64,000 bases of DNA, from contig NC_036456.1 of assembly GCF_002775205.1 (NCBI RefSeq), positions 23,821,968-23,885,967 on the forward strand, in the 5' to 3' direction. A program made the position numbers and the translations under genes. The notes beneath the pieces are model-generated. The model did not search any database and was not told where the DNA came from. It saw only the letters and a program-made list of their open reading frames with translations. The stretch is from Xiphophorus maculatus. Taxonomy: Eukaryota; Chordata; Actinopteri; Cyprinodontiformes; Poeciliidae. Positions 1 through 64,000 of this stretch are shown piece after piece. Numbering within the stretch: position 1 is the stretch's first letter; each line of letters starts with the position of its first letter.

Positions 1-382
1 TTATCTGTAAACCGGGGCTTTGTTTTTACTGTTTTTTTTAATAAAAAAGGGATCTACAGACACATTAACCTTCTTGCTGTATCATTGTTGCCTGAGTGGG
101 TGAAGAACCAAAGTTTTAAATGATTAGAACAACTGTGGACTAAACACTTTCATTTCCAGGGAAGAAAGATCCAGTATAACCAGTTCAACCACTCAAAAAC
201 AGAGTCAGGTTCAAACAGCCCATTTCCTGGTTCTTCCCCTTAAACAATCTGAAAGACAAAGGATCAGAATATTCAGCGTCAGGTAAAGCTCAGGAGCACA
301 GCAAATAGAAAAGACGAGGATTTGGCTGCTTCTGTCACACTTTAATTTGATTTGAAAGATTCCAGTGTTACTCGGAACTGAA
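1..382 (+). promoter_or_regulatory. 5' flank and probable 5' UTR of the first TRIM gene
   Basis: No gene is visible here. The stretch carries the array-wide upstream element at 223-239 (TTTCCTGGTTCTTCCCC), about 144 bases before the start codon. A possible splice donor (CAGGTAAAG) lies near 286, so part of the leader could be spliced. The first 100 bases show only AT-rich sequence with AATAAA-like runs and may be the tail of another unit to the left. Confidence 0.5.
223..239 (+). promoter_or_regulatory. Array-wide upstream element, copy 1
   Basis: TTTCCTGGTTCTTCCCC. The same motif, with 0-3 changes, precedes every SPRY-bearing TRIM gene and three TRIM remnants in the window. Read on the other strand it holds two GGAA cores (GGAACCAGGAAA in the best copies), the core bound by ETS-family factors. 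A link to immune induction is inference. Confidence 0.55.
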
Positions 383-2008
383 ATGGAGCAGCCAGGAAAT
401 CAGATGGATTCCATAACATTCTCCTGTTCCATCTGTTTGGATCAACTGAAGAATCCGGTGACTATTCCCTGTGGACACAGCTACTGCATGAACTGCATTA
501 AAGACTTCTGGGATGGAGACGATCAGAGGGGAATCTACAGCTGCCCTCAGTGCAGACAGAAATCCAAACTGAGACCTGTCTTGGTGAAAAATGTGCTGTT
601 AGCAGAGTTGGTGGAGGATCTGAAGAAAACTGGACTCCAAGCTGCTCCAGCTGATCACTGCTATGCTGGACCTGAAGATGTGGCCTGTGACGTCTGCACT
701 GGGAGGAAGATGAAAGCTGTCAAGTCCTGTCTGGTGTGTTTAGTTTCTTACTGTCAGACTCATATTAAACATCACTATGAGGTGCCTGCACTGAAAAAAC
801 ACCAACTTTTCAACCCCTCCAAGAAACTCCATGAGAGCCTCAGTTCTCTTCATGATGACATGATGAAGATCTTAATGAATGAATTTGAAACAGTCTCGGC
901 TGCAGCAGAAAGAGCTGAGAAGCAGAAGAAGCTCCAGGAGAGTCGACAACAAATCCAGCAGAGAATCCAGGACCAAGAGAAAGATGTGAAGCTGCTTCAA
1001 CAGGAGGTGGAGGCCATCAATGTCTCTGCTGATAAAGCAGTGGAGGACAGTGAGAAGATCTTCACTGAGCTGATCCGTCTCCTCCAGAAAAGAAGCTCTG
1101 ATGTGAAGCAGCAGATCAGATCCCAGCAGGAAACTGAAGTGAGTCGAGTCAAAGATGTTCAGGAGAAGCTGGAGCAGGAGATCACTGAGCTGAAGAGGAA
1201 AGATGCTGAGCTGGAGCAGCTCTCACACACAGAGGATCACAACCAGTTTCTCCTCAACTACCCCTCACTGCCAGCACTCAGTGAGTCTACACACTCATCC
1301 AGCATCAACATCCGTCCTCTGAGACACTTTGAGGACGTGACAGCAGCTGTGTCAGAGCTCACAGACAAACTACAGGACATCCTGAGAGACTCATGGACAA
1401 ACATCTCTCAGAAATTCAGTGAGGTTGATGTTCTACTGTCAGAACCAGAACCAAAGACCAGAGATGAATTCTTAAAATATTCAACAGAAATAACTCTGGA
1501 TCCAAACTCAGCACACACACATCTGTTATTAACTGAGGGGAACAAAAAAGTAACAATAATGAAACAACAACAATCTTTCTCTCATCATCCTGACAGATTT
1601 ACATTTTATGATCAAGTTTTGGGCATCCAGAGTCTGACTGGACGTTGTTACTGGGAGGTGGAGTGGAGAGCTGAAGCAATCCATGTTGCTGTTTCCTACA
1701 AGGACATCAGCAGAGACGGGACTTCAGATGAATGTGTGTTTGGATTCAATGACAAATCTTGGGTGTTAAGTTGTTACACAAAGGGTTATACATCTTTACA
1801 CAACAGAGTTAAAACTCCAGTACCAGGTCCAGTTTCCTCCAGAATAGGAGTGTACCTGGACCACAGAGCAGGTATTCTCTCTTTCTACAACGTCTCTGGA
1901 ACCATGACTCTCCTCCACAGAGTCCAGACCAGATTCACTCAGCCTCTATATGCTGGGGTCCGACTTTTTGATCTGGGAGACTGTGCAGAGTTCAAAATAG
2001 CCAAGTAG
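383..2008 (+). CDS. TRIM E3 ligase, RING/B-box1/coiled coil/PRY-SPRY, B-box 2 lost
   Basis: A 541-residue single-exon protein. The RING is a C3HC4 finger at about residues 15-57 (CSIC ... CGHSYCMNC ... CPQC), expected to recruit an E2 for ubiquitin transfer. B-box 1 follows at about 102-145 (CDVC ... CLVC ... H). Where the paralogs have B-box 2 (CRTDQQCICYLC...), this gene has only a short linker (HDDMMKILMNEFETV), an in-frame loss. A long coiled coil runs from about 173 to 290 and PRY/SPRY from about 370 to 541 (motifs LDPN, CYWEVEW, GVYLDHRAGILSFY). The ATG at 383 is chosen because it gives MEQPGNQMDS, matching the MAQxGNxMDS start of the paralogs; upstream in-frame codons are not ATG. A poly(A) signal (AATAAA) lies near 2437. 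Such fish proteins are usually cytoplasmic antiviral regulators, but the target is unknown. Confidence 0.9.
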   Translation: MEQPGNQMDSITFSCSICLDQLKNPVTIPCGHSYCMNCIKDFWDGDDQRGIYSCPQCRQKSKLRPVLVKNVLLAELVEDLKKTGLQAAPADHCYAGPEDVACDVCTGRKMKAVKSCLVCLVSYCQTHIKHHYEVPALKKHQLFNPSKKLHESLSSLHDDMMKILMNEFETVSAAAERAEKQKKLQESRQQIQQRIQDQEKDVKLLQQEVEAINVSADKAVEDSEKIFTELIRLLQKRSSDVKQQIRSQQETEVSRVKDVQEKLEQEITELKRKDAELEQLSHTEDHNQFLLNYPSLPALSESTHSSSINIRPLRHFEDVTAAVSELTDKLQDILRDSWTNISQKFSEVDVLLSEPEPKTRDEFLKYSTEITLDPNSAHTHLLLTEGNKKVTIMKQQQSFSHHPDRFTFYDQVLGIQSLTGRCYWEVEWRAEAIHVAVSYKDISRDGTSDECVFGFNDKSWVLSCYTKGYTSLHNRVKTPVPGPVSSRIGVYLDHRAGILSFYNVSGTMTLLHRVQTRFTQPLYAGVRLFDLGDCAEFKIAK

Positions 2009-3059
2009 AAGAGCAACTCAACGAATCGCAACAAAATACTTAGCTATGATACAGAATGAAAGATAACTTTCAATAGATTATGTACATTTTCATTTACTTT
2101 TAAACAGTAGAAAAGAGAAAAACTTCAACAATATTTCTGCTTTGAAATATTCACATCTGCTCCTATGTCAGTGTTAATGTAGATTTTGAAATGTGTGTAA
2201 AAATTAATTGTTCTTAAATAGGCTACATGAATTATATAAAGTACTATGTCTTACTCAAATATTCTTGTTCAAATTTAACAGGTTAGAATTTATGATTCAT
2301 ATTTTCAGTATGTCAAATATTTTTTCTTATTTCCTCCAATGTGTACAAATGATTTGAAGACGTTTTTCATTTTAGTAAATTTATACTTTAATCAAATATT
2401 TTCTTGTTGCTTTATACTTTTCCAACTGTAATGCTAATAAAAGTCTCCACAGAAAGTAATGAGTCTCCACCTTGTTTACCACTCATCTACCTGCTAAAGT
2501 ACAGACACCACTTCAACATTTCACATTACAACCAGCTGTAAAATTAGCATGTTAGTTATTGCAGATAAAAATTGTCATGTAAAGTTAGATAGCATGCTAG
2601 CTATAGCTAATAAATTAGCTATAGCTAGTAACAGAATGTTAGCTAAAGGAGGCTAATGCAGCCATTAACTTCTTACTTTTCTTTCACATAGAAGGCTCTC
2701 CTAGACCAGTTCTGGTTCTCCTGGAGGTTTATTGCCTTTATGAGTTTTCCTGTTTGCTGTCACTACATATATGCTCAGAGAGATTTCTGCAAACCCAGCA
2801 GCACAATGCAATCAACAGTCTGGTTGCTAAATGCTCATTAATGAGAAGTTATTGCTGCAAGTCAGTGGCTTGATGTAATCTGTTGTGTTTTCTTAGAAAG
2901 AAACGTTTTTAACTAGTAAGTTGAAGTTGACTGGTTGGATGGACTTTTTATGTGTTATTTAGTAAGAGCAATGCTGTATAAAAATAAATATACAGAAAAT
3001 GGTCAACTGGAGACCAAAGTCTGAAGTAAAATGTTTAAAACGCAAGAAATGGCGTGAGA
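2009..3059. other. Intergenic, no gene seen
   Basis: AT-rich DNA between the first TRIM gene and the first TRIM remnant. It holds the likely polyadenylation site of the upstream gene near 2437 and a perfect 14-base inverted repeat at 2597-2628. Short open frames here have no recognisable domain. Confidence 0.6.
2597..2628. repeat. Perfect short palindrome
   Basis: Arms CTAGCTATAGCTAA and TTAGCTATAGCTAG are separated by four bases (TAAA). Each arm also contains the smaller palindrome AGCTATAGCT. No coding or known element explains it; a chance product of local GCTA repeats is possible, since further GCTA units lie on both sides. Confidence 0.6.
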
Positions 3060-3166
3060 AATGCAGCAGCAGTCTGAAGTCTTTGCAGATAATTTGCCCC
3101 TCCCAACCGCAGCTCCGGTTAAACTCCTCCCTTGTGTTCAACACCGAGTTCAGCTCTGCTGCTGCA

Positions 3167-3183
3167 TTTCCTGGTTCTTTTGG
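3167..3183 (+). promoter_or_regulatory. Array-wide upstream element, copy 2, on a dead gene
   Basis: TTTCCTGGTTCTTTTGG. It sits in a block (about 3060-3260) that aligns with the block before the 15.6 kb remnant: CAGCAGTCT, CCCCTCCCAAC, the element, then CAGTAAGTAAC. The motif therefore belongs to the duplicated promoter unit rather than to coding sequence. Confidence 0.55.
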
Positions 3184-3319
3184 GTCACTCCTCTGAAAGC
3201 TTTAAGATCAGTAGAATCACTGAGTTTATCGCACAAACTGCTGCAGACCAGTAAGTAACAAACTGGAGTTTAACTGCATATAGGATATATCAGGAAGAAA
3301 AACCTGAGACATTCAGAGT

Positions 3320-4206
3320 TAGTGAGAAGGGAAAAACTCAGAGAGGAATCAGATCTGTTTGGATCTACTGAAGGATCTGGTGACTATTACCTGTGAACAC
3401 AATTACCGCATTAACTTTAATAATAATAATAACAACAATAATAATAATAATCAATTTTATTGATAATGCACTTCATATTTACTGAAATCTTCAGTAAATA
3501 TGTTCAACAATCAAATGCAAATAAAAATGCTAGTATAATAAAATATAACAGGAACCTTACAGATTAAGTATTAAAACAGGATGTTTTGTTTAAAGGGAGA
3601 ACATGGAAAAACACTTTATACAAAGAAAAATCTGTGTATTTCAGTTGAGGTACAGGGCAGGAAACAGCCCAGTTGATTATGTTGTGGGTGCAAATCCTGG
3701 GAATATGAAGAAGGTTCATGTTAGAGGAATGGAGAGTGAATGATGACATTCAAGAGTGAGGAGATCTTTTAAAGAGTAACTAAATTAAAACTTAACATTT
3801 TTTGCAGAGAAGCTGTATAAATTGGGCCTTAAGTTGACTATTTTTGTTATTGTGCAAATTGTACTCTTATCATTGCAACTTGTTTAATTCTGCAATAGTT
3901 TGCGAAAAAACATCTCAGTGCTGCCCTCTTTGGTTGAACAGTTGCTACTGCAGTTAAATTTTCCTGTTGGTTACAAACAGTACAGCTTGGTTGATGTTTG
4001 TCACACAGCACTGCATTTGGTTATTAAGCCATCTAACTAACCATCTAACTTGCACCAACTGCTTCAGGTTTCTCCTAACCCTAAACCTGCCATCGTCATG
4101 ATGAGGTGATGAAGATCCTCCGTCGTACTGATCATCAGTGTATCTGTTATCTCTGCACTATGGCTGAATTTAAAGGTCATGAACCAGTCCCAGCTACAGC
4201 AGAACC
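3320..4206 (+). pseudogene. Broken TRIM gene: RING and B-box 2 fragments
   Basis: Two separated scraps of a TRIM frame. At about 3330-3417 the sequence matches the start and RING of the paralogs (CTCAGAGAGGAATCAG, then ATCTGTTTGGATCTACTGAAGG), but the ATG is lost, about 25 bases are missing, and the codon after the CCxTGTG core is a stop (CTGTGAACAC against CTGTGGACAC). An AAT repeat and about 650 bases of unrelated AT-rich sequence follow. B-box 2 then resumes at about 4091-4206 (ATGATGAGGTGATGAAGATC through CCCAGCTACAGCAGAA). No coiled coil or SPRY remains. This is a decayed member of the array, probably interrupted by a transposable insertion. Confidence 0.8.
3418..3452. repeat. AAT microsatellite
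   Basis: About eleven units of AAT/AAC directly follow the RING fragment of the broken TRIM gene. This could be the tail of an inserted retroelement. Confidence 0.7.
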
Positions 4207-5594
4207 AGAACCCAGAATATCTAAGGAAATGTTTGAAAATGAAAAATTTATCATCAACCAAAGTACAGAAAAAATATCTGTTTACATCTGTGGGGGTGGG
4301 TGCATTTACATCCGAAACAAAAACCTTTGTTTATATCCTAAACAAAAACTTTTGTTTTGGATGTAAACAAAGTACTTTACATCCTAAAATACAAAAACCT
4401 ACTTTTGTTTATTTGCTGGCTGGTGATTTTCCCATAAGCTAAATGGGAAGCTAAAGTTACATTTGACTAGATGACTAAATAAAGATAACAAAAATAAACA
4501 GACTTTCAAACAGCTAAGTGTCACTGAAATGTTTCTCAAAAATACCAGAAACGAAGCAAATATTGTCGCTTCACCTACTACTGCTTAGGAACTGACCGTC
4601 AGGTGCAATGCTGCGTTTTCTATATGCCGAGTGCATCCCACGCATGTGTCCCGTATTTATGTGGGTCAGGTGCATCATGTTGGTTTTGTGCACCACACGC
4701 ATGATGTGCTTTGGGGAATGTGGTTGCATTCATGTTGATCAGGTGCGCTGGCAGCTTTTGTTCGTGTCCTCCCATAATATCCTGCAGGCTTCTCCGGCCT
4801 CACACACTCTTCCTCTGTTTCTCTTTCATCGCCACTCATAATGTCCCTTTGGTCTTGAGCTTGTTATCCTTTTCATCACGCAGAGGTCCAGATTTTTGAA
4901 ACCCACTGAAAAAAGCCATATATTAACTGCATCCTTCTGGTCAAAAAGGGAGAAAATCGTAGCGACTGAAAACTACAGTTTTATGTTTCTTTATTAGTGG
5001 ATTTCTAGAACAGTCTAGAATTTATTTATTGTGTATAATTTCCTAAATGTTCTGTCTATAATCTTTGCTTAACTGCCTCATTTATAATTTGACCTTGCAA
5101 TGGATTCTCTGTCTCGGATAATTTCAATCTACTCTGCAAATAAAAATCTTATAAATTGTTTCTTAGTGACCTAATGGGTTGAAGAACTCATATTTATTTC
5201 TTTAATTAAAATAGAAAAGGGAGAGCCTTAAGATAAGCCCATAATCAAATTAAAGTTGAAGTTTATACGTTTGTGTTTCCTATAGAAAACCAACAAGTTT
5301 AGCAGGTTAAAAACATCATGACACGTATTTCAAGCATGAAATCTGTGTTGTTTGCCTTCCTCGGGCAACACAAATAAAAGTGTCCAAAACTTTTTCAATA
5401 CTTCATTAGATCAGACCCCAAGTTACATAAAGAAATGAGGTAAATACTGTATGTTTAACAGTCAAGTATTAAGATTGAAGATGAAGTTGGTACCAGTGTA
5501 TGCTAATGTTGCAGATTTAAAATGATCTTTCACCTGGATTGAAATATGGCATGACACCACTCCCATTTTGAAAAAAAGGCAGTTTAACAGTTTA
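4207..5594. other. Intergenic, inverted-repeat debris, no gene seen
   Basis: Contains an imperfect inverted repeat around 4308-4366 (CATCCGAAACAAAA against TTTTGTTTTGGATG), likely a small MITE remnant, and AT-rich sequence. Short open frames at 4.6-4.9 kb have no domain and are not supported. The last 40 bases hold the CCACTCCCAT box (5557-5566) of the next gene. Confidence 0.5.
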
Positions 5595-5611
5595 TTTCCT
5601 GGTTCTTTCAT
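5557..5611 (+). promoter_or_regulatory. Array-wide upstream block, copy 3
   Basis: Two parts: CCACTCCCAT at 5557-5566 and TTTCCTGGTTCTTTCAT at 5595-5611, joined by a stretch including CAGTTTAACAGTTTA. The same two parts in the same order stand before the genes at 10752 and 17030. The first part alone stands before the RING-LIM gene. Confidence 0.55.
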
Positions 5612-5774
5612 TTAAACCTCAGACACAGTCCAACCGACTGCATTGTGAAGTTGAGGAGTCGACAAATCAACCTGCTGAAGTTCAGTGAGAAAGACACAAA
5701 TTCTGGTTTGGTTTATTTTACAGCACATCTATTTGCAAAAAAGGAAAGGATTACTACCGACGTTCAAAGGTGAA

Positions 5775-7460
5775 ATGGCACAGAGACAAAATCAGACAGC
5801 GTCAGCTAAATACTCCTGTTCCATCTGTTTGGATCTACTGAAGGATCCGGTGACTATTCCCTGTGGACACAGTTACTGTATGAACTGTATTAAAAGCCAC
5901 TGGGATGGAGAAGATCAGAGGAAAATTCACAGCTGCCCTAAGTGCAGGAAAGAGTTCATACCAAGGCCTGTCCTGGAGAAAAACATCATGTTAGCTGATT
6001 TGGTGGAGGATCTGAAGAAGACTGGACTCCAAGCTGCTCCAGCTGATCACTGCTATGCTGGACCTAAAGATGTGGCCTGTGATGTCTGCACTGGGAGGAA
6101 GATGAAAGCTGTCAAGTCCTGTCTGGTCTGTATGGCTTCTTATTGCCAAAATCACCTTCAACCTCACTATGAATCACCTACGTTTAAAAAACATAATCTG
6201 GTTGAAGCGTCTACTAAACTTCTGCAGAACATCTGTTCTCGTCATGATGAGGTGATGAAGATCTTCTGTCGAACTGATCAGCAGTGTATCTGTTATCTCT
6301 GCACTATGGATGAACATAAAGGCCATGAAACAGTCCCAGCTGCAGCAGAAAGAGCTGAGAAGCAGAAGGAGCTCCAGGAGAGTCGACAACAAATCCATCA
6401 GAGAATCCAGGACCAAGAGAAAGATGTGAAGCTGCTTCAACAGGAGGTGGAGGCCATCAATGTCTCTGCTGATAAAGCAGTGGAGGACAGTGAGAAGATC
6501 TTCACTGATCTGATCCGTCTCCTCCAGAAAAGAAGCTCTGATGTGAAGCAGCAGATCAGATCCCAGCAGGAAACTGAAGTGAGTCGAGTCAAAGATGTTC
6601 AGGAGAAGCTGGAGCAGGAGATCACTGAGCTGAAGAGGAAAGACGCTGAGCTGGAGCAGCTCTCACACACAGAGGATCACAACCAGTTTCTCCTCAACTA
6701 CCCCTCACTGCCAGCACTCAGTGAGTCTACACACTCATCCAGCATCAACATCCGTCCTCTGAGGCACTTTGAGGACGTGGCAGCAGCTGTGTCAGAGCTC
6801 AGAGACATAATGCAGGACGTCCTGAGAGACTCATGGAGAAACATAGAACTGAAGGTCACTAAAGTGGATGTTATACTGTCAGAACCAGAACCAAAGAGCA
6901 GAGATGAATTCTTAAAATATTCACAAAAAGTCACTCTGGATCCAAACACAGCACACAGGAAGCTGTTTTTATCAGATGGAAATAGAAAAGTAACATCAAA
7001 ACTTCCCTCATCTTCTGTATTGCGGTATCATTTCAGTGATCCAGACAGATTCACTGATTATAATCAGGTTCTGAGTAGAGAGAGTCTGACTGGACATTGT
7101 TATTGGGAGGTGGAGAGGAGAGGAGGAAGAGTTGCTGTAGCAGTTTCATACAAGAACATCAGCAGAGAAGGAAGGTCAGATAAGTGTGCATTTGGATTTA
7201 ATAACAAATCTTGGTCATTATATTGCAACAGAAACATTTACACTTTTCATCACAACAACATTGAAACTCCAGTATCAGGTCCAGTTTCCTCCAGGATAGG
7301 AGTGTACCTGGATCACAAAGCAGGTATTCTGTCCTTCTACAGCGTCTCTGAAACCATGACTCTCCTCCACAGAGTCCAGACCAGATTCACTCAGCCGCTA
7401 CACGCTGGGATCCGGCTGTTTGATGAGGCAGATTTTGCTGAGTTCATTAAAGTCAAATAG
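5775..7460 (+). CDS. TRIM E3 ligase, RING/B-box1/B-box2/coiled coil/PRY-SPRY
   Basis: A 561-residue single-exon protein. RING at about 15-57, B-box 1 from about 102, B-box 2 at about 154-188 (CSRHDEV ... CRTDQQCICYLC ... HKGH), coiled coil about 190-310, PRY/SPRY about 386-561. The ATG at 5775 gives MAQRQNQ, the array's usual start; the frame runs 30 codons further upstream but without an ATG. From B-box 1 to the end of the coil it is almost base-identical to the gene at 10752, whereas the SPRY differs, including a longer insert near SSSVLRYHF. CYWEVERR replaces the common CYWEVEW, losing a tryptophan that the paralogs keep. Probable role: ubiquitin ligase of the fish TRIM immune expansion; the substrate is unknown. 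Confidence 0.92.
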   Translation: MAQRQNQTASAKYSCSICLDLLKDPVTIPCGHSYCMNCIKSHWDGEDQRKIHSCPKCRKEFIPRPVLEKNIMLADLVEDLKKTGLQAAPADHCYAGPKDVACDVCTGRKMKAVKSCLVCMASYCQNHLQPHYESPTFKKHNLVEASTKLLQNICSRHDEVMKIFCRTDQQCICYLCTMDEHKGHETVPAAAERAEKQKELQESRQQIHQRIQDQEKDVKLLQQEVEAINVSADKAVEDSEKIFTDLIRLLQKRSSDVKQQIRSQQETEVSRVKDVQEKLEQEITELKRKDAELEQLSHTEDHNQFLLNYPSLPALSESTHSSSINIRPLRHFEDVAAAVSELRDIMQDVLRDSWRNIELKVTKVDVILSEPEPKSRDEFLKYSQKVTLDPNTAHRKLFLSDGNRKVTSKLPSSSVLRYHFSDPDRFTDYNQVLSRESLTGHCYWEVERRGGRVAVAVSYKNISREGRSDKCAFGFNNKSWSLYCNRNIYTFHHNNIETPVSGPVSSRIGVYLDHKAGILSFYSVSETMTLLHRVQTRFTQPLHAGIRLFDEADFAEFIKVK

Positions 7461-7496
7461 AGTCAGAACAGCATAAATGAACCAGTGACATACTCA

Positions 7497-7658
7497 CACC
7501 TAGGGACTGCGGGAGGAAGCCGGAGTACCCAAAGAGAACTCACGCATGCACAGGGAGAAAATGCAAAATCCATGCAGAAAGACCCTGGGGTGGGAATTGA
7601 ACCCAGGACCTTCTTGCTGCAAGACAACAATGCTACCAACTGCACCACTGTGCAGCCC
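7497..7658 (-). repeat. tRNA-derived SINE, - orientation
   Basis: Read on the - strand it begins like a tRNA: an A-box-like TGGTGCAGTTGG and a B-box GGTTCAATTCC about 40 bases later. A tail follows with CTTTCTGCATGG and CTTCCTCCCGCAGTCC, typical of a very abundant vertebrate/fish SINE. It lies just after the stop of the TRIM gene. It is a repeat, not a functional tRNA, because the anticodon arm is degenerate. Confidence 0.75.
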
Positions 7659-7660
7659 AC

Positions 7661-8143
7661 ATGATAAAACTAAACACAGAAAATATCCAACGTTGACCTG
7701 GGCGGAGATTTTAGCAAGACAGGACACATAACTCTGAAGGAAAGCTCATTAATGCAAGAGTAACAGAGAGAAAACTGGTTTAACACGTTATAATTATATA
7801 ACTTCTTTCCCCATGCAACCTTCAAGAAAATTAATCATAATATCAAAGTGATTCTAAATACTGAAATGCATTTTACTGCATTTGAATCTATCTGAATGGA
7901 TTGATTATGTAGTTCTAAGTCTGTTTGTCTTTTAAAAAGTACCTTAAGAAATTTGTTGTAAGTTTCCCCAATTATAAAGCAATGAATAAAATGAAATTAA
8001 AAGGATGAATGTGACCTAGTGATTTTAAGGCAGCAGGTATGTAATTTTCCATCAATACCTCTTCATTAACCACTACCTTATCATGGAGTTCACTCTGCAA
8101 CAACAACCTCTGTCCTCCAGAGTACTAATAACAGCAATAAAAG
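7661..8143. other. Intergenic, no gene seen
   Basis: AT-rich stretch with possible poly(A) signals near 7982 (AATAAA) for the upstream TRIM gene. No coding potential is seen on either strand. Confidence 0.5.
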
Positions 8144-8168
8144 CCACTCCCATCTGTCAGTTAAACAG
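8144..8168 (+). promoter_or_regulatory. Partial upstream block of the RING-LIM gene
   Basis: CCACTCCCAT at 8144-8153 followed by CAGTTAAACAG. This matches the first half of the block at 5557 and 16821, but the TTTCCTGGTT half is replaced by other sequence. The chimera thus shares ancestry with the array's promoters while having lost the common element. Confidence 0.5.
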
Positions 8169-8210
8169 AAGGGAGTGGCTGATAGCAGCTCCAGCAAAGG
8201 TACGTGTGAC

Positions 8211-9668
8211 ATGTTCATTTCCCTAAAGGAAGAGTCACACAGTATTACTGAAACTCTGCAGCAGAAAGATCAGATGGATTCTGCTAAATTAACTTGTTGT
8301 ATTTGTTTGGATCTCCTGAAGAGTCCGGCGACTATTCCCTGTGGACACAGCTACTGTATGAACTGCATCAAATCTTGCTGGGATCGGGAAGATCGGAAAG
8401 GAGTCTACAGCTGCCCTCAGTGCAGGAAAAAGTTCACAATGAGGCCTGGCCTGGTGAAAAACATTGTGTTAGCAGACTTGGTGGAGGATCTTAAGAAGAC
8501 TGGACTACAAGCGGCTCCGGCTGATCACTACTATGCTGGACCTGAAGATGTGGCCTGTGATGTCTGCAGTGGGAGGAAGATGAAAGCTGTAAAGTCCTGT
8601 CTGGTCTGCTTAGCCTCGTTTTGTGAGAAACACATCCAACCTCATTATGAGTCTTTTACTTTTAGTAAACATAAACTTGTTGAAGTTTCAGCAAAGCCCC
8701 AGCAGAACTTCAGCTCTCGTCATGATGAGGTGAGGAAGATTTTATTTGATAAATATAAAAGAGATCCAAATGCAGCAGAAAGGACAGAGAAGCCAGAGTT
8801 TGAAGTAATGCGACAACAACTCAAGCAGAGACTTCAGAACCGAGAGAAAGATGTGAAACTGCTTCCGCAGAAGATGAGAGGCATCAGCGTCTCTGATGAT
8901 AAAGCAGAGGAGGACAGTGAGGCGTCACTTCCCTCCTCGGACAAAAAGAGGGTGAAGAGCAGACCTTTATCAGTGCCGTTACCTCCTGGTCCAGACCCAG
9001 TCCCAGTTGGTGGTGTAGCTCCAAACATGAAGAAATTGATCAAAATCTTCAACAAAGACAAACCAGCACCTGTTCCCACCTCCACTCCAACAAAGATTTG
9101 TGGGAAATGTGGCAAGGATTTGTCCAGCACTCAGCCAGCTTTGAAGGCAATGGGCAAAGCCTTCCACCCCAGCTGTTTCTGCTGCATGAGCTGTCACCGC
9201 CCCTTGCAGGGCATGCAGTTTTATGACAAGGAAGGCTCACCAGAATGTAAACGTTGCTATGTGACTTCCCTGGCTTCCTGCTCTCAATGTGGAGAGAAAA
9301 TCACTGACCATATCCTGAAGGCCATGGGAAAGTGCTTCCATGTCCGATGCTTCCTGTGCAGCACCTGCTCCTGCACACTGGATGGACTCCCATTTATTGC
9401 AGGTGAAGACAACAAGCCCTACTGCGTACAGGATTACCACAAGCATTTCTCTCCTCAGTGTGAAACCTGTAAAGAACCCATTGTTCTGGCTCCGGGCAGT
9501 GAGGAAAGGGTAAAACTGGTGGCTCTGGGAAAGAACTACCACATCGAGTGTTACCAATGTGAGGACTGTGCTCATCCATTTTCATCTGAAGTAGATAAAT
9601 ATCAAGGTTATCCTCTGGATGGCAGGTTTCTGTGTATTAAGTGTCACACTAAGAGAACCAGGAAGTGA
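8211..9668 (+). CDS. Chimeric RING-B-box-LIM protein (TRIM N-terminus fused to zyxin-like LIM domains)
   Basis: An intronless frame of 485 residues from the ATG at 8211; the ATG at 8274 (MDSAKL) is an equally plausible start, giving 464. Part 1 is TRIM: RING at about 30-71 (CCIC ... CGHSYCMNC ... CPQC) and B-box 1 from about 116. A decayed segment without B-box 2 cysteines and a short coil remnant (to EEDSE, about base 8921) follow. Part 2 is a Ser/Pro linker and three complete LIM domains at about 297-350, 357-412 and 417-480, with all zinc ligands visible (CGKC, CSQC, CETC starts). LIM 3 ends in the zyxin-like PLDGRFLCIKCH. There is no PRY/SPRY. LIM coding in zyxin-family genes is normally split by introns, so an origin from a processed mRNA landing in a TRIM copy is inferred. 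AATAAA lies near 10107. The expected role is a ligase addressed to LIM partners such as focal-adhesion proteins, but this is untested. Confidence 0.88.
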   Translation: MFISLKEESHSITETLQQKDQMDSAKLTCCICLDLLKSPATIPCGHSYCMNCIKSCWDREDRKGVYSCPQCRKKFTMRPGLVKNIVLADLVEDLKKTGLQAAPADHYYAGPEDVACDVCSGRKMKAVKSCLVCLASFCEKHIQPHYESFTFSKHKLVEVSAKPQQNFSSRHDEVRKILFDKYKRDPNAAERTEKPEFEVMRQQLKQRLQNREKDVKLLPQKMRGISVSDDKAEEDSEASLPSSDKKRVKSRPLSVPLPPGPDPVPVGGVAPNMKKLIKIFNKDKPAPVPTSTPTKICGKCGKDLSSTQPALKAMGKAFHPSCFCCMSCHRPLQGMQFYDKEGSPECKRCYVTSLASCSQCGEKITDHILKAMGKCFHVRCFLCSTCSCTLDGLPFIAGEDNKPYCVQDYHKHFSPQCETCKEPIVLAPGSEERVKLVALGKNYHIECYQCEDCAHPFSSEVDKYQGYPLDGRFLCIKCHTKRTRK

Positions 9669-10596
9669 TTGACTGATGCAGGATCTTTGGGTTGGACTAA
9701 ATTTAAAAGCATCTGTATTCATTGAATTCCTAATTTCCCTTCACAATTATTTTTGATAACTTCATACAAGTTTTGCAATGAATTAATACATGTTTGTTGC
9801 AGATCTCATATAAGTCTTCCAACCAAGTTTGTTGTTAAAAATACATCATGTTTTAATGCACTTAGTAGATTGTTGAATACAAATACTTGTTTTCAAAAAC
9901 ACATAGTCAAATTCAACAATATGTGTTCAGATGAGGCTCATTTGTCTCATTAAAAGTACCATTTTGACAATAATCTTTAATTTGGTGTTAGACGTACTTT
10001 TCATTAAGTCCATATTTCTGTATTAGAATGTTTGTTTTGCCTGATATAATATTCTAATCTTAAATGTTATGTTTTTTGTTAGCTGTAAGCATAAAATCAT
10101 CATGATCAATAAAAATCAAGGTTTGAAAAAATCATTCTGTGAGTAATTAACAACAGTTAGAGAACTGAAAATTATACTAAGAGTATTGCAGCATATTTTT
10201 GTTGGTCATCAAAAAGACCAACTAGATGAATATACGGGTTCTGGTACTTAGAGTGACAAAATAATGAAGAAAAAATAAACTTGAATATAAAATACATATT
10301 TCAGCAGAAGAAACTGACATCCAAATATGAGTTTTACACAACATAAAATTCTTTAAACCAAGACAGCAGCAGCTGGTGGTGTAGACAAGCTAAAGCAGTG
10401 CAACATACTTCCAGTAGAAATGCCTTTTACTTGATCTGTAACATTAACACACACAAATGATTTTGTAAGATAAATACAACAAAGCCTGAAAACTGACTGA
10501 ATACTTCTGGAGATAGCAGGTGAAAGTGAGATAAATGTATGTTTCTACTGTAAACTTAAACTTGACTTTGACCTGTCGTAAAGCAAACAGAGAGAA
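9669..10596. other. 3' flank of the RING-LIM gene, no further gene seen
   Basis: AT-rich sequence that includes a likely polyadenylation signal (CAATAAAAATC near 10107). No domain-bearing frame is present. The CCACTCCCTT box of the next gene starts at 10597. Confidence 0.5.
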
Positions 10597-10664
10597 CCAC
10601 TCCCTTCTCTGCAACACAAAGTTCAGATCTGACAGTCTGACAAGTTATTTCCTGGTTCCTCCCA
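10597..10664 (+). promoter_or_regulatory. Array-wide upstream block, copy 4
   Basis: CCACTCCCTT at 10597-10606 and TTTCCTGGTTCCTCCCA at 10648-10664, 87 bases before the start codon. The second part is one of the copies that match the consensus exactly. A donor-like CTGGTGAGTACG lies at about 10721. Confidence 0.55.
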
Positions 10665-10751
10665 TTTAAAGGTGAGGGCTTGGTAGAATTGCTGTACTGT
10701 AAAGAGCAGGAACTGACAACTGGTGAGTACGCAGAGCAGTGAGGAATAAAC

Positions 10752-12395
10752 ATGGATTCATCTAAATACTCTTGCTCCATCTGTTTGGATCTACTGAAGG
10801 ATCCGGTGACTATTCCTTGTGGACACAGTTACTGTATGAACTGTATTAAAGACTGCTGGGATGGAGAAGATCAGAGAAAAATCAATAGCTGCCCTCAGTG
10901 CAGGAAAGAGTTCATACCAAGGCCTAACCTGGAGAAAAACATCATGCTGTCAGAATTGGTGGAGGATCTGAAGAAGACTGGACTCCAAACTGCACCAGCT
11001 GTCTACTGCTATGCTGGACCTGAAGATGTGGCCTGTGATGTCTGCACTGGGAGGAAGATGAAAGCTGTCAAGTCCTGTCTGGTCTGTATGGCTTCTTATT
11101 GCCAAAATCACCTTCAACCTCACTATGAATCACCTACGTTTAAAAAACATAATCTGGTTGAAGCGTCTACTAAACTTCTGCAGAACATCTGTTCTCGTCA
11201 TGATGAGGTGATGAAGATCTTCTGTCGAACTGATCAGCAGTGTATCTGTTATCTCTGCACTATGGATGAACATAAAGGCCATGAAACAGTCCCAGCTGCA
11301 GCAGAAAGAGCTGAGAAGCAGAAGGAGCTCCAGGAGAGTCGACAACAAATCCAGCAGAGAATCCAGGACCAAGAGAAAGATGTGAAGCTGCTTCAACAGG
11401 AGGTGGAGGCCATCAATGTCTCTGCTGATAAAGCAGTGGAGGACAGTGAGAAGATCTTCACTGATCTGATCCGTCTCCTCCAGAAAAGAAGCTCTGATGT
11501 GAAGCAGCAGATCAGATCCCAGCAGGAAACTGAAGTGAGTCGAGTCAAAGATGTTCAGGAGAAGCTGGAGCAGGAGATCACTGAGCTGAAGAGGAAAGAC
11601 GCTGAGCTGGAGCAGCTCTCACACACAGAGGATCACAACCAGTTTCTCCTCAACTACCCCTCACTGCCAGCACTCAGTGAGTCTACACACTCATCCAGCA
11701 TCAACATCCGTCCTCTGAGACACTTTGAGGACATGACAGCAGCTGTGTCAGAGCTCAGAGACAAACTACAGGACGTCCTGAGAGACACATGGACAAACAT
11801 CTTACTGGCAATCACTACGGTTGAGGTTTTGTTGTCAGAACCAGAACCAAAGACCAGAGCTGGTTTCCTGATATATTCACAAGAAATAACTTTGGATCCA
11901 AATACAGCACATCAAAGTTTGGCACTGCTTCAGAGAAACAGAAAAGTATCATTAAGGCATCAGCCTTATCCTGATCATCCAGAAAGATTCACTGGCTGGT
12001 CTCAGGTCCTGAGCAGAGAGAGTCTGACTGGACGTTGTTACTGGGAGGTGGAGTGGAGTCAGGGAGGAGTTGAAGTAGCAGTTTCATACAAGAATATCAG
12101 TAGAACAGGAAGATTAGATGAATCTAAGCTTGGATTTAATGACAAATCTTGGGCACTACGTTGTGGCAGTGAATGTTGCACATTCTGGCACAACAAAGTA
12201 AGTACTTCCATTAAAAGTCCAGTTTCCTCCAGACTAGGAGTGTACCTGGATCACAAAGCAGGTATTCTGTCTTTCTACAGCGTCTCTGAAACCATGACTC
12301 TCCTCCACAGAGTCCAGACCAGATTCACTCAGCCTCTACATGCTGGGATTTGGCTGTTTAATCAAGGAACTGCTGAGTTTATCACGGTTAAATAG
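10752..12395 (+). CDS. TRIM E3 ligase, RING/B-box1/B-box2/coiled coil/PRY-SPRY
   Basis: A 547-residue single-exon protein starting directly at MDSSKYSC, so it lacks the seven or so leader residues of the paralogs. RING about 8-50, B-box 1 from about 95, B-box 2 about 147-180 (intact CxxH-type ligands: HDEVMKIFCRTDQQC), coiled coil about 181-300, PRY/SPRY about 378-547. Long tracts (about 11070-11760) are near-identical in DNA to 6110-6800 of the gene at 5775, pointing to recent duplication or conversion. The SPRY is distinct (GWSQVLSRESL, CGSECCTFWHNK). The ligase function is inferred from the RING; the SPRY ligand is unknown. Confidence 0.92.
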   Translation: MDSSKYSCSICLDLLKDPVTIPCGHSYCMNCIKDCWDGEDQRKINSCPQCRKEFIPRPNLEKNIMLSELVEDLKKTGLQTAPAVYCYAGPEDVACDVCTGRKMKAVKSCLVCMASYCQNHLQPHYESPTFKKHNLVEASTKLLQNICSRHDEVMKIFCRTDQQCICYLCTMDEHKGHETVPAAAERAEKQKELQESRQQIQQRIQDQEKDVKLLQQEVEAINVSADKAVEDSEKIFTDLIRLLQKRSSDVKQQIRSQQETEVSRVKDVQEKLEQEITELKRKDAELEQLSHTEDHNQFLLNYPSLPALSESTHSSSINIRPLRHFEDMTAAVSELRDKLQDVLRDTWTNILLAITTVEVLLSEPEPKTRAGFLIYSQEITLDPNTAHQSLALLQRNRKVSLRHQPYPDHPERFTGWSQVLSRESLTGRCYWEVEWSQGGVEVAVSYKNISRTGRLDESKLGFNDKSWALRCGSECCTFWHNKVSTSIKSPVSSRLGVYLDHKAGILSFYSVSETMTLLHRVQTRFTQPLHAGIWLFNQGTAEFITVK

Positions 12396-14690
12396 AGTAA
12401 CTGAACATACATAACAAAACTTTTTTCTAGTCAAACTAACAGCTCAAAACAGTTTAACACTAAGTATCCATGCACCCAAAGTCACACTGAGAAGCTGGAA
12501 TTAAATCCACAATTTTTCTAAGTTACCTTTAGCTCCAACATGACATCTGTTCTAGTCCTGATGACATGATGACAGGGCAATGCAGTTAATATTCATGAAT
12601 TTCATATAAAGATCATTACACAAAAATGTTAAAATGTAAAAACACTTAAGGACATTCTAATTGTCATTTTTAATTGACTGGACTATGCAGACACTTAAGG
12701 CAAAAATATATACACTTTTATCTGTAAATTTGGTGTCAGAACAATGAGGGCAGGAGTTGTGTAAATGTTCATTTTTTTGTCTGTCATGTCACTGATTCTT
12801 AAGTACACAAATTGAATTCTATCTTTTCCACAAAAAGCACTTCAGTATCCTTTTTACCAAACACAAATGCAAGTCAGTGAATGCAACTGGTCTGCTGATG
12901 TGGGTCAAAACTTCCAGATTCATAAGCCACAATGTGTTTTTGACACACTGCAGTTTTGAACCATTAGTCTCACACACAGGTGGTGCAGGTAAATCCCCAG
13001 CCTCTGTTGTGCTGGATATTTATTTAAAGGAGGAAAAGGAGTTTTATCTTTTCACTTTTGCCAAATATATGCTCATCATGAAGGATTGCTAAAAAAATCA
13101 CGTCAGCTAACTTAATTAACTGAAATTAACTGCAATGTTTTGTAACTGCAATGTTTGTAAGATTGGACTGAATATGAATCGGAATCCGTTTTGTAACTTG
13201 CCTTAAGATTTGTTGTGAATCAGTGCTATTTTATTAAACTGAATTAAATTGACTGATGTGTGTAGAGTGTGAAGGAAACATAGCCTATATGGGTGCCATC
13301 TATTTCTGCTGTACTAGATGATATCAAGATAATATAGCTAAACATTGAGATGATATGAGGGTTTATTAATATATTTTCTTGAGAAAGTATTTAAAAGTTA
13401 CAATGAGATTATGCTTCCTGCTGTTTCCAGGAAATGTTTTAAAAAGCAGTATGCATTTTATCTCTCACCGCTGCCTTTTTTATTGATTAAATAAACTTCT
13501 AAATACTAGCTTATGGATAAAACTACAGGTCCTAATTTAAATACAAAATTTTTATTTTAGAGACAAAATTCAGAGTAAATTGAAATTAGTGTTCTACCAA
13601 AATTTAAAGATTATTTAAATAGATTTCACTGAACTGCAGTGGTGTTCTGGAGCAGCAGGCTTGCTATTCTCTCCTTTTTAACAACATTCAGACACAGGTT
13701 ATTATTGCATTAATGTGGCCAGCCTTTGATCCTGAATAAACTCTTAATTTAGTAAATAAGGAGGCCATTTCCAGATACACTTTTTGTAGCGTAAAACAGT
13801 CCTGGGACATGAAGGCAACCAGCTTACTGTGTTATGTCTGAAGTGCTGCAACAGGACAGGTGGAAACAGAAAAAGACAAATTGACAGCTAGTGCTGAAAC
13901 TGGCAGGATGGATATTGTAAAAACTATATTTGCCAATGCAAACAGTAATTTTTCTCTGTCTGTCTCTGACGCCTGCCCCTTTCTCAGCACTGCTTCTTGT
14001 TTGTGACTCACCCTGACTGAATCTAGCTGAGCAACTTGTCATGCTGCAGCAAGCGAAACCAGAGAAAGGGGAAGGACTTGGAGTTCTCTTACAGATAAGC
14101 ATAAAATTTGCTGCAAGTATTTAAGAGGTGTTTTAACTACTGTGGTAACAGCAATAATAATTAATTTAAGCATCTTTTCAAAGGAAAAAAGATTATCACA
14201 GGGAAATCCCTCAGACAAATCCATGGCACAGACAAGGGGCAAGTCCAGACACATCTCTGCAAAAGGCGGTTGATGTTTGCTAAAACCTGAATCCAGGGCG
14301 ACACCAAGATGTGTAACTTATTGCTTACCATGTGGTTTCGGATCTCTGAGGTTTGGAAGAGGGGTGTGTAATTATTAAAACTGACTGTGCAACAAAGGAC
14401 TGGCTTAGACTATGAATAACTATAGTCTACATAGCTACATAATTGCATAGGAAAATTATTAACATGTTTTCTAAATCCCAACTAGATTTACAGCTAATTT
14501 TATTTCAGAAATATTAAATACTTAAAGACTATTAAATTTAGCAAAAAGTTATCTACTTTTTCCAAGAACACAGATGAGAATTTAAAACCTCACGCTTCTT
14601 TCTGTGACAGTTTATAGCTCTGAGGTCTGACTCAGAGAGGCAAACGTTTGATATGAGGAACCTGAAACTTGGGAAACCGTGTTGATGGAA
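12396..14690. other. Intergenic with LINE tail, no gene seen
   Basis: About 2.3 kb without a recognisable coding region. It includes an L2-like LINE 3' tail at about 13140-13257. Open frames at 12877-13092 and on the - strand near 13.8-14.25 kb have no domain and are probably chance. Confidence 0.5.
13140..13257 (+). mobile_element. LINE (L2-like) 3' tail
   Basis: CTTGCCTTAAGATTTGTTGTGAATCAGTGC followed by a tail rich in AACTGAATTAAATTGA. This is the typical 3' end of fish L2/Maui-type elements (usual form TTGTGAATTGGCGCTATATAAATAAA...). No reverse-transcriptase coding part is seen beside it. The call rests on recall of the family tail. Confidence 0.5.
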
Positions 14691-14699
14691 GCTGACAAG

Positions 14700-14734
14700 G
14701 TAAAGCGAGGAAATCTGATGGATTCTGCAAAATG
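14700..14734 (+). pseudogene. Orphan TRIM start fragment
   Basis: AGCGAGGAAATCTGATGGATTCTGCAAAAT matches the first codons of the array genes (after MAQ; RGNLMDSAK), but the ATG-ACA is replaced by GGTAAAGC and the match stops before the RING. Nothing else of the gene is visible downstream. Confidence 0.55.
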
Positions 14735-15410
14735 ATTTTCTATTTAAGTGGATCCTTATGTTCCCTTAATACATTATCTATGATCCCAGGAATTGAATCA
14801 GAGACATCGTTTCTGTTAGGAGAATCTATAATTCAAAGTTTCCTTCTGCAAAATTATGAATAAGCCAGGAAAAGCTTATTCTTTAAGCTGGAATGCAGAA
14901 ACTATCTGCATTTCCATTACAAATGTGTGCAAATCTTTGTCTGTATTTTGCTAATGTCAAAAAAATATATATTATTTTATTCCATTAAATAAGAAATACA
15001 TTAAAATCAAACGTGAATAAGCTAGTTCCCACGATAAGTCATTAAAAATCATGGCAGTGCTGGATGTAAACAGTTACATCCCATATATTCATAATTCAGT
15101 CATGGTGCTAGTGTTCATCATCTATCAGCTATTAGAGAAGAGATTATTAGAGAAGTTAAGTGTAATTTTTAAGAGGCATTTTGGAGAAATTGTAATCAGC
15201 AATTTTACAGAAGAGCTGTGGATTCAGAATGACAACAAAAAAAACAAAACAGGAACTGATGACTTGCATGAGACTCAGAAGTGAAGTATGAAGAAGTAAG
15301 AATAAGAAATACAGCAGCAGTCTAACGTGTTTGTAGATCCTCTGCCCCTCCCAACAATGGCTGTTACGTTATTCCTTCTATTAAACACACAGCTCATCTC
15401 TGATGCTACA

Positions 15411-15427
15411 TTTCCTGGTTCCTCCCA
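15411..15427 (+). promoter_or_regulatory. Array-wide upstream element, copy 5, on a dead gene
   Basis: TTTCCTGGTTCCTCCCA, the consensus form, 149 bases after which the remnant's ATG-GCT-CAG would start. It is followed at about 15486 by CAGTAAGTAAC, a good splice-donor sequence also found at 3250. Confidence 0.55.
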
Positions 15428-15575
15428 TTTCACATCTGACAGCTTTATGACTGGTAGGATCACTGAGCTGAACAACTGCTGCTGATCAGTAAGTAACAAA
15501 CTGGTGTTTGGCTTCTTGAGGCACAACTACAGAATCAATAGAAACTTGAGAGATTCAGTGTTTTTGAGAAGCAAA

Positions 15576-15860
15576 ATGGCTCAGAGAGGAAATCAGATGT
15601 ATTCAGAAAAAGTTTATTGCTCCATCTGTCTAAATATACTCGATTTAAACAGATGTAATCGATTCCTATTCCACTTGGACACAGCTACTGTGACTTGTGT
15701 TTAAGACTTTTGGGGACAAGAAGATCAGAGGAGAGTCCCCCGCTGCCCTCAATGTAGGAACAGTTTCATACTGACAGAGTTCAGGCCATATTCACTCAGT
15801 CTCCACATGCTGCAGTTTGAGAATTAGCACATGAAACCACTGCTGAGTTAACTAAATACA
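15576..15860 (+). pseudogene. TRIM pseudogene: RING joined to the last SPRY codons
   Basis: It opens well (ATGGCTCAGAGAGGAAATCAG, giving MAQRGNQMYSEK, then CSICLNIL) but frameshifts within the RING, where about 15 bases (TTTAAACAGATGTAATC) replace the DPV codons, and reaches a stop by 15704. The DNA still follows the RING to TGCCCTCAATGTAGGAAC. It then jumps at about 15780 to the SPRY end (CATATTCACTCAGTCTCCACATGCTG) and a GAGTTAACTAAATA end like the paralogs' last codons. About 1.3 kb of B-box, coil and SPRY is deleted. Confidence 0.85.
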
Positions 15861-16820
15861 GATAGGGAACACAAAAGTTGCAGATGCAGGTTGAGTCTGA
15901 CGGGATAGATATTTGTTTCAAATGATTCATATGATTTCAGGCGCTAACCTTATCCTTGTTTAGTTTTTTTGTTGTTGTTTTAAAAACATGCACAACCTTT
16001 GGGAATTACAATTAATGCAATCAAAAGATGTATCCCAGCTAGAATAATATGGTGTTTTACACAATCCGGGGCAGAACTATAGTTCCAGCCAAATGTTGAT
16101 GAGAGCTGTACCATTACTCACTTCTTCAATTTGTGCCCATTCTTCCGAGAAAACCGGGCTGGTCATTCCAGTCCAAAGGTTGATGCATGTGCTGCTGGCG
16201 CTGCTCAGGATCATGCATCTCTGGGATAGATGTCATGTCTACTGGTACACTGGTGGTTAAGACATTGTTTGGAGTTTGCAAGGTTTGTCCATTGGGTAAT
16301 CAATGAGTTCAGTCCATTATGTATCAAATTGGTTGTGTACAATACACAGCATTGAGAGGCTTGTACAACATCTTAAGTGGTTGTGAAAGATGGGGAGGAA
16401 TCACACAGGATACATATGAAGACTGATCCGGCCAGGGCAGACAGGAAGGGAACCAGTTAAAGTCACAATCATAGAGAAGAGACATTGGGAATCAGTGAGT
16501 AAAGAAAAAGGGAGAGTAATTGGATCCTTTATATATGTGGGTTATAACCTGGAGGAAGGTGCAAGACATCAGTCCAACCCTAACCAGTTTAGCAGGTTAA
16601 AGACGTTACTCAAGGTAAACATGAAATTTTCTTCTTGTTTTGATTTCTCATACATCACAGATAAAACTGTCCCAAGACCTTAAAAATACTTCATCAGATT
16701 ACTGCTTAAAAAGTTACTCACGGAGGATTTATAGAGTAATACGTTCAACAGAGAAGTCTTAAGATTAGCGCCGCTGTATAGTGGCACTAAACTGCTCTTT
16801 AATGACACATGCAGTGATAA
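15861..16820. other. Intergenic, no gene seen
   Basis: About 950 bases with no supported gene. The 16.0-16.5 kb part has a higher GC level than its surroundings and may be an unclassified repeat. A 62-codon frame at 16.5 kb has no domain. Confidence 0.4.
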
Positions 16821-16877
16821 CCACTCCCATTGTTTCAAACACTGACAGCCTAACAGTTTATTTCTTGGTTCTTTTAT
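16821..16877 (+). promoter_or_regulatory. Array-wide upstream block, copy 6
   Basis: CCACTCCCAT at 16821-16830, then TAACAGTTTA and TTTCTTGGTTCTTTTAT at 16861-16877. It is closely alike to the block at 5557-5611. A donor-like CAGTGAGTAAAG follows at about 16949. Confidence 0.55.
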
Positions 16878-17029
16878 TCTCAGATCAGACAAATTCAGAA
16901 TCACTGTTGAATCAAGATCAAGAACCGACAAGTTAACCTGCTGCAAATCAGTGAGTAAAGAAGAAAGAAAAATCCTTATTTGGCTTGTTGATAAACAAGG
17001 AGAAAGAACTATAGACATTCAAAAGTGAA

Positions 17030-18700
17030 ATGGCACAGCAAGGAAATCTCATGGAATCAGCAAAATACTCTTGTTCGATCTGTTGGGATCTACTGAAGGA
17101 CCCAGTGACTGTGCCCTGTGGACACAGTTACTGTATGAACTGCATTAAAGACCACTGGGATGGAGAAGATGAGAGGAGAAACCACAGCTGCCCTCAGTGT
17201 AGAGAGACTTTCATACCAAGGCCAATCTTAAAGAAAAACTTCATGTTAGCAGAGTTGGTGGAGGATATGAAGAAGGCTGGACTTCAAGCTGCTCCAGCTG
17301 CTCACTGCTATGCTGGACCTGAAGATGTGGCCTGTGATGTCTGTACTGGGAGGAAAATTAAAGCTGTCAAATCCTGTCTGGTATGTTTGGTGTCTTATTG
17401 TCAGAGTCATGTCCAACCTCACTATGAGGTACCTACACTACAGAAACACAAACTGGGGGATCCCTCCAAGAAACTTCAGGACAACATCTGCCCACATCAC
17501 GAGGAGGTAATGAGGATCTTCTGCCGCACAGATCAGCAGTGTATCTGTTATCTCTGCTTAATGGATGAACATAAAGACCATGAAACAGTCCCAGCTGCAG
17601 CAGAAAGAGCTGAGAAGCAGAAGAAGCTCCAGGAGAGTCGACAACAAATCCAGCAGAGAATCCAGGACCAAGAGAAAGATGTGAAGCTGCTTCAACAGGA
17701 GGTGGAGGCCATCAATGTCTCTGCTGATAAAGCAGTGGAGGACAGTGAGAAGATCTTCACTGAGCTGATCCATCTCCTCCAGGAAAGAAGCTCTGATGTG
17801 AAGCAGCAGATCAGATCCCAGCAGGAAACTGAAGTGAGTCGAGTCAAAGATGTTCAGGAGAAGCTGGAGCAGGAGATCACTGAGCTGAAGAGGAAAGACG
17901 CTGAGCTGGAGCAGCTCTCACACACAGAGGATCACAACCAGTTTCTCCTCAACTACCCCTCACTGCCAGCACTCAGTGAGTCTACACACTCATCCAGCAT
18001 CAACATCCGTCCTCTGAGGCACTTTGAGGACGTGGCAGCAGCTGTGTCAGAGATTACATATTTACTGGAGGACATTCTGAAAGACACATGGACAAACATC
18101 TCACTGACGATCACTGAAGTGGATGTTTTGCTCTCAGAACCAGAACCAAAGACCAAAGCTGGATTCTTAAAATATTCACAAGAAATTACTCTGGATCCAA
18201 ACACAGCAAACAGATTTCTGTTATTATCTGAGGCGAACAAAAAAGTCACAGCAATGAAAGAAGAACAGTCTTATCCTGATCATCCAGGCAGATTCACAGA
18301 TTCATTTCAGGTTCTGAGCAAAGAGAGTCTGACTGGACGTTGTTACTGGGAGGTGGAGTGGAGAGAAGGAGGAGTTAATGTAGCAGTTTCATACAAGAAC
18401 ATCAGCAGAGGAGGTTCAAATGAATGTTTATTTGGAGTCAATGACAAATCTTGGTCATTTAGTTGTGACACAGACAGTTACACATTTTTGCACAACAAAG
18501 TTCAAACTCCAGTATCAGGTCCAGTTTCCTCCAGAATAGGAGTGTACCTGGATCACAGAGCAGGTATTCTGTCTTTCTACAGCGTCTCTGAAACCATGAC
18601 TCTCCTCCACAGAGTCCAGACCAGATTCACTCAGCCTCTGTATGCTGGAGTTGGGCCTTTCTTTAATGGGGATTCAACCGAGTTTGTCAAACTCAAATAG
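17030..18700 (+). CDS. TRIM E3 ligase, RING/B-box1/B-box2/coiled coil/PRY-SPRY
   Basis: A 556-residue single-exon protein starting MAQQGNLMES. RING about 15-57, with tryptophan in the first loop (CSICWDLL); B-box 1 from about 102; B-box 2 about 152-187 with an extra histidine (CPHHEEVMRIFCRTDQQC); coiled coil about 189-305; PRY/SPRY about 385-556 (LDPN, CYWEVEW, GVYLDHRAGILSFY). The coil DNA (17596-18045) is almost identical to that of the other genes, while RING, B-box and SPRY have many private changes. AATAAA lies near 18876. Function is inferred from the domains only. Confidence 0.92.
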   Translation: MAQQGNLMESAKYSCSICWDLLKDPVTVPCGHSYCMNCIKDHWDGEDERRNHSCPQCRETFIPRPILKKNFMLAELVEDMKKAGLQAAPAAHCYAGPEDVACDVCTGRKIKAVKSCLVCLVSYCQSHVQPHYEVPTLQKHKLGDPSKKLQDNICPHHEEVMRIFCRTDQQCICYLCLMDEHKDHETVPAAAERAEKQKKLQESRQQIQQRIQDQEKDVKLLQQEVEAINVSADKAVEDSEKIFTELIHLLQERSSDVKQQIRSQQETEVSRVKDVQEKLEQEITELKRKDAELEQLSHTEDHNQFLLNYPSLPALSESTHSSSINIRPLRHFEDVAAAVSEITYLLEDILKDTWTNISLTITEVDVLLSEPEPKTKAGFLKYSQEITLDPNTANRFLLLSEANKKVTAMKEEQSYPDHPGRFTDSFQVLSKESLTGRCYWEVEWREGGVNVAVSYKNISRGGSNECLFGVNDKSWSFSCDTDSYTFLHNKVQTPVSGPVSSRIGVYLDHRAGILSFYSVSETMTLLHRVQTRFTQPLYAGVGPFFNGDSTEFVKLK

Positions 18701-20077
18701 TGACACTGAGACATCAGTCACTATTTCGTTGGATAAGGATCAACTTGATTGTAGAAATTAATGAAAAAAATCTGAATTGGACTTTAGAGGTTTTAAATTC
18801 AGCTGTATATGCGTATGCACAGTGATAAAAGTGGCAGGTTTGTTTTCGTGACCTTGAGTTTTGAAAGGCGCCCTCAAATAAAATGTATTATTTTCTGCCT
18901 GCCTTTCTAAAGTTTGATTTTGAATCAGTAGATATGATAGGAATTAATTCTCATAAATTGTCAGGAAAAACTCAAGCTCATAAAGTAACAAAACAAAAGC
19001 AATATATTTGTCCATGTGTTTAGGTGTGGAAACATTACTGTACTTAACAAAACTGATACCTTCAATATATGCTGGTTCAATATTTTCACAGAATCATGAC
19101 TATTATGTTTTTCTATTATTTTGTTCTGTTCATTGGTGATCATTTCATGTCTCTTGTAATTACAGCTACTGACTGCTGCAAATGATCAAACACATTTACC
19201 ATTCTATAAGACTTTGAATCATTGTTTTAATGAATCCATGTGTTCATGAATACATGCAGAGAACCATTAAGAATATTCTGAGTATTTATAAAATATGATC
19301 ATTCTGATTTCAAAAACTGATGGTAAGCTAATAAAGATGGTTGAGACAATTCGTAGGTTTGTTGGGTTTATTTCTCGCTGCACAGCCTCAGCTTCACTCA
19401 GTCACATACAAACACTCAAGCATGATAACTCATCCTTGCACAACATACTTCCCCTAATACACACTAATACAAAATCTTTTGAAAAGTTATACCATCTCTG
19501 TACCAAGAGCAGAAAAACTTTGTTGAAGGACCACAACCTCACACCTTCCAGTTCCTCCATTGGTGAGTTACACAACATTTCTTTCAGTTGCTTAAAGGTC
19601 CCACTAAGATACATGTAAACTGCTAAGCTATCTGCACACACACACACACGGTGTGAAAAGTTGTCCAAAGTGTGAACATATTTTTCTGTCAACTTCACTT
19701 CTGCTGAATACCAACAAAATGTGGTATTTCACCAAAACATATCAAAGACGTGGAAATGAAAGAACATTAGCAATGCGAAGGGTGTTTTACAGCGAGTTAT
19801 CTGGTACTGGTACTGGTACAAAACCAGTATATCACTTTAAAGATGTCAGTACTTAAATTTTTAGCCTGACAAAAGTTTTTTTCCCCCTTTTGTTTCCTTA
19901 AAGATCACAGAAAAAAGGCATTGACTGACTGATTTAAGAGTATAAACATACTGTATATGAACAGGGAACTATAGAATAAAATCTGGAATTACAGATTAAG
20001 GTAGCACCAATCTATGCTGACACTGTAGATTGTGTCTCATAATCTCTAAAGATTAAATGAAATAGTTTGAGAACATA
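18701..20077. other. Intergenic, no gene seen
   Basis: Contains the probable poly(A) signal of the preceding gene (near 18876). Open frames of about 100 codons on both strands at 19.3-19.7 kb overlap each other and have no domain, so they are left out. A small CTGGTA triplication lies at about 19800-19817. Confidence 0.5.
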
Positions 20078-20093
20078 TTTCTGGTTCCTTCCC
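20078..20093 (+). promoter_or_regulatory. Array-wide upstream element, copy 7, on a dead gene
   Basis: TTTCTGGTTCCTTCCC, the consensus with one base missing. It precedes the truncated TRIM start at 20350. Confidence 0.5.
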
Positions 20094-20349
20094 TTCGAAC
20101 ATAATAAGTGTGATGTAATGTGAAAGACCTGAAACGTCTTTCAGCTCTTTCTCTTTATTCAAGGTCTACATCAATGTGAGCTGCTTTCGTCATGTCAGAT
20201 GAAGTAGGAGATAACTTTAGGAGATAACTTTTATTTAGTGAGTGGAGCCAAAGACTGGGTGAATTTAAGAGAAAAGGAAGCTGGGTTTTGTTTTCTATGG
20301 GATACACCTGTTTGCCTAGAAAATCCAAGTTTTGTTGCTGAAAGGTGAA

Positions 20350-20374
20350 ATGGCACAGCAAGGAAACCAGATCA
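20350..20374 (+). pseudogene. Truncated TRIM start
   Basis: ATGGCACAGCAAGGAAACCAG, with the leader base context GGTGAA as in the live genes, encodes MAQQGNQ. The homology ends before the RING and runs into an unrelated repeat. With the element at 20078 it shows a full promoter unit whose coding body is gone. Confidence 0.7.
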
Positions 20375-20377
20375 ATT

Positions 20378-20490
20378 CATCCATCCTGCTTACCATTACA
20401 GCACAGCTGGTGCCGAGCGATTACAGTTATTGGTCAAGAGGCGGTGCACACCTTGGGCAAGTAGCCAGTCCATCAGAGGAGACCATCTCT
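20378..20490. repeat. Dispersed fish repeat
   Basis: The stretch from ATTCATCCATCCTGCTTACC to CACACCTTGGGCAAGTAGCCAGTCCATC resembles a very common fish repeat (CACCCTGGACAGGTCGCCAGTCTATC). It starts exactly where the TRIM homology ends, so its insertion may have cut the gene. Confidence 0.5.
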
Positions 20491-21506
20491 AGCATTTAAA
20501 TCTCCAATAAGATTTTAAAAACTGAAACTTTATTCAGTTTGGCTTCCTTTTCTTTTCAGTGTCTGGCGGTAATGTAAATGTTTGATAAAGAAGTTTATCT
20601 AGACAAAATTCAACCAATTAACTGAGACCACAATGCTTTTTTATTGTTTTTTTTTTTGTTCTAATTTATCTTAAAGGCAGGAAGGTGAAGGCAACAATTG
20701 TAGTCAATTAATTTCTAAATGACTTTTAGGAGTCCAATGAAACACTTAGACCAATCTAATGTCAAAACATGTCTAAGTATATTTAAAAGTAGAAATGATT
20801 GATTGTAGTGGTATCCATCAGAGTATACATCTGCCTTAGCCAGATGTATACCAGACATAATGGATGCAAAAAGGTTTGGCAGCTTAAAATATTGTTAAAC
20901 CCTTCTTAGTTTGATCATTTTTGTCTGATGATCTCCCTTAATCAAATGTCAAAACTGTCTCACAGCAGGTAGCGAAGACAGGTCAAGAGTTTAATTAATC
21001 TTTAACAAATTCAATGATTGTACAGCAGCTGCTTTTTTATTTATGTAGCTGTATCACATACAGTCAAGACCAGATATTTACATATCTGGAAATGACTCAT
21101 CCTTTTATCTCACCAAGTCTTATATCAGGTCATTTGCAGTACCGAACAATGAACACTAGGTGGAAGCAAAGGACTTTACATCAATTTTTAAGACTCATGA
21201 TTTACACATGAAAACAATCATATGTTTACAATAAATACATGCATCTTTGAATGGAGTTGCACTAATAAAATGATTGTAAATGTATAAAATCTTGACTTTT
21301 TCCCAAATGGTTGTCATATATGGTATTTCTCAATAGAACAGAACAGAATATTTGTCATGAGTGGGGACATATTTTAGTTAATCAACTGATTTCTCACAAA
21401 AATAATCAAAAGGTAGAGCTTATGTAAGCCAGGAAAACATGGTTATACAAAATGAAGCTGAAATAGTAAACCACAAAACAACAGATTTCCCAGAAAAGGA
21501 GCTCCC
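20491..21506. other. Intergenic, MITE remnant, no gene seen
   Basis: AT-rich sequence without a supported gene. A Tc1-like inverted-repeat element occupies about 21063-21300. Confidence 0.5.
21063..21300. mobile_element. Tc1-like non-autonomous element
   Basis: The left end (CAGTCAAGACCAGATATTTACATA) and the inverse of the right end (AAGTCAAGATTTTATACATTTACA) are similar terminal repeats of the Tc1/mariner kind. There is no transposase frame between them. The exact borders and the TA duplication are not clear. Confidence 0.5.
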
Positions 21507-21615
21507 CCACTCCCTCTGAGAAAAGGGAGGAGTTTTTGGTCCAGGAGGAGGAAACCTTTGACAATCTTTTCAATTGGTGTGACTAAAAATTATTTGCTTT
21601 TCCTGGTTACTCCCC
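21507..21615 (+). promoter_or_regulatory. Array-wide upstream block, copy 8
   Basis: CCACTCCCT at 21507-21515 and TTTCCTGGTTACTCCCC at 21599-21615, 94 bases before the start codon. Spacing between the two parts is longer than in other copies. Confidence 0.5.
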
Positions 21616-21708
21616 TGTTACGTACGACACTTTACAGACCTGTTGCACAGCACATTTGCTTCGGGGGAAACGAAACCTAACACACAGTAACTGCTCACCA
21701 GAGGAGAA

Positions 21709-23391
21709 ATGGCACAGCAAGGATATCTGATGGATTCTGTAAAATTCTCCTGCTCGATTTGTTTGGATCTACTGAAAACCCCAGTGACCATCCCGTGTGG
21801 ACACAATTACTGCATGTACTGTATTGGAAATTTTTGGGATGACGAAGACAAGAAAGGAATCCACAGCTGCCCTCAGTGCAGGCAGCAGTTCACACCAAGG
21901 CCTGTTCTGGTGAAAAACACCATGTTAGCAGAGTTAGTGGAGGATGTGAGGAAGACTGTACCACAACCTGCTCCTGATGATGACTGCTTTGTGGGACCTG
22001 AAGATGTGGCCTGTGACATCTGCACCGTGAGGAAGATGAAAGCTGTCAAGTCCTGTCTGGTCTGCTTGGTTTCTTACTGTGAGAATCACCTCCAACCTCA
22101 CTATGATGTCCCTGGACTAAAGAAGCACATGTTGGTGAATCCCTCCAAGAAGCTCCAGGAGAACATCTGCTCTCGTCATGATGAGGTGATGAAGATCTTC
22201 TGTCGTACTGATCAGCAGTGTATCTGTTATCTCTGCACTATGGATGAACATAAAGGCCATGACACAGTCCCAGCTGCAGCAGAAAGAGCTGAGAAGCAGA
22301 AGAAGCTCCAGGAGAGTCGACAACAAATCCATCAGAGAATCCAGGACCAAGAGAAAGATGTGAAGCTGCTTCAACAGGAGGTGGAGGCCATCAATGTCTC
22401 TGCTGATAAAGCAGTGGAGGACAGTGAGAAGATCTTCACTGATCTGATCCGTCTCCTCCAGGAAAGAAGCTCTGATGTGAAGCAGCAGATCAGATCCCAG
22501 CAGGAAACTGAAGTGAGTCGAGTCAAAGATGTTCAGGAGAAGCTGGAGCAGGAGATCACTGAGCTGAAGAGGAAAGACGCTGAGCTGGAGCAGCTTTCAC
22601 ACACAGAGGATCACAACCAGTTTCTCCTCAACTACCCCTCACTGCCAGCACTCAGTGAGTCTACACACTCATCCAGCATCGATAAACATCCTCCATATTT
22701 TGAAGACGTGACAGCAGCTTTATCAGAGCTCAAAACTAAAGTCTTGGACATCCTGAGAGATCCACTAAAAATAAGTTCACCAACAGCCTCCAAAGTGGAT
22801 GTTTTACCACAATCATCTGAACCAAGGACCAGGGAGGATTTCTTAAAGTATTCAAGGAAACTCACACTGAGTAGAAACACAGCACACAAATTTCTGGAAT
22901 TATCTGAAGGCAACAGAAAAGTAACAATGACCAATGAGAACCAAAATTATGAAGATCACGAAGGCAGATTCACTAAAAGATGGCAGGTACTGAGTAAACA
23001 ACGTCTGACTGGACGTTGTTATTGGGAGGTAGAGTGGGCAGGGAAATCAGTCGAAGTAGCCGTAGCTTATGATGACATAGAAAGAACAGGGGACACAGAC
23101 GAGAGTTCCTTTGGTTTGAATGAGAACTCTTGGGCATTGTCTTGCCAGCCGTATATGTATACATATTATGGTGATGATGATGATGTGGATATTCCCGTCA
23201 CAAACCCCTATTCCTCCACAGTAGGAGTGTACCTCGACCACAGAGCAGGTATTCTGTCTTTCTACAGCGTCTATGGATCTCAGATGACTCTCCTCCATGA
23301 AGTCGACACCACATTCACTCAGCCTCTACATGCTGGGATTTGGCTTTCACGTTCAAGAGGAAACAGTGCAGAATTCATTCAGTTAAAATAA
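21709..23391 (+). CDS. TRIM E3 ligase, most divergent SPRY of the array
   Basis: A 560-residue single-exon protein starting MAQQGYLMDS. RING about 15-57 (CGHNYCMYC), B-box 1 from about 102, B-box 2 about 153-188 (CSRHDEV ... HKGHD), coiled coil about 190-300, PRY/SPRY about 385-560. The coil DNA is the array standard, but after about 22680 the sequence departs from the others (SSIDKHPPYF). The SPRY carries an acidic loop (YYGDDDDVDIPV) where the paralogs have basic or neutral residues (HNKVQTPV), and LSRNTAHKF replaces LDPNTAH. AATAAA lies near 23615. The altered loop suggests a different target; this is inference. Confidence 0.92.
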   Translation: MAQQGYLMDSVKFSCSICLDLLKTPVTIPCGHNYCMYCIGNFWDDEDKKGIHSCPQCRQQFTPRPVLVKNTMLAELVEDVRKTVPQPAPDDDCFVGPEDVACDICTVRKMKAVKSCLVCLVSYCENHLQPHYDVPGLKKHMLVNPSKKLQENICSRHDEVMKIFCRTDQQCICYLCTMDEHKGHDTVPAAAERAEKQKKLQESRQQIHQRIQDQEKDVKLLQQEVEAINVSADKAVEDSEKIFTDLIRLLQERSSDVKQQIRSQQETEVSRVKDVQEKLEQEITELKRKDAELEQLSHTEDHNQFLLNYPSLPALSESTHSSSIDKHPPYFEDVTAALSELKTKVLDILRDPLKISSPTASKVDVLPQSSEPRTREDFLKYSRKLTLSRNTAHKFLELSEGNRKVTMTNENQNYEDHEGRFTKRWQVLSKQRLTGRCYWEVEWAGKSVEVAVAYDDIERTGDTDESSFGLNENSWALSCQPYMYTYYGDDDDVDIPVTNPYSSTVGVYLDHRAGILSFYSVYGSQMTLLHEVDTTFTQPLHAGIWLSRSRGNSAEFIQLK

Positions 23392-24976
23392 ACTGGAGCT
23401 GAGTAGCTCAGTTTATAGCTGTTTTATTCTAGATTATCTTAAAACTTTATCATTTCAAATGTGGAGAAGTTATCAAGTTGTAAATACACTTTTCTTGGTG
23501 AATTTTAGAGTAAACAATAATAACAAAAATAATTCCTTGTTAACTGGTTAAATACTGATTCTGGAAGATGAAAATACTGGGGTTGTGAATCAATGTTGTG
23601 GCAAGTACAAATGTAAATAAAGCTAAATATCAGACATAATATCATGGCTTTAATTACATTTCACAGTAATTTAGCAATAAATTTCCATCTTGGAGTTGTT
23701 GATATAACTATAGATTTTATGGTTTTTGTTTTCAATTTCAACTCATAGCAGGGCATTGTTGTTATACATAATTTTATAAGTTGTGTTTTATTTGATGTGA
23801 TCAGATGGTGTTTACCGGTAATCTGTCAATTTAAAACTGTTTTTTTCTTCTATTGATTTGGGTGCTTTTTTATTTATCCAAATATTAGATTTTATTATCC
23901 AAAATTTGGGTCTTGAGTGAAAATAAAACATAAATTGTTTTAATAACAAAATTAATGAACATTTTCTGTGTGACTGTGTTTGACATTTAAAAAAATAATA
24001 AAGTTGTTTTGCTTTCCGTCAGTGTCAAGTTGATTGATTTTAAACTTGTTACAAAAAGTTATGATCAAAGAAATAGGTGTGTACTGCAACCACTTATACT
24101 AAAATATTCTATTTAACAAAAATAGAAATCTGACTTTAAAACAAGCATGTTTTATTTAGAGTTTTATTAGCTGTTGTTGAAGGGAGATCAGGCTAAAGAG
24201 CTTATTCAACATAATACTGTGAATTAAGAAAGTATTCACAGTGCTTCACTTTCTCCACATTTTGTTACATTACAGGGTTCTTCCAAATAGTATTAAATGT
24301 ATTTCTTCCCTTGTGATTCTACAAATACCTCATTATGGCAATGTGGAAAAAAGATTGATAATCTGATAAAAGTCAAAAAAATATTAATCTTCAAAAACAT
24401 TCTTTTCTGCCAGGTTAAAAATCTGCAAACTGAATTTTACTTTGTTTGGATGGACTGAACAGCAAACAGGAATACGCATAAACTTTATGTAACAATACTT
24501 CTATCAATCATTACATCCAACAAATATAAAAAGTCCAAAAGTCCTGAAGGTGTCTCCACAACACTGTTATATCGTGTTCATGTCATCAAATCCAGCTCCA
24601 ATTCCATGTCTTTTTAAAACAAATGTAGACAATATGACAATTCTACCAACTCAACCACAAAAACTGAGAAAAAAAATTTGTAAACTTTTGCTCCTGCTGT
24701 CTTGATGTCCAACCCGCAGCTTTTATTAAAAATACATGCCTATCATTGCATCTGATCTGATTCAGATAGTAAATCTCACCCCTCTGATCATTCTATAAAT
24801 TTGCTTCAATTCAGTCATATAAAAATGAACTTGACAAGACATGCAAGTAATAAAGACATTCAAAAAAGTTATTCAGATCTGAAGATTATAGACAAACATG
24901 ACATCAAAGTTGTTAAAAAAACAAAATGAAACCATGGAGAGTCCCTCCCTGTTTTCACAACAGTTCAGTTCTGACA
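23392..24976. other. Intergenic, Tc1-related repeat fragment, no gene seen
   Basis: AT-rich, with a repeat fragment at 24227-24352. No coding region is supported. Confidence 0.5.
24227..24352. mobile_element. Tc1-related dispersed repeat fragment
   Basis: AAGTATTCACAGTGCTTCAC, CTCCACATTTTGTTACATTACAG and CCTCATTATGGCAATGTGGAAAAAAG follow, in order, a well-known fish repeat (AAGTATTCAGACCCCTTCAC ... CCACATTTTGTTACGTTACAG ... CCCCATAATGACAAAGTGAAAAAAG) associated with Tc1-type elements. Confidence 0.6.
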
Positions 24977-24993
24977 TTTCCTGGTTCCTCCTC
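24977..24993 (+). promoter_or_regulatory. Array-wide upstream element, copy 9
   Basis: TTTCCTGGTTCCTCCTC, 167 bases before the start codon of the last TRIM gene. Confidence 0.55.
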
Positions 24994-25159
24994 TCGCACT
25001 AGTCTTGACAGGTCGAGTTTAGCAAAAAACTCTGCTTTGAAGAATGCGATTAGCAAAGTCTTACTGCGGAAGATAAAACAGGAAGAAAACTGACTTTTTA
25101 TAGGAAACTTTTACAAGAGAAAGTAACATAGACAGCAACAGTAGTTGTTTAGAGATGAA

Positions 25160-26833
25160 ATGGCACAACCAGGAAGTCTTGTGGATTCAATGAAATTCTT
25201 TTGTTCGATCTGTCGGGATCTACTGAAGGATCCGGTGACTATTCCCTGTGGACACAGTTACTGTATGAACTGCATTAAAGACTGCTGGGATGGAGAAGAT
25301 CAGAGAAGAATCCACAGCTGCCCTCAATGCAGGAAAGAGTTCATACCAAGACCTGAACTGGTGAAAAACATCATGCTAGCAGAGTTGGTGGAGGATCTGA
25401 GGAAGACTGGACTCCAAACTGCACCAGTTGATCACTGCTATGCTGGACCTGAAGATGTGGCCTGTGATGTCTGCACTGGGAAGAAGATGAAAGCTGTCAA
25501 ATCCTGTCTGGTCTGTATGGCTTCCTACTGTAAGAATCATCTTCAACCTCACTATGAATCACCTACGTTTAAAAAACATAATCTGGTTGAAGCGTCTACT
25601 AAACTTCTGCAGAACATCTGCTCTCGTCATGATGAGGTGATGAAGATCTTCTGTCGTACAGATCAGCAGTGTATCTGTTATCTCTGCACTATGGATGAAC
25701 ATAAAGGCCATGAAACAGTCCCAGCTGCAACAGAAAGGGCTGAGAAGCAGAAGAAGCTCCAGGAGAGTCGACAACAAATCCAGCAAAGAATCCAGGACCA
25801 AGAGAAAGATGTGAAGCTGCTTCAACAGGAGGTGGAGGCCATCAATGTCTCTGCTGATAAAGCAGTGGAGGACAGTGAGAAGATCTTCACTGATCTGATC
25901 CGTCTCCTCCAGGAAAGAAGCTCTGATGTGAAGCAGCAGATCAGATCTCAGCAGGAAACTGAAGTGAGTCGAGTCAAAGATGTTCAGGAGAAGCTGGAGC
26001 AGGAGATCACTGAGCTGAAGAGGAAAGACGCTGAGCTGGAGCAGCTCTCACACACAGAGGATCACAACCAGTTTCTCCTCAACTACCCCTCACTGCCAGC
26101 ACTCAGTGAGTCTACACACTCCAGACATAAAATTCAACCCCGGAAAAACTTTAAGGATGTGACAGCAGCTGTGTCAGAGCTCAGAGACAAACTCTTGGAC
26201 ATCCTGAGACAGAAAAGGACAAAAACCTCTCTGACAGCCATCAAAGTGGGCGTTCTACAGTTAGAGCCAGAACCTAAAACCAGACATGATTTCTTGAAAT
26301 ACTCACAAGAAATCACTCTGGATTCAAATACAGCATACATAGATCTGTTATTGTCTGAGGGTAACAGAAAAACTACATTGATGAAACAACAACAGTCTCA
26401 TCCTTATCATCCAGAGAGATTCACTTATTATGATCAGGTTCTGAGTAGAGAGAGTCTGACTGGACGTTGTTACTGGGAGGTGGAGTGGAGAGGGGAAGGA
26501 GTTCGTCTAGCAGTTGCATACAGAAGCATCAGACGTGGAGGAGGGTCAGATGAATCCGCATTTGGACGAAACGATAAATCTTGGGCTTTACGTTGTGACA
26601 AAAATAGTTATCAATTTTGGCACAATAACATTGAAACTCCAGTATCAGGTACAGTTTCCTCCAGAATAGGAGTGTACCTGGATCACAGTGCAGGTATTCT
26701 GTCTTTCTACAGCGTCTGTCTTTCTACAATGACTCTCCTCCACAGAGTCCAGACCAGATTCACTCAGCCTCTGTATGCTGGGGTTTGGCTTTTTAACTAT
26801 GGAACCACAGCTGAGTTCATTAAAGCCAAATAG
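25160..26833 (+). CDS. TRIM E3 ligase, RING/B-box1/B-box2/coiled coil/PRY-SPRY (last of the array)
   Basis: A 557-residue single-exon protein. The ATG at 25160 gives MAQPGSLVDS; an ATG five bases upstream is in another frame, and the longer in-frame extension lacks ATG. RING about 15-57 (CSICRDLL), B-box 1 from about 102, B-box 2 about 153-187, coiled coil about 189-300, PRY/SPRY about 384-557. The B-box region shares ESPTFKKHNLVEAS with the genes at 5775 and 10752. After the coil it has a private stretch (HKIQPRKNF) instead of SSINIRPLRHF. SPRY motifs are LDSN, CYWEVEW and GVYLDHSAGILSFY. AATAAA lies near 27178. Confidence 0.92.
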   Translation: MAQPGSLVDSMKFFCSICRDLLKDPVTIPCGHSYCMNCIKDCWDGEDQRRIHSCPQCRKEFIPRPELVKNIMLAELVEDLRKTGLQTAPVDHCYAGPEDVACDVCTGKKMKAVKSCLVCMASYCKNHLQPHYESPTFKKHNLVEASTKLLQNICSRHDEVMKIFCRTDQQCICYLCTMDEHKGHETVPAATERAEKQKKLQESRQQIQQRIQDQEKDVKLLQQEVEAINVSADKAVEDSEKIFTDLIRLLQERSSDVKQQIRSQQETEVSRVKDVQEKLEQEITELKRKDAELEQLSHTEDHNQFLLNYPSLPALSESTHSRHKIQPRKNFKDVTAAVSELRDKLLDILRQKRTKTSLTAIKVGVLQLEPEPKTRHDFLKYSQEITLDSNTAYIDLLLSEGNRKTTLMKQQQSHPYHPERFTYYDQVLSRESLTGRCYWEVEWRGEGVRLAVAYRSIRRGGGSDESAFGRNDKSWALRCDKNSYQFWHNNIETPVSGTVSSRIGVYLDHSAGILSFYSVCLSTMTLLHRVQTRFTQPLYAGVWLFNYGTTAEFIKAK

Positions 26834-28922
26834 AACAAATCCAGGGACAGAGGGTTAGTTTGGGATCACCTGTGATTTGACACCATCGTATGTCTGTGAT
26901 TTGTAGACATACTGATGTTTGTATGTCTGCAAACATCTGTAGAACTTTTTAATTAATTTTAGAAAAAGTAGTGCAATAAATAAGTCAGATAAACATTTTA
27001 TTCTGTATTTGCTTTTGTGTGTGTACTGATAATGATTTAAATGTGTGAAGTTAACCTCAGAGCTCCTACTGAAACTTTCGTCACAGTTCAACTCGACTGA
27101 TAGGATTCAACAAACCAGATGGTCTTAGATGTTCAGAGATGATTGAGCCTTTATCATGGATATAATGTACAAATTCAAATAAAATTTAAAAAATCACTGT
27201 TTTCATAGCTCACAGTTCTATTCAATGGTATTTAATTCAGGTTAATCTGGGAACATTAAAGTATATTCATAACATGCTTGTGTTTCATGTAATCATTTTA
27301 CAATTTCGAATTTTTATTATTTTCCATGATCACTGATTTTGTTACTGTTATTTTATCTCTGTAAAGTGCTACATTAATAAAATACACTTGTGCAATAATC
27401 AGCAGAAATTATTCATTTAAGTTACATGACTGATTTCTTAAAACTCAATTTTAGATCTGAAGTGAGAATTTCCTTTTACTATGCAAGAACGTAGAAAAGT
27501 CTTCAACAACTTCTAATATCTGTTGTTGAAAAGCTGAATTGCACTATTGACCAACAGTTGCTTCTTTCAGATCCCCACTAAAGTCTTTAGTTTTCAATAT
27601 AGTAACTAAACAGGCCTGCAGATAAGCAGTCATAGTAGTAAGGCGTTACTGCCATTTTTTTTCCAAAGTTAAAACAAAAATCTGATTATAGTACATGGAC
27701 ACTATTGACATTAATGTAGTTTCTTCAAACTGACCCACTGGGAGAATAAGCAAATGTCTTATGCATTTTTGTTTTGCACTTTATAACATAAAAAATATGC
27801 TGGTAATTTTCTTTTTTGGTCAATTTCTATGTTCAATAATAATGCCTTTGTCATTTGTTGCCATTATTTGTCATGTTATGAACCATCCTTTGTAAGGTAA
27901 TTTTTTTATTGCGAAGAATTGGTACATTTTGTACTGTAGGCTGGTAAAGATTTTTCCTAGATATGAAAAGTTGTGATTTGAGCTATTAGGAAACATGGAG
28001 AATTTAAAATCATTAGTTTGTTTCTAGGTATTATTTCAGGTATAAGTACAGGAGAAGTACATTTAGTGATTTTGAGAACAAGACGTCTTGAAAGTTGGCT
28101 GGGGTTTTATGTTTTAAAGAAAAGACACACAGCCTTTATTAATTTGTTTACTCTACTTGCATCCCACAATGCAATGCAAACCTGAATACAGGAAGATATT
28201 TGGCTCAAGCTGTGTCGGATTGAGGTCAGATTATGTCTGTGCTATAAACGAACCATCTCTGGTTCTGGCCCGTATGTTTTGGCCCGTATCCTAGTGTGAC
28301 TGTTGTATTTACATCTAAACGAATGAACCTCACCAAGCGGGGGAAACTGATTAAACACACCAGGTGTGAAAACACCCAAAGAGATTCTCAATTGCTAAAA
28401 AATAAAACACTTTGACTTAAATAATAATTTAAGTGAACTGATGAGACAAAATTGGATAAAAAAAGATGTGTCCTGTTAAATCTGATGTTAAAACGTATTT
28501 CAGAACGGGAACAAAGTGACAATGAAACACGGTGGTGGCAGTATGATGATCTGTGCTGCTTTAGGATCTGGATAGTTGCTATAATTATTTACAGCATGAT
28601 TTTCATTTTTAGAACATAATGAAAAAGAAAACTTTACCAGACTAAATAAGCACAGCAGTGTTTTGAGAGGTGTGTTGAAGTAAATTAATGACTATTATTT
28701 CATAAAGGTTTTGAATACTTTTGAATACTTTTATTATTATTAATTACTTTTTACTTACTTGATTACTTTTATTATTTGTGTTTATTGATTACCTTACTAT
28801 TATTACCTTACTATGGATTGTTTACATTTAATCCTATTACTCATTTATTCTTATTTCATTTTATTATATGTTAAGTATGTTAAAGGTCACAGTTTCTGAC
28901 ACTGACTGCAGTTTAAGGGTGA
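26834..28922. other. Intergenic, no gene seen
   Basis: About 2 kb of AT-rich DNA after the TRIM array. It holds the poly(A) signal of the last TRIM gene (about 27178) and a Tc1-like remnant at about 28425-28740. No supported coding region. Confidence 0.5.
28425..28740 (+). mobile_element. Tc1/mariner transposon remnant
   Basis: AACACGGTGGTGGCAGTATGATG followed by TGCTGCTTTAGGATCTGG matches the conserved DNA of Tc1 transposases around the HGGGSVM-W-FAASG region. Upstream GATGAGACAAAATTGGATAA and downstream AAAGGTTTTGAATACTTTT also fit. The frame is broken by stops, so it is dead. Confidence 0.6.
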
Positions 28923-29483
28923 CAATTGTCTGTTCTCTGGAGACTGTTTTAACAGGAAACTTCTTGACTACAATCTAGCTCACTCAGCAGCCACCGTTAA
29001 TTGGGGCCTCTGAGCTGCACGGATGCGAAACTTGTGAGTTGAACAGAAGGACAAACAGATAGGGTTTCTTGTCTCACTTAACTATCTAAGAATAAACTGT
29101 TGATTCTGCAAGTAAACCGCATACAACAAAAGGTCAGTAAAAGTGTTACATGCAGAAGTTTTTGTGGTTAAGGTGTCAACGTTTCGAAACTGCAGATGTT
29201 TCCACTAGATGACCTGTGTGTCACCTATGCCCTATTGTCAAGAAGAAACTGTCTGTACTTATGTTTTTTTTCTTTCTTTGTGTGGTTAATGCTCTCCCAT
29301 TGGCTACGTGTTTGAGTCTGTATAAGAGGAGGCTGTTCAGGCGACGCAGCCAGAGAGATTCTTTGACACTCATGTGTGCTGTTGACCGCTGTGTGTTAAA
29401 TGACCTTTCTCCAATTGCAATTGTTTTAATAAACTTGTATCTTTATTCTGATATCTGCCTCCTAGAGATTTGTTGCTTTAACA
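28923..29483 (+). mobile_element. Probable solo LTR of a retroelement
   Basis: About 560 bases laid out like a long terminal repeat: an ATTGG (inverse CCAAT) box at about 29300, a TATAAGAG box at 29321, and AATAAA at 29428-29433 about 105 bases later. A T-rich end follows, finishing TTTAACA. GGTGA stands on both sides (28918-28922 and 29484-29488), as a five-base target duplication would. The left end does not begin with the usual TG, so the borders are uncertain. No internal retroelement genes are present. Confidence 0.5.
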
Positions 29484-30250
29484 GGTGATTTTAACTAAGA
29501 TAAATGCTTTTAGTCATAAAAATATCATTTAAATAGTAGAAATACATGGCTGTGGAGCACATAGAAAACGTTTGAAATCCTTTTTATAACTTTAAACACT
29601 ACAGGAGCCAGAAAAAACCTCCTACCTGCAGATACTTACCATTAGAGAACTATTCTCTGAACAGTTCATTTAGTTCAATTCATGTATCATTTAAACCAGC
29701 AAATGGTAGCATCGGAAAAAGGAAATGAAAGGCTTTATTTTGCACAATCAATTAACAGTTCAGTTAAAGTGAATTAATTGCAAATGTTGTATTTACTGAC
29801 ATAATTGCAAAAAGAGAATAAAGGGGAAGGAATGATGAGAAGGATCTTTGAAGCAGTGATCAAATCCCATGATGGCGTTAAAATTGAAGGTCGATCCAGT
29901 CCTGCTACTGGTCAGGAAAAACAGTGAAAAAAAAGAGAAATTGTCAAGTCCAGAGGAAACAAAGTAATAAAACTATCAACAGTCCATCAATGTGTAATCG
30001 TTTCCGTTAATCTCAGATGTCTAAATCTCTCGAAACATACAGACTCCCTCCATCTCCAGCTAAGTAACAGTATAAACTATCCAGGCTCATTCAGGTCCTT
30101 TAATATCCACCTGGCAATAAAAGATAAAATAAAATAGAAATACTGGAATGGATTTATTCATGTTTTTATCCAAAAATGCTAGATGAAAAAACAACACAGA
30201 AAACATCCCTGTGGTGTCGTCAAAAGTTCAAAAATCTGTTAAACTCCTCA
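29484..30250 (-). other. 3' UTR region of the SH3D19-like gene
   Basis: There is no coding sequence. On the - strand a poly(A) signal AATAAA lies at 29734-29739, about 510 bases past the stop codon at 30251-30253, so most of 29720-30250 is probably 3' untranslated. The end site itself is not determinable from sequence alone. Confidence 0.5.
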
Positions 30251-30358
30251 TCAGAGGAATGAAATGTAGTTTTTAGGCACAATCCCACGTTTTCCGCCTA
30301 CAACTCCCAGAATCCACTGCTCATCAACCGGCTCCACCTGTGTTAGGATGTCACCGAC
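30251..30358 (-). CDS. sh3d19: SH3D19-like exon 17 (end of last SH3, stop)
   Basis: Encodes VGDILTQVEPVDEQWILG to PKNYISFL and a TGA stop. It is the second half of the C-terminal SH3 domain, with the WILG tryptophan and the GIVPKNY strand of the ligand groove. The acceptor reads TTCTGCAG. Confidence 0.88.
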   Translation of the reverse strand, partial: VGDILTQVEPVDEQWILGVVGGKRGIVPKNYISFL

Positions 30359-33300
30359 CTGCAGAAGACGAAACAAAATAAAACTTTCAAAATGATTTCA
30401 GCAGAGGATTTAATCCAAGGAAAACAGTAATTTCAAATCGCACACCTTCAGTGTGAGCTCATCCTCGCTCTCTGCTGTGAAATCAAACACAGCTTTAGCC
30501 GTTCCTTTAGCTGCAGACTGCTGGCCTGTGATTGGCTGAGCTGATGAGAAAAAAATAAAATAGATAAAAAACAGAAGTCGCCTTTTTAAAAAGTTAACAA
30601 AAACAAAGTTTTCTCAATGAAATATCAGATTAACACCTTAAAGCTTCACAAATTGAGCTTAAAATGTATCAGTAAACTCATCTTATTCTTTTATTTTTAT
30701 TTTTCTCCGTTGTCTAAAGCTCTTATAATTGCTTAAACAGCTTTATAAATGAGTGTATTCTCGTACCCTGACTGGGTTGTGTGAAAGCAGCAGGAAAAAG
30801 TCCCTCCCTCCCATCCAGTCGTCCTCTCCTCCACTCTGCATCGACATGCTCCGTCACTTGAATCAGCGCCCCCTTCTGGAAGGACAAGTCATCTGCAGTC
30901 TGACCCGGGAAGTCGAACAGAGCCATCACCCACTCGTCTGTCTGTTTACACAAACGACTCAGTTTTAGAGCGTTTATAATTTCATAAACTGACTAAAATC
31001 AGTGCTGCGTTTAAGGAGAAAATTTATAAGACTTTATTATGAATAATATAGTTTTAATGATGTACATAGAAAGTATAGCTAAACACACTCACCTTTAATT
31101 CTGATGGTTGTTTTAGTGTTGCTGAGGAAAAATATGCAAATAAAATTAAAAAAGGTTGTTTTTAAAGACAAAGCAATGTATTAAAAACTTTAAAAAAAAA
31201 TGAAAGCAGAGAGAAAATAACATGAAGCTTAGAACAAATCATATTTATTCAATTAGACGCTTATATAACCTGTTCAAAAACTTGAAGTTAGATTAGCAGA
31301 CAGTGAATACAAATAGAAACAATTCTCTGTTATTGTGCCAAAAGAATTACATTTAATAACTTTTACAGTTTCTACACTCTGAGGCTTTAGTTACATCAAG
31401 AATGTTGTAATTTTCTATATTAACATGTTTCTGTCGGGTGCTGCATTATTCAGATACTGACCTTAGAAGAAAACACGAAGTCCAAATTGATGATTGCTAG
31501 CTGCTCTCTCTCTCTCTGCTACTTATCTAATCCTGACCGCTCAATCACAAAAGTACACAAGCATTACAAGAGCTTATTTATCAGCTGTTTCTCACAATCT
31601 GAAATGTTTTTATTTCCTTCAAGTCATAGAATTTAAAATATGATTTTTGTGTAGTGATATTTTGTTGCCAGTTTTGATCACATACCAAAACACATTTCCT
31701 TTCTCTTACAACTGAGAAAAAGCAGACAGAGAAAAAACTACAGAAAAACTTTCTAGTGCTGTCATGGTTGTCTTGTCTTCTTTAAATAGAATTAAGGCCC
31801 ATCTCTTAAGACTATCCTAACAATTGATGTATCTTAAGGGAAAATTTTGACAAAAATCGGCATTAAAACTTGCTGTGTGAGCTACGATTAACTCAGGTGA
31901 GTGTAAACATTCATTCCAGCGATTAAAGTGTTTAACATTGACGTAAAACTAAAAGAGTAAAAGCTTTCTTTGTCTCACCAGAGCTTTCCGTTTCTCCGGT
32001 CTCTGCTGCCTCCTGTTTAGAAGTTTCTCCCGGTGTCGGCTCTGGAAGGGGCTCCACCACCTCCATGAAGTTGAGTGGGAATATTCCCGTTCGGCCGTGG
32101 ATCTGGCCCCTGCCCCACTCCTCGCCAACCAGCTCCAGGAGGCCGATGACGTCGCCCTGAGAGAAGGTGAGCTCGTCGTCATCCTCTCCCTCGTAGTCAA
32201 ACAGAGCAACGCATCGCGGGCCGCTGCAGAGACAGACAGCACGTCTGGTGTTTTACTGCTTTCAGCTTCGATTCGTCATTTTGTGAGCATCGTTTCTCTC
32301 TGACCTGACAGCAGGAGGGTCTGGCTGCTCTTTGAGCTCAGCAGGCTGGACAGGCAGAATGGACTGAAGAAAAACAAAGAAAAAACATTTAAAACACGAC
32401 ACAGCACCGACTGAACATTCTCATTAAATCCAGTTAGTTCTGCTTATTACGCTTTAATTTCCATGTCAATGTCAACTTATTTATATAGCACATTAAAACA
32501 ACAGATGTCGACAAAAGTATTGCACAATTCACCAATAAGAACAAGAAAAATACATTTAAAAGTAATGTTTAAAAAGTTTATTATTATAAAAGAAACTTAA
32601 ACTCTGTTTGAATCAAACAGCAAAGAATAAAAATGGGTTTTAAATGTAAATATCATGTAAATATGATGGACTCCCTGGTGGTTTGGTTAAAAAAACTTCT
32701 GATTTAAAATGCCAGTATTACATGGTTTTCCATCTATCATTTATTTTTTAAATGTAGTGGAATATTTTCTAGAATCTGCTTTTCTTCATATTAAGAAAGC
32801 AGCAAAACTCTTTTGTCTCCACATGTGTTTGGTCTCATTTGTTGTCTGTGTGAATACGTAAATAAAACCCCGACAAGTATCAGTGAGCAGAAAAGACACA
32901 AATATTTTAGACTATCCAGAGGTGGGTAGAGTACCCAAAAACTCAAGTAAGAGTATCACCACTTCATCAGTGAAGTAGTGATGAAGAGGCCTGTTCTTTA
33001 CACAAGAACAAGTAAAAAGAAGCCATGGAAGAAAATACTCAAGTAAGAGCAAAACATCTGAGTACTGAGTAACTGATCAAATTATAATTTTATATTTAAA
33101 AATTACATAAATATAAAGTTAAGTGGAAGTTTTGGTATTTCAAAATGGCTATAATTTATACAAGTACCAAAAAATAAAATCAGGCAAAAGAAAATTTTTC
33201 CAAATCAGTTTCTTTAAAGTTTCATAAGTTTTTTATTTAACAAAAACTGCAGGTGTGTGTCTGTGTCTGGTGAATTTTTGGTTAAAACATGTTTTGTTTT

Positions 33301-36300
33301 TCATCCAGTGGGTAGAAAATCCAGAAATTTTACTCAAGTAAGAGCAGAAATACTTTATAATAAAATTACGCAAATGAAAGTAAAAAGTACAGCATAGTAC
33401 AAATGCTTCTAAAAGGTTTTTTTTCTTCAAAAAAGTTAGTCTGCCACCTAGTGGTGTAACTTATACAACGTAGGTTCTTTAAGGAGTGAATGATGATTTA
33501 ACTGGAAATACATTTCTTTATATTTAAACTCATCCTCTTGAGTTGATGTTGTAAAAATATGAACACTGATTCTCAGGTGGCTTTTTGTTAAAATATAAAA
33601 AATAAAAACCAATATACGTAAATGGATGACCCTAGATCTCTTTCTGCTTCAAGTCAACGTGTCAATCTGTTATTTTTCAGCTCAAAAGCTACGTCCAGAA
33701 GCTGTGCTGGGTTTTCACCATCCGACAGATGAAGGTTTGTTGAAACTGTCTAAAAACTTTAAATATTTAATCATTAAGATTCCAGGAATTACACTTTTTA
33801 AAAGGAATAAATAAAATCCGTCTGGTCGGTACCTGGAAGTCTGACTGGTTGAGGTCTTCTATGGCTGTTTTTGACTCGCCGTCCTGATGTTGGACCGTCT
33901 CTGGCTGGGTGTCCAGGTCCAGGAGACACTGAGACGGGCTGATGTCGGCTGTAACGCTGCTCTGATCCGTCCCTTCACCTGCCTGCTGCGAATCAGCAGG
34001 AGCAGGTTTTGGATTGTCCAGAACAATCAGGACTTCCTCTTTCTGAAAAACAAATTTAAATGACTACAACACTCTGTGTTTTATTATGATTTGATGTGTG
34101 TTTGTGAGAGAGTACCACGTAGCTGTTGTACAGAGGGTGTCCAGGTTTGGGACGAGGCGGCAGAGGCGGTCCTTTCTTCGACACCCTCTGAGTCTGCATC
34201 TGATTGGCTGATGAAAACTGCTCAGCAGGTACAGCTTTGGCAGCAGCGATCTGATTGGTTGAGGAGTTTATTGCAGGGGGAGGCGGTCTGCTGGGTGCGG
34301 ATTTGATTGGTGGAGGACGTAGAGGGAGGAGCTTAACACTTGGTGGACTTGGAAGAGAAAAGGAAAAAGACAAAATATGAATGAAACAGTCTGAACTTAT
34401 GATTATGTATCTTTACTCCTCTAGGACAAAAAGATTACTTTAAAAAACATTATACAAACACAGTTTATACAGTTAATATGACACAGATACTACAATGCAT
34501 TGTTTAACAGGGCAGGAAAACCAGTTGGTAGTTTGGATTCAACAGAGAGCAAACAGACAGTAAGATTACACATGTTCTCTGAAGATGGAGTGAAGAAGCC
34601 ACACAGTGCTGCAACAGACGGTTATTTTACTTATTGATTAATCTTAATTCTGAGGATTAATCAATGTTTTTTATACAGTGTTATAAATACATTAAAAGAA
34701 GAAAATAAACATTTTAGTGCCTGAAATAGAAACTTTCTACATAAATAACCTTAACAAAATGTCATCTCCATCCACAAAAACAGAATAAGGCTTTTAATCA
34801 AAGTGTTTAGGCCCAACTATTCAGTCTTTCCTTACCGCTGAGGGAGAGTCGGCCCAGAAGACACTGAGTTAGCAGGGATGCTAGCTTCAGCTTTGGCCTG
34901 GGGAACGGAGGCTTTCCTCATGGCGGGGGCCGGAGCCGGAGTCGGGGGTTTGGGCGGTCCTGGAGGCTTGGTGGGTGCAGCAGGACCGACCGCTGCAGGT
35001 TTCAGAGGGACTGGGTTTGGATCTGGACACGCCGGTGGTACTGCAGTTGGTTTGGGGGCCAGACTAGGAGCTGGAGGAGGAAAACAGGTAATTAATTATA
35101 TTTATTCATCATATAAATACTAACCTAAGATGAATAAATCTGGTAAATAAAAAACATAGATCTATAGCTACTTCCATTACAGTTACTGTGGTGATTGTAA
35201 CGTTTTGAGTTTTTTAATTTCTGTGTTGCTACAATAATCTCTGATGGGACATTAGCGCCCTCTATTGGCCTTAGATTCTCATGCAACTGTTGCATGCAGT
35301 TTATACAGATCCATCAACAATTCAGAATATTATTTACTGTGTCACTAGGTGAAACTCTTTATATAGATTATTTAAACAGATTGGTGTTTTTCAGCCTTTA
35401 TTTCTGTCAATTATAATGGTTTTCTGCTAATAACTAATGAAAACCTAACATTTAACCAAAGCATGAGAAATAATCAAAAATAGGTTCTGAAGTTGACAGG
35501 AACTAAAACTAAAGACCAGATTATTAGTTGCTAGTTGTGTGTTGCTGGACGCCATTTTGCTTTAATTCTTTGTGGCACAGCTTCATAGAAAATTCCTGGG
35601 ATTTGTCTCTGTGACAGGATGACATAGTTTCTGCAGATTTGTTGGCTGAACTTTCCTGATGTGACTCTTTAGTCATCCTGCTAAATCCCAAAGGTGTTCT
35701 ATTATTGGTTTGAGATCTTGAGACTGTGGAGGTCATCGGAGCACAGTGACCTCTCAGTTTCAAAACACTTTGTTTTGAAACAACAAAGTTTGAAAAACTT
35801 TGTTGTTTGAGTACACTCAGAAGAGTGCACTCCTCTGCTGATAGTGCACTGTCAGAAGAGGAGTGCCCTGTGGTCATTAAGGGAAGAAAATGGTCAGCAA
35901 CAACGCTGAAAAGCTTTGTTGTTTAAAAGGTGAGTGTTGGAGCCTATTAAGTATTTGATGAATTAATAATTAGCTAAATGATAAATGTTATTATTGATCC
36001 AAAATGATGCTAATGATTACAGAAGAAAAGACAGCAGCTTTGGTTGCTCTGATTGTTTGCTGTGAAAAAGTGAAACGGTTTTTCTATCACTAAATTAAAT
36101 TTTGTATGAAGAAAAACTGGAGAATATTTATGTTATTATTATAAATAAAGTTAAAGGATCTATTTGAAACCAGCGAGTTCTCCTATCTCGTTTTCTGAAA
36201 CTCTGACATGTTTACAAAAAATGGTTTTGTTTATATTAGACGCAAGATGTGAATGTGTTGTTTTCAGCGGATGGCCTTGTCTGAATCTGTATACTCCAGT

Positions 36301-39300
36301 CAACGATTAATCGATTGCTAAGCTAGTTGATGATTATTTTTTAAATTCAATTAGTCGTGATTAATCACGATTAATAATTTCAGCCCTATTAATAAAGGTT
36401 TATTCGAGCCAAATGTTGACTTTCTGTCATCAAATCAGAGCACACTGAAGGCAACTTTTATGTTTAGCTTGACTTTGTTAAATGTCAAACCAAACATAAA
36501 AGTTGCCTCTGATTTGATGATAGAAAGGCAACATTTGGCTCAAATCACTACTTATTAATAGAATGTCATGTTTTCCAGGATGAAAATATAGAGATTGGAC
36601 ACATAAGAAGAACTGATTCGGTTTTATTTCTACGAGGTATCAACAAAAAGCCCCCAAACTTCTGCATCTATTGGTTGACTGGTAACTTAAAGAGGCAATA
36701 AAACTGCTGAAGACTCAGCCAGCAACACACACCAAGACGTCTACACACTTCAAGCACACAACAACAGTGGGGGCTTGTTTCTTCTCACACAATCATCCCA
36801 TTTTCCTCCCACAAAGTTTGTATTGCATCACACAGGCCTCCCTCTTTGAGCCGGACCCAAGCACATAGTCACATACAAACACTTAGCACATAAAACCTCT
36901 CCACATGTTTGCATGTTTCTGCCACAAAACAAATGAGCTGCATTTGTGTCTCTAAGCTCTCAAACGCCCCATTGTGCCGCAGCTACATCCAGATCAGAGT
37001 CTTAGAAACTCGGACACACAGCAGGGCCTGTAGTCTTACCGCTGGCTCTGCGAGGGGAAGTTGGTGCTGCCGGTTTGACGGTGGAACGGATACTTCCTCC
37101 TTTCACTGAAAAAGGAAATAAACACAACATGGAAAATCATTCAAAGTGTAACTAATCCCCAAAACAACTGTTGTTTTTGTTGCTATATATTAGCTGTTCA
37201 CTAGGTTTTATAGAACCATATAAAAAGTATCTTTTAGTTATCTCTTTGTAAAATAGGGAAATAAAACCATTAAATAACCTAAATATTACATAATATTTAG
37301 ATTATTTATGTAACCTAAATAAATATCTAAATAAACAACATATTTAAAATGTTTATAAGATAAATTAACTTTAAATGTGTAATTTTAAGTTAAAATCAAA
37401 CATTTTGCGAATTTTTCATTTTCCAAATAAAAACCACAGAAATCAGAGCTAGCTTTCACAGTTACAACAGTTTGCCAGAAAACCTTTAGGTACAGAAATT
37501 TATAATCAATAACTTATTTTATTTTATTAATATTATTATTTTAAATATAATAAAGTGACTTTGCATTTGTCTCCTGTGGATAATATTAATTAAGCAGCAT
37601 CAAGTTCAAACAGCAGCTGGGAGGGAAGAAACACCGTCACAAAAAGAAATCAGTGACTCCATATTCGGTAATGCCTCTTCACCTGCCTCTGTTTGGTCTC
37701 CATGGCAACCAGCTGCTGTACTGCTTGATAGGGGGCAGCGGCAGTTTGTACTACTTTCCTCACTGCTCTGTCCTAACTCAGATATCAACCACAGCATCAG
37801 GAAGTAAGGATTCACCAGACGAAGGTCTCTGCAGACCACACACATCCTGGACACAAACTGCTTAAACTTTTACCTTTAAGTTAGTGCTACAGACCGCCAT
37901 TTGTGGAAGAAAATAAATAGTTTGTTGCCACAGAGATGGTTTCTTCCCCCAGGTTGTCTCTTTGATGAACAACTTAAAGCAAGCCAACTTTCTGTTGTGC
38001 AACATTTTTAAAAAATGACATCTAAAACAAAACAAAGATGACTCCCAGCAATCCATAAAGACTGCTAACTGGAAATATTAACGTTTCTTATTCAGCTAAA
38101 GTGACGAGAGAGAAAGAGAAATAGGCCGAACCAGCATTTATCAGCAACAATAAGGTACACAGCTCGCCGTAGACTGTCCACCACACCACTCTGTGCAACC
38201 TCACTAGTAAAGTTTGGTTAAACTTTATTGTCCTTGAAGGGCAAGTTGCTGCACATTCAGCAGGCCCACACAAAAAAAACTAACAACCTCATTAACAATC
38301 TTTAAGCATACACAAGACAAAGTCTGCTTCCAGACTGTGTCTGTATTTCGGTTCTACAGAGCCTGATTCTATCATCTTGACAGTTCAAACTTGACCCGTA
38401 GTGTCGTAGCTTTCGTCAGTGATGTGACACTATAGAGGTCAATAAGATTGTCAAGAGGAATGCCAGAGATTTTACTGCATTCTTTAATAATGTCCTGCAA
38501 ACTGTTTATAATTCCTGACTGTTGAGTTCGCCAAAACAAGCCCGCCATTATCACCCATAGATAAATAAAGGTTCTTGTCTGGACTAAAACCAGGAGAAAC
38601 AAAAACAACATTGTAGAGCATGAAGTCAGCAATAAAATTAGTTTCCCTTGAATTAGGAAGACAGAAAACATTTATACATTTAGCCATTCTTTTTTTTACC
38701 CCTCCAGGGGGTCTTTTTTGTGGGCTCTAGTGTCCCTTACATGACAGTGGGCTGACAGGAAACAGGGAAGGACAGGGGGGAAGACATGCGTCAAATGTCG
38801 TCGGGTCCGGGAGTCGAACCCGTGACGGCCGCATCGAGGACTCAAGGCCTCCAAATATGGGTCGCGCTACGCCCTACGCCACGCCCCACATTTAGCCATT
38901 CTAATATAGAATATGGATAAATATTTTTACTTTATGGTTTTAGTTCAGGTTTATCTTGCAGTTCAATAAATGGTCCATACAGGATTTCACTACTGAACAG
39001 CAGAAGTGCAATAACTGCAGAAACGTTAAAGAAACATAAGTAAAGCAGAGTAGATTATTATGCAAATACCAGAAGGGATGTAAACACATATTGTCTTTGT
39101 TGGGAGCTGTAATAGTTATTGAGTCTGTGAGGAAGGATATACGATGACGCCTCTATGTGAACCTAGGGTGCAGCAATCTGTCACTGCGGTATGATGGTAA
39201 ATGTGGCTTTTTGATACTAGCCACATCAATCGAGGACTAAAATTTGACATCAAGTAACGCTGAGGCAGCAGTGTAGAAAAAGCAAGAAATGTGATGCTAA

Positions 39301-42300
39301 TATGTTAGCATCAATGATACTGGTCATTTTAATATCAATAATTTTGTTTATTTGGCGATTGTTGTAAGATTTGCAATAGAGAAGCTTTATTATTTAGTTT
39401 TATTTGCTCTGCTGACCTTTGATTAAATATCCAGTTTAGAAAGAATACCACAACTTGGAAGACTGATGCTAATTTTATGATTTTAGTTTCTTTTTTAAAC
39501 ACCATTATTGTCTAAAGTTAAGGAAATACATTTTTTAACCACTGTGCATATCAGCACTGTAGCAACTTCAGAGTAAACAGTGGTGATGAAAATGATCTCA
39601 TATGAAGCTCATCTGCATGTCATTGTGGAGTTCAGTCAATAACTTAACTTCCTTATCAGCAGCAGTTGCTAATTCAGGCTATCTGGCAGCGTAAACAGGA
39701 AGAAGGACACTTCCTTCTAGCAAATATTTGGAAAGTAACCAGAGACAATTTAGCAGATATCTGCTAACAGACATGAAGAGTTTCACAACCACATCAAATT
39801 AACCAGGTAAGTTTATAGAGCTCTTCCACAATGGCTGCTGGGCAAAAGGAAGGTCAATACACAAACCTGAAGGGTTAGCTGAAAATATTAGCAGCGTTGC
39901 AGAATCACTGGAATAAGAAAAATGTAATGACCCTCCTGACATGGAGACTAAACAGAAGTTTCAGTGAGAAAACCACAGATTTTCCACTGAGTATCAAAGA
40001 GGGCAAGTATCATCATCGAAACACCTGACTGAGATCCTAATGACTGAGAAAAAATGATTAAAACTGTGTAGTTGTTGATAAAACTAGAAGATATTCTGCT
40101 TTATTTTTCAAGTTTGTTTGTATTTTTAAATGAATGAAGTGTTGAGAAGGCAGAAGAAAATACTAATCTTTGAAAATTGTCAGGTAAAAATAAAAACAAA
40201 CTTTAAAAAAGGCTTAGAAAAAATTAAATAAAGACCATGCAACTAACTTTAATAAAAATTGTAATTGAGTCCCAACACTCAACTGGTTAAAAGTTGTTCA
40301 GAATGGAGATGTAACCCGACTAAAACTCACCAGTTTGGGTCACAGTGTTCTGCGTAGCTTCACCTCCACTCCGCGGCGGCGCGCCCAGGCTAGCTCTGGG
40401 GGCGACCGGAGGCCTCTTTGGAGGTCCTGGGTTTGGGGGGAAGGAGTCGCTGCTGATGGAGGACGTGAGTTTGGGTGGAGGCGGCCTGGGCGCCGGGACT
40501 GGGGCGCTTGATGGTAGCGGTTCTGTAACAGTCTGTGGTTTTGGAGTTATGGCGGGCTTTTCAGGGGTTTGGGAAGGTTTGATGTCTGACACTGGATCAG
40601 ATTTTGATGCTTCTGCAGAAGACGGAGCTTCAGGGTTTGACTCTGCCGTTTCTACGCTGCCTGATTCCACAGCAACGCCTTCGTCTTCCCAGAATACCTT
40701 GCTGGAGGGCTTGGGGGAAGGTGAAAAGCTTTTGGGCTTTGGAGCGATGACAGGTGGGGTCGATTTGGCTGGTTGCCCCTGGAGACGAGGCCGAGGTCGA
40801 GGCTCTGGTCTTTTTGTGACAGTGAAACCCTCAACATTCCCAGTATTGAAGTCTCCACAGCTCTCATCAGCGACCTGCTGCTCGAACGCTTGTATCCTCG
40901 CTCTCAGAGTCGCCATGTCCTCTTCCTCCGCTCCGTCCTCGCTCTCCGATTGGCTGCGCTCGCTGTCGTCGCTGCAGTGATCAGGGAAGCCCCAGTCGTC
41001 GGAGCTGAACGCCTCCAGCAGCTCCTGCAGGTACTTCCCGTTGCTCCCCTCTGGGTTGGTGGAGTCGCCGGCTGCACGCGCCGCTAACGTAGCCAAACCG
41101 TCCTCACGTAGCTTAACCAAAGTCTGAACTTTAACCTCGTCGCTAACTGGCTGGCGAGCTAGCCTAGTGCGTGGGCGTGGCCTGGGGCGCTCCAAGGGCA
41201 CATCTGGGGATGGGTCAGGCAATGCTGAAGGCAACTGCTGGTCACTGAGGAAGTCGGAGCATTGCGTGTGTGTGGAGGTGTGTGTTTGAGGCTCAGGATG
41301 TGCGTTGGTAGCTACGCTGTTCGCCTCAGAAGAGCTAACAGTTGATTGGCTGGAGGTGATGACATCAGCAGCATTCGGAGGTCTGGAAGTGCAGGTGGGG
41401 GGAGGTGGCCGGGGGGGCCTCGCTGATCTTCTATCTAAGAACAGAAAACACTCCTTTTAATAATAAATATTCAAATCTAGAACTCCCTCCAATCAGCTTC
41501 CTGGTTTACCGCGAGTCTCCTGAGGGTCGGCGGCGGGTCCTGGGTCGGTCTGTGTGGCGATGGTGGTTCTACAAACCAAAGGTGAGGAGGAAGAGGCTGG
41601 AGGAGGATGGAGAACCTGCTCCTGTGTTTTCTCTCTGATCACCTCCTCATAGGAAGGAGGCGGCTAAAAAACAAAACAAGGGTTAAAGGTGACCTATAAC
41701 GCTTCCATGAACAGGTTAGGATAGATCTATGGTCTACACAAAACATCTTTATCACAGTTTTACACAAAATCAGCTTAGATAATGAGATTTTATTCTGGTC
41801 AGTTCAGCCTATTTTGAGCTGTTCTAGGGAATCTTGTCACTTCAAATCCAAATAAGCTGCTGCTGGCCACGCCTCCCAACTTAAACGTTTACACTCACAC
41901 GTGAAAATGGCTGCAAACAGATCCAGAATTATACAACCAGACATCCTTGAAAAGCATAACCAACAAGAATGCAGCAAGTGGTTTCTGTATGTTAAGTCAA
42001 CAACTAAATATTTGTCACTTCCAGCAGCCATTGTACAGCACATATGGCGGTAAAACCAGCCAACACACACGCTGGAGCTGTTGGGGTTGCTAGGTAACAG
42101 GTGGGGCTTCTGTAGGGTTACTAGGTCAGGGGCAGTGTCTGAACATTTGTGACGTTACATTTAGAAACTCCACACACAAACCGCATTTAGTCATATTTTG
42201 TAATTTATTGATATTTATTGATACCCTCTTTGACAAACAATGGAGAAAATAATAAAACGAACAATATGAACAATAGGAACAGTTTTGTAGACTCTAAACA

Positions 42301-45300
42301 TCATTATTGTGAATCAACATTCTTGTGTTAAGAAATTTATCATGATAAACAATTTATTCCCACGCTTACTTCGTATTTAGGTTGCCAAGCAGTTACAACT
42401 CAGAACACCAAGAAAGGATGCAATTGAAACACACAAGTAAATAATAGTAGTGTGATGTAGAAATGAACTCTAAAGTTGTCGTTTATCATCGAAGCCTCAC
42501 CTGAATCGTCGGAGCGATTGTGGGTCCCCAGATCTGTGCAGGCGGAGGAGGAGGTGGAGGAATCCCGCCAACGGCTCCAGGAAACCAGGATGTGGAGGGC
42601 AGAGGTTCTGCTGCCAAGATGGTGATCTCTGGTCGCCTAGCAACCGACAAACAACAGGAAGGGGATGTGGCAGACAGAGACGGATGTGGCAGGGATGCAT
42701 AAATCAAATCAGTTAGTTTATAAAAAGATCAAGGAGTCAGTTTGTAAAAATGGCTTCAGCTGATTAATTCAATTATGTGTCTTTCTATTCAAGCAGTGAA
42801 AATAGTTTGTGTTAATAAAGATCAGTCAAAGTTATCAATAAGAAAAAATAGATCCTTTCTTATAATTAATATTTAATATTAATATTTAATATTCAATTAA
42901 TATTTTTCTGTTTTATGTCTGTCCAACCTGTAAAAATGACAGAAATGTCTTATAATTTAGTCCTGCTGCACACTGGCTTTACTGCATTTATTTCAGCTGA
43001 AATACATAATAATTATCTGGGAGTTTTACCTCCTGTCTCTGTCTCTTTCTCTGTCTCTTTCTCTGTGCGTCTCTGAGACAGACGTTGACCTCGAAGCTGA
43101 TGAGAGATTTAAAACAAAGTTAAAATAAAGCAACAACAAAGCTGAAAGTTTAATATAAATGATTCAAGAAAGATAAACCCCATATTATTATCATGATGTA
43201 CCTGAACAATGTTTCAAAGCATGAACCGACGTCTTTAATAACGTCACCAGAAAATCTAAAGTTAGTAGAAAAATGCCTCAAATCCAGAAGTTGGATTTAA
43301 TGGTTTATTTTTTACGCATTTAAGATGTTTTCGACAATATTTTAAACTCTTTTAGACACTTCTACGTACTGGCCTTCAGTTTATTTATACATCACCAATT
43401 CATAACAAATGTTGAGATCCACTTTAAAAGAAAATACTTTCAATTCAATCACACATTACAGAACAATAAGCTCAGTTAATTATTCAGATTAGATTAAAAA
43501 GAAACCCATTGCATCAAGTTAAAACTGATAACCTGCTTCTATTCTTCACCTTTCCTTATGTCTTTATGTGTTTTAGTCTTTTTATACTTTTTATCCAGTC
43601 TTTTTGGCATAAAGTGCCATTTAAACAAAACTGACAGTCGTTTTAAATTGGACCAAGCTTCAAGTAGAAAACTTGAAATAAACCCAGAACTTCCCCCCCC
43701 CCCCCCTTCTGTCAACTCTTTATGTTTTGATTTATAATGCAGACGAGATCCGTTTAATTCAGGTCCAAACAGCTGCATTTAAAACTGCAAGATACCAGAA
43801 TATGAAACCAGATGTCTAAGATATTTATAGCACTCCATAAGATGGTCCAACATCAAAACTTTGACCTGACACAGTTGGAAAAGCTTCAGATTTGCAGAAG
43901 CAGGACATGCAGGTTATTTAGGTTACTAGAACCCTGTGTGACATTTTTTAGAGAAACATGAGGGAAGCAAAGGGGAAGCAAAAGGTGGGAAGTCGTTAAG
44001 TTGTAAACTTTGAGCCAGGCTGGGTTTCATTATATCTGAAAAGGCCAAACTGGATGTTTTCCATCATTAAAGGCAACATTTTTCCAGATTAACTAAGAGT
44101 TAAGCAACTCTGTAAACAGTTTAAATGGAAAGTTTGCTTTAGTTTGAATTTCTGGTGTGGAGGTTAAATTTCTTTAATCAACAGCATAAAACCTGGGATC
44201 AGCTTTGATCAGGTCAAATACTGATAAAAGTCATTGCTTCTGGTCCAGTAAATGAATCAGTTTATGGCTTATAAACATCCACCATGCAAATAATTATAGT
44301 TCGATTAACTCAACTCTATCTTCAAAAGTTCAGACAAAAAGTTAGTAAAATCAAGTAAGTCTTTCATTTTCTTCTGGAATAAAAATACTACCTCTGTTGC
44401 ATTTTTTCTGTTTTTAAAATATATATATATTATTAACCTGACTTAATTATCTGACAATAGAAAAACAGAATTGGAAAGTCAGATCTGAAAATAAAAAATC
44501 TATCGCCCAGAAAAAGCCAAACAGTTTCTTTTCTAATCAAAGTTAAACTTGCCCTACTTTGGCTTCCTGGCTGCGAGTGTTTGTGTTACTTCACAGGAAA
44601 TGGTCATAAAGTTTGTCACTTACTTCTCTTGATGACAGCTCTGATGGACGAGAGAGGACCCTGGCTGCAGAGACAGGAAACAACATTATTTCACCTCATT
44701 CTGTATCTTTTACTGTTAAAAATCTTTTTATTACTTTTAATGGCAAATTATCCTGATATCCAATTCTCCAGTACTTAGACTTTAAGCCAGTTATTTTCCT
44801 ATAACAAATTCTAGAAAAAAAGTCATCCTTTAATGTTTAAAAACAAAGCAAGCATCAACCAATAAGAATAGATTAAATATTAATTACCCAGCATATCAAG
44901 AAATACACAAAATACGTGCAACAATAATTACCAGCCATCATAAAGTTTACATGATTTTTTTGTCAAATAATTAACATGAACACAGAACTTAATGTTTACC
45001 TTGACACTAAAATCAAACTTCAATCACCAAACAGGTTAAAACTGAGCCAAAGTTGTCGGTTTTTAAAGATAAATATTCTGAAGCTGAATAAAAACAGACA
45101 GAAATCATGGATCCATCACAAGACAACAGATGTTCCTGGACCTTTAACTCTGTTCTTTGGGTCTCTTTTCAACAGTTTCCCCATTAACAAAAACAAACTT
45201 TTTACACTGATGGAAACGAACCAACTCATTCTGTGTTCTTCTTTATATAAAAAAAATGTACTGCTTAAGTTATACAAAGATAAATAAAAAAATGTATAAA

Positions 45301-46579
45301 TAGGGATGCGAATAATTAATCAACTGACAATGGTTTATTAGATCAAACTTTCCATTCGATTAACTAATAACATCCGCTCAGACCTTGTTTCATGTTGTAC
45401 TTTTTCCGCCATCCAGCAGGGGGCGCAGCTGGTCATCCTGAGTGGAGCCAGTCGATGCAGAATTAAAGATGGCGGCGGGGCCATACCAGAACAGTAAAGA
45501 GAAGTGGCCTGGACAGAGTCCAATGGACCTTACCAAGCTCCGCCCACAACCGATCTAGAAAATCCCACGTGGCTGCAAGTCTCACAAACAAAGCCTCATG
45601 GCGCGTTGTTTCTATGTCTTCCACTTCCACTGATTCTCTGCAGTGTATTTCTGACTCATTTCTACCGGATTTTCACAATGTATCAGCTACTACAATGGAC
45701 AGAGGAACTAACAAGTTCATGTCATCTTTTTTGGATGAGATCAAGGTGTTTGAGCCACGCGATGCCTCCAACATTGAGCAAGTCACAGCAAAATGCTTTC
45801 ACTCGACGAGGAAAACGGCAGATCCACACACCCTCTACATCAATATAGCTGTGGACAAGATCACTGATGCCTATTGTTCTTGCAAGGCTGGATAAGTCGG
45901 AAGTTGTATCCGATTGCCATTATGCTGTACTTAGCTAACGGGAAGTGTGTGTTTGTGAGACGGCCACGCACGTGGTAGCCGCGCTACCACGTAGAATGGG
46001 CATCAGCCAATGAAAAGCAGCCCTTGTGGTAAGGTCAATTTGGGACGTACAATGCACTTTGTACGATTCTGTTTTGAGATGTAAACACCCAACATTCTCC
46101 TTAAGTTTCACATTAATAGCGCCGCATGATGGAGCAACGTCAGCTTCAACCAAAAGTTACTGATTTTATAGGAACGATGACAGAAAAACGGAGAAGACGC
46201 AGAAAAATTGCAACATTATATAAAAAGACACGATGACAATAATCACGGTTGATTTTGACGTCTGTAAAAGTTTAATAATTTGAGAAAAACATAATTTTTT
46301 GTTTATTCAATCAGTATTTAAAACAAGTAACGCAAAAAATGTTCAAATATAATTACGTACAAAATGAATGTTATGGAAAGATGGAGGGCCGACCAGTTCT
46401 TAAGAACTGGAGTGTTAGTCGATCAATTAACTCATTAATTGATAACTTGCATCCCTAATTAGAATTAAGTAATTGCAGTAAATGACGTTGCATTAACTGT
46501 TTATTTCTGAGAGCTTAATTTAAGTGTTGATACTGGAGAACAGTTTTGAAGCCTTTCCCTCCATTACATCATGTTTAGG

Positions 46580-46671
<92 letters not shown>

Positions 46672-49600
46672 TAACTGACAGCAGAGCAGACCAGAGTTTA
46701 TTAGCAACTGCTTAAACATTTTTTAACATTGGGGTTACATTAAGATTACTCTCAAATTAAAAACTGGAATATACTCTGTTGCTTGGCATCCGATGTAAAG
46801 CAGAATCCAGACATTCACACCAATTAAAGGAACAGAAAACGATCTTTTAATCATTTACCATTTAATGCGTCACCACTTGTGGCTCTCATTTCTGAATGTT
46901 CTGAGGGTTCGGTTTTACAGGAGAGAAAAGTCATTTCTAATTGCTTTATGATGCAGTTTAAGGCTCTGAGTCATCCTCTGTGGGCTTTTATTTTGCACTG
47001 GTTCACTTCTCCACTCAAAGTCGCCTTTGTTTTAAACACATTTTGCTGAAGGTTAGCTGCTGAAAGCAATTACTGCAGTCCAAGTCTAATAAAAAGTAGG
47101 CAACTTAATTAACATGTAAAAACCAGTTAAATGATTCAAAACCTGATGGATCAAGTTCTCCTGTTTTTTATTGAATAAACACACACAGGCTCCCTTAACC
47201 CAGTGACTTTTACAGGTCGCTATGCCAACCAGGCAACAGACTAAATACTTTGAGGAGTGTGTAAGAAGCAGAGACCAAATGGGAGGGAAGTTAAACTTGG
47301 AAGTCTGCAAAGAAACAGGAGAAACGTCTGAGCTGCAGAAAAACAGCAGGACCACTTTAACTTCTGGACATCGGAAGAAGTTTTGGTAACACTTTATTTG
47401 AAGGGATGTGCATAAGACTGACATGAGGACACCGACGTAAACATGAAGGAGTCTTTAAGAATGTAAATAATGACACTTTTAATGAAAAGTTGCACTAAAA
47501 GTTGCATTAAAAGTGTCCACTTACATTATTTGGTAAATAATGACAAGTTCCATTAAAACTTTAATTAAAAGAGTCAACTTTGAAAGAATAAAGTTTATTT
47601 GTATAGCACATTTCAGCAACAAGGAATTTCTAAGAGCTTTACATCATAAAAACATAGAAATACAAAGTCATAGAACATAGTCAACCATTAGGATTTAAAG
47701 GAAACCAGTGTTTCAGCTGTTTTGCAGTTTTCTGGGAGTTTGTTCCAGATTTGTGATGCATAGCAGCTGAATGCTGCTCCTCCATGTTCGGTTCTGGTTC
47801 TGGGGATGCAAAACTTTGCTTTAAAAGTGTCATTATTTACCAAATGATACTTCATGACAACAACTGTAAACATTCATGAAGACTCCTTCAGTGTCATCAT
47901 GTCAGTCTTATGCACACCTTTTCAAATAAAGTGTTGCTGAAGTTTTGCTTGATCCAAACGTTCATTTGAAATGATCAAAAAGATTCAGCATCAAACAGTA
48001 TCACCTCATGGACCAGGCGGTTTTCTACATGTGGGAGGAATAAAACACACTTCCTGTTGGCAGACAGGCAAGCTGCCAGGAGAGAAACCTCGTACCTGTG
48101 GCGATGCTCCGGCTTACGTCTGTCAGGACGACCTGAGGAGAAACACAAAGCAACATTTACTTTATTAATTCTGTAAACTGCAACAATTAGCAGCTAAATG
48201 AGCTTCACAATTTTAGAAAAACATAAAATCTCAATAGCCTGAAGAATATTGCAATAACCCCTAATAAAGTAAAATCTGATTTTCTTTTCAAACCAGATCC
48301 AATTTTCAACATTAAGTAATTTTTTTCTAACTTTCTTTTCCAGAAAGTTAAACTTAATCAATAAAATTGATTCATACTAGCATTTTACTAGTATGAAACC
48401 ATACTGACAAAATAAGCAATATTTTCCATTCAAAATTCCTTTTTGCTGCTAAATATGAAACAGACATATGAGCTCAACAACAGAGGTATTTATTGTTTGT
48501 AATGTTATTTATTCCAACTCCTTTTAGCACAACTTGAACACAAAAGTCTTTTCCACCGTCCAATTATATCGTTTTGTAAAGCAAAAGTTATCCAATAATG
48601 GGCCAAGAGAAAAAGTTTAGTCATATATAGTTGCTTAGTTTCAGTTTAGTTTATTTTCAACAATTAAAATACAGATCACAAATATTAAGAAATAAAAATA
48701 ACAATGCAGGAAGAGGCAAAAGCCCAATGAATTTATGTAAAGTATCAACCCAAATAGCATATAAAATGAATTTAGGAATACAATCAGTAAATCTACAAAG
48801 TATTAATGGAAATTTGAATAAAATATGGAACAATGAAAAAGTGACAACCCCAATTCTTTAAGTACATTTTTGAATAAAATTTTTACTTTTTACAGAAAGC
48901 CCATTTGCAGATGTCACTTGTGCGTCAGATTTAAAGGCGTACCAGAAACACACAAATAAAACCACCTTTGTATGTAAAAAAAAAAAAAGGTGATTAATTG
49001 CTTTTTTAATAAAGTATGCATTGAAAAATATGCAAGTAATTAATCAAAATTCACAAGTTAAAGTCCCAGCTTTAAAGAAAACAAACAAACAAAAAAAGCA
49101 TCAGATAACTTTCAAGTTCTCCACTCAGTAGCAGCTTCCACACTGAAGACTGTTAGCCTGATCTGTTAGCTCTTGGATAAAGAGTACAGACCGTTTATGT
49201 TCTGAATATCTGCTAAAGTGGAAAATGGGTCAAATCTGGTCATTTAATGAATCTCTAAGCATAAATATCATGATTTGTGGGAAGCAGGGGAAGAAAAACC
49301 CAGATCTGACCTTTGAACCAGTTATGATGATTCTTGATAGTTTCACACCAAAACAAATTTTAACAGAGTCGACTTGTTGCTCTGTATGCCCAACATTTCT
49401 TGCTATTTTTCGTTCTTTTCCAATCTGAGCTTAAGCAACATGTTATCCAGGAATGTTAAACGTTAAATGTGTCGTTATTCAGTCTGGTAGCTTTGCAGCA
49501 AACAGAGAAAATGATGAGATCATCTAAACTTTGTTTTCCACCAGATGAATCATTGCTTTTATCTGCCCACTCATGGCTCCAGCTTTAACATGGACGCCAC

Positions 49601-52600
49601 CTTCTTCCCTCCTTAAACCAACACTTTCTCATCTGTTTTCGCCATAATTTGCATTTTTCTCTCTTAAACAAAATAACAAACAAAGACATTCATTAAGGTG
49701 GAAAATGTCACTCAACCGTCACTGTATTTTACCTAAAGTTACAACATTAAAATGTAGAATATGTCAATCAAATGAAGAAGTTTTCTATTTAGTCTTGTAG
49801 CAAAACATTGGTTTAGATACGTGTTAAACTGTTAACACAAACTAGTCTCACATTTCCTAAATTTAATGATAAAAGAAAAAACTAGAGAGGAAAAGATTTT
49901 CCTTTCTGGATGTGAACGTTTCCATTGCCTACCTCCTTTCCACTGCTTTTCTTCACAGTCCAAAGTGTAAACTAGGTCAGCTTCATTTCTCTAAGAATCT
50001 AGAGAAAACTAAACTTTAAAGCCTAAAAAGTTTTTTTTTTTTACTTCTTAGTTTTCTTCACGTTTTGCGGATTGAAAAGTTGAAAGTTAATCCCTTCAGG
50101 CTTGTGTCTGCTTTTCCTCTAATTTCCCAGCCTCTGAAACTCTAACCGGACCGCCCGTTAGCTCCGGATGGCTCCCCCGATTGGCTGGGAGCTTCCAGGA
50201 AGTGGGGCTGTGATTGGCTGCAGCCGGATTCTGCAGGAGTCATCAGGGTTTTAACACTTCCAGATGTTTGTCTTAGCGTTGAGCTGGAGCTGTGCTGCAA
50301 CACGCAGACAACCAACGCAGCAAATTTCGCTTCGCGCTCGTCATCAGGATGCTTTCTGCTCTCTCAGGAGGAGGTCAGAGGTCAGAGAAGGTCAGAGGTC
50401 AAATACAGCTGGAGAAATTTCCAGCTGTATTTTGCAGTTTACATCTACCAAGGGGAAAATACTTAAAAAGAGTTTGCAAAAATTTCTGATCACATTTTTA
50501 CTTTAATTGATCTCTGAAATCCAGTTCAGCTTATTTTCTTAAATCCTTGTTAATAAAAGGTAAAATACTCGGATTTAAGATGCATAACCTTAAAACTTAT
50601 TATTATTTAGTCAGTTACCAGCTTTCAACAAACCAAAACACACATGTTTAACTTCTAACACCTGTTTCACTCAGACAGACATCTGTTGGAAAGGTGGGTT
50701 GAATGTTTTAGCATTTAGCCAATTATTTTCCAGCATGTTTCAGATAAAATGGCTGGAAAATGGAGCTTAACTTACAGCGGCTGATCAAACGGTTTTCACA
50801 ACAACTCGCCCCTAAAGAAAAAACAACAACTCAGATGCCAGAACAATTAATGACGCAACAGCGTTAAAGCTTGAACTCTGCATGCAAACAGAGCAGAGCA
50901 GGTTTTTTATAGTTCAGTTTTAATCTTTCACTGTGCTGCTAAATACTGGAGTCAGAAGAAATAAAATGGAAATATGAGAGCACTGATTTAAAACAGATTT
51001 GTAAAATAGCAATGATGTAATCCAAAGAGCATCTTAGTGGAGCTCAGAAGAAAAAGAAGAAGTTTTCTTTCTGCCAGGCTTTGCCCAGCAACAGGTAGGG
51101 GAGGGGAATCAGTGAGTTTATTCATTTAATCTTTTCAAACAAATCGACTTTAAATTTCAGGACGGTGATGAAAAGTTTTAAAATCTTTTTTTCTGACTAC
51201 ATCTCTGTCGTTTATGTCCAGTTCAGTATTCGCTGATATTTTTGTGGAAAGTAACTCCAATGTTTGTGGAGAAAATCGAACATATTCAGGAAAGAAATGC
51301 AGTTTATGAATCTGAAATAGTGACGCAATACCAGTTGACACGCTATTAGCTGGCATTTGAAAAGCAGCCAATCCTGGAGTGCCATTTATTTTCCTTGGCT
51401 CTGATTGGCTGAAGAGGGGAAATAAGGAAGACTATGGATGTTAGCTTCTGTGGCAGCACTAAGATGGTTTTCATTGTATTTATGCGTAATAAAGTATATT
51501 TGATGTTTTTATACTATTACAATCTGCAGTAATAAGAGCTTTTAGAGGAGGTGTGAGTATTCGATGATTAAAGGTCGTATTTTGTAAACTTTTCAGTCTG
51601 AACGGTCACAGTTAAAAGGTTTATATGCGCATTTATTTCAAGGATATTTTAGCCCAGGGTGAAGAGTGTTATTTATTCTCATGGTCAAATAGTCTGGGAA
51701 AGATATTTTGGTTAATATGCTGACCTTGTTGTTGATAAAATGTAATAGTTAGACTGTAAACATACAGGACTGTTCTCTACTTGTTTTCTTTAAGGTCAGA
51801 AAGACAGATGAGAAGATATCATGATTAATCTTATTACTCCAACAGTTAAAACTGATTTCTCATCCTTCTGTTTATCAGTGTTTCTGCAGCCGTGGTAACT
51901 ATCACAGAGAGACATCCAGCCGACTCCGTCGCAGCAGTTTTAATCTACTAGAGAACAGAAAACATGAGTTTATGTGCATCTTTTCAAAAACATTCGGGTT
52001 CATGGTTAACTATCCAAAATGTCCTGAATATAAAGTAAACATCTGGTTTATTATTCAAGCTAATCCAGGAGTTAAATATTGAAATTCATAATTTAACCAG
52101 AACTGATGCATTTATGTAAACAATACGTAAAATATCTATTTTGACAAATTAGAACAAATAATTCATAGTTGTTCTACTCATCAAGTTGAAAGAACAGAAA
52201 TCAATTAGTTATTATTTTTGAATTATTTTTGTTTATTATATTTTCATCTTGTTTTATAGTTAATAAAATAATGTCTGCCTCCACAGCTTGTCTGGTGATT
52301 AAACTGTAAAAACATCTCCGTTGACGTCACCTGCTCATGTTTCCTTCCTGTCCTGAAGGTCTGACATCCATCCTGTTCGGTTACCAAGGAAACCCAACAA
52401 CAGGCTGCCGTGCTGCCAAACGCTCTTTACGAGACTTTTACAAATATAAATAATCGCATAATTAAAAAACAAAATAGTGAAATAGCTACAAAATAAAGTT
52501 TAAAAATCAAACTGATAATATATTTCTGACCTGGAAGGATAAAAACTAAAGAAAAAGTTTATGATATAGAAACTAAGTATTTGCTGTTTTTTAATTAAAT

Positions 52601-55600
52601 GTCTTGTTTTTGTTGACAAACATGTTTGACTCCTAAAATAGGACTTATTGTGTAAAGTAAAAACAACAATCAACAATTAAAACTAGTGTTAAAATAATTG
52701 TAGCTTTTGGTGAGAAAAAGGAGGATTTTCTTACCAAAAGCTATGATTATTAAGCTTAATAATATGTGAATATTTTGTAAAATAGTAAAAATACGAATAT
52801 TTTACATATATGAGAGAAAGCTTGAATGGTTCCAGTGCATGATGCCAATCAAGGGAATAAAAAAATACAAATATATAAACATTAAATAAGTAGCAAGGCT
52901 GTCATAAAAGTTCAATTACTTGCAAAAAACAATCCAAATCTACTGAGAAGAAAAGCGACGCTGCAAAAACACCAAATCTTACCAAGTATTTTTTGTCTGG
53001 TTTTTAGTGCATATATCTTATTACACTTGAAATAAGACAAAACTAACTTACAGGTGTTATTTCAGCAAGATACAGATACATTTACTTAATACAATTTCCC
53101 TATGTTGTAAGTGAAATAATCTACCAGTGGAACAAGTACGTTTTCATTTACTGAAATTATTTACTTAAAACAAGCTTATATATCTTACTGATAAATTGCT
53201 TTTAAGTTAGTTTTATCTTAGTTCAACTGTACTAAGATATTTCTGCTAGAAACTGGACTAAAAACACTTGGTAAGATTTGGAGTTTTGCAGTGAATAAAT
53301 TGACAGTGCAGTGGGAAAAACATTAAAACTTAAAACCACCTGGCCTCATATATTATTAAAAGCAGAGATTAGATGCATAATGCATTAAATATATTACATG
53401 CTGTTCAACAGGACAGCCAATCTGTTTTTAATAATGTTAAAAAAGATTTAATCTGTTGTACAGAACAACTTTAAACCTGCTGCAGGTTGTGACCTGGTGG
53501 AAAAGGAGAAGCAGGTTAAAAACAAGCAGCAGCTCCAGTCAGACCAACTGGTGGCTCTCATTTGCATTTGGTTTTTGTCTCTGTGAAGCAGGTGAGACGC
53601 TGACCTTCCTTTATTCATGAGCTCTCTGCTCTTCTTAAGGCCTGTTATACAACCCGGATACTTTCCTTTACTCAACACACTTCCACAACATGAATACATT
53701 ACAGCAATACACTTGAGGAAAATGACTGGAACAGTTATGTTTGTGCTTTTCTCACTTTAGATCCATGTTTAGGATCAAGGTTTTATTCTTCTAAATGTCT
53801 TTGCTGTGGACTTTTACATTCACAGAAAATTCAAATGAATGCTCCGATCTTTTGCTGAAATTCAAGTTTTGTTTTTTTTTAATGCTCGTTAATACTACTA
53901 ATTAATTGCAACCGCAGTCAGACTCCTGTGTGAACGGTTTACGACCCCAAAGCGAGCCGCATGTGCAGAAGAAGAACTCTGACGTCACACAGCAGGACTC
54001 TGTTTACAGAAGTAATAATGGACGCCGCCATCTTTAAAACCAAAAGTTGTCAAACTGGTTCAGTCAACGAGTTCAAAACTGTATGATCTTAGACTTTTTA
54101 AATATATTATATATAAAATTTATTTTATTTTTTTTCCACCTATTTCTCCCAGGTTTATGTTTTACTAAATAAATGAACGTTAAAGTTAAATTGAACCTTT
54201 TACATTAATTTGTTCATTTATCTCAGATGAAACTGAATGACTCTCTTCTCTATTGAGTCTTTTCACTGTGTTTCACAGTAAAACTCCAAACTTACTGCAT
54301 TTTATTAAAATTTTAGGTGACAGACCAACACAAAACAGTGCATAGTTATTTGCTTTTAAATAAAAGCAAACACTTATGTTTGCTTTTTTTGCTTTCTTTT
54401 AATTAATAAGCATTGGTTACCTTCAGCCACTGTTTACATCTAGATTTACTGTGTCTGTCTTCTTACGTGTGGAATGACATAAAATGCGACATCACCGTTC
54501 AGACTGCAGGAACTTCCAAATCCATCCGATATATATTTACCAATCCTTTTTTTTTTTAGATCAATTTTATTCCTTGTTTTTGTGGTTTTGTGTTAAATGG
54601 TCATTTGAATTTAAAGCTCATTTACCTTTAAGGATGTGAATTGTTTATCGCAATAACTTCTGGGACAATTTATCGGGACGAGCCTTGGGATATCCAATAT
54701 ATTCTGACTTAAAGGCTGATAGAATCTGTAAAACTGAGGAAAAGCAATAATATTCATCACACAGGTATTCTTTTAGCTACAAACATTTCAACATAAAGTT
54801 ATTTCTTCCTTTCAAAATAAGAATACTTTGCAGATGTGAGACTAAACACCAAGGCCGTTGAATTTGGGGCTGAAACAAAAGTCTAAAACTGTCACTTTAT
54901 ATCAAGGAATGAACAGCCACCATATTTTTTAGTAAGTTATAATTTTACAGTTGAAAATAGCAGCATTATGACTCTCAGTGGCTCTTGACGGTTAAAGCCG
55001 CCACCACAACACTTTAAATCTTGCTGACTTCCAAACCAAAATCCTGTAAAAACAACCTCAAGGAGAAACAAAACAATGACAACGACATAAAAATGGTGTC
55101 ATGGTGGAATATAGACGTTTAAAAACCTGGTTACATGTATTGTGTGTAATTTTTCTACAGCCACCTTAACCACAGGTTAGGTTGTCTTAGACAGTAACAA
55201 ACAACAGTCAAGAACAGGTAAAAGGTGTAAAATTACTACCTTATGTTTCTAAGATTGAGTGCAAAAACATTCTGCCAAGCAACAACATATGCATGTAATC
55301 AAATAGCCGTCAGTGTAGGAGGAGAAAGCGGTTTCTTAGTTTGGTTTGGGCGAGTTTTGACCTGTACAGTGATATGACTGAATGTTGTCTTAAGCGTTTA
55401 AGGCGTTGGGTTGAATCAGTCCACACCCACTGTGGAACCGCATGGTTTACCCACACTCTCTCTGAGTCACTGAGTGCCGAAAGGAAGCAGCTAAATTCAA
55501 ACATTAACCTTCGAAACAGATTTATAGTGTGATAATATCGATAATCCTGTCATAGGTTTTCCTTATGTGATACCAGACTAAACATTTGGCTCATGTAATT

Positions 55601-57349
55601 TCAAACAATAGCAAGAAACTTGAAGCTAACTTGTCGCAAATGCATATTTGTGCAGCAAGGACTCCAGTATTTACAACTTAAGATGATAAAAATAAAGAAA
55701 AACAATCAATCAAAAAACATTTTTGGTCAATCGACGAAAGCAAAAATATCTGGGCGATTAAATATTCTGAAAATCACTGAACTATTACAGATCTGAGCAG
55801 ACATTTTACAGTCGGTCGCTCCAATCAACTAACCAGTAATTACGCTACTGGATGCACCGTTACTTCAAAAAAAAGTGAACTTAAGTTTAAAGAATTTCCT
55901 GATAAAGTAAACATCAGAGTGGCGTAGAGTACCAATACGTTGTACTCAAATAAAAAGTGGCCGCCCAGGATATTACTCAAGTAGGAGTAAAAAAGTATTT
56001 TGAACTTAAGTACAGAGTAACATTTGATTTCTTTTGATTTTGTCTTTTACAATGATGTCAAACAAAACAAAGTCATAAGCAAATTATGGCCATTTTAAAA
56101 CTAAAATTACAAATATAATTATAAAAATATCAAACTTTAAGCAGATAAAACACTTTACTTGGAGCGCCACAACCAATTGGGAACGAGGGGTGAGAGAATA
56201 TACAGAGTTTAAAGTACTTCCAATAAATGGTACTTATCTATATTCATTTGACCTCCAAAGGCTCAATAACGTTACAACATAGCTGGCGTAGAGACAAGAG
56301 GTCTCACTCTATGATAAACTGTAGGACTGAATCTAAATTTTATGGATGTTTTGCTAAAATGTGTTTGTTCATATAAGTGAAAGTAAAAAGCACAATGTAG
56401 TCAAACTACCAAAAGTACACCATTTTCAAATAAATGTAGGCAGTTCCTACATATCTCTGGTAAACATACGCATAATATTATTTATCTACTTGTTTTTATT
56501 CCTATTGAGAATGACCAAACTATTCTAGTTTGATATACCTTAAGAGAATTTGAAAATAATACAAGCGGAGTGTCATTTTGTTTCTCTATCATTGTTTTAA
56601 TGGTGAAAATACAATCTATAGAAACAACTTTGATCTTTGACCAAATAAAATGGACAACAGCCTACAAAATTACATTTATTATAGCTACTAATGAGACTAA
56701 ATGTTACATTTTAATTTCTGTTTCATAAATTTTACATATTGTTGGGAATTGTGGACCATAATTAGATTATTAGAAAGTCCTAAAGCATTGCTAACTCAAT
56801 GTTCCACTAATTAGGCACAGAAACGTTCAAAGAGGCTCAAAAATTATTTTTAAAGTGTGTAAATGCTTTTTTTAATAAGTCTATTGACTGTAGGAGGATT
56901 TAATGCTTCTGGTTACTTATGGTGACGCATTAAAATGTTGACAAACCAGCTAGAGATGAGAGGAAGATGAGTTTTTGTCAGCACGGTGTAATATTTCACA
57001 GTCATACTCCAAATATCACAGCTGGCTCCATTTGAAGCTACAAACGAGCCGCTCATTTAAAGAGACAGCGCACTTTAATCCAGTTTTCACCCAACATGTA
57101 TTGTTATGGACACTAATTATAGACTACAATTATTTTTTCCTGGATAAGAAAGCTTACTCGGTTGTGACAGCTGATTTTATACAAACTATATTGAAAGATT
57201 GAAGCGTGAGCAGGTGCAAAAGAGGGCAGTAATCAGAGCATTTCTGCCCTTTATTTACCTCCGGAGCTGTTCGGTTGTCGTCGGACCACTTGATCCCGGG
57301 TGTCTCTTCGCAGGTTTTCCTCCTCTTCTTCTGACCGAGCTTCTGCCAT
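30251..57349 (-). CDS. sh3d19: SH3D19-like multi-SH3 adaptor protein, 17 exons
   Basis: Exons, 5' to 3' on the - strand: 57349-57259, 48132-48096, 44664-44624, 43096-43030, 42636-42501, 41663-41510, 41434-40331, 37105-37040, 35070-34836, 34347-34116, 34042-33833, 32363-32305, 32223-31979, 31121-31093, 30941-30767, 30540-30446, 30358-30251. Every intron is GT...AG, phases agree at all 16 joins, and the sum is 3084 bases (1027 residues). The protein starts MAEARSEEEEENLRR, has GPLSSIRAVIKRTS and RRPEITILAAEPLP, a PPSY motif, long proline-rich parts, RPKPGHPLY, and three SH3 domains at the C-terminus, ending PKNYISFL. SH3D19 family proteins bind ADAM tails and endocytic factors at the membrane and cytoskeleton. 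The human protein has five SH3 domains; only the last three are clear here. The identity is recalled, not searched. Confidence 0.88.
30446..30540 (-). CDS. sh3d19: SH3D19-like exon 16 (start of last SH3)
   Basis: Encodes a Q/P-rich linker and AKAVFDFTAESEDELTLK, the ALYDF-type strand and acidic RT loop of the last SH3. Flanked by CTCATCAG and GTGTGCG. Confidence 0.88.
30767..30941 (-). CDS. sh3d19: SH3D19-like exon 15 (penultimate SH3)
   Basis: One whole SH3 in a single exon: WVMALFDFPGQTADDLSF, then WRRGRLDGREGLFPAAF. The preceding micro-exon 31121-31093 (29 bases, CAACACTAAAAC...ATTAAAG) supplies the linker and keeps phase. Confidence 0.88.
31979..32223 (-). CDS. sh3d19: SH3D19-like exon 13 (first clear SH3)
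   Basis: Encodes RCVALFDYEGEDDDELTF, EEWGRGQIHGRTGIFPLNF and a Glu/Thr-rich linker. This corresponds to the third SH3 of the human protein by motif order. The short exon 32363-32305 lies just upstream. Confidence 0.88.
32470..32535. repeat. LINE-tail-like dispersed repeat
   Basis: CAACTTATTTATATAGCACATTAAAACAACAG is the kind of tail found at the 3' end of many fish non-LTR elements; a related copy lies at about 47590. It is intronic in the SH3D19-like gene. Confidence 0.45.
32920..33440. repeat. Dispersed repeat (GGTGGGTAGAGTA family), copies a and b
   Basis: GAGGTGGGTAGAGTACCCAA...CTCAAGTAAGAGTA at 32920-33060, and a second half at about 33225-33440 (CAGTGGGTAGAAAATCCAG...CTCAAGTAAGAGCAGAAATAC). 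Further copies lie at 55915-56440 and 57940-58190. The family is a common fish non-coding element; its class is uncertain. It fills the intron between exons 12 and 11. Confidence 0.6.
33833..34042 (-). CDS. sh3d19: SH3D19-like exon 11 (possible SH3 remnant)
   Basis: Exactly 70 codons beginning KEEVLIVLDNPKPAPADS and ending IEDLNQSDFQ. In human SH3D19 the next block after RPKPGHPLY is an SH3 with a similar DVLVML strand. Here only that strand-like start is recognisable, and the rest is Ser/Gln/Asp-rich linker. Confidence 0.8.
34116..34347 (-). CDS. sh3d19: SH3D19-like exon 10 (proline-rich)
   Basis: Encodes PPSVKLLPLRPPPIKSAPSR through KKGPPLPPRPKPGHPLYNSY. PLPPRPKP is a class of SH3-binding motif. 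RPKPGHPLY is one of the strongest links to SH3D19. Confidence 0.85.
34836..35070 (-). CDS. sh3d19: SH3D19-like exon 9 (proline/alanine-rich)
   Basis: Encodes PSLAPKPTAVPPACP through SGPTLPQ, with many PKPP and APAP units. Exon 8 (37105-37040) upstream encodes KGGSIRSTVKPAAPTSPRRA. Both are disordered linker by composition. Confidence 0.85.
35540..35780. repeat. Dispersed fish repeat in intron 8
   Basis: AAAGGTGTTCTATTATTGG, TTTGAGATCTTGAGACTGTGG and AGGTCATCGGAGCACAGTGA follow the order of a repeat widespread in fish (GGTGCTCTATTGGATTGAGATCTGGTGACTGTGGAGGCCATT). The class is uncertain. A local inverted run (CACTTTGTTTTGAAACAACAAAG) follows. Confidence 0.45.
36295..36385. mobile_element. hAT-like element end
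   Basis: CAACGATTAATCGATTGC...GTGATTAATCACGATTAATAATTTCAGCCC resembles the terminal part of fish hAT elements (TAGGGCTG...ATTAATC). No partner end is identified. Confidence 0.4.
36386..36561. mobile_element. Palindromic MITE (near-perfect hairpin)
   Basis: The left arm starts CTATTAATAAAGG...GAGCCAAATGTTG and the right arm ends CAACATTTGGCTC...CTTATTAATAG. Inner arms also pair (GCAACTTTTATGTTT with AAACATAAAAGTTGC). Only a ten-base insert (CACACTGAAG) and a few mismatches break the stem. It is intronic and has no coding frame. Confidence 0.7.
38215..38675 (-). mobile_element. Non-LTR retrotransposon (LINE) fragment
   Basis: On the - strand, a frame with MGDNGGLVLANSTVRN and an overlapping one with IIKECSKISGIPLDNLIDLY resemble the C-terminal end of fish LINE reverse transcriptase. 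They are followed by a tail ending at AACTTTATTGTCCTTGAAGGGCAA (plus strand 38220-38245). Two frames are needed, so it is frameshifted and dead. The family is not certain. Confidence 0.4.
38676..38902 (-). mobile_element. tRNA-derived SINE with intact target-site duplication
   Basis: The body is at 38691-38887. Read on the - strand it starts GGGGCGTGGCGTAGGGCGTAG (A-box region), has the B-box GGGTTCGACTCCC, and the tail ...CCCCTGGAGGGGTAAAAAAAA. The 15-base ACATTTAGCCATTCT stands on both sides (38676-38690 and 38888-38902), a perfect duplication, so the insertion is fairly young. It resembles tRNA-Leu-type fish SINEs. Confidence 0.85.
40331..41434 (-). CDS. sh3d19: SH3D19-like exon 7 (large low-complexity exon)
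   Basis: A 1104-base exon, over a third of the coding length. It begins RRSARPPRPPPP and contains Ser/Thr-rich then Arg/Pro-rich parts (ERPRPRPRTRLARQPV), a helix-like block (GKYLQELLEAFSSDDWGF), an acidic block (SEDGAEEEDMATLRARIQAF), and many PKP/PAPRPPPPK SH3-binding-type motifs. Flanked by TTCTTAG and GTGAGT. The opposite strand is also open over 211 codons, which is a composition effect. Confidence 0.88.
41510..41663 (-). CDS. sh3d19: SH3D19-like exon 6 (PPSY motif)
   Basis: Starts PPPSYEEVIREKTQEQ. PPSY is a PPxY motif of the kind bound by WW domains of NEDD4-type ligases. It ends in a linker DPGPAADPQETR. Confidence 0.87.
42501..42636 (-). CDS. sh3d19: SH3D19-like exon 5
   Basis: Encodes RPEITILAAEPLPSTSWFPG, then GGIPPPPPPPAQIWGPTIAP. 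The RPEITI-AAEPL block is a conserved N-terminal signature of the family as I recall it. Confidence 0.87.
43030..43096 (-). CDS. sh3d19: SH3D19-like exon 4 (coding microsatellite)
   Basis: 67 bases encoding SRSTSVSETH then a run of RERDRERDRD written by an AGAGAAAGAGAC repeat. Phase 1 to phase 2; acceptor CTCATCAG, donor GTAAAA. Confidence 0.82.
43692..43706. repeat. Poly-C run
   Basis: An uninterrupted run of about 14 C within intron 3. Confidence 0.7.
44624..44664 (-). CDS. sh3d19: SH3D19-like exon 3
   Basis: A 41-base exon encoding QGPLSSIRAVIKR. The donor is GTAAGTG and the acceptor CTCTGCAG. This short motif is the clearest N-terminal match to the family. Confidence 0.85.
45301..46457. 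mobile_element. hAT-like element carrying a SWIM-type fragment
   Basis: Ends TAGGGATGC and GCATCCCTA are perfect inverses, with AT-rich subterminal ATTAATCAACTG / GATCAATTAACT repeats. The inside is GC-richer and has an open frame (45569-45895, 108 codons) ending VDKITDAYCSCKAG and a stop. This is like the first half (CxC) of SWIM zinc fingers found in fish YqaJ/SWIM proteins. No 8-base target duplication and no transposase are seen. It is a non-autonomous element that seems to have picked up coding sequence. Confidence 0.6.
46586..46665. repeat. TG microsatellite
   Basis: About forty uninterrupted TG units within intron 2 of the SH3D19-like gene, able to adopt Z-DNA. The open frame across it (VCVCVC...) is an artefact. 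Confidence 0.95.
47386..47935. mobile_element. Inverted-repeat MITE containing a nested LINE fragment
   Basis: The left end (AACACTTTATTTGAAGGG...GTGCATAAGACTGACATGA) and the inverse of the right end (CAACACTTTATTTGAAAAGG...GTGCATAAGACTGACATGA) are about 90% alike over 45 bases, and the inner parts (AAATAATGACACTTTTAA) pair too. The stem is interrupted by the LINE piece at about 47583-47824. Confidence 0.7.
47583..47824 (-). mobile_element. LINE 3' end, nested
   Basis: On the - strand it encodes RTRTEHGGAAFSCYASQIWN then KLPENCKTAETLVSFKS, the C-terminal end of fish non-LTR reverse transcriptases (AF-xxAPxLWNxLPxxxR...FKSxLK). A tail follows (plus-strand TTTATTTGTATAGCACATTTCAGCAAC). It is 5'-truncated. 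Confidence 0.75.
48096..48132 (-). CDS. sh3d19: SH3D19-like exon 2
   Basis: A 37-base exon encoding RPDRRKPEHRHS. The acceptor is CTCCTCAG and the donor GTACGAG. It joins exon 1 across a 9.1 kb intron in phase (GG|GT gives GGRPDRR). Confidence 0.82.
52960..53293. mobile_element. Palindromic MITE (CACTGCAAAA ends)
   Basis: The left end GCTGCAAAAACACCAAATCTTACCAAG and right end CTTGGTAAGATTTGGAGTTTTGCAGTG are inverse copies, as are inner parts (CTTGAAATAAGACAAAACTAACTTA against TAAGTTAGTTTTATCTTAGTTCAA). The sequence is that of a very abundant fish MITE. Confidence 0.8.
55915..56440. repeat. Dispersed repeat (GGTGGGTAGAGTA family), copy c
   Basis: GGCGTAGAGTACCAATACG...ATTACTCAAGTAGGAGTAAAAAAGTA and a second part near 56375 (AAGTAAAAAGCACAATGTAG). 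Diverged from the copies at 33 kb and 58 kb. Confidence 0.5.
57259..57349 (-). CDS. sh3d19: SH3D19-like exon 1 (start codon)
   Basis: The ATG at 57349-57347 opens MAEARSEEEEENLRR, QVVRRQPNSSG. Donor GTAAATAAAGG. The context before the ATG (TTTAAAGATGG) has the Kozak purine at -3. It is the only frame here whose phase fits exon 2. Confidence 0.86.
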
Positions 57350-57770
57350 CTTTAAACCCCCTTTATACGTCTCCTAGACTTAAATATTTTTCGCTTCCCT
57401 GTGTGAAAACTGAGCCCCGGTTCAGCGCGGAAAGCGCTGCGACATTTTCATCTCCCCTCCCCGGTTCTTCGTCGCTAACATCCACCACAACACAGCGTCG
57501 ACCCGGGACAAGTTCACCTAAGCACCGATAACTTTTCAGCTCCAAACGACTTCCAGGTCTGGGTAGAAACTCTGCCTCGGTGCTCGGAAGTCATTCGCGG
57601 AGGAAGGAACTGCATGAAATGAAAACCTCCGGTTATTATCCGGTGGGAACTGGCTCTGTTTCGCTTGAGGACTTTCCTCAAGCTTCCCCGTTTCCCCGCG
57701 AGCTCCTGATACCGAGCCGCACGAGCTGCCACTTCGTGACGTCACCAACTGAAAAAAAAAATGGAGACGA
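57350..57770 (-). promoter_or_regulatory. sh3d19: GC-rich promoter and 5' UTR of the SH3D19-like gene
   Basis: A locally GC- and CpG-rich stretch (AAAGCGCTGCGAC, GTCGACCCGGG, TTCGCGG, CCCGCGAGC, GTGACGTCAC) in otherwise AT-rich DNA, directly before the start codon. TGACGTCA at about 57737-57744 is a perfect CRE-type site. No TATA box stands out, as is common in CpG promoters. Confidence 0.6.
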
Positions 57771-60100
57771 CAAAAAGGTAATCTAACTGCAGAGGCGGTA
57801 CCAGCTTTAATGGGGCCCAAACCAAAGTGTCATTTTAATTAGGGGCCTCTTAAAAATGTCAAAGTGTTTTACAGTTTTAAAATTTTCTTGTGAAAATGTT
57901 AGTTTAATGACTAAAATGGAAATAACTCATAAAATAATGCAATTACATTTTTTTTTTCAAATCATCTTCTTTCAATATGAAACTTTAACAAAAACTTCAT
58001 GTATGTATCTGTGCCTTTTTGGTTAAAACAAGCTTCTTTTTCATTCAGTGAAGTTATTCACAGTGGGTAGAGTATCCAGAATGTTTACTGAAGTAAGAGT
58101 AGAGATACTTCATAATAAACATACTCAAGTAAAAGTAAAATGTAGAGCATAGTAAAAAATATTTCAGACAATATATATATTTTTCAAAAGTTGACCGGGA
58201 GCTTCCAGATTTAAATAGCCACATGGATAAAGAGTGACAGTTGTAAATAGAGAGAGAGGGGCTAATATTCTGACCGGGTCAATTCTGCAGTTAAAATCTG
58301 GAGAGCTTGGAAGGAGTGGACATGTTTAATTTGTTTTGCTTTCAAGCGATTAAAAAAAGTCTTTTTTTTTTTTTTTTTAAACAGTCATGATTGCATGAAA
58401 TACAAGCAGCAGAAATTGTTCAGCTTCAAAAGTGATGTGGAATTATAACTTAGGATTTCCCTCTCTACACGTTTTATAAATTGTTTCCAATTTTTAGTTA
58501 ATTTAAATGGAAATTAGCTTAATTTTACCTTTCAGAAAGAAATAGAGCAAATTTAATATTATTGAAGTGTCTTGGGCGCCCCCTGCTGGCCACAGATCCC
58601 CGAGCAGCGCCTAATTTGTTGCAACTTAACTGGAAAGTAATGACTTTTATCACTTAAAAAAATTTCAAACTTATTTTATCATGTGGTATATTAGTCCACA
58701 CTAATCAGTTTTTCTCAAAATACTTTAATATGAATCATATTTTAACATGTTAATTTCTGAACATTTCAAACAATAAACCATTTAGAGAAGCTTGACAAAA
58801 ACATGAATTGTTTTCTCAGTATTAGTCTAGAAAAAAATGGGTTTTTGATTTTAATTATACTTTGTAAATGTAAACAAGCCTTCCTTTGAGATGTATCAAC
58901 TTTTTTAGACTTTCACTAGATTGTTCATGATTCTTTACACAAAGTGCTTCAAACGTTAGTTTTAATAATAGGCCTTCAAATAAAGACAGTGAAGACCTTA
59001 GTGGGGACAAAGACAAACAAATAAATAAAAAACAACTTTAAAAAGAGACACAAGCAGCATATCAGTGAAAAAAAACTGCAGATGTTTTCAACTTTACTGA
59101 CACACACAGTATTTGCAGTTCTAGGTTCTTGCCAGAAGATGGTGCTGTAGCACACAAAACAAAGCGCTGAATCACGTTAGTTTGCATCCTCAGAAAAACT
59201 GTACGTACAACTGGCAGTTTGTTAAAAATAAAAATAAAATAAAAGGGTTTGAGATTATTTTTGGCAAAAAGAAAAAGTAAATAGCCAAAATAAAGACAAT
59301 CGATCAATCATATTATTTGTAGAAGACAGTTTATGACGCCCAATGCAGGAAAAATGAAATGACAAAACAGATTGAGAGCAAATAGGGACAAGAATCCAAA
59401 CCATAATCACACCACCAAATGTTAAACTAAGTAAATAAACAATCAGACAGATTAAAAAGTGAAAGCGAATAACTAAAATTTCTTTCTGTTTGTAGAGTAT
59501 TTTGCAATAATTTAAAAATGCAAAATTTTTAAACAACTTTCAACCATAAAAAAATAATTAAAATAATCTTGAATTTACATTTAATTTATGATGAAAACAC
59601 AAACAATAGTAAAAGTGTAACCAAAGTATCAAAAATATAAAAAATTTTAACTTAATTTTTTAATTTAATTAGCTTTTTTTTAAATGAGAAATCTAACAAA
59701 GCATATAATAATACAGGTATGTAAAATTCATTGAGGGCGGCGGTATCCTAATAATATAATAAAATGACATAATAAAACATTATTGAAGTACAACCTGTCT
59801 CAGAATAACTGTTAGTTCTAATTTTAATCATTTGCATCAAACATAAAAATGTTTTATTCTCATTAAGGTGGTGATATGGTGACCAAAGCTGGATCATGTA
59901 ATTAAAACTTGAGCGTAATTAAAACTATTTTAATTGGGCATACAGACAATTTTGCATGAAACTGTCTGAATTCCTGACTGACACACTTCTATATATTTAT
60001 ATGACCTCAACATTTTTATATTCTAATGTTCAGATGTAACTGAAGTCATAATTTCTCTCAAAACAAAGCAAACCAGTCTATTTATGACTATTGTATTACG
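57771..60100. other. Intergenic, repeats, no gene seen
   Basis: Contains copy d of the GGTGGGTAGAGTA-family repeat (about 57940-58190) and AT-rich sequence. Open frames at 59.0-59.5 kb (- strand) have no domain. Confidence 0.5.
57940..58190. repeat. Dispersed repeat (GGTGGGTAGAGTA family), copy d
   Basis: TTTTGGTTAAAACAAGCTTC...CAGTGGGTAGAGTATCCAG...CTCAAGTAAAAGTAAAATG closely parallels 33280-33400. Located just upstream of the SH3D19-like promoter. Confidence 0.6.
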
Positions 60101-60369
60101 TGAATGGGCGGGGCTTCCACTCCAGGTGGGCGTGGTTTGTTGGGCCAGTGGGCGTGGCTACAGCGAGCCTGTCGGGCAGCAGCAGAATGAGTGACTGTTG
60201 CGCCGCTTAAAGCCTCATAAATGACACGGCGGCCAGAAACAGCAGAACCTCTGAGCTTCAAACCCAACAAACCTCTGGATTTATGAACGTTTCTGGATTT
60301 TAAACCGTCTGTGGGAACTTTTCTTTAGTTCTTTTAGCAACTTGGAGCAACAGACAGCCGACCACAGAG
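60101..60369 (+). promoter_or_regulatory. Promoter and probable non-coding first exon of a downstream + strand gene
   Basis: A GC box (GGGCGGGGC at about 60107) and repeated GGGCGTGG boxes (60128, 60149) are followed by a TTAAAGCCTCATAAATG region. A leader without ATG-led frame then ends in CCACAGAG|GTAAGAAAC, a strong splice donor at 60370. If real, the exon runs roughly 60230-60369. In mammals the gene beyond SH3D19's 5' end on the opposite strand is FHIP1A (FAM160A1); assigning this exon to it would be guesswork. Confidence 0.45.
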
Positions 60370-63300
60370 GTAAGAAACATCTAGCTGTTACCAAATCACT
60401 GCGACAGACACCTATAGGTAGACTGAATTACTGATGTACAAAAACGACAGGCAATTAAATGTACACAGCAATAAACACGCTCTATGTCATTTAAATAAGC
60501 CTATAAAGCCTGTTTTAAATAAGAATAAAACAGCAATAAAAAGCAATATTCAATAGAAGGATCAAGAAGGGTCACATCTCTTCAGTTTGACTTGTTTAAT
60601 ATAATAATATCCAGGTTTGTTTTGTTTTGTACTGCTGAGCAATGCTGATCCACCTGTTTCTGTGTGATGTAGGAGGATTCATTGACCTGAACTAACATTA
60701 AACAAATAAGTTCTGCTCTCACCGCTGCTGTCCAAAACCCAACCAGAATCAGAAAATGGAAATGTTTCCGAAGAGATTAATAGGTTTATTTTTTAGTATC
60801 TTTTTGACATCAGAATTTCAAATTACAGAATCAGTACAATCCTTAAAATGAGTGGTTTTCTGTCAATTTCACCGGCTTTACATGCTGGTTTGACTTTTTT
60901 CTCCTGTGGCCATGTAAACACAAACGGTCTGATCTGCTGGATCTATAAATAAATATTAAATTTCTGATAATAAAAAAAATGACACAAATACTTTATTGTC
61001 ATTTTCTTAGTTTGGATTGTGGACTGATTTGGAGATTTACATTAGGTGAGTGGAGCTAAATATGGGTTTAAAAAGTTCCTCAACACTTTTAATCACAAAT
61101 AAAAGGAGAAGCATTTTAAGACTTTTTAAACATTTTACAATGGCTGCAATAAATTTTTTCAGACCATTATTTTAGTACTATTAATAATGTTTGAAACTCC
61201 AAATACTGGCTTAATACATAAATTGTGTTATTCATACATTTAAATGGAGTTCAGTCAAATGAAGTGCATTTTAATTCATTTAAATAAAATTTTTATTTAT
61301 CTGATTCAGGCTTGTTGTTAAAAAGCTGCTATCATTTATCACTTCCATTCTGAGCAAGAGCAAGGGGATAGTGGAGAGAAAAACTCTGATTTAACATGAA
61401 AAATCCTCTAAAAAAACAGTGATTGTCACTTTAAATTCAAAATATGAGTCCAAAACAAAATGACTTCAAATCTAAAAAACGTACCACAAAATTAAACGCA
61501 ACTTATTGACACATGAGCTCAGTGCAAAGTACAAGAAAGTAAATGAACCAATGTGAAGAAAATTGAGCTACAAATAGGTCATGCTGCAAAAGAATAAAAG
61601 AAAAATATATAGAAAATAAGTAACATTAAAAACTTGCTAGCAAATGATAAAGTAATCGTTGGACTTTAAGGGAAAGTTGCAGTAAACATTCACATTTCTA
61701 GTTCTGATTTAATGGATCAAACCGTTTCTGCACATCTCAGGAGTTTGTTTAGAGATCATAGAAACTAAATACTTCCTGCCGTTGATTATTCCTCCTGGGA
61801 ACAAGGAGTGAGCTGGACTTTGACTCCAGCAGCAGCATTTTGGACCAGCACCAGTTGCCTGATGGATTTTTAAATACATTTTCAATATTTTTATCGTCTT
61901 CCTCAGCTGTTCTTCTGTCTGTTTTAATTAGAAACACTTTATTATGACAGTTTTCTAAGTTTTCTAAGCTGATTTTGTAATAATGTCTGTGTAATTTGAG
62001 GTACGGCTCAAACTCTTCAGACAGTCAAATAAAGCTCCACTTTTTTAATTACTGCAGTTTAATTAGATTATTGTCAGCTTAAAACCTAAAACATTGAATT
62101 AAAACGGGTCAGAAGAGAGTCCAGGTAACTGTGTTTGGCCGTTTGTTTAATCTCTGAAGGCATGTGGCCGTCTGACTGACTGACTTTGGGATTAAACATC
62201 ATCATCTCATCTCAGATTACTCCCCATCTCTGTCTGCAACAGAAACAAACACACTGGTTCTTCTCTCTCTGTGAGGACCACCGCTGACCTGATGCATTCC
62301 TCAGCTCTTATCTCAAATCAGATTCAAACCTTGAAAGGATGATCAGGTTTCAGTTTGGTTCTGCAAAAACTCACCAAATATTTTAATATCGGTTTGCTGG
62401 TTTGCAGAGGTAAACAAAGTATGAATCCTTTTATAATTGCATGGATAACAGATGATCATTTTATCTGTTTTTGTCATGAAGTTTTCTGGATTTTTTGCAT
62501 GTTGTGTGTGCAACTAGGATTTGAATCAGAGGGTTTTTGTCTACAGACACACCACCCATTATATTAGTGGTAATGTGAGCTGCATGTTCGACTTGAACGT
62601 CTGCAGCCATGTTGGCTCGCAGGAATGCAGTCAAGTCGGTTTGCGAGGTTTCTGAGTGTGACCAAACAATTTGCTGCATATTTTCTAAAATCCATTTTTT
62701 ACGTGATCCAGCAAAAAGAGAAATTGATAATATGCTCTTTAAGGCTAATTTTTAACACTAGACTTTACACAAAACATGCTAATAAAAATAATGAAAGGTG
62801 CACAGTTTAATTTAATGGCTGTGTAATTATCTCATCTCAAATGCGCTGAGCTGGAGAAAATGCTCAGACAGAAACACACACACACCAACACACACAACCT
62901 GGGATGACCAAACAGGAAATAGGAACAAAATCCAACAGTTCATCCCATCCAAACCCACACAGATTAGAGCCCAGATGGTTCAGGATGAATTAGTTTGACT
63001 CTTCTTATGGGACATTTATGTGTTCAAACAGTTATAACGTGTAGACAAAAGGCTTTATTTTAAATTTTATTGCTATTTCCTTTACGCTTTCTTGGATATA
63101 ATTCCTTTTCTGCAGGATAAAAGGTGTCATGTTGGCTCCTCAGTGTCTTCCCGGCAGCTGAACAGGGGTAGCATCGCTGCGATATCTTCGAATCCTCTCT
63201 GGGTATTCCTGGAATTTCCCGGAACGCCCAGGGTGGGACGCAGACATGCTGTCACTTTTTCCTGTTTGTATGTTACCGCTGACGGCCTGCATGTACTTCC

Positions 63301-64000
63301 TGTTTCAAACATGAAGAAAGTCACATTAAAAGATGCTAAGTTGAGTAAAATAGGAGATATTATTCAGACATTTTTAAGCTGCTTATCATTAGATCATAAA
63401 TTGTTGAAATCTTTGAGTCGTTGTCTCAGCAGAGCTAAAAAATATATTTCATTGTGATGGATTTTGAAAGTTGATTTTAAAAACATGGTGGACTGAATTA
63501 AACCATGGAAGGAAATCTACACAAACAAACCGCGACATGTGGACAATACATGGACGCTCTTTGTTTGTCCGCACTGACGCCACAGTGTGAGTCGAGTTCA
63601 TGCAAACAGGAGATAAAACTAACTTTTAGTGTCTTAGTTACTGCCAAGGATGGCCACTAATTTTGGAGGACTTTATTTAAAAAGGGACAATCTATGACTC
63701 CAACATAAATGCCCCCGTTTGATGCGCTGTAACTAATTCATATCTGCAGTCCCTTTTATATTTTACCTTTGTGTTAGTCTGTTTGATGTTCGTTCATCCA
63801 TCCATTACACAGAAACGTCCCGATTGTGGGACAATAAAGGATATTTATAATCTATTCTTAGACTTATTTGCATATTTCACCATATGCAGATAATAGAAAC
63901 ATCTTCAAAGTAAAACTAAATGTAAGGTTGATAGAGAAAGAGATTTAGGATTTGTTTTTCCAATAGAGAAGAATTATTCTGGTTCAGCCATTTGCACTTT
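60370..64000. other. No coding exon seen
   Basis: About 3.6 kb, probably the first intron of the gene whose leader ends at 60369. A 121-codon frame at 63092-63457 lacks an ATG at its start and any known domain, and is not supported. AT-rich, with a short CACA run near 62875. Confidence 0.5.

Follow-up and report, generated by a model that had tools for sequence, protein, structure and literature searches.

A putative retro-fusion of a finTRIM-type RING and zyxin LIM domains in Xiphophorus maculatus

In the TRIM5-CypA proteins of primates, the SPRY end of a TRIM protein was replaced by a retrocopied domain. Zyxin is a cell-adhesion and force-sensing protein. The accessible text of PMC2924388 describes TRIMCyp as a fusion of CypA to the tripartite domains, and the fish TRIM survey, in its accessible part, describes two finTRIM genes of zebrafish with a foreign C-terminus, ftr52 (RanBD-CypA) and ftr06 (chromodomain) (PMC3137616). 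A TRIM-LIM or RING-LIM fusion was not found in the accessible text of the literature searched, and a text search of the same portion of PMC3137616 did not return the word LIM.

The reading frame described here lies in a 64,000-nucleotide stretch of the X. maculatus genome (C14:23821968-23885967), which is referred to as the window, and searches of the organism's own genome (G000) covered 704 Mb in 101 contigs. A previous sequence-only reading of the locus had drawn an analogy to TRIM5-CypA. The analogy holds in that the chimera is likewise a TRIM with a retrocopied domain at its SPRY end, while it fails in that the RBCC is incomplete, having lost B-box 2 and its coil, and the captured piece is composed of zyxin LIM domains. 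The chimera also shares with ftr52 and ftr06 a finTRIM-type front and a foreign C-terminus. However, the foreign domains of those genes, according to the available portion of their description, are on separate exons, whereas the chimera carries an intron-free retrocopy, with LIM domains, joined within its coil. TRIM25 and RNF135 (Riplet) have the closest solved RINGs to that of the chimera, which differs from both in having neither coil nor PRY/SPRY. With zyxin it shares the C-terminal linker and the three LIM domains, while the rest of zyxin is replaced by a RING and B-box 1. The locus is probably a retro-fusion gene, encoding a RING E3 ligase that would be addressed by a zyxin LIM tandem instead of a coil and SPRY.

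Domain layout and the surrounding TRIM array

The chimeric frame is uninterrupted from a GTG at 8175 to 9668 on the + strand, to which all chimera features below belong. It encodes 485 amino acids from its first ATG (8211..9668), and an alternative ATG at 8274 aligns with the starts of the paralogs. The frame is located between T2 and T3, two of the six full-length single-frame TRIM genes T1-T6 identified by ORF scan (ORF starts at 365, 5685, 10752, 17030, 21709, and 25145 of the window). Its TRIM-derived part (8211..8921) was aligned with T1-T6 from about 8247-8275 to 8921, and its best relatives in PDB were TRIM25 (5.1e-28) and, next by name, RNF135/Riplet (1.2e-14). This part includes a C3HC4 RING (8295..8423), identified by Pfam, the ligand pattern, and an alignment that places an Arg at the column of the TRIM25 linchpin R54; a B-box 1 (8556..8672), which had no Pfam B-box match at 0.001 but whose Cys/His columns are invariant relative to the paralogs, with TRIM25 chain residues 10-166 matched; and a coil vestige (8769..8921), upstream of which the core of B-box 2 is gone through a 13-residue gap. 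The zyxin-derived part (8922..9668) starts with a proline-rich linker of 59 residues (8922..9098), recognized by alignment with the parental exons, followed by LIM1 (9099..9257), LIM2 (9279..9434), and LIM3 (9459..9644), each identified by Pfam and ligand pattern.

Pfam matches to the chimera (E<=0.001) consisted of the C3HC4 RING and three LIM stretches (PF00412, E 1.1e-29). At this threshold, TRIM_CC, PRY, SPRY, and zf-B_box had no match; neither had PF00643 (B-box 2), the core of which is covered by the gap, nor the coiled coil PF25600, which was found in all six paralogs. An NCBIfam search of the chimera returned only a sub-threshold rad18 match, and its predicted structure was of low confidence (mean pLDDT 44). 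By a custom ligand pattern, all 24 of the LIM zinc ligands are kept, without a stop.

The sequence-only reading had proposed a single frame joining a RING, B-box 1, and three zyxin-like LIM domains, with all zinc ligands kept and no stops; the open frame, the Pfam matches, the invariant B-box 1 columns, and the ligand patterns of the RING and LIM domains agree with this description. Its statement that the SPRY was lost needs extension: the SPRY is absent, and so are B-box 2 and almost the entire coil. Similarly, three LIM domains are present as it described, while the LIM half begins with linker rather than with LIM1. As judged from its domains, the chimera is neither a complete TRIM, being without B-box 2 and coil, nor a zyxin, the N-terminal region of which is absent. 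It contains the three C-terminal LIM domains of the zyxin family, and the PRY/SPRY end of the class IV TRIMs and finTRIMs was absent by Pfam.

A phylogeny of the RING and B-box 1 (23 taxa, 153 codons) placed the chimera with T2, T3, T6, and three other single-frame TRIM genes with 98% support; L030 was left out of the alignment set, and C6_27.30, which is without the stretch, was excluded from the tree. Among the 24 aligned sequences, the gap over the B-box 2 core is shared by the chimera, T1, and two genes on C14, and one further sequence is without a longer stretch. The four carriers are not grouped by the tree, and conversion between paralogs may explain the shared gap. SPRY-ended TRIM paralogs in which the B-box 2 core is missing at the same column as in the chimera are located at 404-1054 of the window, at 1186-2805 of locus L024, and at 1470-3104 of locus L025.

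Searching the own genome with the TRIM half gave at least 201 matches (150 of 312 candidates scored). Across the genome, TRIM genes resembling those of the array are very numerous; the best of them are mostly single-frame genes of ~550-600 codons, and many are clustered on contigs C14, C6, C8, and C4. Two single-frame genes on the - strand, at L045 984-3215 (743 aa) and L046 981-3017 (678 aa), have additional sequence separating the coil from the SPRY. Within the window, short pieces of TRIM sequence lie between the complete genes (3353-4252 and 15597-15770) and are probably decayed array members. The window also includes, at about 30700-41460 on the - strand, two ORFs with SH3 domains and proline-rich sequence that resemble exons of one gene, which we take to be SH3D19-like.

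The zyxin parent and the join

At the protein level, the LIM half had 39 matches in its own genome, of which the best after the window itself was at C3:1383816-1385017, exon by exon. At the DNA level there were four matches, namely the window and three blocks of the C3 locus with 79-81% identity. The parental exons, placed by reading locus L009 and joined by script, have GT..AG borders, and in their joined product a proline-rich region precedes three LIM domains, identifying the parent as an intron-bearing zyxin gene. FBLIM1/migfilin was rejected as the source of the LIM domains, as the own-genome DNA matches beyond the window were only to the C3 zyxin. Human zyxin aligned better with the LIM half than FBLIM1 (49% vs 39%), a comparison that served as a lead only. 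The window contained no other LIM sequence (best remaining match, E 0.43), and the LIM half had no matches in the collections viral_contigs and genome_contigs.

The chimera covers the tail of one zyxin exon and the next five exons, and all five intervening introns are absent from it; their former sites, placed on the alignment, are near 8976, 9093, 9263, 9442, and 9564. Similarity to zyxin begins near the end of the exon preceding the linker exon. The chimera ends three codons shorter than zyxin, with the stops of both aligned, and the similarity continues into a remnant of the zyxin 3' UTR (9669..9748, + strand), where the first 80 bases past the stop scored 15.5 against 5.5 for the best of 60 shuffles. 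All 60 shuffles were outscored at 40, 80, and 150 bases, though not at 300 or 500. The similarity of the 3' UTR is therefore gone beyond ~150 bases, while the LIM coding part retains 77% DNA identity to zyxin. Neither a poly(A) tail nor a target-site duplication was found at the chimera. A dispersed repeat of ~250 bp occupies about 9890-10153 of the window, for which at least 41 matches were obtained, the window's own copy among them, when 40 of 696 candidates were scored, and because part of the 3' flank is such a repeat, the old 3' end of the retrocopy may be overwritten. With five introns gone and the beginning of the parental 3' UTR still in place, the LIM half (8922..9668) is a 5'-truncated, processed zyxin retrocopy.

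The join between the two parts (8921..8922, with a few bases ambiguous) lies within an exon on either side. In a BLAST search of the chimera against the window, the matches to all six paralogs terminated at base 8921, where the sequence-only reading had placed the junction; four further short matches (21-111 bases) were elsewhere. The 12-mer ending at 8921 occurs seven times in the window against an expectation of 0.24. On the TRIM side, the intron-bearing TRIM of locus L027 breaks after the position of T3 residue 223, ~10 codons upstream of the join. Exons of zebrafish finTRIM (ftr) genes measure 555-594, 96, and 234 bp according to the accessible text of PMC2657112, and a border after T3 residue 222 would produce a first exon of 570 bp, within the range of the first of these. 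The possibility that the join itself is the ancestral TRIM exon 2/3 border was rejected, as a border there would produce a first exon of 603 bp, outside that range. A simple insertion with target-site duplication was also rejected: besides the missing duplication and tail, no TRIM 3' remnant was found between the chimera and T3 (9669 to 10752) at E<=0.01.

The sequence thus shows an intron-free zyxin transcript copy, truncated at its 5' end, that is fused within the coil of an intronless finTRIM-type gene, with the reading frame preserved. Because the join is not at exon borders, zyxin may have been retroposed into or beside an intronless TRIM, the 3' half of which would have been lost then or subsequently; alternatively, reverse transcriptase may have switched templates. 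It had been proposed from the sequence alone that a processed mRNA of the zyxin family replaced the recognition end of a TRIM, and that the parental gene should be sought and its exon borders compared. The C3 gene, the five missing introns, and the alignable start of the 3' UTR bear out the proposal, and comparison with the parental exons places the join inside an exon.

Selection and age

The RING and B-box 1 are constrained. With seven taxa (155 codons), the chimera branch had an omega of 0.306 compared with a background of 0.313, and omega=1 was rejected (2dlnL 15.8, p 7e-5), while with nine taxa (153 codons) the values were 0.347 and 0.328 (p 6e-4); part of this branch may be older than the fusion. 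The coil vestige is less constrained, with pairwise omega of 0.45-0.49. A cruder estimate, which counted changes private to the chimera at codons that do not vary among the paralogs, was 0.51 for RING/B-box 1 and 0.57 for the vestige.

The evidence on the LIM half is indirect. Between the LIM half and zyxin (186 codons), dS was 0.758, dN was 0.191, and omega was 0.25, and residues were changed at none of the 24 ligands compared with 64 of the 162 other positions. A branch test with two very distant in-genome outgroups (152 codons) gave an omega of 0.46 and did not reject omega=1 (p 0.59), and residue changes polarised with these outgroups were divided 10 to 6 and 7 to 6 between the chimera and zyxin. 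When equal synonymous change was assumed on both branches, omega was 0.36-0.52 and 1 was rejected (p 0.0007-0.007); when the chimera was given only 30% of the synonymous change, p was 0.04-0.5. Across the settings of this assumed synonymous clock, six of nine rejected omega=1 at 0.05. In neutral simulations starting from the parental sequence, with indels excluded, the frame and all ligands were kept in four of 5,000 replicates at K=0.10 and in none of 5,000 at each of five values of K>=0.15, and 1.9% of 3,000 replicates starting from the chimera passed at K=0.05. Selection on the LIM half is likely, though not proven. Hence, of the purifying selection that had been proposed for the entire frame, the part concerning the RING half is well supported, while that concerning the LIM half is indirect, with one test not rejecting neutrality.

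The six array genes are nearly identical, synonymous codons included, over T3 residues about 161-310 (window about 11232-11681), which extend from B-box 2 to the coil core, whereas 20-codon blocks outside this stretch differ by 8-39% in DNA. This pattern is a mark of recent gene conversion, by which the oligomerisation core is kept alike. The coil vestige of the chimera, with a dS of 0.50 from all six paralogs, is outside this exchange. This, together with the dS of 0.76 from zyxin, points to an old fusion.

Candidate functions and rival explanations

If the chimera is a LIM-addressed ligase, its LIM domains would dock it at sites of zyxin, such as strained actin and adhesions, and, as suggested by data from human cells, also at MAVS and RIG-I-like receptors, where a RING of the TRIM25/Riplet class would ubiquitinate the proteins that it meets. 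TRIM25 R54 is the linchpin, and its RINGs pair through flanking helices (accessible text of PMC4864278). The chimera retains the ligand pattern of the RING and an Arg in alignment with R54, and the TRIM25 dimer residues named in that text are hydrophobic within the aligned stretch, while L4 and L7 are outside of it, with a by-eye extension that is not hydrophobic. An E3 that functions as a dimer may be severely impaired by the absence of B-box 2 and the coil. Without a coil, RING pairing could come from crowding on a polymer, such as an actin or MAVS filament, and the chimera could no longer assemble with its array siblings by way of the coil. We consider MAVS/MDA5 and actin/adhesions about equally probable as targets.

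In human cells, according to the accessible part of PMC5605516, MAVS is co-precipitated by a fragment with the three zyxin LIM domains, which does not by itself raise MAVS signalling, while RIG-I and MDA5 are co-precipitated by either zyxin fragment. TRIM25 and Riplet have been reported to act on RIG-I, with contradictory reports for TRIM25 (PMC7326816, in its accessible text). In the own genome, a tandem-CARD gene on C7 is closest to MDA5 (2.3e-21) and a CARD on C19 is closest to MAVS (5.8e-4); the four CARD_2 matches were only at these two loci (L056 and L057), and no RIG-I-type CARD pair was seen. Because zyxin fragments bind these proteins and the genome includes MDA5-like and MAVS-like CARD genes, the idea of MAVS/MDA5 as the address of the ligase can be tested, with actin and adhesion sites as the equal rival. 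A more specific reading is quite unlikely, namely that of a new antiviral signalling ligase in which a TRIM25/Riplet-type RING and MAVS-binding zyxin LIM domains combine MAVS/MDA5 docking and ligase, which elsewhere belong to separate proteins, in one polypeptide.

The chimera could also be a functionless fusion, even if transcribed, or one of relaxed constraint, whose open frame is a lucky survivor. The long chimera branch and the LIM-branch test that does not reject omega=1 are consistent with such a history. However, a 485-codon frame has remained open with its LIM domains at a dS of about 0.76 from zyxin, a divergence at which the neutral simulations fail, and the RING and B-box 1 are as constrained as those of the paralogs. 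The fading of the 3' UTR next to a conserved coding part points in the same direction, although the repeat that starts ~220 bases past the stop contributes to it. We regard a functionless fusion as unlikely, though worth serious consideration. That the protein is a decoy or adaptor rather than a ligase, with LIM domains competing with zyxin and a RING half that only stabilises or localises them, would fit the loss of TRIM-style dimerisation along with the coil and B-box 2. It is rendered improbable by the kept RING ligands and R54-aligned Arg, and by an omega of RING/B-box 1 at the level of the paralogs.

Two explanations concern the origin of the join itself. A misjoining of two sequences in the assembly is very hard to reconcile with a window without N bases and a frame that is the same across the join; moreover, the zyxin parent with its introns is on another contig, C3, and the LIM half, now diverged to 77% DNA identity, is not that gene put in the wrong place. 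Exon shuffling could account for the intron-free state of both the TRIM and zyxin parts, as could a chimeric read-through mRNA that was joined at splice sites and then retroposed. Such an origin is highly improbable because the join falls inside an exon on both sides, ~10 codons into the TRIM coil exon as defined by L027 and within a zyxin exon.

A TRIM whose recognition end has been exchanged is a rare experiment of nature in giving a ubiquitin ligase a new address. For the probable retro-fusion described here, both kinds of parents are present in one genome, and the newly acquired end is a tandem of LIM domains with known roles in force sensing and MAVS binding. The case would test whether a TRIM RING works without the tripartite core, and whether ubiquitination may be steered to the sites of zyxin.
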